This document shows, one piece after another, positions 1 through 36,334 of a stretch of DNA of 36,334 nucleotides (the stretch's first letter is position 1; each line of letters opens with the position of its first letter). The translations under genes and the position numbers were made by a program. Source of the DNA: Clostridia bacterium (GTDB taxonomy: Bacteria > Bacillota > Clostridia > Christensenellales > Aristaeellaceae); the NCBI GenBank assembly GCA_017552615.1, contig JAFZPI010000031.1:1-36334 (forward strand), written 5' to 3'. Under the pieces are notes generated by a model, which worked only from the letters and a program-made list of their open reading frames with translations, had not been told where the DNA came from and did not search any database.

Positions 1-22
1 CGCAACAATTACATTCACCATT

Positions 23-138
23 TCCGGTGGCAATGACGAAGGGGTCCCACCTGTTCCCATCCCGAACACAGAAGTTAAGCCCTTCAGTGCCGAAAGTACT
101 TGGCTGGACACGGCCCGGAAGCATAGGTCGCCGCCGGA
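23..138 (+). rRNA. rrf: 5S ribosomal RNA
   Basis: The segment starts TCCGGTGGC and ends GCCGCCGGA, which pair as the closing helix I of 5S rRNA. In between lie the conserved loop strings CCCATCCCGAACACAG, GAAGTTAAGC and AGTACTTGGCTGG. The length of about 116 bases is normal. It would be the last gene of an rRNA operon whose 16S and 23S genes lie left of the window. A terminator hairpin follows directly. Confidence 0.97.
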
Positions 139-146
139 TCCCATCT

Positions 147-177
147 GCGGAGCGCCAAAAGCGCTCTGCTTTTGCTT
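147..177 (+). terminator. Intrinsic terminator of the rRNA operon
   Basis: GCGGAGCGC pairs with GCGCTCTGC (9 bp, one G-T pair) across a CAAAA loop and is followed by TTTTGCTTT. It lies 8 bases after the 5S gene. Confidence 0.85.
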
Positions 178-184
178 TACAAAA

Positions 185-216
185 AAGAAAACCGATTACC
201 ATCTAACGGTTTTCTT
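185..216. terminator. Bidirectional terminator hairpin
   Basis: AAGAAAACCG and CGGTTTTCTT form a perfect 10-bp stem with A-rich and T-rich outer arms, so it can stop transcription both ways. On the minus strand it overlaps the end of the XRE gene (stop codon at 203-205) and runs into a T run, so it is probably that gene's own terminator. Confidence 0.75.
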
Positions 217-445
217 CTATATCATCTCGTTCAGATAATTGGACTGGTGTTTTGATTAAGTCTGCAATGTAATCCAATGATACGTTATAAAGCTTTGCCA
301 AACGAATTGCAAGTTTGAAGGGTATTTCTCTCTTTCCTTGCTCATAATTTGTATATGTTGTCTTTGGAATCTTTAGTATAGCTACGAGCTGATCTTGTGT
401 GAGATCGTGGTCTTCTCGGAGGTCGCGTAATCTTCTGTAGTACAG
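203..445 (-). CDS. XRE-family HTH transcriptional repressor, CTG start
   Basis: This is an 80-residue helix-turn-helix regulator that is open on the minus strand but has no ATG, GTG or usable TTG start. The product reads LYYRRLRDLRE..LTQDQLVAIL..PKTTYTNYEQGKREIP..LAIRLAKLYNVSLDYIADL. This is the Cro/C1 (HTH_3) fold almost end to end, residues 2-65, with a short acidic tail. A stop codon lies in frame at 458-460, so initiation must be at CTG (443-445) or ATT (449-451). The ribosome binding site GGAGG (453-457) sits 7 bases before the CTG but only 1 base before the ATT, so I choose CTG. Homologues I recall begin with a similar YYRRLRDLRE string. It is divergent from the membrane peptide gene at 560, with two inverted repeats between them that are its likely operators. 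The A/T-rich composition differs from the rest of the window and suggests acquisition. Confidence 0.85.
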   Translation of the reverse strand: MYYRRLRDLREDHDLTQDQLVAILKIPKTTYTNYEQGKREIPFKLAIRLAKLYNVSLDYIADLIKTPVQLSERDDIEENR

Positions 446-475
446 ACGAATCCCTCCTCATTCCACCACAATTCA

Positions 476-504
476 TTGACAAAATAACACGTATGTGGTA
501 TAAA
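476..504 (+). promoter_or_regulatory. Sigma-A promoter of the small membrane protein gene
   Basis: TTGACA (476-481), a 17-base spacer and TATAAA (499-504) are close to consensus. Transcription should start near 511. The spacer contains the imperfect operator 484-501, and the perfect palindrome 514-533 covers the first transcribed bases, so a bound repressor would block it twice. Confidence 0.85.
484..501. promoter_or_regulatory. Putative operator O1 (imperfect)
   Basis: ATAACACGTATGTGGTAT matches the core of the downstream palindrome at 14 of 18 positions and lies between the -35 and -10 boxes. Its centre is 31 bases from that of the second site, about three helical turns, so both would face the same side of the DNA. 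Confidence 0.6.
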
Positions 505-513
505 TGAGCCAGG

Positions 514-533
514 AATACAACATATGTTGTATT
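514..533. promoter_or_regulatory. Putative operator O2 (perfect 20-bp palindrome)
   Basis: AATACAACATATGTTGTATT is its own reverse complement across all 20 bases. It lies 10-29 bases downstream of the -10 box of the plus-strand promoter, in the gap between the divergent repressor and membrane peptide genes. A homodimeric HTH repressor is the expected ligand; this assignment is inference from position and symmetry. Confidence 0.7.
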
Positions 534-559
534 TGCAAAACAAGAAGGAGGAATATTAT

Positions 560-709
560 ATGTCACTTACAGGTCGTGATGGTGCTACATATGTTCGTAG
601 TCAACAGGGACACAGCATAATTTTCTGGCTGTTTCTCTCATGCTTTGGCATTGGCATTCCGTTTTTGATTTATTACACCGTTAGCAAGAATCATTACTGG
701 CATGCTTGA
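560..709 (+). CDS. 49-residue single-span membrane protein
   Basis: The start at 560 is set by AAGGAGG 8 bases upstream. An in-frame ATG at 524 lies inside the operator palindrome and has no ribosome binding site. The peptide has a polar N-terminus (MSLTGRDGATYVRSQQGHS), one hydrophobic span of about 21 residues (IIFWLFLSCFGIGIPFLIYY) and an aromatic/His tail (NHYWHA). The GHS and NHYWH strings at the two membrane edges look conserved rather than random, but I cannot name a family. No signal peptidase site is evident. The gene stands alone between its own promoter and terminator and appears to be the main target of the divergent XRE repressor. It could be a toxic peptide, a superinfection or stress factor, or a signalling peptide; the sequence does not decide. 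Confidence 0.8.
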   Translation: MSLTGRDGATYVRSQQGHSIIFWLFLSCFGIGIPFLIYYTVSKNHYWHA

Positions 710-770
710 TGAAACGTAGTTTTTACGGATGCTCGTATAGTAAGGAATACCATTGAATTACAATGCGCAG

Positions 771-798
771 CGGAAGTGTGTCAGACACTTCCGTTTTT
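771..798 (+). terminator. Intrinsic terminator after the 49-residue gene
   Basis: CGGAAGTGT and ACACTTCCG form a perfect 9-bp stem with loop GTCAG, followed by five T. Confidence 0.85.
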
Positions 799-799
799 C

Positions 800-830
800 A
801 AAAACAAAACTGCCGCAGGCAGTGCCTGCG
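800..830 (-). terminator. Terminator of the LysM gene
   Basis: CGCAGGC (814-820) pairs with GCCTGCG (824-830). Read on the minus strand, the hairpin is followed by GCAGTTTTGTTTTTG. It lies just after the LysM stop codon at 849. Confidence 0.7.
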
Positions 831-848
831 ACAGTCTGTGAATGTCGA

Positions 849-1103
849 TTACTTGACGGCGGGCTTGTAATACAGGTAGTCACCGGTGAAGATCAGGTTG
901 CGGTTCGTGATCTTGGGGTTCCAGTTCAGCAAGTCCTTGACCGTGCACTTGAACTGCCGGGCCAGACGGCCGAGGGTGTCCCCGCGCTTGATCTGATAGA
1001 TTTCAAAGCCTTCCTTGTCCTTCGGGCGCTTGTAGCCGCCGGTCGCAAGATCCAGGTCTTCCAGGTTCAGTTCGATTGCTTCAAAGTTTTCAAAATCCGT
1101 CAT
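849..1103 (-). CDS. Small LysM protein with double-glycine leader-like N-terminus
   Basis: The protein has 84 residues. ATG at 1101-1103 is preceded by AGGAGG 9 bases away; the frame stays open upstream, but that extension overlaps the permease gene in another frame. Residues 34-79 are a LysM peptidoglycan-binding domain (YQIKRGDTLGRLARQF, DLLNWNP, TGDYLYY). Residues 10-23 read IELNLEDLDLATGG, which has the spacing and acidic/hydrophobic pattern of double-glycine leaders of bacteriocins and Nif11-type peptides cleaved by C39 peptidase transporters. There is no Sec signal peptide. If the leader is real, cleavage after G23 would release a 61-residue LysM protein to the cell wall. It lies 131 bases downstream of an ABC-2 transporter pair on the same strand; that transporter has no peptidase domain here. 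The LysM call is firm, the leader call is inference. Confidence 0.85.
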   Translation of the reverse strand: MTDFENFEAIELNLEDLDLATGGYKRPKDKEGFEIYQIKRGDTLGRLARQFKCTVKDLLNWNPKITNRNLIFTGDYLYYKPAVK

Positions 1104-1234
1104 TGTTGATTTCCTCCTAGCCGCTTTGCGGTTTATTCTTTCTTTCTGCAAGGCTGTGTTTTGCTCCTTGCACATGTTGATACGGAGGAATCGAAGAGGT
1201 GTCAGTGAACTTTGAAGAATTTTTGGCAATCTTC

Positions 1235-2029
1235 TCAGACGCTCAGTTTCCACTCCATCAGCACGGCAGTCACAACGTACATGACGATAGCGGAACCCAA
1301 TGCCAGAGCGGAGGCCATCAGAAGGCTGGTCTGGTAGTGGGAGAGGGCCGGGAGAAGCGTTTGCAGCCAGAGGACGATGTAGGACAGGAGGATGAAGACG
1401 CCGAACGCGATGAAGGCGCTTATCCTGGGTTTGGAGGGAACCAGGAAAATGGAAATGACGTCGGAAAGATAGGCCATGGAGATGAAGGACAGCCAGGTGC
1501 ACACATAAACGACGTAGGCGCAGATGATCAGCGTGCCATCCCGGAAGTCGATGCTGAACCCGAGTCCCTTGAAACCTTGCTCCGTCAGGAAATTCAAATA
1601 CGCATCGGGGTCGTTCAGGAAACTGGTGGCGAGTGTCCAGCCGTCATGGATGCCCTGGTAGGTGTTCATGAGCATGACCACGTCCAGGTAGATGACACCG
1701 ACGTAAACCGCGCCGGTCAGCATCAGAGAGATCGTGTTCTGCAGGAATTTGGCACCGAGGATCTGCCAGCAGTTGTAGGGGGTCATGAAGACCATGTAGC
1801 CCTGGTCTGTCCGCAGGTCGCGGTGGAAGGTCAGCAAGCTGTCCATGCCGAGGTACAGTGTTCCGCCGGCCGCCGCGATGAACAGCAGGGAACCGCTCAT
1901 CGGGATCGCGACCCGGTCCTTGGCCAGCAGGCTGATGCAATAGATCGCCTGCAGCACAGCCGAGACGGCAAAGAGGACGATCCTCGCCTGCCGGGTCTTG
2001 CGCAGTTCATAGTACAACAGCCACTTCAT
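1235..2029 (-). CDS. ABC-2 type transporter permease
   Basis: This is a 264-residue integral membrane protein with about six hydrophobic segments, near residues 17-36, 43-62, 98-122, 165-190, 205-228 and 233-258. It begins MKWLLYYELRKTRQ, a cytoplasmic start typical of ABC-2 permeases. There is no signal peptide and no ATPase motif. Its ATG overlaps the stop codon of the upstream ATPase gene by four bases (ATGA), so the two are translationally coupled and should form one complex. Substrate is not evident. The small LysM gene is next in the same direction. Such two-gene exporters in Clostridia often handle antimicrobial peptides or lipids, but nothing in this sequence shows that. Confidence 0.85.
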   Translation of the reverse strand: MKWLLYYELRKTRQARIVLFAVSAVLQAIYCISLLAKDRVAIPMSGSLLFIAAAGGTLYLGMDSLLTFHRDLRTDQGYMVFMTPYNCWQILGAKFLQNTISLMLTGAVYVGVIYLDVVMLMNTYQGIHDGWTLATSFLNDPDAYLNFLTEQGFKGLGFSIDFRDGTLIICAYVVYVCTWLSFISMAYLSDVISIFLVPSKPRISAFIAFGVFILLSYIVLWLQTLLPALSHYQTSLLMASALALGSAIVMYVVTAVLMEWKLSV

Positions 2030-2730
2030 TGGATCAGCCTGCCTCTCATGCCGTAGACCTCGCGGTAAGCGTCGGCCATCGTGATACCCCGCTCCCGGAG
2101 CTCCTCGTTGCTGGACACGGCAAGCACCTTTCCGTTGCGCATGAAGACCGCGCGGTCGGTGACAGCCTCAAGCTCCTCGACCAGGTGGGAGGAAAGCACC
2201 ATCACGGTTTGCGGCGTCAGTTGATGGAGGATCATGGTGGCGATATCGTCCCTCGCAATGAGGTCAATGCCGTTGAAGGGCTCGTCGAAGAGATAGACTT
2301 TGGCGTGCCGGGCCAGGGTTGCCGCGACTTTGAGTTTGGCCATCATGCCTGAAGAGAGCATGCGCATTTTCATGTCGGGCCTTAATTCCATGTATGCGAC
2401 GGACTGCTCAAACAGATCTAAATCATAGTCAGGGAAAAAGCGTTTGAAATAGAGACCCACGTCGCGGACTGACATCCAGGAGTAGAGGAAGTTTTCGGTG
2501 CTCATATAGGCGACCTTGCCCCGGGTCTGCTTGCTGACGGGTTCTCCGTCCAGCAGCATTTTTCCGGAGGTGGGCAGGAGCAGGTCGGCGGCCAGTTTCA
2601 TCCAGGTGGTCTTTCCGCTGCCGTTAGGGCCCAGCATGGCGTAGCTGTGGCCGGGTTCCAGACACAGGGTGACCCGGTCCAGGGCCGTCATGGTGCCGTA
2701 TCGCTTGGTGATGGCGCTACTTTCCAGCAA
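2026..2730 (-). CDS. ABC transporter ATP-binding protein
   Basis: The ATPase has 234 residues when started at TTG (2728-2730), which has AAGGAGG 8 bases upstream. An upstream ATG at 2814 would run through the -10 box and lacks a ribosome binding site. Visible motifs are Walker A GPNGSGKTT near residue 36, a divergent signature MLSSGM, Walker B VYLFDEPFNGID and the switch region VMVLSSHLVEELE. It resembles single-domain ATPases of the YtrB/CcmA type that energise ABC-2 permeases. It forms an operon with the permease gene at 2029. No regulator of the GntR type that often precedes such operons is present here. Confidence 0.9.
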   Translation of the reverse strand: MLESSAITKRYGTMTALDRVTLCLEPGHSYAMLGPNGSGKTTWMKLAADLLLPTSGKMLLDGEPVSKQTRGKVAYMSTENFLYSWMSVRDVGLYFKRFFPDYDLDLFEQSVAYMELRPDMKMRMLSSGMMAKLKVAATLARHAKVYLFDEPFNGIDLIARDDIATMILHQLTPQTVMVLSSHLVEELEAVTDRAVFMRNGKVLAVSSNEELRERGITMADAYREVYGMRGRLIQ

Positions 2731-2785
2731 AGAACGCGCCTCCTTCTGTATCGAAAATGCATGCGCATGGATCCGCACGCTGTCA

Positions 2786-2814
2786 AGCATACAATGAAGC
2801 TCCACGCATGTCAA
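2786..2814 (-). promoter_or_regulatory. Promoter of the ABC-2 operon
   Basis: On the minus strand TTGACA (2809-2814), a 17-base spacer and TATGCT (2786-2791) lie about 55 bases before the TTG start of the ATPase. Confidence 0.65.
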
Positions 2815-2836
2815 GCGTTAGGCCCGGAAAGCAAAT

Positions 2837-2866
2837 GTAAAAACCGCCCCCGGGAGGAGACGGTTT
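2837..2866 (-). terminator. Terminator of the infC-rpmI-rplT operon
   Basis: On the minus strand AAACCGTCTCC pairs with GGGGGCGGTTT (11 bp with two G-T pairs) across TCCC, followed by a T run. Confidence 0.9.
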
Positions 2867-2879
2867 CAGGGATTCCCGG

Positions 2880-3230
2880 TCACGCGTTCTTGGCCACGTC
2901 GACGAGCTTCGCGAAAGCGGCGGCGTCGTTGACAGCCAGGTCGGCGAGCATCTTGCGGTTCACCGTCACATTGGCCTTCTTCAGGCCGTTGATGAAGGTG
3001 GAGTAGCTCATGCCGCTCAGGCGGGCGGCGGCGTTGATACGGGTGATCCACAGGCGGCGGAAGTCGCGCTTGCGGAGTTTCCGTCCCTTATAGGCATAGC
3101 GCAGGGAGCGGCGAACCTGCTCCGTGGCGGCACGGTACTGCTTGGACTTGGCGCCCCAGTAGCCCTTGGCCAGCTTCATGACCTTGCGCTTTTTCTTTTG
3201 AGCGGTGACAGCTCTCTTGATACGAGCCAT
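2880..3230 (-). CDS. rplT: 50S ribosomal protein L20
   Basis: The 116-residue protein has the normal length of bL20. It starts [16 protein letters not shown] with the conserved [36 protein letters not shown] and [15 protein letters not shown] segments. bL20 binds 23S rRNA early in 50S assembly, and in many Bacillota it represses its own operon by binding the infC leader. It is the last gene of infC-rpmI-rplT, 28 bases after rpmI, and is followed by a strong terminator. Confidence 0.98.
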
Positions 3231-3258
3231 GGTTATTTCCTCCTATTCGGCCAAAGAC

Positions 3259-3459
3259 TTATTTGTAGGGCAGGAGCTTGTGGATCGTGCGGGCTTCCGC
3301 CGCGTTATCCACAACGCCGTCGTTGCGCAGGTGACGGGTACGCTTGGTGGTCTTCAGACGAACCTGGTGGTTGGCGTTCATCTGCTTGTGCTGAACCTTG
3401 CCGGACTTGCTGAAGAAAAAGCGCTTGGCGGCACCGCGGTGCGATTTTTGTTTCGGCAT
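3259..3459 (-). CDS. rpmI: 50S ribosomal protein L35
   Basis: The protein has 66 residues, starting MPKQKSHRGAAKRF at 3457-3459 with AAGGAGG upstream, and ending RTIHKLLPYK. The normal bL35 length is 64-66. The longer frame reaching 3588 has no conserved residues and overlaps infC. It sits between infC and rplT, the canonical order. The strings HKQMNANH and TKRTRHLR match the family. Confidence 0.97.
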   Translation of the reverse strand: MPKQKSHRGAAKRFFFSKSGKVQHKQMNANHQVRLKTTKRTRHLRNDGVVDNAAEARTIHKLLPYK

Positions 3460-3526
3460 GAGATGGGTCCTCCTTCCTTGATTTGACACACATCCGCCCT
3501 CCGGGGAGGGGAATGGGGTTCGCAGT

Positions 3527-4114
3527 TTATTCCTGTGCCTCCGGTTTTTCGGAGGCGGCTTTCTCCCGGGCTGCCTTCTTTTCGGCAAAGGACGCCTTGG
3601 CGGCCTTGGGAGCCAGGATCATGATCATGTTGCGGCCGTCCATGACAGGGCGCCGCTCGACGGAACTGACCTCACTGCAGCGGGTTGCGAAGTCCTGCAT
3701 GACGCGCAGGCCGATCTCGCTGTGGGTGATCTGCCGTCCGCGGAAGCGGATGGATACGCGCACCTTGTCGCCGTTCTCGAGGAACTTGATGGCGGCCTTG
3801 GCCTTGGTCTGCACATCATTCTCCGCGATGGTGGCGGACAGCTGCACTTCCTTGATCTCCACGACCCGCTGATTCTTGCGGTTGTCGCGCTCGCGCCGGG
3901 ACTGCTCGTAGCGGTACTTGTCATAGTCCAGGAGCTTGCAGACCACAGGGCGGGCGTTGGGCTGGATCACAGCCAGATCAAGGCCGTGTTCCTCCGCCAA
4001 GGCCAGGGCTTTGGGCGTGAGCATCACGCCAAGCTGCGTGCCGTTCTCATCGATCACGCGCACTTCCCGGTCGCGAATCTCTTCGTTGATCGTCAGATCG
4101 AAAGCGATATCCAT
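3527..4114 (-). CDS. infC: Translation initiation factor IF-3
   Basis: The 195-residue factor has an N-terminal domain beginning NEEIRDREVRVIDENG, the linker helix YDKYRYEQSRRERDNRKNQ and a C-terminal domain with KVRVSIRFRGRQITHSE. IF-3 prevents 30S-50S association and proofreads start codons. The start is unclear. ATG at 4112-4114 is only 3 bases after GGAGG, while an in-frame ATC at 4106-4108 is 9 bases after it. infC genes in many bacteria use AUU, AUC or AUA starts for autoregulation, so ATC may be the true one, giving 193 residues. The upstream in-frame extension to 4213 crosses a terminator hairpin and is leader, not protein. First gene of the infC-rpmI-rplT operon. Confidence 0.96.
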   Translation of the reverse strand: MDIAFDLTINEEIRDREVRVIDENGTQLGVMLTPKALALAEEHGLDLAVIQPNARPVVCKLLDYDKYRYEQSRRERDNRKNQRVVEIKEVQLSATIAENDVQTKAKAAIKFLENGDKVRVSIRFRGRQITHSEIGLRVMQDFATRCSEVSSVERRPVMDGRNMIMILAPKAAKASFAEKKAAREKAASEKPEAQE

Positions 4115-4156
4115 ACACCTCCAGACATGTCTTCCGCGCCTTCCCGCTTTCCGACG

Positions 4157-4185
4157 AAAAAGCGACGGATCTGCCGACCCGTCGC
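4157..4185 (-). promoter_or_regulatory. Attenuator-like terminator in the infC leader
   Basis: On the minus strand GCGACGG and CCGTCGC form a perfect 7-bp stem followed by TTTTTC, about 45 bases before infC. An upstream leader segment GCCCGTC (complement of 4246-4252) can pair with GACGGGT in the 5' arm, which would free the T run. This fits an L20-type autoregulatory leader, but I did not fit it to a covariance model. Confidence 0.65.
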
Positions 4186-4276
4186 ATGAACACTCTTCAA
4201 AGGAGTTTGCCATGAACCCGGCAGCGTGAGCCGCGCAAGGTGAGAGACGGGCAGGCCTCTACTTGGAACATTGCGA

Positions 4277-4305
4277 ATCATAACACAGGAATGTGACCTT
4301 GTCAA
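4277..4305 (-). promoter_or_regulatory. Promoter of infC-rpmI-rplT
   Basis: TTGACA (4300-4305), a 17-base spacer and TATGAT (4277-4282) on the minus strand. Transcription from about 4270 gives a leader of about 155 bases. Confidence 0.88.
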
Positions 4306-4331
4306 GAGTGAATCATCCCCAAAAGATCGTG

Positions 4332-4745
4332 TCAAGACAGGATTTTTAGGAACTGATCAGGAGTAACTGCCGGGACATCACTATGTGCAAAATCCCGAAT
4401 ATTGGCCGTGACAATGTAATCAGCAAGGCTGGTCTGCGCACAGCAATCCTGCAGGGCATCTTCAAAATCTTTGAAATCCAGGTTGTGAACGGCCTTGAGT
4501 ACAGCTTGGTTGTCTGCTCCCGAGAGCGTGAGCAATTCACAGATTTGGATGATCCAATCGCGTCTTGTTTCATTTGGAAGCTTGCGTGCTATATACCAGA
4601 CAGTTGACAGCGTATGAAAGGCAACAAATCCTTCCACTTTCTCTTCCGCACACAGCTTCATGATCTGGTCGGTCTGTTCAGAATACTTGTCTTCCCTTCC
4701 GGAGACATAAGTGAGCACGAGATTAGTGTCAATCAAAACGCGCAT
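4332..4745 (-). CDS. PIN-domain ribonuclease toxin
   Basis: The 137-residue protein begins MRVLIDTNLVLTYVSGRED, the first acidic strand of PIN nucleases (D6). It ends with the acidic stretch FKDFEDALQ, then DYIVTANIRDF and VTPDQFLKIL, as in PIN_3-type VapC-like toxins. These proteins are Mg-dependent RNases that cut tRNA or other RNAs. The start has a GAGGGG site, and the gene begins 12 bases after the partner gene. The usual PIN middle acidic position falls in VAFHTLSTVW and is not obvious, though this subfamily often looks like that. Composition is more A/T-rich than its neighbours, as expected for a mobile toxin-antitoxin pair inserted between typA and infC. Confidence 0.85.
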   Translation of the reverse strand: MRVLIDTNLVLTYVSGREDKYSEQTDQIMKLCAEEKVEGFVAFHTLSTVWYIARKLPNETRRDWIIQICELLTLSGADNQAVLKAVHNLDFKDFEDALQDCCAQTSLADYIVTANIRDFAHSDVPAVTPDQFLKILS

Positions 4746-4757
4746 TCATCTGCCCCC

Positions 4758-5018
4758 TCAGGCCAATTTACCATACTTTTCTTCAAGTGCTTCGGATCTC
4801 TGAAGCATCGACAGGTCATAAGCAGCTGTGATTTTTCTGAGTTCCTGCATTCTCTGGTAGGCTTTCATCTTGGGAGACAAAATATCCCCGACTTTAGCAG
4901 ATGCATCATTCGTGTCCCTTTCTTTGGGCAACATCAAAACCATGATTCTGACGATGGCGTTGATGCTTTCTTCCGGCAATTGCCGGATCAGCGTATAGGC
5001 TTGTTCTTGAACGGTCAT
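4758..5018 (-). CDS. Antitoxin of the PIN toxin
   Basis: The protein has 86 residues. ATG at 5016-5018 is 9 bases after GGAGG, while the ATG two codons upstream is only 3 bases away. The N-terminus (TVQEQAYTLIRQLPEESINAIVRIMVLML) is predicted helical, like the short antitoxins that dimerise and bind DNA. The C-terminal half (KMKAYQRMQELRKIT, RSEALEEKYGKLA) is charged and helical, fitting a toxin-neutralising tail. It directly precedes the PIN gene in the same transcript. No classic AbrB or ribbon-helix-helix signature is clear, so the call rests mainly on context. Confidence 0.7.
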   Translation of the reverse strand: MTVQEQAYTLIRQLPEESINAIVRIMVLMLPKERDTNDASAKVGDILSPKMKAYQRMQELRKITAAYDLSMLQRSEALEEKYGKLA

Positions 5019-5052
5019 CCACATTCACCTCCTACTTTTGATTACTGGTTTC

Positions 5053-5081
5053 ATTTTATCACAGTTCACCGTGTTGAGCAA
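5053..5081 (-). promoter_or_regulatory. Promoter of the toxin-antitoxin pair
   Basis: TTGCTC (5076-5081), a 17-base spacer and TAAAAT (5053-5058) on the minus strand, with TGA before the -10 box forming an extended -10. Confidence 0.6.
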
Positions 5082-5100
5082 GATAATGAGAGAAGATGTG

Positions 5101-6924
5101 TTACGCCTGCTGATACCTCCATGCCCTTGCCCTGTCTCCGGCGCTCAGGACTCGCTTGCGCATGCGCAGGGACTTGGGGGTGACCTCGAGAAGCTCGTCG
5201 TCGTCGATGAACTCCAGGCACTCCTCCAGGCTCAGCGGATGGACGCTCACCAAGCGCAGGGCGTTTTCGGAAGCCGAGGCGTTGCGCATGTTGGTGACGT
5301 GTTTCTGTTTGCAGACATTCACGACCAGGTCACCGGGGCGGGCGTTCTGGCCAACGATCATGCCCTCGTAGACTTCCACCTGGGAGCCGATGAACAGCGT
5401 GCCGCGCTCCTGAGCGTAGAAGAGTCCATAGTTGTTGGACTGGCCTGCCTCGTGGGCCACCAGCGCGCCAAAATTCCGGTGCGGAATGTCGCCCTTGACG
5501 GGCTCGTACTTCTCGAATACGGCGGACATGATACCCTCGCCACGGGTGTCGGTCATGAACTCGGAGCGATAGCCGAAGAGGCCGCGACTCGGGACCAGGA
5601 ACTCCAGGCGGACGCGGTCAGAACCGGACATGTGGATCAGTTCGCCGCGGCGGCGGCCGATCTTCTCGATCACGGCACCTGCGCTGGCCTGGGGCGTGTC
5701 GACGACGAGGCGTTCCACAGGCTCGCACTTGCGGCCATCGATCTCCTTGTAGATGACGCGGGGTTTGCTGACCGCGAACTCATAGCCCTGGCGGCGCATG
5801 TTCTCGATTAGGATCGAGAGGTGCAGCTCGCCGCGGCCGCAGACTTCGAACGAATCGGTGGAGTCAGTCTCGTTGACGCGCAGGGATACGTCGGTCTGCA
5901 GCTCGCGCATCAGGCGCGCCCGCAGGTGGCGGGAGGTGACATACTCGCCCTCGCGGCCGGCAAACGGGCTGTCGTTGACGGAGAACGTCATCGTGACCGT
6001 GGGCTCGGAGATCTTCACGAAGGGCAGGCCTTCGACACAGGAGGGGTCACAGACCGTGTCGCCGATGGAGAGACCTTCCATGCCGGAGAGTGCCACGATG
6101 TCGCCCATGCTGACCTCGGTGGCCGGGACGCGCTTCAGGGCGTCGAACTGGTACAGGCCGCTCAGGCGGAAGGGCTGGCTGGTCTTGCCGGTCTCCACGT
6201 TGGTGTAAACGACCTGCATGCCTTCACGGAAGACACCGCGCTGGATGCGGCCTACGCCGATGCGCCCGACGTAATCGGAGTAATCGATGGTGGAGATCAG
6301 GACCTGAGCCGGGCCTTCCGGATCGCCCTCGGGGGCGGGGATGTAGTGGAGGATACTCTCAAAGAGTGGTTTCAGGTCCTCACCGGGCTGTTCGAGGTTC
6401 AGGGTGGCCGTGCCCCTGCGTGCCGAGACGTAGAGGATCGGGTTGTCGAGGGTGCTCTCGTCCGCCTCAAGGTCGATCAGCAGGTCCAGGATCTCAGACA
6501 CGACTTCTTCGCAACGGGCGTCGGGGCGGTCGATCTTGTTGACGACGATCAGGACCTTCAGCTTCAGGTCTAGGGCATGCTGCAGGACGAAGCGGGTCTG
6601 GGGCATGGGACCTTCGAAGCTGTCGACCAGCAGGAGCACGCCGTCGACCATTTTCAGCACGCGTTCCACCTCGCCGCCGAAGTCGGCGTGGCCGGGGGTA
6701 TCGACAATATTGATCTTGTGGCCCATGTAGTGCACGGCGGTGTTCTTTGCCAGGATCGTGATGCCGCGTTCACGCTCGATGTCACCGGAGTCCATGACAC
6801 GGTCCACGGTCTGCTGGTTCTCGTGATAAGCCCCGCCCTGCTTGAGCATCTGGTCCACGAGAGTGGTCTTCCCGTGGTCAACGTGGGCGATGATGGCGAT
6901 ATTGCGGATGTCTTCGCGAATCAT
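5101..6924 (-). CDS. typA: Ribosome-associated GTPase TypA/BipA
   Basis: The translational GTPase has 607 residues, the normal TypA length. G1 is AHVDHGKTT (13-21), G2 RERGITI (51-57), G3 DTPGHADF (75-82) and G4 NKID (129-132). EF-G-like domains III and V follow, and a TypA-specific C-terminus contains [18 protein letters not shown] and SLRMRKRVL. TypA binds the 70S ribosome near the A site and supports 50S assembly and growth under stress or cold. The gene stands alone under a consensus promoter. I see no terminator before the toxin-antitoxin promoter, so read-through into that pair is possible. Confidence 0.97.
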
Positions 6925-6987
6925 GTGTGGTCTCTTCTCTCTCTTCTTCTCTCATTTCATTTCGGCCGCCTGCCGAGCGGCTTATGT

Positions 6988-7016
6988 ATTATAGTGAGGG
7001 GATGGGATGATGTCAA
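6988..7016 (-). promoter_or_regulatory. Consensus promoter of typA
   Basis: TTGACA (7011-7016), a 17-base spacer and TATAAT (6988-6993) on the minus strand, a perfect sigma-A consensus. It lies 6 bases beyond the stop codon of the transpeptidase gene. Confidence 0.92.
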
Positions 7017-7021
7017 GCGAA

Positions 7022-8449
7022 TCAGTACGGGATGCCGAGCTCATCCATCCGGGCGTGGCGCGTTTCCGGGTCATCGATCACGAGGACCTTGGTGTTCTTG
7101 CCGAGGTGCGTCCAGAGCCAGAAGGCGTTGATACCGCCCTCGCCCGATGTGCGGGCGACCCGGATGCAGCCGTGGCTGGCCTTGGTGCCCAGCAGAGGTT
7201 CCTGGATCTCGAGGCCGTTCGGAATGCCGGACCGGGTTCGCCAGCCGACCTGATGGATCAGGTTGGGGCCGTCGATGCGGATGGGATACTGGTAAGTGAC
7301 GCCGTCCGTGGCGAAGCTGTTCCAGCGGGTTCCGGTGAGGTAGGCGCCGGCGCGGGTCTCGCTGTGGAGCAGGTGTTCGCCGGTCACCTGCAGGCCGGTG
7401 GAAACCGTGACCTTGCCGATGCAGTGACCGTCCTGGTAGACCCTGAGTTCCTGAGTGCGCTTGTCGACCAGTACGCCGTAGTGGATGTTGGGCGTGACGA
7501 CCATCAGGTTTTCCTGCTGGACCCAGCCCTCGACGAATTCGCCGCCGCCGTGGTTCCAGGCCCCGACCCGTGCCCAGCCGTCGTCACAGAGTTCCAATAC
7601 GGTGAGGGCTACGGTCGCCCGATAGACATCACCGACGACTTCGGCGCGGACGTTTTTCTCTGCCAGGAGGTGAAGCTTATGCTGTTCATACCCTGTGCCC
7701 ACGATCGCGGGCGCGGTGATGGCCGCCCATACGGCTTCGTCGTCCTCGGGATCATCCGGGAGCACGGAACCGGTGAGGAAGAGTTCCCGGGAGACCGGGT
7801 CTTCGGCGACGAGGGTCAGGGGTGTTTCCACGACCCAGTCCGGGCTGACGCGTGTCCAGGCACGGAGGATGTATTCCCCCGGCTCCAGCGGCGCCCGGGG
7901 ACGCCCCCAGTCCCAGGTGACCTTGGTCGAATCCTTGCCCGGTTTGACCTGCCCGCCCCAGAGCCAGACCGCGTCGCCGCCCCCGGCGGGAACGAGCGAC
8001 ATCTGGACATTTCCCTCGGCACTGACACCGAGCTCCACGCGCAGCGGATCGCCGCCGATGACGTAGGTGGACTGTTCCGGCAGGCAGAGCAGCACCGCGG
8101 ACCGGGGCGTCCGCACCCGGATCTGCTTGTGGGCGTTGACCACCGTCCCGTCCGCAAGGGTAAGCTCCCCGTACAGCTGCACCAGGCCCGCGGTGATCGG
8201 TTCGCCGCCCCAGGAAAGGGCGTGCCAAGTGATGGTGGTTTTCCCGGCCTTGATCGGCAGGTCGGTCACAGCGTCCATATACCCTGCCACATGGATGGTC
8301 AGCAGGCCGGGCTGGTCGCTGGTAACCGTCAGTTCGTTCTCCGCGAAGGGATTGATCCGCCCGTTGGTGATCTGCAGGGCAAAAGCCTGCCCGGTAAAGA
8401 GCAGGAGCAGGAACGCCAATGTGATAAGAAGAACAAAGCGCGTTTTCAT
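7022..8449 (-). CDS. Secreted L,D-transpeptidase (YkuD) with Ig-like and SH3-like domains
   Basis: The 475-residue protein is exported. ATG at 8447-8449 has GGAG 6 bases upstream and is preferred over TTG five codons earlier. Residues 1-24 are a signal peptide (KTRFVLLITLAFLLLLFTGQAFA). Next come beta-rich segments: an Ig/FlgD-like domain at about 25-105, a second at about 115-215, and an SH3-like region at about 240-305 with WARVGAW and EGWV. The C-terminal YkuD domain (about 312-455) has the SHGCIRV active-site motif near residue 425, with the catalytic Cys and the upstream His. YkuD enzymes make 3-3 peptidoglycan crosslinks or attach proteins to the wall; the Ig/SH3 parts probably bind wall or partner. 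Monocistronic, with its own extended -10 promoter. Confidence 0.93.
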   Translation of the reverse strand: MKTRFVLLITLAFLLLLFTGQAFALQITNGRINPFAENELTVTSDQPGLLTIHVAGYMDAVTDLPIKAGKTTITWHALSWGGEPITAGLVQLYGELTLADGTVVNAHKQIRVRTPRSAVLLCLPEQSTYVIGGDPLRVELGVSAEGNVQMSLVPAGGGDAVWLWGGQVKPGKDSTKVTWDWGRPRAPLEPGEYILRAWTRVSPDWVVETPLTLVAEDPVSRELFLTGSVLPDDPEDDEAVWAAITAPAIVGTGYEQHKLHLLAEKNVRAEVVGDVYRATVALTVLELCDDGWARVGAWNHGGGEFVEGWVQQENLMVVTPNIHYGVLVDKRTQELRVYQDGHCIGKVTVSTGLQVTGEHLLHSETRAGAYLTGTRWNSFATDGVTYQYPIRIDGPNLIHQVGWRTRSGIPNGLEIQEPLLGTKASHGCIRVARTSGEGGINAFWLWTHLGKNTKVLVIDDPETRHARMDELGIPY

Positions 8450-8499
8450 CTTGATCTCCGTCAAACCATGATTGGATCCGGTTTCCCGGACGCTTTCCC

Positions 8500-8528
8500 A
8501 TCATAGCATACTCTGTGCGGGATGTCCA
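8500..8528 (-). promoter_or_regulatory. Promoter of the L,D-transpeptidase gene
   Basis: TGGACA (8523-8528), a 17-base spacer and TATGAT (8500-8505) on the minus strand, with TGC before the -10 box. Confidence 0.75.
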
Positions 8529-8601
8529 TGCCGGGATTCGCGATGCTGATTTTCCTACTCGGAGTTTGGGATTTTTTTATTCAGGGATAGTTGTTTTCTG
8601 C

Positions 8602-8607
8602 TACAAT
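8602..8607 (+). promoter_or_regulatory. Extended -10 promoter of the nitroreductase-like gene
   Basis: TGCTACAAT has an extended -10 (TG-N-TACAAT). No good -35 box is found at 16-18 bases. The box lies 38 bases before the start codon. Confidence 0.6.
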
Positions 8608-8644
8608 GCGTCTGTCAATAATTTATCTTTGGGAGGCGATTCTT

Positions 8645-9400
8645 ATGTTCAAGAAACTGACTGCCCTGGCTGTGGCGCTGATGCTGCTCCTGTCCTCGAC
8701 CGCGATGGCCGACACCGTGATCGACACCATCATGAACGCCGGCACCACGCAGGCTTTTACGGATGAGGCGGTTGCCCGTGAAGACATTGAGACCATCCTG
8801 CGCGCCGGCCTGACCGCCGCGAGCGCGATCAACCAGCAGCCCTGGTTCTTTGTCGCGATCACGAATCCGGACCTGGTGGCTGAGATCACAGGTACCGGCG
8901 CGGCTACCGCTCCTGCCGCGGAAGCTCCGGCTGCAGAAGGCGACTCTTCCGGTGCTCCTGCTGGTGAATCTGACGGAGACTCCTCCGGCACTCCTGCCGG
9001 CGATTCCAATGGCGCCTCCTCTGGTGCTCCCGCTGGCGATTCCGCCGGGGCCCCTGCCGCTGCCGCGAGCGGCGCGAAAGCCGGTTTCGGCGATTCCCCC
9101 CTGGCAATCATCATCTACCGCAATGACAGCAGCATGTCCCCGAACGCCGATTTTGACTGCGGTCTCGCGGCCCAGAACATGGTCATCGCTGCCGCGGCTC
9201 TCGGTTACGGTGTGAAGATCGTGTCTTCCCCCACCGGAACGCTGAACGGTGCCAATCACAACGCGATCTGCGAGAAGCTGGGTGTGGATCCCTCGCTGCA
9301 GGCTGTGGCCGTCCTGCTGATCGGCCGCCCGGACCTGGACGCGACCTCCACTGCAACCACCCGCGACGATCTCAATGTGAAGACCGTTATTCTGGAATGA
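8645..9400 (+). CDS. Secreted nitroreductase-like protein with internal repeat segment
   Basis: The protein has 251 residues, started at 8645 because GGGAGG lies 8 bases upstream; the frame is open further up without a site. Residues 1-22 are a Sec signal peptide ending AMA. The rest follows the nitroreductase fold: ILRAGLTAASAINQQPWFFVAIT, DSPLAIIIYRN, LAAQNMVIAAAALGYG, LGVDPSLQAVAVLLIGRPD. Two things are odd. The usual N-terminal RRSxRxF motif, whose arginines hold the FMN phosphate, is replaced by NAGTTQAFT. A low-complexity segment at about 95-145, built from GAPAGDS-like units, is inserted between the helix after QPWFF and the SPLAII strand. Catalysis is uncertain; it may bind another ligand or be inactive. 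Nitroreductases are normally cytoplasmic, so export is itself unusual. Confidence 0.85.
   Translation: MFKKLTALAVALMLLLSSTAMADTVIDTIMNAGTTQAFTDEAVAREDIETILRAGLTAASAINQQPWFFVAITNPDLVAEITGTGAATAPAAEAPAAEGDSSGAPAGESDGDSSGTPAGDSNGASSGAPAGDSAGAPAAAASGAKAGFGDSPLAIIIYRNDSSMSPNADFDCGLAAQNMVIAAAALGYGVKIVSSPTGTLNGANHNAICEKLGVDPSLQAVAVLLIGRPDLDATSTATTRDDLNVKTVILE
8939..9065 (+). repeat. In-frame degenerate repeat encoding GAPAGDS-like units
   Basis: About five imperfect units code for G-(A/T)-P-A-G-(D/E)-S with DSSG linkers. DNA units such as GGTGCTCCCGCTGGCGATTC recur with silent changes, so the repeat is old or under protein-level selection. Confidence 0.75.
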
Positions 9401-9420
9401 TCCCCAACGGTGAGCCCTAT

Positions 9421-9447
9421 GCCCTGCCTGCGAACGGCGGGGCTTTT
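9421..9447 (+). terminator. Terminator of the nitroreductase-like gene
   Basis: GCCCTGCC pairs with GGCGGGGC (8 bp, one T-G pair) across TGCGAAC, followed by TTTT. Confidence 0.7.
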
Positions 9448-9458
9448 CCGTTGCCCCG

Positions 9459-9487
9459 TTGATTCTCTGTGCCAAATGTGCTACAAT
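9459..9487 (+). promoter_or_regulatory. Promoter of rpiB
   Basis: TTGATT (9459-9464), a 17-base spacer and TACAAT (9482-9487) with a TGC extended -10. It is 32 bases before the rpiB start. Confidence 0.75.
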
Positions 9488-9518
9488 AAGGGCAGTCAAT
9501 TTGGAGGAGGGAACGCAC

Positions 9519-9968
9519 ATGATCGCGTTGGCCTGTGACCATACAGGGATGGAGATGAAAGCCCAGCTGGCTGCCATGCTGGAGGAAATGGGCTTGCCAT
9601 GGAAGGATTATGGCTGCTATGAGATGAACCGGGACGACGATTACCCTGTCTTCGGATACCGGGCGGCCAAAGCCGTCGCCGACGGCGAGTGCGACCGCGC
9701 CATCCTGGTATGCGGGACAGGTGTGGGTATCGGCATCGCGGCCTCCAAGGTGAAAGGTATCCGCGCCTGCATCTGCTCCGATGTCTACTCGGCTGAGCTC
9801 TCCAAGCGGCACAACGATTCCAACGTCCTTGCCATGGGGGCGCGGGTGGTGGGTACGGAAGTCGCGAAGATGATCGCCCGGCATTGGCTTACCGCTGAAT
9901 TCGAGGGCGGGCGTCACCAGCGCCGCGTCGACATGATCACCGCCATCGAGAACGGAGAAGCGCTCTGA
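9519..9968 (+). CDS. rpiB: Ribose-5-phosphate isomerase B (RpiB/LacAB family)
   Basis: The 149-residue protein has the normal RpiB length. Motifs are MIALACDHTGMEMK at the start, VCGTGVGIGIAASKVKGIRA (active-site Cys and anion hole) and HNDSNVLAMGARVVG. It interconverts ribose 5-phosphate and ribulose 5-phosphate in the pentose phosphate pathway. The ATG at 9519 follows GGAGGAGGG. LacA/LacB galactose-6-phosphate isomerases share this fold, but they come in pairs and there is only one copy here. The secreted-protein gene starts 22 bases downstream. Confidence 0.93.
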   Translation: MIALACDHTGMEMKAQLAAMLEEMGLPWKDYGCYEMNRDDDYPVFGYRAAKAVADGECDRAILVCGTGVGIGIAASKVKGIRACICSDVYSAELSKRHNDSNVLAMGARVVGTEVAKMIARHWLTAEFEGGRHQRRVDMITAIENGEAL

Positions 9969-9990
9969 GCGCAGGAAGGACGGAACCTCT

Positions 9991-11406
9991 ATGCGGAAAT
10001 GGCTGGTTTTGGCGCTTATAATGGTAATGGCGGCGGTGCTCCCGTTGGCGGCGCACGCCGTGGACGATAAACTCGGCAGTGTGGCCCTGGTAGTTCAGCA
10101 TGACGACGAGGTCCAGGTGGTCGGGATGGCTGTGCTCGTGCAGGCGAAAGATGGCGAGACGTGGATTGCGCCGACCTCCGTCATCCAAACCACCGACTCC
10201 GGCAAACCCGTCAAGGACACCTACCTGATGACGGAGGACGGTCTGGTGGCGATGGTGCTAACGGTGCAGCCGTACGGTAACAGCGGGATCAGTGCACTGA
10301 ACTGCTACGGCCAGCTCGAGCCGGTCGCCGCGCCGATGGCGACAAACCTCGGGGACCCCGAGAGCCAGGCTATCGTCGGCTATCTGGATGACGGCACCCT
10401 GATCAGTTCCGGCGCGTACAACATCGCCAATTGCCCGTTGGAAGGCGGCCTCTCCGGCATGACGCTGACCGCGATGGAGGGTCTGATGCCTGGCAGTGCG
10501 ACGTATGACCGGGACGGAAGGCTCACGGGCATGGTGCTTGCCTCCCTTGGCGAGGGCGAAGGCCGTTATCTCGCTATCGGCGCTCCGGCGCTTAATGCCC
10601 TGCTGAGCGGATGGACGACTCCCGGTCCGGCACCGGAGGCCGAGGAAGAACAAACCACCAAAGCGGAAGACCTGCTGACCTGCGAGTTTGACGGCGGGTA
10701 TCTCACGGTGACGCCTGTGGGAATCAGCACGCCCACGGAACAGAGCATGGCCGTCTACTACATGGATTCCGGGAATGCTTACTATACCTGGCTGACCGAG
10801 GACGCCGGGGCCAAGGAGATTGGCTTCACGCTCCCAGCAGTTCCCGGACGGATAATGATGATCTGGTTCGCCTACGGAAGCGATACCCACGGCGATCAGG
10901 AGTTTGAGAATCTCCTGATGACCCAGGAGCCCCTGGTCATCGAAACGCCGGCCGCTATGCCGATCGACCGGTACGAATACTGGCAGGAGTGCTACCTGTC
11001 TGTCGTTCCGCTCGCCAAAGTGGTCGGGGTTTCTGAGCGCCTTGAGCAAACTGTGGGGCTGACCACGGAGATGCTGACTGATCCGTCCAATAAGCTGTAT
11101 TTCCAAGTGAACAGCCATTATGTCATAACCGAGAACTCAGAGGAATCCCTCCTGGTATGCCTCTACACCCCGGACGACAGCTGCCTGACGGATATCGCGG
11201 GATTCATCTGGGGGCTGGAATACATGGAGCAAGACGATTGGCACGTGGATGTCACTGAGCTCTTTACCTACTATGCGGAGATCAACGACGGTATCCTGCC
11301 CGAGGGTATTTACACCCTGACATATTATATCGGCGAAGACCTTGCCGGCAGCTACAGTTTCACCCTCTCCGACAGCAGCCTGCTTGACGGAGGCGGGGAA
11401 ACCTGA
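9991..11406 (+). CDS. Secreted protein with degenerate trypsin-like fold
   Basis: The 471-residue protein begins with a signal peptide (RKWLVLALIMVMAAVLPLAAHA, cut near residue 23). Residues 28-210 follow the pattern of a trypsin/HtrA-type double beta barrel: WIAPTSVI stands where the catalytic-His strand would be, and MPGSATYDRDGRLTGMVLA where GNSGGPLFNxxGxVIGI would be. Both the His and the Ser positions appear replaced, so it would be a pseudoprotease. The region from 225 on is beta-rich with no family I recognise and no membrane anchor. It lies between rpiB and the iron-type importer genes, one base before the permease start, so it is probably cotranscribed with them. It might bind a ligand for the importer, but it does not look like a class III substrate-binding protein. 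Confidence 0.7.
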   Translation: MRKWLVLALIMVMAAVLPLAAHAVDDKLGSVALVVQHDDEVQVVGMAVLVQAKDGETWIAPTSVIQTTDSGKPVKDTYLMTEDGLVAMVLTVQPYGNSGISALNCYGQLEPVAAPMATNLGDPESQAIVGYLDDGTLISSGAYNIANCPLEGGLSGMTLTAMEGLMPGSATYDRDGRLTGMVLASLGEGEGRYLAIGAPALNALLSGWTTPGPAPEAEEEQTTKAEDLLTCEFDGGYLTVTPVGISTPTEQSMAVYYMDSGNAYYTWLTEDAGAKEIGFTLPAVPGRIMMIWFAYGSDTHGDQEFENLLMTQEPLVIETPAAMPIDRYEYWQECYLSVVPLAKVVGVSERLEQTVGLTTEMLTDPSNKLYFQVNSHYVITENSEESLLVCLYTPDDSCLTDIAGFIWGLEYMEQDDWHVDVTELFTYYAEINDGILPEGIYTLTYYIGEDLAGSYSFTLSDSSLLDGGGET

Positions 11407-11407
11407 T

Positions 11408-12424
11408 ATGACCAGAGAGCGCTTTGCCCCTGTTGCGTACCTGATCCTCACCGCCACGCTGCTGGCGGTGATGGTTTTGTGCGTGTGTGTAGGCAGCGTG
11501 AATGTGCCGCTGGAGGAGACACTGGCGGCCTTTTTCGGTGGGGAAGCCTCGCCCAACCGGACGATCATCCTGACGGTGCGCCTCCCGCGGGTGCTGTGCG
11601 TGGCCCTGTGCGGTGCGGCACTCTCCCTTTGCGGCGCGGCGATGCAGGGCCTGCTGCGGAACCCCCTGGCAGACGGTTCCACGCTCGGGGTCTCCTCGGG
11701 GGCGGCCCTGGGCGCTGTGCTCGCGCTGGCGTTTGGCGTGTCGATCCCCGGTATTCCCTACGCAGGGACGATGGGCATGGCGATGGTCTTTGCCTTCGGT
11801 TCGCTAGGTCTGATTCTTTTCCTGGCCTGGGCCCTGGACCGGACGCTGGCCACGCATTCGATCATCCTGATCGGCGTGATCTTCTCGATGTTCGCTTCGA
11901 GCATGACAAATCTGGTGATTTCGTTTGCCGGGGAAAAAGTGAAATCCATCGCCTTCTGGACGATGGGATCTCTCTCCGGAAGCAATTACGAATACGCGGC
12001 GATTCTGGCGGGAGCGCTGCTGCTGTGCGGGGGGATCATCCTCCTGCATGCCCGGGAGCTGAACGCTTTCGCCGTCGGGGAAGAGAACGCCCGGCATGTG
12101 GGTGTGAATGTCCGGCGGGTAAAGCTGACCGTGATGATCGCCGTGTCGGTGCTCATCGGGGTCTGCGTGTCCGTGGGCGGGACCATCGCGTTTGTGGGCT
12201 TGGTGACGCCGCATATGGCGCGCCTGATCGTCGGGCCCAACCACAAGCGCCTGCTGCCGGCCTCGCTGTTTTCCGGGGCGATCTTCCTGCTGCTGGCGGA
12301 TCTTGCGGCCCGGACCGTGCTGAGCCCAAAGCAGCTTTCGATCGGCGTGGTAACCTCCCTGGTCGGGGCGGTGGCCTTTGTCCTGATCCTGCGGGCGAAA
12401 AGGGGGCGTCATTATGGTGCTTGA
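11408..12424 (+). CDS. FecCD-type ABC transporter permease (iron-chelate or cobalamin)
   Basis: The permease has 338 residues and about ten membrane spans. FecCD/BtuC family motifs are RLPRVLCVALCGAALSLCGA, MQGLLRNPLADGSTLGVSSG, FWTMGSLSG, GTIAFVGLVTPHMARLIVGP and an ELSIG-like KQLSIGVVTSLVG. The start at 11408 sits one base after the preceding stop; earlier in-frame starts lie inside the upstream gene. This family imports siderophores, heme or vitamin B12 as a homodimer with a BtuD/FecE-type ATPase. The ATPase gene overlaps by 11 bases. No binding-protein gene is nearby, so the substrate stays open. Confidence 0.93.
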   Translation: MTRERFAPVAYLILTATLLAVMVLCVCVGSVNVPLEETLAAFFGGEASPNRTIILTVRLPRVLCVALCGAALSLCGAAMQGLLRNPLADGSTLGVSSGAALGAVLALAFGVSIPGIPYAGTMGMAMVFAFGSLGLILFLAWALDRTLATHSIILIGVIFSMFASSMTNLVISFAGEKVKSIAFWTMGSLSGSNYEYAAILAGALLLCGGIILLHARELNAFAVGEENARHVGVNVRRVKLTVMIAVSVLIGVCVSVGGTIAFVGLVTPHMARLIVGPNHKRLLPASLFSGAIFLLLADLAARTVLSPKQLSIGVVTSLVGAVAFVLILRAKRGRHYGA

Positions 12425-13241
12425 AGCCCAGGGCATCACTGTGCGCTACGGTCCACGTACTGTGCTGCGCGACCTCTCTTTCACGCTTGGGACCGGGCAG
12501 TGGTGGATGCTCGTCGGGCCGAACGGCGCCGGGAAGTCCACCCTGATCCGTGCAATCGCCCAAGCCGTCCCCTATGCGGGTACCCTGACCCTGGACGGGC
12601 GGCGGCTGGATGAGATGCGTTCTGTGGAGCGCGCGAGGGAAATCGGGATCTTGGACCAGCAGAACGAGGCAGCCTATGCGTACTCGGTGGAGGAAATTGT
12701 GAGATTGGGCCGCTACGCTCACCGGCGCGGTGCGCTTGGCGCGGATCCCGGCGAGGAGGATGCGGTGAACCGCGCGCTGGCGGTTACTGGCATGGAAGAC
12801 TTTCGAAACACCAGCATCCTGACGCTCTCCGGCGGCGAACGACAGCGGGCTTTTCTGGCGCAGGTCCTGGCCCAGGACCCGCGGCTCCTGATCCTCGACG
12901 AGCCTGTCAACCACCTGGATTTGCCCTATCAGCAGGCGATCTTTGCCCTGATCGGCGAATGGCTCCGGCAGCCGGATCGCGCCGTGCTCTCCGTGGTTCA
13001 TGACCTGAGCCTGGCCCGTCGATACGGCACCCACGCCCTGGTATTGCGCGAAGGGGAATGCCTTGTGCAGGGAGAGGCCAAAGAAGCTCTTTCCAACCGT
13101 GTTTTACGGGAAGCTTACGGCATGGATGTGGCCGACTGGATGAAGGACCTTCTCGGAGAGTGGAAGAAAGGCAAAAAGGATCCCAAACAAAAAGGCAAGA
13201 TAGACAAGAAAAACGACAAAAAGAAATCAAAGAAATCGTAA
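12414..13241 (+). CDS. FecE-type ABC transporter ATP-binding protein with lysine-rich tail
   Basis: The 275-residue ATPase has Walker A GPNGAGKST near residue 37, signature LSGGERQR near 142, Walker B LLILDEPVNHLD and the switch VVHDLSLARRY. These are the features of FecE/BtuD/FhuC proteins. It partners the permease whose end it overlaps by 11 bases. The last 30 or so residues (WKKGKKDPKQK..KKSKKS) are a strongly basic extension not typical of the family; the DNA there is A-rich. The tail could be a membrane- or nucleic-acid-binding extension, or neutral drift at the 3' end. Confidence 0.93.
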   Translation: MVLEAQGITVRYGPRTVLRDLSFTLGTGQWWMLVGPNGAGKSTLIRAIAQAVPYAGTLTLDGRRLDEMRSVERAREIGILDQQNEAAYAYSVEEIVRLGRYAHRRGALGADPGEEDAVNRALAVTGMEDFRNTSILTLSGGERQRAFLAQVLAQDPRLLILDEPVNHLDLPYQQAIFALIGEWLRQPDRAVLSVVHDLSLARRYGTHALVLREGECLVQGEAKEALSNRVLREAYGMDVADWMKDLLGEWKKGKKDPKQKGKIDKKNDKKKSKKS

Positions 13242-13267
13242 ATTTTCCTCCATGTCCTTTCCAAACC

Positions 13268-13296
13268 ATGACAAACCGATTCACATCTGCTATAAT
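13268..13296 (+). promoter_or_regulatory. Promoter of the 13334-14324 gene pair
   Basis: ATGACA (13268-13273), a 17-base spacer and TATAAT (13291-13296) with a TGC extended -10. Confidence 0.8.
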
Positions 13297-13333
13297 ACAC
13301 AGTGAGGACAGACTGCCAAAGGAGGGCTGATCC

Positions 13334-13744
13334 GTGACGTATTTCCCTGAACGTGGCCAAGAGGAGCAGCCCTATCAGCAGCTCTTCCATGAACCGGTCG
13401 TGGACGATACCTTTGCCGAGGATCCGGAGGAGGAGTTCGTCGAGGAAGACGGGTATGTTTTCACGCCGGAGGAACTGGAGAAAGCTGCCGAGGAAACCGC
13501 GTGGCGTGATGTACAGGACGAGGCGCAGCGCGAAAAGCTCCTGGCTCGCCGGGACTTTTTCCGCGCTTCCGTGTGGGTCCGGGACCTGGTGCTGGTAGTC
13601 TTCTTTACTGCCGCATCCCTGCTGTTGGTTTGGTTCATTGTGGAAATGATCCGTATGACCAGCGACGATCTGCGGACCCGTTTCACCGTGCTGGAGAATC
13701 TCAGCAGCGGGACAGGCTTGCCGGGAGGGATCTTCCGTGGCTGA
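13334..13744 (+). CDS. Acidic single-span membrane protein
   Basis: The protein has 136 residues. The GTG start has AAAGGAGG 8 bases upstream. Residues 1-75 are acidic and helical (FAEDPEEEFVEEDGYVF, TPEELEKAAEETAW). One hydrophobic span lies at about 84-105 (WVRDLVLVVFFTAASLLLVWFIV). A short helix follows, ending SSGTGLPGG. I do not recognise a family. There is no signal peptide, so the acidic part should face the cytoplasm. It overlaps the uracil-DNA glycosylase gene by 8 bases and shares its promoter, but a functional link is not evident. Confidence 0.8.
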   Translation: MTYFPERGQEEQPYQQLFHEPVVDDTFAEDPEEEFVEEDGYVFTPEELEKAAEETAWRDVQDEAQREKLLARRDFFRASVWVRDLVLVVFFTAASLLLVWFIVEMIRMTSDDLRTRFTVLENLSSGTGLPGGIFRG

Positions 13745-14324
13745 GATCACCTGGGAATTGCTGGAGCAGCAGATCGCCGCATGCCGCCGCTGTCCCCTGT
13801 ACGCCGGCGCGACCAACAAGGTCCCCGGTCAGGGGGACCCGCAGTCTCCGCTCATGCTGATCGGCGAAGGCCCCGGGGCCGAGGAAGACCGGCAGGGGCA
13901 GGCCTTCGTCGGGGCGGCGGGACAGCTGCTGACGAAAATGCTGGCCGCCATCGAACTGCCTCGCGAACGGGTCTACATCTGCAATACCGTCAAGTGCCGC
14001 CCGCCGGGAAACCGTACCCCGACCGCGGATGAACGCTCCGCCTGCCTGATCCACCTGCGGATGCAGGTCTCCCTGGTCCGGCCAAAGGTCATCCTGATCC
14101 TGGGCGCCTCGGCGGCTCGTACTGTTCTGGGCGAGGACGTATACATTACGCGGGTCCGCGGCCAGTGGCGGGAGCGCAAGGGCGTATGGATCATGGCAAC
14201 CTATCATCCGAGCGCCCTACTCCGCGATCCCGCGAAGAAACGAGAAGCCTGGGAAGACCTGCAACAGGTGCGGGACAAACTGATCGAATTGGGCTGTTAT
14301 CGGGAAATTTATCAACCGGTTTGA
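13737..14324 (+). CDS. Family 4 uracil-DNA glycosylase (Fe-S)
   Basis: The enzyme has 195 residues, starting at GTG 13737 after GGGAGG. Four cysteines at C16, C19, C87 and C103 have the spacing of the 4Fe-4S cluster in family 4 enzymes. The catalytic motif GEGPGAEED is at 43-51, the second motif YHPSALLR at 156-163, and the CNTVKCRPPGNRTP stretch is typical. It removes uracil from deaminated cytosine in DNA. The family is common in Clostridia and archaea. Overlap with the upstream membrane protein gene indicates coupled translation. A terminator follows. Confidence 0.95.
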   Translation: MAEITWELLEQQIAACRRCPLYAGATNKVPGQGDPQSPLMLIGEGPGAEEDRQGQAFVGAAGQLLTKMLAAIELPRERVYICNTVKCRPPGNRTPTADERSACLIHLRMQVSLVRPKVILILGASAARTVLGEDVYITRVRGQWRERKGVWIMATYHPSALLRDPAKKREAWEDLQQVRDKLIELGCYREIYQPV

Positions 14325-14336
14325 AAAGAGTCATAT

Positions 14337-14375
14337 GCCTCTCCGATTGCCTGCTTATGGTCGGGGAGGCTTTTG
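14337..14375 (+). terminator. Terminator after the uracil-DNA glycosylase gene
   Basis: GCCTCTCCGA pairs with TCGGGGAGGC (10 bp, one T-G pair), followed by TTTTGTGTTTT. Confidence 0.85.
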
Positions 14376-14427
14376 TGTTTTGGCTTTCCAACCCCTGTCA
14401 GAAGCGCATTGTAAGGAAACGGCATGA

Positions 14428-14456
14428 TTGACAATCCCGCTCAGAGCGCATATAAT
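14428..14456 (+). promoter_or_regulatory. Consensus promoter of the 14504-27038 gene run
   Basis: TTGACA (14428-14433), a 17-base spacer and TATAAT (14451-14456). The spacer contains the short dyad CGCT-CAG-AGCG. Confidence 0.92.
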
Positions 14457-14503
14457 AATATGAATCCTTCCGCCCGTATGGCGGAGAAAGCGGAGTGACA
14501 ACC

Positions 14504-16153
14504 ATGCGGATCACATGGAAAGACAGGACGGTGGACCTTCCCGGCGGCGCGGTGACCATCGAAGGGCTTCGGGCGCTCGGTGTGGCATCGCCTCAGGTGC
14601 TGGCCGCGGTGCACCGGGGACGGACCGTGGACCTGACCGGCGCCCTGATCGGGGACGGGGAACTGAAACCGTTGACCCTGGCGGACGAGGAAGGCCGCCG
14701 GGTCTATGAGCGGTCCCTGCGCTTTGTGATGCTCCTGGCCATCCGCCAGCTCTGGCCCGGTCAGCAGGTACGCATTGAATACTCCGTGGGCAACGGTGTC
14801 TATGTGCGCCTGCCAGGCTTTGAACTGGGCGCGGAAAAGGTCGCCCAGCTTGAGGATCAGATGCGGGTGCTGACGGAGCAGAACCTCCGATTCGAGATGC
14901 GCACCTGGTCCCGGGACGACGCCATTCGCTATTTCGAACGGGACGGACAGCCGGACAAAGTCGCTTTGCTGAAGACCCGCCCTTACGATTGGTTCAACAT
15001 GTACCGCTGCGGCGGCATGTGGGAGTATTTCTACGGTGCGATGACACCGGGGACCGGGAATGTGAAAGTGTTCAAACTCCATCCGCTGGGAAAGGAAGGC
15101 TTTGTGCTCTCCCTGCCCAGTGCCGCGCATCCCGATACGCCCTCGCCCTATGTGGACCGGCCGAAGCACATGGCGGTCTTTGACCAAAGCGGCGAGTGGT
15201 GCAAGATCCTTGGCGTCACGAATGTGGCGGACCTGACCCGGATGCGGGACGAGCATGAGCTCCGGCGTTTCATCCGCGTGAACGAGTCCCTGCACGAGAC
15301 CGCGATGAACGACATTGCTCGCCGCATCGTGGCGGATGGGAAACGCGTGGTGCTGGTGGCGGGACCCTCCTCCTCCGGCAAGACGACGTTTGCGGGGCGT
15401 CTGGCGCTGCAACTGCAGGTGCTGGGTCACCGCGCCTGGCGCGTCTCCCTTGACGACTATTATATCGACCGCGACAAGATCACGCCGGAACCCGACGGAA
15501 CGCTGGACCTCGAGCGCATCGACATCCTCGACCTGCCCCTGCTCCGCGAGAACGTCAATGCCCTGCTGCGCGGCGAGATCGTCACGATGCCGCGTTTCTC
15601 TTTCGTCACCGGCAAGCGCGAACCTGAAGGCAGCCAACTTCACCTGGGCGACGGGGAGATCATCATTCTCGAAGGTATCCACGCACTGAACCCGATGCTC
15701 TCGGAGGGCATTCCCGCCGATCAGATCCACCGTATCTTTGTCAGCGCCCTGACCTGCCTGAACCTCGATGACCACAACCGCATCCGCACGACGGACGTCC
15801 GCCTGCTCCGTCGGGTCGTGCGCGACCATCTCTTCCGCGGCACAAAGCCGGAGGGAACCCTGGCGATGTGGGAGAGCGTGCGACGCGGCGAGGAGAAGTG
15901 GATCTTCCCCTGGCAGGAGAGCGCCGACAGCGTGTTCAACACGGCCCTGCACTATGAACTTCCCATCCTGCGGCATTACGCCTACGACCTGCTCCAGGAG
16001 GTCTCCGGCGACACCCCCGGCGGCCTGATGGCTGTTCGCCTGATGAAGATCCTGCACTATGTCCCGGACGTGGATGAAGACATCCTCCGGGAGATCCCGC
16101 CGCTCTCCCTCCTGCGCGAGTTTATCGGCGGTTCCACCATCGACGAGAAATAA
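14504..16153 (+). CDS. Nucleoside (uridine-type) kinase with TGS and threonyl-synthetase-like domains
   Basis: The 549-residue protein starts at ATG 14504, 8 bases after GGAG; a GTG three codons earlier overlaps that site. Residues 1-60 resemble a TGS domain. Residues 75-200 resemble the second additional domain of threonyl- and alanyl-tRNA synthetases (YERSLRFVMLLAIRQLWPG). Residues 280-490 are a phosphoribulokinase/uridine kinase domain with Walker A GPSSSGKTTF near 287, SLDDYYIDRDKITPEPDG and ILEGIHALNPML. This architecture is known in Bacillota and Thermotoga as an ATP-dependent nucleoside kinase. It opens a run of same-strand genes; the ABC exporter starts 3 bases later. Confidence 0.92.
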   Translation: MRITWKDRTVDLPGGAVTIEGLRALGVASPQVLAAVHRGRTVDLTGALIGDGELKPLTLADEEGRRVYERSLRFVMLLAIRQLWPGQQVRIEYSVGNGVYVRLPGFELGAEKVAQLEDQMRVLTEQNLRFEMRTWSRDDAIRYFERDGQPDKVALLKTRPYDWFNMYRCGGMWEYFYGAMTPGTGNVKVFKLHPLGKEGFVLSLPSAAHPDTPSPYVDRPKHMAVFDQSGEWCKILGVTNVADLTRMRDEHELRRFIRVNESLHETAMNDIARRIVADGKRVVLVAGPSSSGKTTFAGRLALQLQVLGHRAWRVSLDDYYIDRDKITPEPDGTLDLERIDILDLPLLRENVNALLRGEIVTMPRFSFVTGKREPEGSQLHLGDGEIIILEGIHALNPMLSEGIPADQIHRIFVSALTCLNLDDHNRIRTTDVRLLRRVVRDHLFRGTKPEGTLAMWESVRRGEEKWIFPWQESADSVFNTALHYELPILRHYAYDLLQEVSGDTPGGLMAVRLMKILHYVPDVDEDILREIPPLSLLREFIGGSTIDEK

Positions 16154-16156
16154 AAA

Positions 16157-17887
16157 ATGAAGTATCTCCTTCGCGCCCTCAAAGCTTATCGTCTCCAGAG
16201 CTTCCTGGCCCCGCTGCTCAAAATGGCGGAGGCTACGTTTGACCTGCTTGTGCCCATGGTGGTGGCAGCTATTGTCAACCGGGGCATCAACACGGGAGAC
16301 ACAAGCTATGTGTGGCGCATGGGCGGGTTGCTGCTCCTGATGGCGCTGGTGGGTCTTGGCTTTGCGGTAACGGCGCAGTATTTTGCGGCCCGGGCAGCCA
16401 TCGGTTCGGCAAGCAGCCTGCGGGCCCAGCTCTTCCGGCATATCCAGAGGCTCGGCTGGGGCGAGGCCGATACCCTTGGCACTTCCACGCTCATCACCCG
16501 CATGACCAGCGATGTCAACCAGGTGCAGAGCGGCGTGAACATGTTCCTGCGCCTGCTGCTCCGCTCGCCCTTTGTGGTGATCGGAGCCTTTGTGTGCGCG
16601 TTCCTCATCGACGCGAAGATTTCGCTGATCTTCGCGGCCGCGATTCTGGGCATGGCCCTGATCGTCGGCACGATCATGGTGATCACCGCGCCCCGTTACC
16701 GCCGCATCCAGGGCCAGCTGGACCAGGTCACCGGTGCGACCCGCGAGAACCTCTCCGGTGTCCGGGTGATCCGCGCTTTCGGCATGGAAGATCGCGAGAC
16801 GGAGCGCTTCCACAGCCTGAACAGCATCCTGGCCAGACATCAGCGCCAGGTGGGACGCATCTCCGCGCTGATGAATCCCCTGACCCTCGTTGTGGTCAAC
16901 CTCGGCGTGATTTTCGTGCTCCAGGCCGGTGCCAGGGCCGTCGATGAAGGTCCCCTGCTCTCCGGTGAGATCATTGCCCTGGTGAATTACATGAACCAGA
17001 TCCTGGTGGAACTGGTGAAGATGGCCCAGACCATCGTGACCCTCAGCCGTGCCCTGGCGAGCCTGAAGCGCATGGAGCAGGTGCTTGACACCGAACCCCA
17101 GATGGCTTTCCCGGAGGAAGGCGCGCTCCCCGACGCTACTGCACCGGCTGTGGTGTTTGACCATGTGTCTATTTGCTATCCGGATGCCGGTGCCGAAAGC
17201 CTGACGGACATCAGCTTTCGCGTGAAATCCGGTCAAACCGTCGGTGTGATCGGTTCCACCGGCAGCGGCAAAAGTTCATTGGTTCACCTGATTCCCCGCT
17301 TCTATGACGCAACCGACGGAAAGGTTTCGCTCTTCGGGCATCCGGCGACGGAGTATTCTCGGGTATCCCTACGCGAGATGACGGGGATTGTGCCGCAGCG
17401 GGCACAGCTCTTTGCCGGAACGATCCGGTCCAATCTTTTGTGGGGTAATGAGGATGCTGATGAAACCGCCTTGTGGGCTGCATTGAAAGCGGCGCAGGCG
17501 GCGGACTTTGTGCGCGAGAGGCCTTTAGGCTTGAACGATCCGGTGGAACAGGGCGGACGGAATCTTTCCGGTGGACAGAGGCAGAGGCTGACGATCGCGC
17601 GGGCATTGGTGCGCAAGCCTGCCATCCTGATCCTCGACGACAGTGCGTCCGCGCTGGACTACGCGACGGATGCGGCGCTGCGCAAAGCGCTGCGGAGCCT
17701 CGACTGGCCGGTGACGGTGTTTATTGTCAGCCAGCGCACGGCGTCCATCCGGCATGCGGATCTCATCCTGGTCCTCGACGACGGACGGCTGGTGGGCAGC
17801 GGGACCCATGAAGAACTCCTGCAGACCTGCCCGGTGTACCGGGAGATTCATGAGAGTCAGTACCAGAAGGGGGATGCGCGCGCATGA
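16157..17887 (+). CDS. Heterodimeric ABC exporter half, degenerate ATP site
   Basis: The 576-residue protein has an N-terminal six-helix exporter membrane domain (about 1-310) and an ATPase domain. Walker A GSTGSGKSS is near 368, a canonical signature LSGGQRQR near 469 and Walker B ILILDDSASALD near 488. The catalytic glutamate after Walker B is aspartate (LDD), as in the inactive site of heterodimeric exporters such as BmrC/LmrC/TM287. The start is 3 bases after the kinase stop. It overlaps the second half gene by four bases. The pair probably exports drugs, lipids or peptides; the substrate is unknown. Confidence 0.95.
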   Translation: MKYLLRALKAYRLQSFLAPLLKMAEATFDLLVPMVVAAIVNRGINTGDTSYVWRMGGLLLLMALVGLGFAVTAQYFAARAAIGSASSLRAQLFRHIQRLGWGEADTLGTSTLITRMTSDVNQVQSGVNMFLRLLLRSPFVVIGAFVCAFLIDAKISLIFAAAILGMALIVGTIMVITAPRYRRIQGQLDQVTGATRENLSGVRVIRAFGMEDRETERFHSLNSILARHQRQVGRISALMNPLTLVVVNLGVIFVLQAGARAVDEGPLLSGEIIALVNYMNQILVELVKMAQTIVTLSRALASLKRMEQVLDTEPQMAFPEEGALPDATAPAVVFDHVSICYPDAGAESLTDISFRVKSGQTVGVIGSTGSGKSSLVHLIPRFYDATDGKVSLFGHPATEYSRVSLREMTGIVPQRAQLFAGTIRSNLLWGNEDADETALWAALKAAQAADFVRERPLGLNDPVEQGGRNLSGGQRQRLTIARALVRKPAILILDDSASALDYATDAALRKALRSLDWPVTVFIVSQRTASIRHADLILVLDDGRLVGSGTHEELLQTCPVYREIHESQYQKGDARA

Positions 17888-19647
17888 AGAAAAAGCAACG
17901 CGAGTCCCTTCCGCCGGTCTGGCCGGAGGTGCTGCGGCGGATCCGTCCCCACGCGGGATGGGTGACTCTGAGCCTGTTCTGTGCCCTGGTGTCTTCCGTG
18001 GGGCTGTTACTGGTCCCCATCTACTGCGGCGAAGCCGTGGACGCCATGCTCGGCGGGAAGGGCAGTGTCGATTTCGATGTGGTCTCCCGTATGGCGGTGG
18101 CCATCGGCACGGTGACAGCGCTGTGCGCGCTGGCGCAGTGGGTACTGTCCGCATGCAACAACCGGGTCGCATTCCTGGTCTCGCAGGAAATCCGCGATGA
18201 GGCCATCCGGAAGATCCAGCGCCTGCCGCTCTCCTGGCTGGACACCCACCCCGTGGGCGATCTGGTCAGCCGGGTCATCGCCGATGTCGAGACCCTGTCC
18301 GACGGTCTGCTGCTGGGTTTTGCCCAGTTCTTCACCGGGATCGTCACGATCATCGGGACCCTGGTCATGATGTTCCGCCTGAGCCCGCCGGTGACGCTGG
18401 CCGTGGCGGTGCTGACGCCCCTGAGCATGCTGGTTGCGGGGTTCATCGCCAAGCGCAGCGCGAAGTGGTTCCATCAGCAAAGCGCTGTGCGCGGCGAGGA
18501 GACCGCTTACATCAACGAGATGATCGACGGGCAGCGCGTGGTCCAGGCATTCGGGCGGGAGGCCGCCTCCCAGGCCGACTTTGACGAGGTCAACGACCGC
18601 CTGGCTGAGGCTTCGCTGAAGGCGACGTTCTTCTCCAGCCTGGTCAATCCCTCGACCCGCCTCGTCAACAACCTGGTCTACGCGGCGGTGGCCGTGGCCG
18701 GAGCCCTGCTGGCGATCGGCCGCTCCGACGCGATGTCGGTGGGTAGTCTCAGCGCTTTCCTTGCGTATGCCAGCCAGTATGCCAAGCCGTTCAACGAGAT
18801 CAGCGGCGTGGTGACGGAACTCCAGAATGCTTTTGCCTGCGCGCGCCGGACCTTTGGTCTGCTGGAGGTACAGGATCAGGTGCCGGATGCGCCGGACGCT
18901 CTTGATTCTCTGGAAGCCAAAGGTGCGATCAGGTTGTGGGACGTCTCTTTCCGATATGTACCCGAACGGCCTTTGATTGAAGATTTCTCTCTTGAAGTCC
19001 GGCCCGGCCAGCGCATCGCGATCGTCGGTCCGACCGGCTGCGGCAAGACGACGCTGATCAACCTCCTGATGCGGTTTTACGACGTGAACGCAGGCGAGAT
19101 CGCAGTAGACGGGCACGAGACCCGGACCTTGACCCGCCACGCCCTGCGCGTGAACTGGGGTATGGTCCTGCAGGACACATGGCTCCGGGCCGGCACGATC
19201 CGGGAGAACATCGCTTTCGGCAAGCCGGACGCCACGGAGGAGGAGATCATCGCCGCCGCGAAGGCCGCGGATATCCATTCCTTCATCCGGCGCCTTCCCC
19301 AGGGCTATGACACCGTGATCACCGAGGCCGGGGAGGGTATTTCCCAGGGACAGAAACAGCTGCTGTGCATCGCGCGGGTCATGCTGTGCCTGCCGCCGAT
19401 GCTGATTCTCGACGAAGCGACCTCCTCCATCGACACACGCACGGAGATCCGCATCCAGGCGGCGTTCAAGCGGATGATGGAGGGCCGTACGTCCTTTATT
19501 GTGGCGCACCGTCTGTCCACGATCCGCGAAGCCGACGTGATCCTCGTCATGCGCGACGGTCACATCGTTGAGCAGGGGAGTCACGAGAGTCTCATGGCCC
19601 AGGACGGTTTCTATGCGAAACTCTACAACAGCCAGTTTGCGGCGTGA
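17884..19647 (+). CDS. Heterodimeric ABC exporter half, catalytic ATP site
   Basis: The 587-residue partner of the preceding gene is coupled by an ATGA overlap. It has six membrane helices over about 25-325 with the LVSRVIADVETLSDG coupling region. Walker A GPTGCGKTT is near 382, the signature is the variant ISQGQKQ near 485, and the canonical Walker B MLILDEATSSID near 506 carries the glutamate. The H-loop is VAHRLST. The intact Walker B here pairs with the intact LSGGQ of the first half, forming one active site; the other site combines two altered motifs. Confidence 0.95.
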   Translation: MKKKQRESLPPVWPEVLRRIRPHAGWVTLSLFCALVSSVGLLLVPIYCGEAVDAMLGGKGSVDFDVVSRMAVAIGTVTALCALAQWVLSACNNRVAFLVSQEIRDEAIRKIQRLPLSWLDTHPVGDLVSRVIADVETLSDGLLLGFAQFFTGIVTIIGTLVMMFRLSPPVTLAVAVLTPLSMLVAGFIAKRSAKWFHQQSAVRGEETAYINEMIDGQRVVQAFGREAASQADFDEVNDRLAEASLKATFFSSLVNPSTRLVNNLVYAAVAVAGALLAIGRSDAMSVGSLSAFLAYASQYAKPFNEISGVVTELQNAFACARRTFGLLEVQDQVPDAPDALDSLEAKGAIRLWDVSFRYVPERPLIEDFSLEVRPGQRIAIVGPTGCGKTTLINLLMRFYDVNAGEIAVDGHETRTLTRHALRVNWGMVLQDTWLRAGTIRENIAFGKPDATEEEIIAAAKAADIHSFIRRLPQGYDTVITEAGEGISQGQKQLLCIARVMLCLPPMLILDEATSSIDTRTEIRIQAAFKRMMEGRTSFIVAHRLSTIREADVILVMRDGHIVEQGSHESLMAQDGFYAKLYNSQFAA

Positions 19648-19660
19648 GGAGGGACAGAAC

Positions 19661-20422
19661 GTGAAGATCGGATTGTGTGCGTCTATTGACCGTGCCACAG
19701 AGGTCCGGGCTCTTGGGTTTGACTATCTGGAAGTCAACGCCGTGGAGATCGGTCAGATGACGGAGGAAGCCTTTGCACGGAAAGCCACGGAAGCCAAATC
19801 GACCGGGCTCCCCATCCTCTCAGCCAACTGTCTCTTTCCAAAGGATCTGAATCTCTATGGGGAGCAGGACCGGGTGGCTGCGTGGCTGCAGCTGGTGATG
19901 GCGAGGCTGGCTGCCTTGGGCGTAAAGACCGTGGTTTTCGGTTCGGGTGCCGCACGGAGAAGGCCGGACTCGCTGCCGTACGACGCCGCTTTCCGAAGCC
20001 TGGTGCGCACGGTACGCCTTACAGGAGACTGTGCAAAAGCTTTTGGGATGATGGTAACGATGGAACCCCTGCATTTCCCGGAGTCCAACATGATCAACAG
20101 CCTGGCGGAAGGCGCGGCCCTTTCCGCGGCGGCGGAGCATCCCAACGTTAGCCTGCTGGCGGATACCTACCATATGGCGATGGCGGGCGAAGACCCGCGG
20201 GAGATTGTCCGGGTCGGCGGCGTCCGGCATGTCCATGCGGCGCTGCTGGAAGGCCGCCGGTGGCCGGTAACTACTGATGCGTTCCTGACACGGTTCATGG
20301 CGGCCTTACGGGAGAGCGGGTATCATGGCCTGGTCAGTATCGAGGGCAACAGCGAGAACTGGCAGGCTGACGCTCCGGGATGCCTGCGCACGCTGCGGGC
20401 CCTGTGGGAGGGCGAAGCATGA
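19661..20422 (+). CDS. Sugar phosphate isomerase/epimerase (TIM barrel)
   Basis: The 253-residue protein starts at GTG 19661 after GAGGAGGG. It belongs to the AP endonuclease 2 / xylose isomerase-like TIM-barrel superfamily: MKIGLCASI, LGFDYLEVN, GVKTVVFGSG, VTMEPLHF, VSLLADTYHMA, VRHVHAALLEGR, GLVSIEGN. The Glu, Asp-His and Glu residues at strand ends fit the metal site. Substrate cannot be told from the sequence. It sits in the run after the exporter and overlaps the SEC-C gene by four bases. Confidence 0.88.
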   Translation: MKIGLCASIDRATEVRALGFDYLEVNAVEIGQMTEEAFARKATEAKSTGLPILSANCLFPKDLNLYGEQDRVAAWLQLVMARLAALGVKTVVFGSGAARRRPDSLPYDAAFRSLVRTVRLTGDCAKAFGMMVTMEPLHFPESNMINSLAEGAALSAAAEHPNVSLLADTYHMAMAGEDPREIVRVGGVRHVHAALLEGRRWPVTTDAFLTRFMAALRESGYHGLVSIEGNSENWQADAPGCLRTLRALWEGEA

Positions 20423-21480
20423 AGACACGCCTGGAATTGCTGCAGACCCAGAGTTTCCGCGACCTGACGGATCTCTGCATGCGCTTCGGCGTGGAGCCTC
20501 CGCGCGACGGGGAGCGCAGGGCGGAGGTGGCGGCGCGGCTCCTGACTGCCGCGGAGGAGAACCCGGACCTGGACCTGCATTGCATCGGCCTGCCGCTGCT
20601 GGATCAACTGGCAGAAGCCCTGAAAGGACAGCGAAAAGAAGCGCTGACCTTATCGCTCAGGAGTACTCCGGAGACAGAGGAACTCAAGGAGAATCTCTGG
20701 CTGCTGCAGCACCTGGGCCTTGCCTGGCGGGACCGGCACTGCTGGCACCTCCTGCCGGAAGTCAAAGCCCTGTGCGAAGTGCCGCCGGGCAAGCGCCTGT
20801 GGCTGGACGTGGAGCGGGAGATCATCGACCAGCTGGCGCTGGCGGTCAACCGCTACGGCATCGCACCGATCGACGTGGTGGTCGGCAGCGTGAAGGAGAA
20901 CGCGGAGGAGACCGAAGCGGTCCGGGAGACCGTCATGACGGTCTGCAGCCGGTACTATGGGCTGGAGGGCTTCTTCGCCGGGACGGACGGCCATTTGTGG
21001 CTGCGCTCGCAAGGCTGTGAGAATCCCCTGGACGTGGCGGGCGGACAGATCATCTCCGAGCGCCTCGGCCTGGACTGGGACCGGAGCGGGATGAACGGAT
21101 TCTCGCGCATCGGCGGGAGCTATGTGCCCCTGGACACAAAGGCCCGCGACCTGCTGAAGCGGATTCTGAAGGAGACCGGGGAGACGGACGAGGTCTTTGT
21201 GGGCGAATGCCTGGAAGATGCCTTCTTCACCCTGCAGGAGGGCAACCGCGAAGGTGCACTGGACTGCCTGTGCGATATCCTTGGCAAGAACTGCACCCCG
21301 GGCCAGCGGTGGCTGATGGACCGGCTCCTGAACCGCTTCCCGGTCTGGGCGCTGCGCGGACACTCCATCAGCGGGATCGGCGCGAGCCGGCTCCCCGACA
21401 ATCTCCGTCAAGGCCGCGACGAACCCTGCCCCTGCGGCAGCGGCCGGCCCTATGGGAAATGCCACGGGCGGATGAACTGA
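20419..21480 (+). CDS. SEC-C zinc-motif protein
   Basis: The 353-residue protein starts at ATG 20419 (ATGA overlap). Only the C-terminus is recognisable: DEPCPCGSGRPYGKCHG at about 334-350 is the SEC-C zinc-binding motif (CxCxnC[HC]) found in SecA and many unrelated proteins. The N-terminal 300 residues are mostly helical (ELLQTQSFRDLTDLCMRFGV, EREIIDQLALAVNRYG) with no domain I can name. SEC-C often appears as an accessory zinc ribbon in ribosome- or SecB-interacting proteins, but that would be a guess here. Confidence 0.85.
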   Translation: MKTRLELLQTQSFRDLTDLCMRFGVEPPRDGERRAEVAARLLTAAEENPDLDLHCIGLPLLDQLAEALKGQRKEALTLSLRSTPETEELKENLWLLQHLGLAWRDRHCWHLLPEVKALCEVPPGKRLWLDVEREIIDQLALAVNRYGIAPIDVVVGSVKENAEETEAVRETVMTVCSRYYGLEGFFAGTDGHLWLRSQGCENPLDVAGGQIISERLGLDWDRSGMNGFSRIGGSYVPLDTKARDLLKRILKETGETDEVFVGECLEDAFFTLQEGNREGALDCLCDILGKNCTPGQRWLMDRLLNRFPVWALRGHSISGIGASRLPDNLRQGRDEPCPCGSGRPYGKCHGRMN

Positions 21481-21518
21481 GGTTCATGATTATTACCAAC
21501 CATGCGGATCCGAAGGGT

Positions 21519-21560
21519 CCAGGGGCGACCGTAAAGCCCCTGGTCGTGCCGAAGGCACGA
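21519..21560 (+). promoter_or_regulatory. Two tandem hairpins in the hom 5' leader
   Basis: CCAGGGGC and GCCCCTGG (8 bp, loop GACCGTAAA) are followed without a gap by TCGTGCC-GAA-GGCACGA (7 bp). No T run follows, so this is not a plain terminator. CGACC (21526-21530) can also pair with GGTCG (21542-21546), an alternative fold. It lies 37 bases before homoserine dehydrogenase. Confidence 0.5.
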
Positions 21561-21596
21561 AACGGGTTTATAGAATCTTCTGAGAGGATGACAAAT

Positions 21597-22871
21597 ATGA
21601 GCAAGATCGTGAAACTCGGATTTCTGGGCTGCGGGAACATCGGCGGCGGTGTGTGGCATCTGCTGGATGAAATGCACGATGAACTTCTGAAGCGGGATGA
21701 TATCGACCTCCGCGTGGAGAAAGCCCTGGTGCTCAGCATTCCGTTGGCCCGGACCGACGTTCCGACGGCGATCCTGACCGAGGATGCCGCGGATGTGCTG
21801 GAAAACCCCGAAATCGATATCGTCTGCGAGTTCATGGGCGGGGAGCACCCGGCGGCGGACTTCATGCAGCGCGCGCTCGAGCACGGCAAGACCGTGGTCA
21901 CGGCCAACAAGATGGCGCTGGCCCTGAACTGGGACAAGCTGGACGCAGCTGCACGCGCCAGCGGTGCGGGCCTGTACTACGAGGCCAGCGTGGGCGGTGT
22001 GATCCCGGTGATCCGCTCGCTGACGCTCTCGCTTGAGGCCGACAAAATCGACCGCGTGATGGGTATCGTCAACGGGACGACAAACTATATCCTGACCCGG
22101 ATGGCCCGGGAGGGCAGCGATTACGCAGACGTGCTGGCGGACGCTCAGCGCCTGGGCCTGGCCGAGCCCAATCCCGCCGCTGACGTGGAGGGCTTTGACG
22201 CGGCCTACAAACTGTCCATCCTTGCTTCGATCGCCTTCCACAGCCGTGTGACCTATGACAAGGTCCATCGGGAGGGCATCACGGGCATCACGGCCGCCGA
22301 TATTGCCGCGGGCAAGGAAATGGGCTATGTGCTCAAGCTCCTGGCTATCGGCAAGCGCGACGGCGATACGGTCGAGGTCCGCGTGCATCCCACCTTCCTG
22401 CCCGGGGATCACCCCCTGGCGCAGGTGGACGGCTCCCTGAACGCGATCTTCATCCACGGCGCATACTGCCAGGACATGATGCTCCAGGGCCGCGGCGCGG
22501 GCGACAAGCCCACCGCCAGCGCGATCTGCGGCGATATCGTCTACGCAGCGCTGAACGACCGCCCCACCCGCCCTTCATTCGCCAACACGCCGGAGCCCGA
22601 TCCGGCCCTGACGTTCACCGATGACTGGCGCAGCCGGTACTTTGTCCGGCTGGACACCCCGGATGCCCCGGGTGTCCTGGCGAAGGCCGCTGGTGTGTTC
22701 GCGGCGGAAGGGATCTCCATTGACGCCATGATGCAGAAGCCCGCCTGCAACGGCAGAGCCCAGGTAGTCTTTGTCACTCATGAGACCAGCGAGAAAGCTG
22801 CGGAGAAGGCCGTGGCCGCGCTGAACGGTGATGACATGCGTGTGGAAAGCGTCATTCGTGTTGAGAAATAA
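21597..22871 (+). CDS. hom: Homoserine dehydrogenase with ACT domain
   Basis: The 424-residue enzyme has the normal length for the ACT-containing form. The NAD(P) fold starts GFLGCGNIGGGVW. The catalytic region contains VVTANKMALA, YYEASVGGVIPVI, IVNGTTNYILTRM and FDAAYKLSILASIAF. The ACT domain is at about 348-420 (YFVRLDTPDAPGVLAKAAGVF) and normally senses threonine. It reduces aspartate semialdehyde to homoserine for threonine and methionine synthesis. The start at 21597 is 9 bases after GAGAGG; an in-frame ATG at 21588 overlaps that site. Other threonine genes are absent here. Confidence 0.97.
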   Translation: MSKIVKLGFLGCGNIGGGVWHLLDEMHDELLKRDDIDLRVEKALVLSIPLARTDVPTAILTEDAADVLENPEIDIVCEFMGGEHPAADFMQRALEHGKTVVTANKMALALNWDKLDAAARASGAGLYYEASVGGVIPVIRSLTLSLEADKIDRVMGIVNGTTNYILTRMAREGSDYADVLADAQRLGLAEPNPAADVEGFDAAYKLSILASIAFHSRVTYDKVHREGITGITAADIAAGKEMGYVLKLLAIGKRDGDTVEVRVHPTFLPGDHPLAQVDGSLNAIFIHGAYCQDMMLQGRGAGDKPTASAICGDIVYAALNDRPTRPSFANTPEPDPALTFTDDWRSRYFVRLDTPDAPGVLAKAAGVFAAEGISIDAMMQKPACNGRAQVVFVTHETSEKAAEKAVAALNGDDMRVESVIRVEK

Positions 22872-22889
22872 ACGAAAGGCAGGCAGAGC

Positions 22890-25800
22890 ATGACACCTTA
22901 CGAGCTGCGGCTGCGGGAAGCAGCGGGACCGGCGGAGACCGAGGCGGGCCTGCTCCTGGCGGAGCGGGGAAGCCTCCGTGTGCTGGAGTCCGGCCGTGGG
23001 GTTTTGCGTTGCCTGATTTCCGATACGGAGCCTCGTGAGGTCCAGCTCACTCCCCAGGAAGCGCAGTGCGGCTGCCCGGTGTTCCGGGAGCGGAGCGCCT
23101 GCCGACACACCGTTGCCGCGGTGGCGATGGCTTCCCGGGAAGGCCTGCTGGACGCCATGCTGCAGCGAAACGCACTGGCGCTTGGAGAAACGGTGCTGAA
23201 TGCGCTTGAGGCTGAATTGCCTTCCGGGGCGGAACTTACGGTCGAGCCGGTGTTGACGCTTATGCCTGCCCATTCCGGGGAACCCTCCGCCGTGACGGTC
23301 GGTCTCCGGGTGGGAACCGACCGGCGTTATGTGGTGCGCTCGCTGCCCGCGTTCTTCCGCGCCATGCGGGAGGGAAGCGACCTGCCCTTCGGCAGTAGCT
23401 TTACCTACCATGCGGCCTGGATGCGCCTGCCTGCCGGAGCGCGGGGGATGGTATCGGTCCTGCGGTCGGTATGCGAAACATTGGAAGCTGCAGGAGCTTT
23501 ACCCGGTGGAATCCAAGCGAAAAGTCTTCCCCTTTCCGAGGCGTCTTTGCGTTTGTTTTTAGAGTCAGCAGGGGAGCAGACCCTGCGTGTCACCGTGAAC
23601 GGGGAAACCCACACGGTGCGGGGGACGCGGCGCGGGCCGGTGCCCATGCGGTTCCGGGTGGGCGGTTCCCTGCGGGCTTTGACGGTCGAAGCCTGGCTTC
23701 CGGCGGATATCCAGCTGCTGACGGCGGACGCGGCCTGGATCTTCACAGGCGGAGAAATCCTGCGCACGGAGACGGCCCAGCGGCGGCTGATGCAGCGGCT
23801 GCTGACGCATTTGCGGGAGGGAACCTGCACATTTGCCTTCAGCGCCGCGGACGCGGCCCGGGCGGCTTCCGAGCTGATCCCGGCGCTGATGGAGGCCGGG
23901 GCGGTGGAGATCGAGCCGAAGCTCGAACGCCGCCTGGTTCGCGAGCCGCTGACAGTCCGGGTTTGGCTGGACCGTGAGGACAGGAGCATTGCCGCCGGGG
24001 TGACTTATGTCTACGGCGACTTTGAGATCAACCCCTTTGAGGCGGACCAGCCGTCTTCCCCGCATATGCGGGGCGAAGCCCTGCTGCTGCGGGACGCAGC
24101 GGCGGAGCACCGGGTGCTGGCAATCCTCGATGAGGCGGGATTTTGTGTGCGCACAGGCCGTGCCCTGCTCAGCGGGACCGAAGCCATCTGGCGGTTTGTC
24201 TCCGGCGGGGTCGCGGCACTGCAGGAGGTTGCCGAAGTCTATCTGAGCCGCGAGTTTGTCCGCATGGCGCCGCGCCGGCCCAACCTCGGCGGGCGCATCG
24301 GCATGCGGGGAAGCTTGCTGGTGGCAGAACTCCGCGTGGACGAAGAGACGACCCCGGAGATAATCGAGATCCTGCGGGCCATCAGCCGCCGGAAGGATTA
24401 CGTGCGGCTGGAGAACGGCGCGTTCCTAGACCTGCGTGAAATGCAGGCCTGGCAAGGTGTGGCGGAGGAACTGACGGAAGCTGCCGAACGCCGTCCGCAG
24501 GAATCCGACGGGCTGATCCGCCTGGAACCTTACCGCATGGCGAGTCTCAACCGCCTGCTTCAGGACGAGGCGCTGCCCGTCCAGTGGGAAGAAAGCATCC
24601 GGGATGCCGTGGCCCGTCTTTCCGGGGAGATCCCCGGGGACGCACCGCTGCCCGCGGGACTGGCCCTCCGTCTCTACCAGCAGACGGGTTACCGCTGGCT
24701 GGTCACGCTGGATCAGCTGCACATGGGCGGCATCCTCGCGGACGACATGGGCCTGGGCAAGACTGTGCAGTTCATCTCCCTGATCCGGGCGGTGCACGAA
24801 GCCGGAGCCTGTTCGCTCGTCGTGGCGCCGACCTCGCTGACCTACAACTGGATGGCCGAATTCCAGCGCTTTGCCCCGGAGATCCGCACGATGGTCCTGA
24901 CGGGTACCCAGCCCCAACGCGAACAGACCCTGCGCAGGCTGCTCGCGGCGGGGGAGACAGATGTGCTCATTGTATCCTATCCTCTGATGAGGCGCGACAT
25001 CGACCTGCTGGCGGAAATCCCCTTCCGGGTGGTGGCGCTCGACGAAGCCCAGCAGATCAAGAATGCGGGCAGTGCGGGCGCCGCGGCTGTGCGCCGCCTG
25101 CAGGCCGGCAGCCGCTTTGCCCTGACCGGCACGCCGCTGGAAAACCATGCCGGAGAACTGTGGAGCCTTTTCGATTTTATTCTTCCGGGGTATCTTGGAC
25201 CTTACGCGGACTTCATGCGGAAATACCAGGACGGCCAGAACGCCGACGATCTGCGCCGCCGCCTGCGTCCCTTCCTGCTCCGACGGGTCAAGGGTGATGT
25301 GCTTTCGGAACTGCCGGAAAAGAACGAGCACGTGCTCACGGCCCGGATGACGCAGGAGCAGGAGCAGATCTACCGCGCGGCCCGCTTGCTCCTGAATGAC
25401 CGGGTGGACAACGTCCTTCGCGAAAAGGGCTTTGGCCGGGGCCGCATCGAGGTTCTGGCGGCGATTACGGAACTCCGCGAGATCTGTTGCCATCCGGCGC
25501 TGGTTATGGACGGCTACACCGGCGCGTCCGGCAAGCTGGCCATGCTTTCCGACCTGCTGCCAGGCGCGCTGGCGGCGGGACGGCGGGTGTTGCTGTTCTC
25601 GCAGTTCACATCCATGCTCAAACTGATCCGCCGCCACCTGGAGACTGATGGCATCCGCTGCCTGTACCTGGACGGCGACACCCCGGCGGAGCGGCGGCTT
25701 GACTTGACGGAGCGCTTCAACGCGGGGGAGGGGGACGTGTTCCTCATCTCGCTGAAGGCCGGTGGCACGGGCCTGAACCTGACCGGCGCGGACCTGGTTA

Positions 25801-26036
25801 TCCATTACGACCCCTGGTGGAATCCCGCGGCGGAGGACCAGGCCACGGACCGGGCGCACCGCATCGGCCAGACCCGGCAGGTGGAGGTCATCCGGCTGAT
25901 CACGCACGACACGGTCGAGGAGCAGGTGGCTGAACTCGGCGAGCGTAAGCGCAAGCTGTTTGATCGCTTGATCACTCCGGGCGAGGAAATGGTTACCGCC
26001 CTGACGGAGCAGGATATCCGGAGCCTGTTCCGCTGA
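22890..26036 (+). CDS. SWIM zinc-finger SNF2-family helicase
   Basis: The 1048-residue protein has a SWIM motif at about 58-75 (CGCPVFRERSACRH: CxC...CxH). A middle bacterial SNF2-associated region follows (about 200-560). The SNF2 ATPase core has motif I ILADDMGLGKTVQF near 614, motif II DEAQ near 718, SRFALTGTPLENH, LFSQFTSM and motif VI ATDRAHRIGQTRQV near 988. It is an ATP-dependent DNA translocase of the RapA/HepA-like class; its cellular role in Clostridia is not settled. It follows hom by 18 bases with a weak ribosome binding site. No nuclease or defence partner gene is adjacent. Confidence 0.95.
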   Translation: MTPYELRLREAAGPAETEAGLLLAERGSLRVLESGRGVLRCLISDTEPREVQLTPQEAQCGCPVFRERSACRHTVAAVAMASREGLLDAMLQRNALALGETVLNALEAELPSGAELTVEPVLTLMPAHSGEPSAVTVGLRVGTDRRYVVRSLPAFFRAMREGSDLPFGSSFTYHAAWMRLPAGARGMVSVLRSVCETLEAAGALPGGIQAKSLPLSEASLRLFLESAGEQTLRVTVNGETHTVRGTRRGPVPMRFRVGGSLRALTVEAWLPADIQLLTADAAWIFTGGEILRTETAQRRLMQRLLTHLREGTCTFAFSAADAARAASELIPALMEAGAVEIEPKLERRLVREPLTVRVWLDREDRSIAAGVTYVYGDFEINPFEADQPSSPHMRGEALLLRDAAAEHRVLAILDEAGFCVRTGRALLSGTEAIWRFVSGGVAALQEVAEVYLSREFVRMAPRRPNLGGRIGMRGSLLVAELRVDEETTPEIIEILRAISRRKDYVRLENGAFLDLREMQAWQGVAEELTEAAERRPQESDGLIRLEPYRMASLNRLLQDEALPVQWEESIRDAVARLSGEIPGDAPLPAGLALRLYQQTGYRWLVTLDQLHMGGILADDMGLGKTVQFISLIRAVHEAGACSLVVAPTSLTYNWMAEFQRFAPEIRTMVLTGTQPQREQTLRRLLAAGETDVLIVSYPLMRRDIDLLAEIPFRVVALDEAQQIKNAGSAGAAAVRRLQAGSRFALTGTPLENHAGELWSLFDFILPGYLGPYADFMRKYQDGQNADDLRRRLRPFLLRRVKGDVLSELPEKNEHVLTARMTQEQEQIYRAARLLLNDRVDNVLREKGFGRGRIEVLAAITELREICCHPALVMDGYTGASGKLAMLSDLLPGALAAGRRVLLFSQFTSMLKLIRRHLETDGIRCLYLDGDTPAERRLDLTERFNAGEGDVFLISLKAGGTGLNLTGADLVIHYDPWWNPAAEDQATDRAHRIGQTRQVEVIRLITHDTVEEQVAELGERKRKLFDRLITPGEEMVTALTEQDIRSLFR

Positions 26037-26052
26037 CAAAGGAGGCAGATGA

Positions 26053-26520
26053 ATGAAAGTCAAAGAGTTTTTCTTGTCAGTGGGCCATGCCCTGGTGCGG
26101 CATTTCCGGCTGGTCGCCGTGATCTTTGCCGTACTGATGTTTGCAGTGGCCGGATGCGTGGCCTGGTATACGGTGCAGTCCGTGAAGGTCAGCGCGGCTA
26201 TCGCGGATCAGGAATACATGGTAGGATACAACCGGGACCGCGTGCGCCTGCAGATCTATGAGTATAAACAGGCAGAAGCGGCAATCCCCGTGCTGCAGGA
26301 GGAGATCGAAGAAATCAGGCAGAAAGCGGAAGAAATCTCTGCGGCAAAACTCGCGCAGCGTGCGGCCGCGCCTGCGATGTTCCGCGGATCTTTCAGGGGG
26401 ATTTCAGCCGCGAAGAAAGACGCCAAAGCCAGACTGCAGGATGCCGAGACAGTTGAAAGCCTTGCCCGTGAGGAACTGAACGTCCTTATACAGAGCCTGA
26501 CGGGAGGTGAGCAGCCGTGA
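26053..26520 (+). CDS. Single-span membrane protein with coiled coil (first of a pair)
   Basis: The 155-residue protein has AAAGGAGG 7 bases before the ATG. A short basic N-terminus precedes one membrane span at about 20-41 (LVAVIFAVLMFAVAGCVAW). A long helical segment with heptad-like spacing follows (about 75-115: AIPVLQEEIEEIRQKAEEI), then a second helical stretch ending LNVLIQSLTGGEQP. The topology is N-in with the coiled coil outside. I do not recognise a family. The next gene overlaps by four bases (GTGA) and encodes a protein of the same plan, so the two probably form a complex. Confidence 0.8.
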   Translation: MKVKEFFLSVGHALVRHFRLVAVIFAVLMFAVAGCVAWYTVQSVKVSAAIADQEYMVGYNRDRVRLQIYEYKQAEAAIPVLQEEIEEIRQKAEEISAAKLAQRAAAPAMFRGSFRGISAAKKDAKARLQDAETVESLAREELNVLIQSLTGGEQP

Positions 26521-27038
26521 ACAGCAAAAACCGGAAACTATCCCTTGTTCTGATCTTCATGACGTCGGCGCTTGCCATTGCCCTGTGCCTGACCCTGGCT
26601 GGCCGCCTGAACGACGGACAGCAAAAAGTCGCGTCGCTCAAAGCCGAGGCGGATAGATTGCTGAACGGAGAGACCAACAGCGTCGAAGCCATCAACAATC
26701 AGAAAACTGTCCTGGAGAACGAATGGGACGCTCTTGCGAACGAGAAGAAGAATCTTGAACAGCAGATCAAGGAGGATCAGAATTCCATTGCCCGTGACAA
26801 GGAGAATATTGATGAACTCGCTGATCTCTACACGCAATTGGATGTGGCCACCTTGCGGACTGAGGTTTGGCAGACGGCAACGGAAATCCTGACAGAGGAT
26901 TCCACGATTCTTCAAAACGTGTCAGCTGTCATTGGCGCTGTTGAAACCGGAATCATCACCCCCGAGGAAGCCTTGGAACAGCTGCTGGCGATGAAACCGG
27001 ACACGAATGAAAGTCCTGAAGAAATGCCTGCGGAATAA
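26517..27038 (+). CDS. Single-span membrane protein with coiled coil (second of a pair)
   Basis: The 173-residue protein starts with GTG inside the stop codon of the previous gene. A membrane span lies at about 8-29 (LSLVLIFMTSALAIALCLTLAG), then a strong coiled coil at about 35-105 (LENEWDALANEKKNLEQQIK, ENIDELADLYTQL), and an acidic tail. The plan (short N-terminus, one span, extracytoplasmic coiled coil) recalls PilN/PilO, FtsL/DivIC-like or Wzz-like scaffolds, but no sequence motif supports any of these. It ends the long plus-strand gene run and is followed by a terminator. Confidence 0.8.
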   Translation: MNSKNRKLSLVLIFMTSALAIALCLTLAGRLNDGQQKVASLKAEADRLLNGETNSVEAINNQKTVLENEWDALANEKKNLEQQIKEDQNSIARDKENIDELADLYTQLDVATLRTEVWQTATEILTEDSTILQNVSAVIGAVETGIITPEEALEQLLAMKPDTNESPEEMPAE

Positions 27039-27050
27039 TCGAGGACCATA

Positions 27051-27082
27051 CAAAAACAGAGCCTTGACCGGCCCTGTTTTTG
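27051..27082. terminator. Bidirectional terminator between convergent genes
   Basis: CAAAAACAG pairs with CTGTTTTTG, with an inner GCC/GGC pair. A and T runs on both sides let it serve the coiled-coil gene (plus) and the DUF4867 gene (minus). Confidence 0.85.
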
Positions 27083-27093
27083 CATGCCCCGGA

Positions 27094-27720
27094 TTACTTC
27101 GCGATGTCGATATTCTCTCCAACGAGTCCCACATAGGCGCCCTGGGCGGCTTCGGAAGAATCCGCGTGCGCCAGGAGCCACTTGTTGCAGGCCCAGAGCC
27201 AGGCGTCCTCGGTGTTGCGGGCGGTGATGGCGGGCTTTTCGGTGTTGGTGCCCTTCGGCAGGACGATGGCGACGCGGAAGCCGTTCCCATCGACCTGGCA
27301 GGGAGCATAGTGCAGGGAGGTCTCGTAAACCTCGACCACCGCACCGGCAGGTGCCTTGAAAGCCTTGACCTTCGCGGTATCCAGCTTGCCGTCCACAATG
27401 TCCTCAGCCTTGGCCAGCAGCAGGACGAAATCACCGGCGCCAATGTTCAGCTCACTGTCGCGGTGATACTCGAGGCAGTTGAGCTTCGTGTTGTGTCCCC
27501 AGCACATGCCGACCTGAATCGGCATGCCGCCGTAGGCGCGATCCTTCAGGCAGCCGTAAATGCGGCAGGCCTCGAGGGAGGCAATTCCCGGCTCATAGGC
27601 CACACCTTCCGCCGGAAGCGGAATGGCGTTCATGGCGGCCGCGAGCTCCGCGGTGTCATAACCGTCGAGGACTTTCCCGTACGGGGCGAATTCCGGATCA
27701 AAGACAGAGAAGATCTTCAT
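27094..27720 (-). CDS. DUF4867 family protein
   Basis: The 208-residue protein starts at ATG 27718-27720, preceded by AAGGAGGG. It matches the DUF4867 pattern as I know it: KIFSVFDPEFAPYGKVL, AYGGMPIQVG, NTKLNCLEYHRDSELNIG, AGAVVEVYETSLHYAPCQV, FRVAIVLPKGTNTEKP. The His-rich beta strands (EYHRDSE, SLHYAPC) suggest a cupin-like fold with a metal or sugar ligand; that is inference. Members often lie near sugar-catabolism genes in Clostridia. It is monocistronic and controlled by a conspicuous inverted repeat. Confidence 0.88.
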   Translation of the reverse strand: MKIFSVFDPEFAPYGKVLDGYDTAELAAAMNAIPLPAEGVAYEPGIASLEACRIYGCLKDRAYGGMPIQVGMCWGHNTKLNCLEYHRDSELNIGAGDFVLLLAKAEDIVDGKLDTAKVKAFKAPAGAVVEVYETSLHYAPCQVDGNGFRVAIVLPKGTNTEKPAITARNTEDAWLWACNKWLLAHADSSEAAQGAYVGLVGENIDIAK

Positions 27721-27751
27721 GGGATACCCTCCTTGATGATGTGATATATTA

Positions 27752-27774
27752 TTTGTCAAATATTGTTTGACAAA
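27752..27774. promoter_or_regulatory. Perfect inverted-repeat operator of the DUF4867 gene
   Basis: TTTGTCAAA-TATTG-TTTGACAAA is a 9-bp perfect dyad with a 5-base centre, 31 bases before the start codon. On the minus strand its outer arm supplies a TTGTCA -35 element with a TAATAT -10 about 16 bases on, so binding would block RNA polymerase. The regulator is not encoded next to it. Confidence 0.7.
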
Positions 27775-27825
27775 AACATAGAATCTCCTGCTGAAACATG
27801 AGAATAATCATTGCGCTTGCCGGGT

Positions 27826-28003
27826 AAACCTCATCCACCGCTGCGGCGGTCCCCCTTCCCCTCTCAGGGGAAGGCAAGGATTTGTGCCGCTTTACAGCTC
27901 CCTTCTCCTGAAATACACATCAATAGTACGAAGTACTACTGTTCACGATGAATGAAATGCTTCGCATTTTCACAGTAAAGGAGAGGGGCCGGGGGTGAGG
28001 CTT
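27826..28003. repeat. MITE-like palindromic intergenic element
   Basis: The 292-base gap between the DUF4867 start and the next gene holds this element. The ends AAACCTCATCC and (complement) AAGCCTCACCC form imperfect terminal inverted repeats. Inside are a perfect hairpin CCTTCCCCT-CTC-AGGGGAAGG (27854-27874), TAGTAC-GAA-GTACTA (27924-27938) and AAATGC-TTC-GCATTT, plus a CTCCCTTCTCCT/AGGAGAGGG pairing of the flanks. There is no open frame of note. It looks like a non-autonomous repeat family; copies elsewhere in the genome would prove it. Confidence 0.6.
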
Positions 28004-28012
28004 CGGTGACCC

Positions 28013-28387
28013 TTACCCTCGTATCGCTCTTCCCGCCAGCGCTCCGCACGCGATCCCCTCGAGGAGGATGCCGCGCTCGGTGCGGACTTGCAGCACGTTC
28101 GGCAGCCACGTGGCCTGTCCGGCGGCGGCCAGCAGCTGCACGATGAGCAGAGCCAGCAGGATACCCGCCGGGACCCACAACTGCCGGGTGAAGGGAAGGC
28201 GGCTCCTGCGCTCCCCGGCAATCATGGGCGCCAGGGAGAGGATCAGGCCACAAATCACCGCAAAGCCTGCCATCAGCCAGTTGTAGCTGTTGCCCGATGC
28301 GGCGGACTGCAGGGCATCCGCCAGGCTGATCAGGGCCCAGAGGATTACGATCGGCAGGACGATGACTGTTAGTTTGCGCAGGAACAT
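28013..28387 (-). CDS. Small four-span membrane protein
   Basis: The 124-residue protein starts at ATG 28385-28387 with AAGGAGG 9 bases upstream; the longer frame to 28438 runs inside the methyltransferase gene. Hydrophobic spans lie at about 5-24, 34-53, 68-88 and possibly 104-121. I do not recognise a family. The start is one base after the stop codon of the methyltransferase gene, so it belongs to that operon. The MITE-like element follows 10 bases after its stop codon. Confidence 0.75.
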   Translation of the reverse strand: MFLRKLTVIVLPIVILWALISLADALQSAASGNSYNWLMAGFAVICGLILSLAPMIAGERRSRLPFTRQLWVPAGILLALLIVQLLAAAGQATWLPNVLQVRTERGILLEGIACGALAGRAIRG

Positions 28388-28388
28388 C

Positions 28389-29258
28389 TCAGTCCGCCTC
28401 CTTCTGCCAGCGCCCGGACGCCCCGCAGGGCAGGACACCTCCGGCGGTCACCGGCAGGCACAGCTCGTCGGCCGTGACCTGTCCGCCATTCTTCTTGGCG
28501 ACGCAGCGCCCGATCAGGTTTCGGAGTACCGAGGCCTGGAATCCCGTGGTGTAGCTGTTGACCAGGAAGAACAGTGGTTTCTCCGAAAGAACCTGCGCGC
28601 AGGTGTCAATTAGGCCGAAAAGCTCGTCTTCGAGCTTCCAGACCTCGCCGGAGGGTCCGCGCCCATAGCTGGGCGGGTCCATCAGGATGCCGTCATAGCG
28701 GCTGCCCCGGCGGATCTCCCGCTGGACAAAGCGCAGGGCGTCCTCGACGATGAAGCGAAAGGAAGTCTCCGGCAGCTTGTTCAGTTCCCGGTTCTCCTTC
28801 GCCCACTGGACCATGCCCTTCGCCGCATCCACGTGCGTGACGTGCGCTCCCGCTGCCGCGCAGGCCACGGTCGCGCCGCCGGTATAGCCAAAGAGGTTCA
28901 GCACCCGCACGTCTGTGCGACCGCTGCCGCGGATCAGACCGTCCATCCAGTCCCAGTTGGCGGCCTGTTCGGGAAAGAGCCCCGTGTGCTTGAAACCCGT
29001 GGGCCGCACGCGGAAACGAAGGTCTCCGTGGCGTACCGTCCAGCTTTCCGGTAGCTTCGTCAGGAATTCCCAACTCCCGCCGCCGCGCTCGGAGCGGTGG
29101 TAGATTGCCTGGGCCTGCTGCCACAGGGCCGGGTTATTCTGCGGCCAGATCGTCTGCGGATCGGGGCGGCGCAGGATCACGCTGCCCCAGCGCTCCAGTT
29201 TCTCGCCTCCGCCGGTGTCCAGCACTTCGTAATCCTGCCAGGTATCGCAAAGAAACAT
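28389..29258 (-). CDS. Class I SAM-dependent methyltransferase (RlmI/COG1092-like)
   Basis: The 289-residue protein has the SAM-binding motif VLNLFGYTGGATVACAAAGA at about 119-138, the acidic strand HVDAAKGMVQWAKEN and the catalytic DPPSYGRG near 209. N-terminal features RFRVRPTGFKHTGLFPEQAANW match rRNA large-subunit cytosine methyltransferases of the RlmI type, but the N-terminal PUA domain is missing. It is therefore a short member with uncertain target. The ATG overlaps the stop of the upstream GH4-like gene by one base. Confidence 0.88.
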   Translation of the reverse strand: MFLCDTWQDYEVLDTGGGEKLERWGSVILRRPDPQTIWPQNNPALWQQAQAIYHRSERGGGSWEFLTKLPESWTVRHGDLRFRVRPTGFKHTGLFPEQAANWDWMDGLIRGSGRTDVRVLNLFGYTGGATVACAAAGAHVTHVDAAKGMVQWAKENRELNKLPETSFRFIVEDALRFVQREIRRGSRYDGILMDPPSYGRGPSGEVWKLEDELFGLIDTCAQVLSEKPLFFLVNSYTTGFQASVLRNLIGRCVAKKNGGQVTADELCLPVTAGGVLPCGASGRWQKEAD

Positions 29259-30577
29259 CAGTCGTCCTCCTCCTCTCCCCAGCGGGAGAGAATATCGCTG
29301 TGCATCCCGATCATCCGGTTGACTGCGTCAAGACAATAGAGTCGGTCGAGCCCGCCGAGGGCCGGGTCGAGTTCCACGCACTCGCGCAGCGCTTCCCGGT
29401 CTCCGCTGGCAGCGTGGGCTGCCAGACGTCCGGCATCGTCGATATCAAGACACAGGTCGGCCAGCGCACCCGGAAGGGTGATTCCCTTCGATTGCTCGAT
29501 TCCGTCTTTCAGGGTTAACGGAGCTTCAATGATTGCCTCGCGCGGGAGATTCGCAATCACGCGGTTTGTGTTCGCGCGGACTGCTGCGTCCAGCTCAAGA
29601 TCGCGTTTTTCGAGCAATGCGAGTGCCAACTGTACAGGGCGGGCAGCAGGCGCCGTGGAAAGAAGAAGCAGCTGTGCCGCCTGACCTTCCGGGTCCCGCA
29701 GGCCTTTTTCGGCTGCGGTGTTCATGCGAAGGATGCGTTCCTTGCGTTTCTCGACGGGCTCGGAGAGGGACGGCTCAGGGTCGGGCTCATAGTCCTCCTG
29801 TGCGGGCATCAGGGCGGCGTGATCGCCGACATCCCCGACGGACACCGCGCCGAACATATCCAGCCAACGCTGGGCAAGGTGGCCGTTCTCGCCTGCCTGG
29901 GTTTGTTCTTCTAGTATCGGCAGCAGGGAGCGTCCGGTTTTCCGGTCACGGAGGGCGGTCAGGAAGGTGAAGTGGGGGAGACCCGCGGCAACAGCTTCGA
30001 CATCCTCCGGCTTCGCGCCGAGACGGCCGCACAGGCCCAGGAGACCGGCGGCGCCTTTTCGCCAGCCTGCGGTCAGCCCCCAGGCGGTAAAACCGCGGGA
30101 ACGGAACATTTCAACGGTGCGGCCAACGGGTTCCCCGAGGGTGATGACCAGGGCATGTGGACACTGGATCTGCATGGCATCGCAGAGGTCATAGACGGCA
30201 TCGCCCTGCCGCAGGGTGCGCATGAGGCCGCCGATTCCGCCGAGAGTCCGGGCCTGATCGCAGAGTCCGGCGTCATCATCATCGACCCCGGAGAGGGCTT
30301 CCCGGTCCATGCGAAAACGGCTGGAAGCCATGGGTTCCCCGGCGTAGATCACACAGTCGGCATCCCGGAGGGCTTCGGCCCGGTTCGCCGTGGCGGTCAC
30401 GTGACCGCACCCTGCCCGTTTCGTTACGGCCAGGCCGTAACGCTCCGCAAGGTCGCGCATGGCCTCGTTCCGTTCGAGGATCACCGCCTCCGCCTCTTCC
30501 CTGTGCGCGAAAAACAGGTCCGCCAGCAGCGCGGGCAGCAGGGAGGGGATATCCTGGCCGATCAGCGCAAACTTCAT
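29258..30577 (-). CDS. GH4-like protein (6-phospho-glycosidase family), divergent
   Basis: The 439-residue protein has the overall length and order of glycoside hydrolase family 4: an N-terminal NAD-type fold (KFALIGQDIPSLLPALLADL), RFRMDREALSG, GIGGLMRTLRQGDAVYDL, VITLGEPVGRTVEMF and AAGLPHFTFL. Key positions differ from active enzymes. The NP of the TNP loop is EP, and the CH of the GxCH metal-binding segment reads WGLTAG, so the Mn-binding cysteine seems lost. The dinucleotide motif GxG-S is also poor. It may be inactive or work differently. GGAGG lies 7 bases before the ATG. First gene of a three-gene operon. Confidence 0.75.
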   Translation of the reverse strand: MKFALIGQDIPSLLPALLADLFFAHREEAEAVILERNEAMRDLAERYGLAVTKRAGCGHVTATANRAEALRDADCVIYAGEPMASSRFRMDREALSGVDDDDAGLCDQARTLGGIGGLMRTLRQGDAVYDLCDAMQIQCPHALVITLGEPVGRTVEMFRSRGFTAWGLTAGWRKGAAGLLGLCGRLGAKPEDVEAVAAGLPHFTFLTALRDRKTGRSLLPILEEQTQAGENGHLAQRWLDMFGAVSVGDVGDHAALMPAQEDYEPDPEPSLSEPVEKRKERILRMNTAAEKGLRDPEGQAAQLLLLSTAPAARPVQLALALLEKRDLELDAAVRANTNRVIANLPREAIIEAPLTLKDGIEQSKGITLPGALADLCLDIDDAGRLAAHAASGDREALRECVELDPALGGLDRLYCLDAVNRMIGMHSDILSRWGEEEDD

Positions 30578-30608
30578 CGCCGTGCCTCCGTTCGGTTCGA
30601 GTCAACTG

Positions 30609-30614
30609 ATTATA
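30609..30614 (-). promoter_or_regulatory. Extended -10 promoter of the GH4-like operon
   Basis: TGGTATAAT on the minus strand carries an extended -10; no good -35 is seen. It lies 31 bases before the start codon. Confidence 0.65.
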
Positions 30615-30709
30615 CCACAAGTGGACGAAGGAAGGAAGAGGGTGGGAAAAAGCGTTTATGCAGCTTTATTTGCGGCTTTCTTTGGGCGAATTTTGCTTGT
30701 TTTTTGTGC

Positions 30710-30738
30710 TTGACAAGCGGGAATTCATCCGGTATACT
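30710..30738 (+). promoter_or_regulatory. Promoter of rpmH
   Basis: TTGACA (30710-30715), a 17-base spacer and TATACT (30733-30738). The dyad GTACAG-G-CTGTAC follows at 30739-30751, over the expected start of transcription, and a CGGGC/GCCCG hairpin lies at 30763-30776 in the leader. Confidence 0.88.
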
Positions 30739-30805
30739 GTACAGGCTGTACTTTAGCAATCTCGGGCATTTGCCCGTGTAAACCCAAACGCAGAGGAGTG
30801 TTACC

Positions 30806-30940
30806 ATGTTCCGTACCTATCAGCCCAAGAAGCGTCAGCGCAGCAAGGTGCACGGCTTCCGTGCCCGCATGTCCACCCGCAACGGCCGCCGTGTGCTGGC
30901 CGCCCGCCGCCGTCGCGGCCGCAAGGAGCTGACTGTCTGA
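30806..30940 (+). CDS. rpmH: 50S ribosomal protein L34
   Basis: The 44-residue, very basic protein has the normal L34 length: [38 protein letters not shown], ending ELTV. The start codon ATG at 30806 follows AGAGGAG. In most Bacillota rpmH stands next to dnaA at the replication origin. Here the left neighbour is the divergent GH4-like gene and no dnaA is in view. A strong terminator separates it from rnpA. Confidence 0.98.
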
Positions 30941-30981
30941 CCCAAGCGGGCTTCCGCTTTCACGTTGCTCCCTTGTGGATG

Positions 30982-31007
30982 AAGCCCGCCCATCTCGGCG
31001 GGCTTTT
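30982..31007 (+). terminator. Terminator between rpmH and rnpA
   Basis: AAGCCCGCC pairs with GGCGGGCTT (9 bp, loop CATCTC) and runs into TTTTCC. Partial read-through would set a high rpmH to rnpA ratio. Confidence 0.88.
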
Positions 31008-31073
31008 CCTTGATACCGGGGCGGCTTGCCGTCCCATCCCCCGGTTTCCCGGGACAGACAACAGGACTGCACC

Positions 31074-31436
31074 ATGCAAAAGCAATATCGGCTGCAAAAA
31101 AACAAGGCGTTCCAGTACGTCTATCACCGCGGACGGAGCGCTTCCTGTCGGGATCTGGTGCTGCTCGCCGCCAAAGGGCGCGGGCTGCAGGTCGGTTTTT
31201 CCGTCAGCAAGAAAGTGGGCAACGCTGTGACCCGCAACCGGGTCAAGCGCCGCCTGCGCGAATGCTTCCGGCCCCATCTGGGGGATGTGAAAAACGGCCT
31301 GTACGTTTTCGTCGCCAGGCCCTCAGCCGCGAATGCCACCTTTCAGTCGCTGCAAAAGCAGGTCAATGATCTGCTGAAGAAACAGGGCGTCTTCCGCTCC
31401 TCGCCCGAAGCGGAATCCAAGCCTGACAACGCCTGA
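31074..31436 (+). CDS. rnpA: Ribonuclease P protein component
   Basis: The 120-residue protein begins [20 protein letters not shown] and has the RNR motif [18 protein letters not shown] at about 47-64. It is the protein cofactor of RNase P, which trims tRNA 5' ends. ATG at 31074 has a weak AGGA site; the frame is open further upstream but without conserved residues. yidD follows after 14 bases. Confidence 0.97.
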
Positions 31437-31450
31437 AAGGGAATCGCGCA

Positions 31451-31693
31451 ATGCAACGCTTCATGCTCCGGTGCGTCCGTTTCTATCGCCGCCGCCTGAC
31501 CAGGCGCAAGCGCCGCCCGACCTGCCGCTTCATCCCCAGCTGCTCTGAGTATGCGGAAACCGCCATCGCGCGTTTCGGAGCCGCGAAGGGCGGAGCCATG
31601 GCCATGCGGCGGATCCTGCGCTGCAATCCCCTGTGCCGCGGCGGCTACGATCCTGTCCCGGAAGACCCCCGTACCAACCTGAGGAGGGAATAA
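31451..31693 (+). CDS. yidD: Membrane protein insertion efficiency factor YidD
   Basis: The 80-residue protein carries the family core [16 protein letters not shown] and [14 protein letters not shown] with four cysteines. An amphipathic basic N-terminus ([14 protein letters not shown]) probably lies on the membrane. YidD assists YidC-dependent insertion. It stands between rnpA and yidC, 7 bases before the latter, as in most bacteria. Confidence 0.95.
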
Positions 31694-31700
31694 CCGACCC

Positions 31701-32819
31701 ATGTTTGAAAGCATCCTGAGTTGGCTCCACAACCTCGTCGGCAACTATGGAATTGCCGTCATCCTGTTCACCCTGCTGGTGCGTATTGTGCTCTTCCCCT
31801 TTGACTACAAGAGCCGCAAGAGCATGCGCAAGACCGCAAAGCTCCAGCCCAAACTGGCGGTGCTCCAGAAGAAGTACGCCAACGACCGTGAGAAGCTCAA
31901 CCGCAAGACCCAGGAACTGTACAAGCAGGAAGGCGTGAGCCCGCTCTCCGGCTGCCTGCCCATGCTCCTGAGCTATCCGATCCTGATCATCATGTTCAAC
32001 GCCATGCGCGGCTACGCCAACCAGCAGACGGCGCAGCAGGTGCTGGAGATGCTCAAGCTCGGCAGCAACCTGACCCAGCAGAACGCTCCGCTGGAGTCCT
32101 TCCTGTGGATCAGGAACCTCTACATGGCGGACAGCCCTGTGGTTTCCCGACTGGTGGACCTGAACACCCTGAACACCTTCGGGTCTGACATCTGGACGAA
32201 CGTGCTCAGCAAGAACACATCTGCCATTACGGAGATCCTGGCGCAGTATCCCCGGGAGACCATGCTGGACCTGATGCACCTGGAGAACTACGGCGCTGTG
32301 ATGGGCCTCGGCGACACGACCCAGCTGATGGAACACCTGAAGGCCATGGGCGACACGGCCTGGATGAGCGCGTCCTCTTCCTTCACCACGACAAACCTTT
32401 CCAACACGCTGAACCTTCTGGCGAAGGCGCTGAGCAGCACCGAACTGTACAAGGCCAACACCGACACGAGCATCAGCCTGTTCCTGCTCGGAACCGTGAA
32501 ATCCCTGTACAACGGCTTCTGGATCCTGCCCATTTTCTCGGCGGTATCCCAGTTCATCATGACCAAGCTCACGCCCACCCAGCAGACCGCGCCTGCGGCG
32601 AATGACCAGCAGGCCCAGAGCCAGCAGGCCACAGGCAAGTTCATGAAGTGGTTCTTCCCCATCTTCTCCCTGTGGATCTGCGCGTCGTCCACAGCGGCTT
32701 TCGCGCTGTACTGGGTGACCAGCAACCTGATCATGATGGCCCAGACCGTGCTGCTCAACAAGTACCTTGACAAGAAAGAACAGAAAGATACAATCGCCGG
32801 GGAGGGCATTGTGCAATGA
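31701..32819 (+). CDS. yidC: Membrane protein insertase YidC
   Basis: The 372-residue protein begins MFESILSWLHNLVGNYGIAVILFTLLVRIVLFP in the form without a periplasmic domain. R28 in the first conserved span is the hydrophilic-groove arginine. The cytoplasmic loop KLQPKLAVLQKKYANDREKL and the span LSGCLPMLLSYPILIIMFNAMR follow. About 150 residues (roughly 112-260) then separate this span from the next conserved one (GFWILPIFSAVSQFIM), far more than in the compact Gram-positive YidC. Enlarged versions are common in Clostridia. The last spans are FMKWFFPIFSLWICAS and ALYWVTSNLIMMAQ. It overlaps jag by four bases. Confidence 0.96.
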   Translation: MFESILSWLHNLVGNYGIAVILFTLLVRIVLFPFDYKSRKSMRKTAKLQPKLAVLQKKYANDREKLNRKTQELYKQEGVSPLSGCLPMLLSYPILIIMFNAMRGYANQQTAQQVLEMLKLGSNLTQQNAPLESFLWIRNLYMADSPVVSRLVDLNTLNTFGSDIWTNVLSKNTSAITEILAQYPRETMLDLMHLENYGAVMGLGDTTQLMEHLKAMGDTAWMSASSSFTTTNLSNTLNLLAKALSSTELYKANTDTSISLFLLGTVKSLYNGFWILPIFSAVSQFIMTKLTPTQQTAPAANDQQAQSQQATGKFMKWFFPIFSLWICASSTAAFALYWVTSNLIMMAQTVLLNKYLDKKEQKDTIAGEGIVQ

Positions 32820-33952
32820 AACAGATCGAAAAGACCGCCAAGACCTACGAGGAGGCGCTGGAATCGGCCCTGACCGAGCTGAACGCCTCTATCAGCGAGG
32901 TCGACGTGCTGACACTCGAGGAGGGGAGCAAAGGCCTGTTCGGTCTCTTCGGCTCCCGTCCTTATAAGATCCGCGTGACGCTGAAAAACAGCAAGGACGA
33001 CACCTCTGATGAGCTGGACGTGATGAGCCTCCTGGCCGGCGATAAACCCGCCAAGAAAGAAGAATCCAAGCCGGAAGCCAAGCCCGAAAAGAAATCCGAG
33101 AAGAAGCCGAAGGCGGAGAAGAGGCCGGAACCCAAGGCCGAGCCTTCCGAAGCCAAGGCCGATACCGCGGAAGAGAAGAAGGCCGAGACCCCGGAGAAGA
33201 AGCCGGCCCGCCGTCCCGAACCCGTGCGCCGCGTAAACCCGGATCGCAAGCCTGAACCGGCGCCTGCCGACGAGGCTGAAACCGACGAAGAACCCGAGAC
33301 CGAAGAGAACACCGCCGAGAACGGCGAGGCTCCGGCCCACAAGCGCCGCCGCCGCCACCGCGGCCACGGCGGTTCCAAGAAACCCGCCGCTGAGGCCGAG
33401 AAGAGCGCCGAACCCAAACCCCTGCCACCCAAGCCGCCGGCTCAGCCCATGGAAAAGCCTGCTGTCACGATGATCCCGGACGAGGAACTCGATCCCGAGT
33501 CTCCCGCGGGCCGGGCGAAGGCCTTCCTGCAGGAACTGACCCACCTGATGGGCGTGGACGTCACGATCGACATGGGCACTGACCCCGAAGGCAATGTCTT
33601 CGGCTACATGAACGGCGACACACTCGGCATCCTGATCGGACGCCGGGGCGAGACGCTGGACGCTCTGCAGTATCTCACCAGCCTCAAGGTGAACCGCGGC
33701 CAGGAAAACTATACTCGCGTCACCCTGGACACGGAGAACTACCGCGCCAAGCGCGAAGATACCCTGATTCGCCTGGCCAACCGCAAGGCCAACCACGCGG
33801 TGAAGACCGGCCGCCGGGTGATCCTCGACCCCATGAACCCCTACGAGCGCCGCATCGTGCACAGTGCGCTCCAGGCCAACGAGGCCGTTGAGACCCATTC
33901 CGAAGGCGAAGAACCCAACCGCCACGTGGTCATCACCGTCCGCAAGGCGTAA
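32816..33952 (+). CDS. jag: RNA-binding protein Jag/KhpB
   Basis: The 378-residue protein has a Jag_N domain at 1-55 (KTAKTYEEALESALTEL, GLFGLFGSRPYKIRV). A long low-complexity linker of about 140 residues (79-220) is made of lysine, glutamate, proline and alanine. The KH domain (about 232-300) contains ILIGRRGETLDALQYL, and the R3H domain (about 305-378) contains RAKREDTLIRLANRKANHAV. KhpB binds RNA with KhpA and affects cell division and elongation. The linker is longer than in model species. Coupled to yidC by an ATGA overlap. Confidence 0.96.
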   Translation: MKQIEKTAKTYEEALESALTELNASISEVDVLTLEEGSKGLFGLFGSRPYKIRVTLKNSKDDTSDELDVMSLLAGDKPAKKEESKPEAKPEKKSEKKPKAEKRPEPKAEPSEAKADTAEEKKAETPEKKPARRPEPVRRVNPDRKPEPAPADEAETDEEPETEENTAENGEAPAHKRRRRHRGHGGSKKPAAEAEKSAEPKPLPPKPPAQPMEKPAVTMIPDEELDPESPAGRAKAFLQELTHLMGVDVTIDMGTDPEGNVFGYMNGDTLGILIGRRGETLDALQYLTSLKVNRGQENYTRVTLDTENYRAKREDTLIRLANRKANHAVKTGRRVILDPMNPYERRIVHSALQANEAVETHSEGEEPNRHVVITVRKA

Positions 33953-33965
33953 ACACAATGCAAGG

Positions 33966-33989
33966 TCCCCGACAGCTGTCGGGGATTTT
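33966..33989 (+). terminator. Terminator of the rpmH-jag cluster
   Basis: TCCCCGACAG and CTGTCGGGGA form a perfect 20-base palindrome, followed by TTTTG. Confidence 0.9.
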
Positions 33990-34043
33990 GTGATGGAATC
34001 ACCATACTACAATCTCATCCTTTGCGAAATCGGTCCGGACACG

Positions 34044-34073
34044 TTGACAAAACCACCTGTTTGGGAGCACAAT
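34044..34073 (+). promoter_or_regulatory. Promoter of the esterase gene
   Basis: TTGACA (34044-34049), an 18-base spacer and CACAAT (34068-34073). Confidence 0.6.
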
Positions 34074-34086
34074 ACATGCGAAAGAG

Positions 34087-34120
34087 ATGACTGCGTATGG
34101 GCAGTCATCCATGCCATACG
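34087..34120 (+). promoter_or_regulatory. Mutually exclusive hairpins in the esterase leader
   Basis: ATGACTGC-GTATGG-GCAGTCAT (34087-34108) is a perfect 8-bp hairpin. CGTATGG (34094-34100) can instead pair with CCATACG (34114-34120), which is followed by TTTTC. The two cannot form together, so the leader could act as an attenuator. Confidence 0.45.
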
Positions 34121-34151
34121 TTTTCAGTCGAACGGGATAGGAGGTTCTTCC

Positions 34152-35402
34152 ATGAAAAAAACGCTCTTCGTTCTTCTTCTCTGCCTGTTGTTCATGGCCG
34201 CCGCGGCGCTTGCCGAAGGCCAGCCGGTCAATCCGTTTCTTCCTGTACAGGCTGCTGATATGACGCTTTCGTATGCGGAGGCCGGGGAGGATGGCACGGT
34301 GACTGTCCATACCGGGTCCGTGCTGACCGTGCCGCAGGTGGACTTCACCACCGGGGCCGCGATCTTCCGCCTGCAGGCAGCTGCGCCTGCCGAAGGCCGT
34401 TTGGGTGTCTGCGTCTATCTCGATGATCCCGAGGGCAAAGCCCTGGTCAGCGTCTTCTTCAGCCCGATCACGAAGGAATGCCGCGTCCCTGTGACCGTCG
34501 AGGGCGTACATGACGTGTTCATTGCGTTTGAAGGAGAGGGCACCTTCACCGGCTGGCAGGTCTTCACCTCGATGGAGGACATCGAGGCCGCGATCCGCGC
34601 CGAGCGCACTGAAGAGTATGACGACACGATCCCGACGCGGTATACGGTGAAGTGTGAGCGCGCCGGCACGATCGAGAGCTTCACCTATGAGGCCCATGAC
34701 TATTCCAACGACGAGGAGCTCTATGAGAAAAAGGCATTCGTCTATCTGCCCTACGGCTATGACCCGGAGCAGACCTATCCGCTCCTGATCCTCTGCCACG
34801 GCATTGGCGGGAACGAGAATGAGTGGGGCATGAACACCGATACGTCCAAGGTTAAGTGCATCATGGACAATCTGATCGATTATGGCGAGATCCGGCCCTT
34901 CATCGTCGTGACGCCGAACGGCCGTGCGGGACGCACCACGGACAGCTCCTCCTTCTATCTGTTCGGCAAGGAACTGCGTTACGACCTGCTCCCTGCCCTG
35001 GCGGAAAGCTATGCCGTCGATATTACCGACCGCTCCATGTGCGCGATGGCGGGTCTTTCCATGGGCGGCATGCAGACCATCAACATGGGCATCGGCGAGT
35101 GCCTGGACCTGTTCAGCGCGTTCGGCGCTTTCTCCGCGGCTCCGACGAGCAATACAGCGGCCATCACCGCCGCGACGATCAATGCTTCGGAAGAATACCC
35201 GATCCGGATCTTCTACAGCATCTGCGGCACGGAGGACAATATCGCCCTCGGCGCGGTCCGGGCAGCAGTGGACGGCCTGGGTGCGCTGACCGACAAGCTG
35301 AACGATGACAATTTCATCGTCCAGTATGTCCCGGGCGGGCATGACTTCGCTGTCTGGTATCTCGGATTCTACAACTTCGCCCGGTTGTTCGGAGGAGAAT
35401 AA
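34152..35402 (+). CDS. Secreted CE1-type esterase with N-terminal beta-sandwich domain
   Basis: The 416-residue protein starts at ATG 34152 after TAGGAGG. Residues 1-21 are a signal peptide ending ALA. Residues 30-145 look like a carbohydrate-binding beta sandwich of the CBM6/36 type (RLGVCVYLDDPEGKALV, GVHDVFIAFEGEGTFTGWQVF). The alpha/beta hydrolase domain (about 175-416) has KAFVYLPYGYDPEQTYPLL, the oxyanion loop CHGIGGNENEW, the nucleophile elbow AGLSMGGMQT, an acid in CGTEDNIA and the His in GGHDFAVW. This fits feruloyl or acetyl xylan esterases (CE1), which free hemicellulose side groups. Monocistronic between two terminators. Confidence 0.9.
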   Translation: MKKTLFVLLLCLLFMAAAALAEGQPVNPFLPVQAADMTLSYAEAGEDGTVTVHTGSVLTVPQVDFTTGAAIFRLQAAAPAEGRLGVCVYLDDPEGKALVSVFFSPITKECRVPVTVEGVHDVFIAFEGEGTFTGWQVFTSMEDIEAAIRAERTEEYDDTIPTRYTVKCERAGTIESFTYEAHDYSNDEELYEKKAFVYLPYGYDPEQTYPLLILCHGIGGNENEWGMNTDTSKVKCIMDNLIDYGEIRPFIVVTPNGRAGRTTDSSSFYLFGKELRYDLLPALAESYAVDITDRSMCAMAGLSMGGMQTINMGIGECLDLFSAFGAFSAAPTSNTAAITAATINASEEYPIRIFYSICGTEDNIALGAVRAAVDGLGALTDKLNDDNFIVQYVPGGHDFAVWYLGFYNFARLFGGE

Positions 35403-35428
35403 ACCGGGAAAGAGTCATACAGAAAAGA

Positions 35429-35472
35429 CAGCCCCCATGGTCGCTTCGAATCAAGGGGGCTGTGTTTTTTTA
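35429..35472. terminator. Bidirectional terminator between esterase and alaS
   Basis: ACAGCCCCC pairs with GGGGGCTGT (9 bp, 18-base loop), with seven T on the plus side and CTTTTCTG on the minus side. Confidence 0.85.
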
Positions 35473-35479
35473 TCCAGAT

Positions 35480-36334
35480 TTACGCTTTCGGGCCTGTGAT
35501 CGTCGCCTTGATACGGCGGACGCCGGCGGAGGAGCTCTCTTCCTTCTGAATCTTGAAGCTGCCGAGCTCGCCAGTGTGGGTGGCGTGGGGGCCGCCGCAG
35601 ATCTCGAAGGAGAAGTCACCCATTTTGTAGGTGCGGACGCGCTCGCCGTACTTGGACTCGAACAGACCGATGGCGCCCTTTTCCTTGGCTTCGGGCACTG
35701 TCATCTCCTCCATGACCACGGGGGCGTCCGCTTCGATAGCCACGTTCACGAGGCGCTCGACTTCCTTGACTTCCTCGGGGGTCATCTTCCGGCCGAAGGA
35801 GAAGTCGAAGCGCAGGCGCTCGGTGGTGATGTTGGAGCCTTTCTGGGCCACTTCGTCGCCGAGGACTTTGCGCAGCGCGGCATGGAGCAGGTGGGTGGCG
35901 GTGTGCAGGCGGGCGGTGGTCTCGTTCTGCTCGGCCAGGCCGCCCTTGAAGGTGCCTTCCTGCTTGCTGATCTGCTGGTGTTCCTTGAAGGCCTCAGCGA
36001 AGCCTTCGGCGTCGACCGTGAGGCCTTCCTCAGCCGCCAGCTCTTCGGTCAGCTCCAGCGGGAACCCGTAGGTGTCATACAGATGGAAGGCCTGCTTGCC
36101 GCTGATCTTGTTCTCAGGCTGGTAGGACGGATCCTTCTGGGCCATGAACTCGTTCTTGCGGCGGATGCCGGTGATGCACTTGGTGAACTCCTTCATGCCG
36201 GTTGCCAGCGTCGCCTCAAAGCGGGCGGCTTCCTTCATGATCTCGTCCAGGATGTAGGCCTCATTCTTGACCAGCAGCGGATAGGCTTCGTCGTAGATCT
36301 GCTCGATGAAGATCTTGCTGACATCGGCCAGCAC
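35480..36334 (-). CDS. alaS: Alanyl-tRNA synthetase, 3' part (gene continues past the window)
   Basis: The visible 284 residues lack the catalytic domain, which lies beyond the right edge. Seen are the end of the tRNA-binding region (YDTYGFPLELTEELAAEEG) and the editing domain with HTATHLLHAAL and CGGPHATHTGE, whose two His, Cys and His bind zinc. The protein then stops after GVRRIKATITGPKA. Standard bacterial AlaRS continues for another 250 or so residues with a DHHA1/C-Ala domain, absent here. This fits the short AlaRS form seen in some lineages rather than a broken gene, because the stop is followed by a clean terminator. Confidence 0.95.
   Translation of the reverse strand: MLADVSKIFIEQIYDEAYPLLVKNEAYILDEIMKEAARFEATLATGMKEFTKCITGIRRKNEFMAQKDPSYQPENKISGKQAFHLYDTYGFPLELTEELAAEEGLTVDAEGFAEAFKEHQQISKQEGTFKGGLAEQNETTARLHTATHLLHAALRKVLGDEVAQKGSNITTERLRFDFSFGRKMTPEEVKEVERLVNVAIEADAPVVMEEMTVPEAKEKGAIGLFESKYGERVRTYKMGDFSFEICGGPHATHTGELGSFKIQKEESSSAGVRRIKATITGPKA

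What the first reader, a model, noticed from the sequence alone, without database searches (positions are those of the whole stretch)
203..709. Compact repressor/membrane-peptide module with two phased operators
An XRE-type repressor and a 49-residue single-span peptide are divergently encoded. The peptide promoter (TTGACA-17-TATAAA) has a 14/18-matching operator in its spacer and a perfect 20-bp palindrome over the first transcribed bases, 31 bp apart (about three helical turns). Terminators bound both genes. Tight control of a tiny hydrophobic peptide, in an A/T-rich patch beside an rRNA operon, suggests a toxic or signalling peptide module that moves as a unit.
Basis: partly seen in the sequence, partly recalled or inferred. 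Interest (0 to 1): 0.72.

Follow-up and report, generated by a model that had tools for sequence, protein, structure and literature searches.

The report
Fixed XRE repressor-promoter with swapped cargo
A tiny repressor and its two-site promoter recur across many gut bacteria in front of quite different genes; here they stand before a small membrane peptide of a phage type, so the switch, not the peptide, appears to be the constant part.

Summary
In detail: XRE gene (203-445, minus), 49-aa peptide gene (560-709, plus), TTGACA-17-TATAAA at 476-504, an imperfect operator at 483-502 in the spacer and a perfect 20-bp palindrome at 514-533, 31 bp apart. Correction: the XRE has no ATG/GTG/TTG start; relatives point to CTG. 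The proposed unit does not hold. The peptide belongs to a phage accessory ("moron") family (38 phage records; 31 viral contigs), and 2 of 44 peptide loci carry this kind of XRE. What is conserved is XRE plus promoter. In 308 genomes of the family, 29 loci (window included) carry this XRE clade; 24 of 29 have TTGACA, an in-spacer operator and a second operator 30 or 31 bp on. Behind these lie at least 13 first genes without mutual BLASTP match. In 9 chosen pairs that share both chromosomal flanks, the XRE-promoter aligns while the first cargo stretch is no more alike than shuffled DNA. Best reading: a private repressor switch whose cargo is exchanged; here the cargo is a phage-type membrane peptide, perhaps for superinfection exclusion. 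Binding, repression and peptide function are untested.

The parts
203..445 (-). XRE (Cro/CI-type HTH) repressor gene, 80 aa, inferred CTG start at 445-443, TAG stop at 203-205
   Evidence: HTH_3 E 4.5e-13; start aligned with relatives; codons checked
452..459 (-). Shine-Dalgarno GAGGAGGG of the XRE gene
   Evidence: sequence
179..216 (-). inverted repeat plus T run behind the XRE gene (terminator-like)
   Evidence: I2, sequence; not flagged
481..486 (-). possible -10 of the XRE gene (TATTTT) overlapping operator 1
   Evidence: at least 4 of 6 matches in 24 of 24 loci; inferred, and partly forced by the operator sequence
476..481 (+). -35 TTGACA of the peptide promoter
   Evidence: exact in 24 of 24 dual-operator loci
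499..504 (+). -10 TATAAA, spacer 17
483..502 (+). operator 1 in the spacer, AATAACACGTATGTGGTATA
   Evidence: 13 of 20 to the family sequence used there, 7 of 10 self-pairs
514..533 (+). operator 2, perfect palindrome AATACAACATATGTTGTATT, just past the inferred start of transcription
545..551 (+). Shine-Dalgarno AAGGAGG of the peptide gene
560..709 (+). cargo: 49-aa membrane peptide of the phage moron family (phrog_14499)
   Evidence: E 9.3e-11 over the full profile; relatives
771..798 (+). hairpin and T run behind the peptide gene (terminator-like)
   Evidence: I6, sequence; not flagged
23..139 (+). 5S rRNA gene bounding the patch on the left (neighbour, not part of the cassette)
   Evidence: Rfam RF00001, 97.3 bits

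Best explanation
A small XRE repressor and a strong divergent promoter carrying two copies of its operator form a conserved local switch; the gene placed behind the promoter is exchanged between species. Shown by sequence: the conserved block (XRE through operator 2), the 30/31-bp phasing, the near restriction of the operator to the repressor's own locus, and different downstream genes at shared chromosomal sites. Inferred: XRE dimers bind operator 1, which lies between -35 and -10 of the cargo promoter and overlaps a -10-like hexamer of the XRE gene, and operator 2 just past the transcription start, three turns away, so that the cargo is held off and the XRE limits its own synthesis. With no sensor domain, release would come from a low repressor level, for example just after the cassette enters a repressor-free cell. 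In this window the cargo is a phage-type membrane peptide; the likeliest of its possible roles is an envelope-acting superinfection-exclusion or host-takeover protein (about 0.35 for this part). Cargo exchange may use the shared XRE-promoter block as a homology arm on one side (speculative).
For: XRE clade: window plus 28 loci at 67-81% identity in 308 family genomes. Dual operator in 24 of 29 clade loci, spacing 31 in 17 and 30 in 7; TTGACA exact in 24 of 24 and a 17-18 bp spacer in 22 of 24. Operator pattern with at most 1 mismatch in 26 of 308 genomes, 24 of them beside the clade XRE (one of these about 270 bp away); reversed-pattern control 0 of 308. In IMG/VR 19 single matches; no clade XRE in the held stretches and no partner scoring above 10 of 20 at 30 or 31 bp. 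Cargo: groups of 3, 4 and 4 plus 12 singletons among 23 first ORFs; without two very short ones, 13 groups in 21 loci. Shared-site swaps; cargo identity lies within the shuffled range in 10 of 10 chosen differing pairs (9 with both flanks shared, L128/L141 with the left only), while two same-cargo pairs lie above it. Outside the family: G216 has the pair at 31 bp with another cargo; G834 has other palindromes with centres 31 bp apart. Peptide: phrog_14499, 31 viral contigs.
Against: No binding or expression data. Of 29 clade loci, 3 show no operators (L121, from the window's own genus, L132, L148), 1 has a single one (L142) and 1 has it about 270 bp away with a poor partner (L146). A 30th, partial relative (G662:C14, 68% over residues 14-70) lacks the start of the gene's match and any operator; I left it out of the count. 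G305 and G215 have downstream operators but none in the spacer. L141 has no cargo ORF, L147 and L126 only 24- and 22-aa first ORFs. Non-standard starts (CTG in the window, TTA in L122) could mean decay of some copies. The peptide is cargo of this clade in 1 of 24 loci. In genus g25 the XRE-promoter block (71-78%) is less alike than most of the flanks (mostly 83-88%, stretches at 74-79%), so replacement of the whole cassette is not excluded there. More distant XREs (52-59%) also have palindromes of other sequence ahead of them (by eye), so paired palindromes may be usual for a wider group and not special to this clade. No test of superinfection exclusion.
Confidence: 0.72

Rival explanations
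1. XRE plus peptide is a toxin-antitoxin or signalling-peptide module, the XRE restraining a toxic peptide; this is the first reader's view.
For: Divergent small XRE and tiny hydrophobic peptide; G116 pairs a related XRE with a related peptide. The XRE has sub-threshold matches to several antitoxin models.
Against: 42 of 44 peptide loci lack this kind of XRE; the same XRE clade stands before other cargo, including a large secreted M23-dockerin protein; no PADLOC match for the peptide.
Confidence: 0.1
2. Prophage remnant: a phage repressor region with its accessory gene, left after loss of the phage.
For: The peptide family is phage-borne; G638 has it beside an integrase-like gene (by eye); the XRE resembles phage and ICE repressors.
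Against: The clade XRE and the dual operator were not seen among the 19 IMG/VR stretches with the operator pattern; of 10 cargo proteins scanned, 4 have any PHROG match at 0.01, 3 of them weak; two cargo proteins had no relative in viral contigs.
Confidence: 0.12
3. The conserved block serves only autoregulation of the XRE; downstream genes are passive passengers.
For: Cargo differs from locus to locus, and a few loci lack a clear cargo ORF.
Against: A strong promoter pointing at the cargo is exact at -35 in 24 of 24 loci and operator 2 sits downstream of its inferred start; a candidate cargo ORF follows in 23 of 24.
Confidence: 0.06

Closest known systems
BrxR/CapW WYL-family regulators (PMC9122601: abstract and section list read; PMC9122588: start of abstract in a search listing)
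   Same: One regulator family stands beside diverse cargo and binds inverted repeats; BrxR is a repressor with two sites in its island (section headings).
   Different: BrxR is a multi-domain WYL protein with a proposed ligand site and, in about half of cases, defence cargo; here the regulator is an 80-aa HTH protein and the cargo scanned has mostly no known family.
R-M controller (C) proteins, such as C.Csp231I (PMC3115060, passages read)
   Same: Small XRE, two palindromic operators in one control region; in C.Csp231I they are about 18 bp apart, unusual for the group. PADLOC 'control protein' models match the XRE weakly (best E 1.1e-4).
   Different: Other operator sequences (CTAAGN5CTTAG there), no restriction-modification genes among the cargo scanned, cargo not constant.
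RptR (PMC12255303, abstract and section list read)
   Same: Small repressor with a conserved site at an island.
   Different: Three direct repeats, minimal site TAGCTA; tied to type I R-M.
ImmR of ICEBs1 (PDB 7t8i)
   Same: Related XRE domain, E 6.4e-5.
   Different: Part of an integrative element's immunity circuit, no swapped cargo (recalled).
Phage superinfection-exclusion membrane proteins such as HK97 gp15 and P22 SieA (recalled; listings only)
   Same: Small phage-encoded membrane proteins, some of them moron genes.
   Different: No sequence link tested; function of this peptide unknown.

Membership tests
phrog_14499 phage membrane protein (moron) | profile match over the full model | tested here: met
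   E 9.3e-11, residues 8-49 to profile 1-41 of 41
phrog_14499 phage membrane protein (moron) | relatives carried by phages | tested here: met
Superinfection-exclusion proteins | blocks infection by other phages | not testable with these tools
   needs phage plating
XRE (Cro/CI) HTH repressors | HTH_3 domain above cut-off | tested here: met
   49.5 bits, cut-off 23
R-M controller proteins | small XRE with paired palindromic operators | tested here: met
R-M controller proteins | restriction-modification genes under control | tested here: not met
   none among the 10 cargo proteins scanned with Pfam at 0.01; the window's cargo is the peptide
BrxR/CapW regulators | WYL domain | tested here: not met
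   Pfam matches of the 80-aa XRE at E<=1 include no WYL domain
Type II toxin-antitoxin | constant toxin partner | tested here: not met
   the partner differs between loci
Type II toxin-antitoxin | toxicity of the peptide | not testable with these tools
   needs expression

The most novel reading that the evidence does not exclude
Bacteria of this class keep a standard expression socket: a private, sensorless XRE repressor and a two-operator promoter that stay in place while horizontally acquired genes, and in one lineage perhaps a structured RNA, are plugged in behind it. The shared block would both tame newcomers at once and serve as the recombination arm through which they arrive.
Probability: 0.4. 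Interest if true: 0.78.

Novelty: new variant of a known kind. Interest (0 to 1): 0.6.

Why it matters
It would be a minimal, recurring example of regulator-first gene acquisition: foreign genes arriving under a ready-made repressor. It gives a motif with which to find unknown accessory genes, and swaps at shared sites make the route of exchange testable.

Tried and rejected
Toxin-antitoxin or signalling unit: not kept as the primary reading because the partner is not constant. Regulon: rejected at the sensitivity, since sites with at most one mismatch lie beside the repressor in 24 of 26 genomes (exceptions: G673:C35 with 1 mismatch, G168:C434 exact, 12 bases from a contig end, G168:C95 with 1 mismatch). 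Phage-borne switch: no support. Two cargo proteins sought in viral contigs gave no relative. Rfam found only 5S in the window at gathering thresholds and nothing up to E 0.1 at the RNA-like cargo of L199. Weak peptide hits L007, L008, L012, L056 and L057 were dropped as chance because they lie in longer unrelated frames. PDB search of the XRE by sequence also listed two TAL-effector chains with no stretch passing on its own, which I took as spurious. Literature: no paper describing this XRE with exchanged cargo appeared in the listings (one search returned none); only open-licence PMC papers were covered.

Full report
What is in the window. The XRE frame on the minus strand ends with TAG at 203-205 and opens at CTG 445-443 behind GAGGAGGG; no ATG, GTG or TTG is available. 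The peptide gene is 560-709 with AAGGAGG before it. The promoter reads TTGACA (476-481), 17 bp, TATAAA (499-504). Operator 1 (483-502) fills the spacer; operator 2 (514-533) is a perfect 20-bp palindrome 31 bp further on. First-order Markov sequence of the same stretch gave such a palindrome in 49 of 200,000 trials. The 175-800 stretch is 38% G+C against 61% for the window. The nearest congener's 5S regions align only to about position 173-174, and what follows 5S differs from genome to genome. The window is the whole of contig C46 of a 73%-complete genome in 49 contigs.

The peptide. It matches phrog_14499, a phage membrane protein classed as moron, at E 9.3e-11; no Pfam family reaches its cut-off (best DUF6693, E 0.073), and NCBIfam and PADLOC gave none. 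Relatives lie in 38 phage records at E<=0.01, 32 of them Microbacterium phages, and in 31 viral contigs. I mapped 8 of those contigs; in several the neighbours look like head or tail genes by eye, with the peptide gene in sense or antisense. In phiGD17-1 and GMA4 it lies between lysin and integrase genes. The core is Y-V-R-x-Q-K-G-H-S, one hydrophobic stretch, then S-P/K-N-H-Y-W-H; 10 columns are invariant in the 36 sequences that I aligned. In the bacterial family 7 of 308 genomes carry it, window included. In 44 loci (window and L013-L055, a few of them duplicates or with very short flanks) a search model built on the window and G116 repressors found this kind of XRE in 2; it would not count other XRE types, of which L034 and L087 seem to have one. 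So the peptide does not depend on this regulator.

The repressor clade. Searching the XRE in the 308 held genomes of the family gave 111 genomes with some match at 1e-12, with a top group by E-value: the window and 28 others at 67-81% identity. Just below come the G116 XRE (66%) and a partial match in G662:C14 (68% over residues 14-70), which has no operator nearby and is not counted. I fetched 5.8 to 12 kb around all 28. In 24 of 29, window included, the region ahead of the XRE gene holds two operators: spacing 31 bp in 17 and 30 bp in 7. The -35 is exactly TTGACA in 24 of 24; the best -10 scores at least 4 of 6 in 23 of 24 and the spacer is 17 or 18 bp in 22 of 24. The others: L121, L132 and L148 show none, L142 one, L146 has an operator about 270 bp away with a degenerate partner. 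A scan of the same 308 genomes for the operator with at most one mismatch hit 26; in 24 the site is beside the clade XRE, while the pattern read backwards hit none. These 24 genomes are not quite the 24 dual-operator loci: L122 and L136 fall outside the one-mismatch limit, and L142 and L146 are in. The remaining two genomes are G673 and G168. At this sensitivity the switch is private to its locus. In IMG/VR the pattern gave 19 single hits; none of the held stretches has a clade XRE and no site 30 or 31 bp away scores above 10 of 20.

Cargo. Taking the best ORF with a Shine-Dalgarno-like sequence just after operator 2 gives a candidate in 23 of the 24 loci, L141 excepted. All-against-all BLASTP at E<=0.01 groups them as 4 secreted hydrolase-like proteins (the one scanned, L127, has Peptidase_M23 and Dockerin_1), 4 small membrane-type proteins (79 aa in three, a disrupted 78-aa version in L130), 3 small Cys-rich proteins, and 12 singletons. 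Leaving out L126 and L147, whose first ORFs are 22 and 24 aa, 13 groups remain in 21 loci. Of 10 cargo proteins scanned, 2 match Pfam at 0.01 and, in a slightly different set of 10, 4 match PHROGs at 0.01, three of them weakly.

Swaps in place. Species of genera g25 (L122, L123, L125, L136, L137), g33 (L126, L139) and g17 (L143, L144, L145) share both chromosomal flanks in the pairs that I compared. In 10 differing pairs (9 of these, plus L128/L141, which share only the left flank) the alignment of the XRE block ends 56 to 109 bases from the XRE start: in 8 of 10 pairs within 7 bases of the end of operator 2, in 2 earlier (operator positions). It resumes in the common right flank. In g17 the XRE-promoter block is as alike as the flanks (84-88%), which argues that it stayed while the cargo changed; in g25 it is less alike (71-78% against mostly 83-88%), so replacement of the whole cassette is possible. 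Global alignment of the first cargo stretch gave 0.52-0.57 identity in the 10 pairs against means of 0.53-0.56 for shuffled DNA, while two same-cargo pairs gave 0.63 and 0.82. In 10 such loci the cargo stretches are 41-56% G+C between flanks of 57-65%.

Beyond the family. In 200 genomes of the order (which include the window and G013) three more relatives pass 1e-18: G834 at 65% has other palindromes with centres 31 bp apart; G849 and G729, at 57 and 51%, have no site like this operator but do show palindromes of other sequence ahead of the XRE (by eye). In 196 genomes of the class three relatives at 77-83% appear: G216 has the arrangement at 31 bp with a zinc-ribbon-like membrane protein (by eye); G305 and G215 have operators on both sides of a stretch predicted to fold as a long hairpin (-46.9 kcal/mol, z -4.83 in L199), with no operator in the promoter spacer, no ORF shared by the two (L200 has an unmatched 59-aa one) and no Rfam match in L199. 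G116 pairs its XRE with a peptide of the same family but other palindromes; one imperfect pair there is 30 bp apart, a weak observation.

How it probably works. Operator 1 would block RNA polymerase at the cargo promoter and, overlapping a -10-like hexamer on the other strand in 24 of 24 loci (partly forced by the operator itself), limit the XRE gene; operator 2 would add a second dimer on the same DNA face. These are inferences from anatomy. There is no sensor domain in the 80-aa protein, so induction is unexplained; entry into a repressor-free cell is one possibility, as in R-M controller circuits. For the peptide, exclusion of other phages is a known job of small phage membrane proteins (recalled), and remains a guess.

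Verdict. The anatomy is real, XRE plus peptide is not the right unit, and the conserved switch with exchanged cargo is the finding.

Noticed in passing
L014 3917-4224 and L060 1406-1681: Two different peptide relatives lie right behind a rubrerythrin-like gene (name by eye) in two species of one genus, each followed by a second copy of that gene's last 50-70 bases (86-93% alike): a recurrent insertion site for a one-gene cassette.
   Followed up: partly
L199 1855-2062 and the like stretch of L200: In two species of another family operators flank a predicted hairpin RNA where the cargo gene would be; only L199 was folded.
   Followed up: partly
L087 6365-8665: Peptide relative beside an integrase-like gene and an apparent tRNA end, with another XRE-like gene nearby (by eye).
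   Followed up: no
window 443-445; L122: XRE starts are often weak: 5 TTG, 1 CTG (window), 1 TTA among 29; either low repressor synthesis or decay.
   Followed up: partly
L195 and L196, ahead of the XRE gene: More distant XREs have palindromes of other sequence; the L195 palindrome resembles that of G116, whose recognition-helix region it also resembles, so operator sequence may follow the helix (by eye).
   Followed up: no
L125 and L145, left of the XRE gene: Extra genes resembling toxin-antitoxin pairs (by eye) share the variable interval.
   Followed up: no
window 852-1103 minus: Small LysM-like protein with a double-glycine leader-like start (by eye); two more copies in the genome and four in G099.
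   Followed up: no
window 4332-5024 minus: PIN-like protein next to a small antitoxin-like ORF (by eye).
   Followed up: no
window 33966-33985: A second perfect 20-bp palindrome.
   Followed up: no
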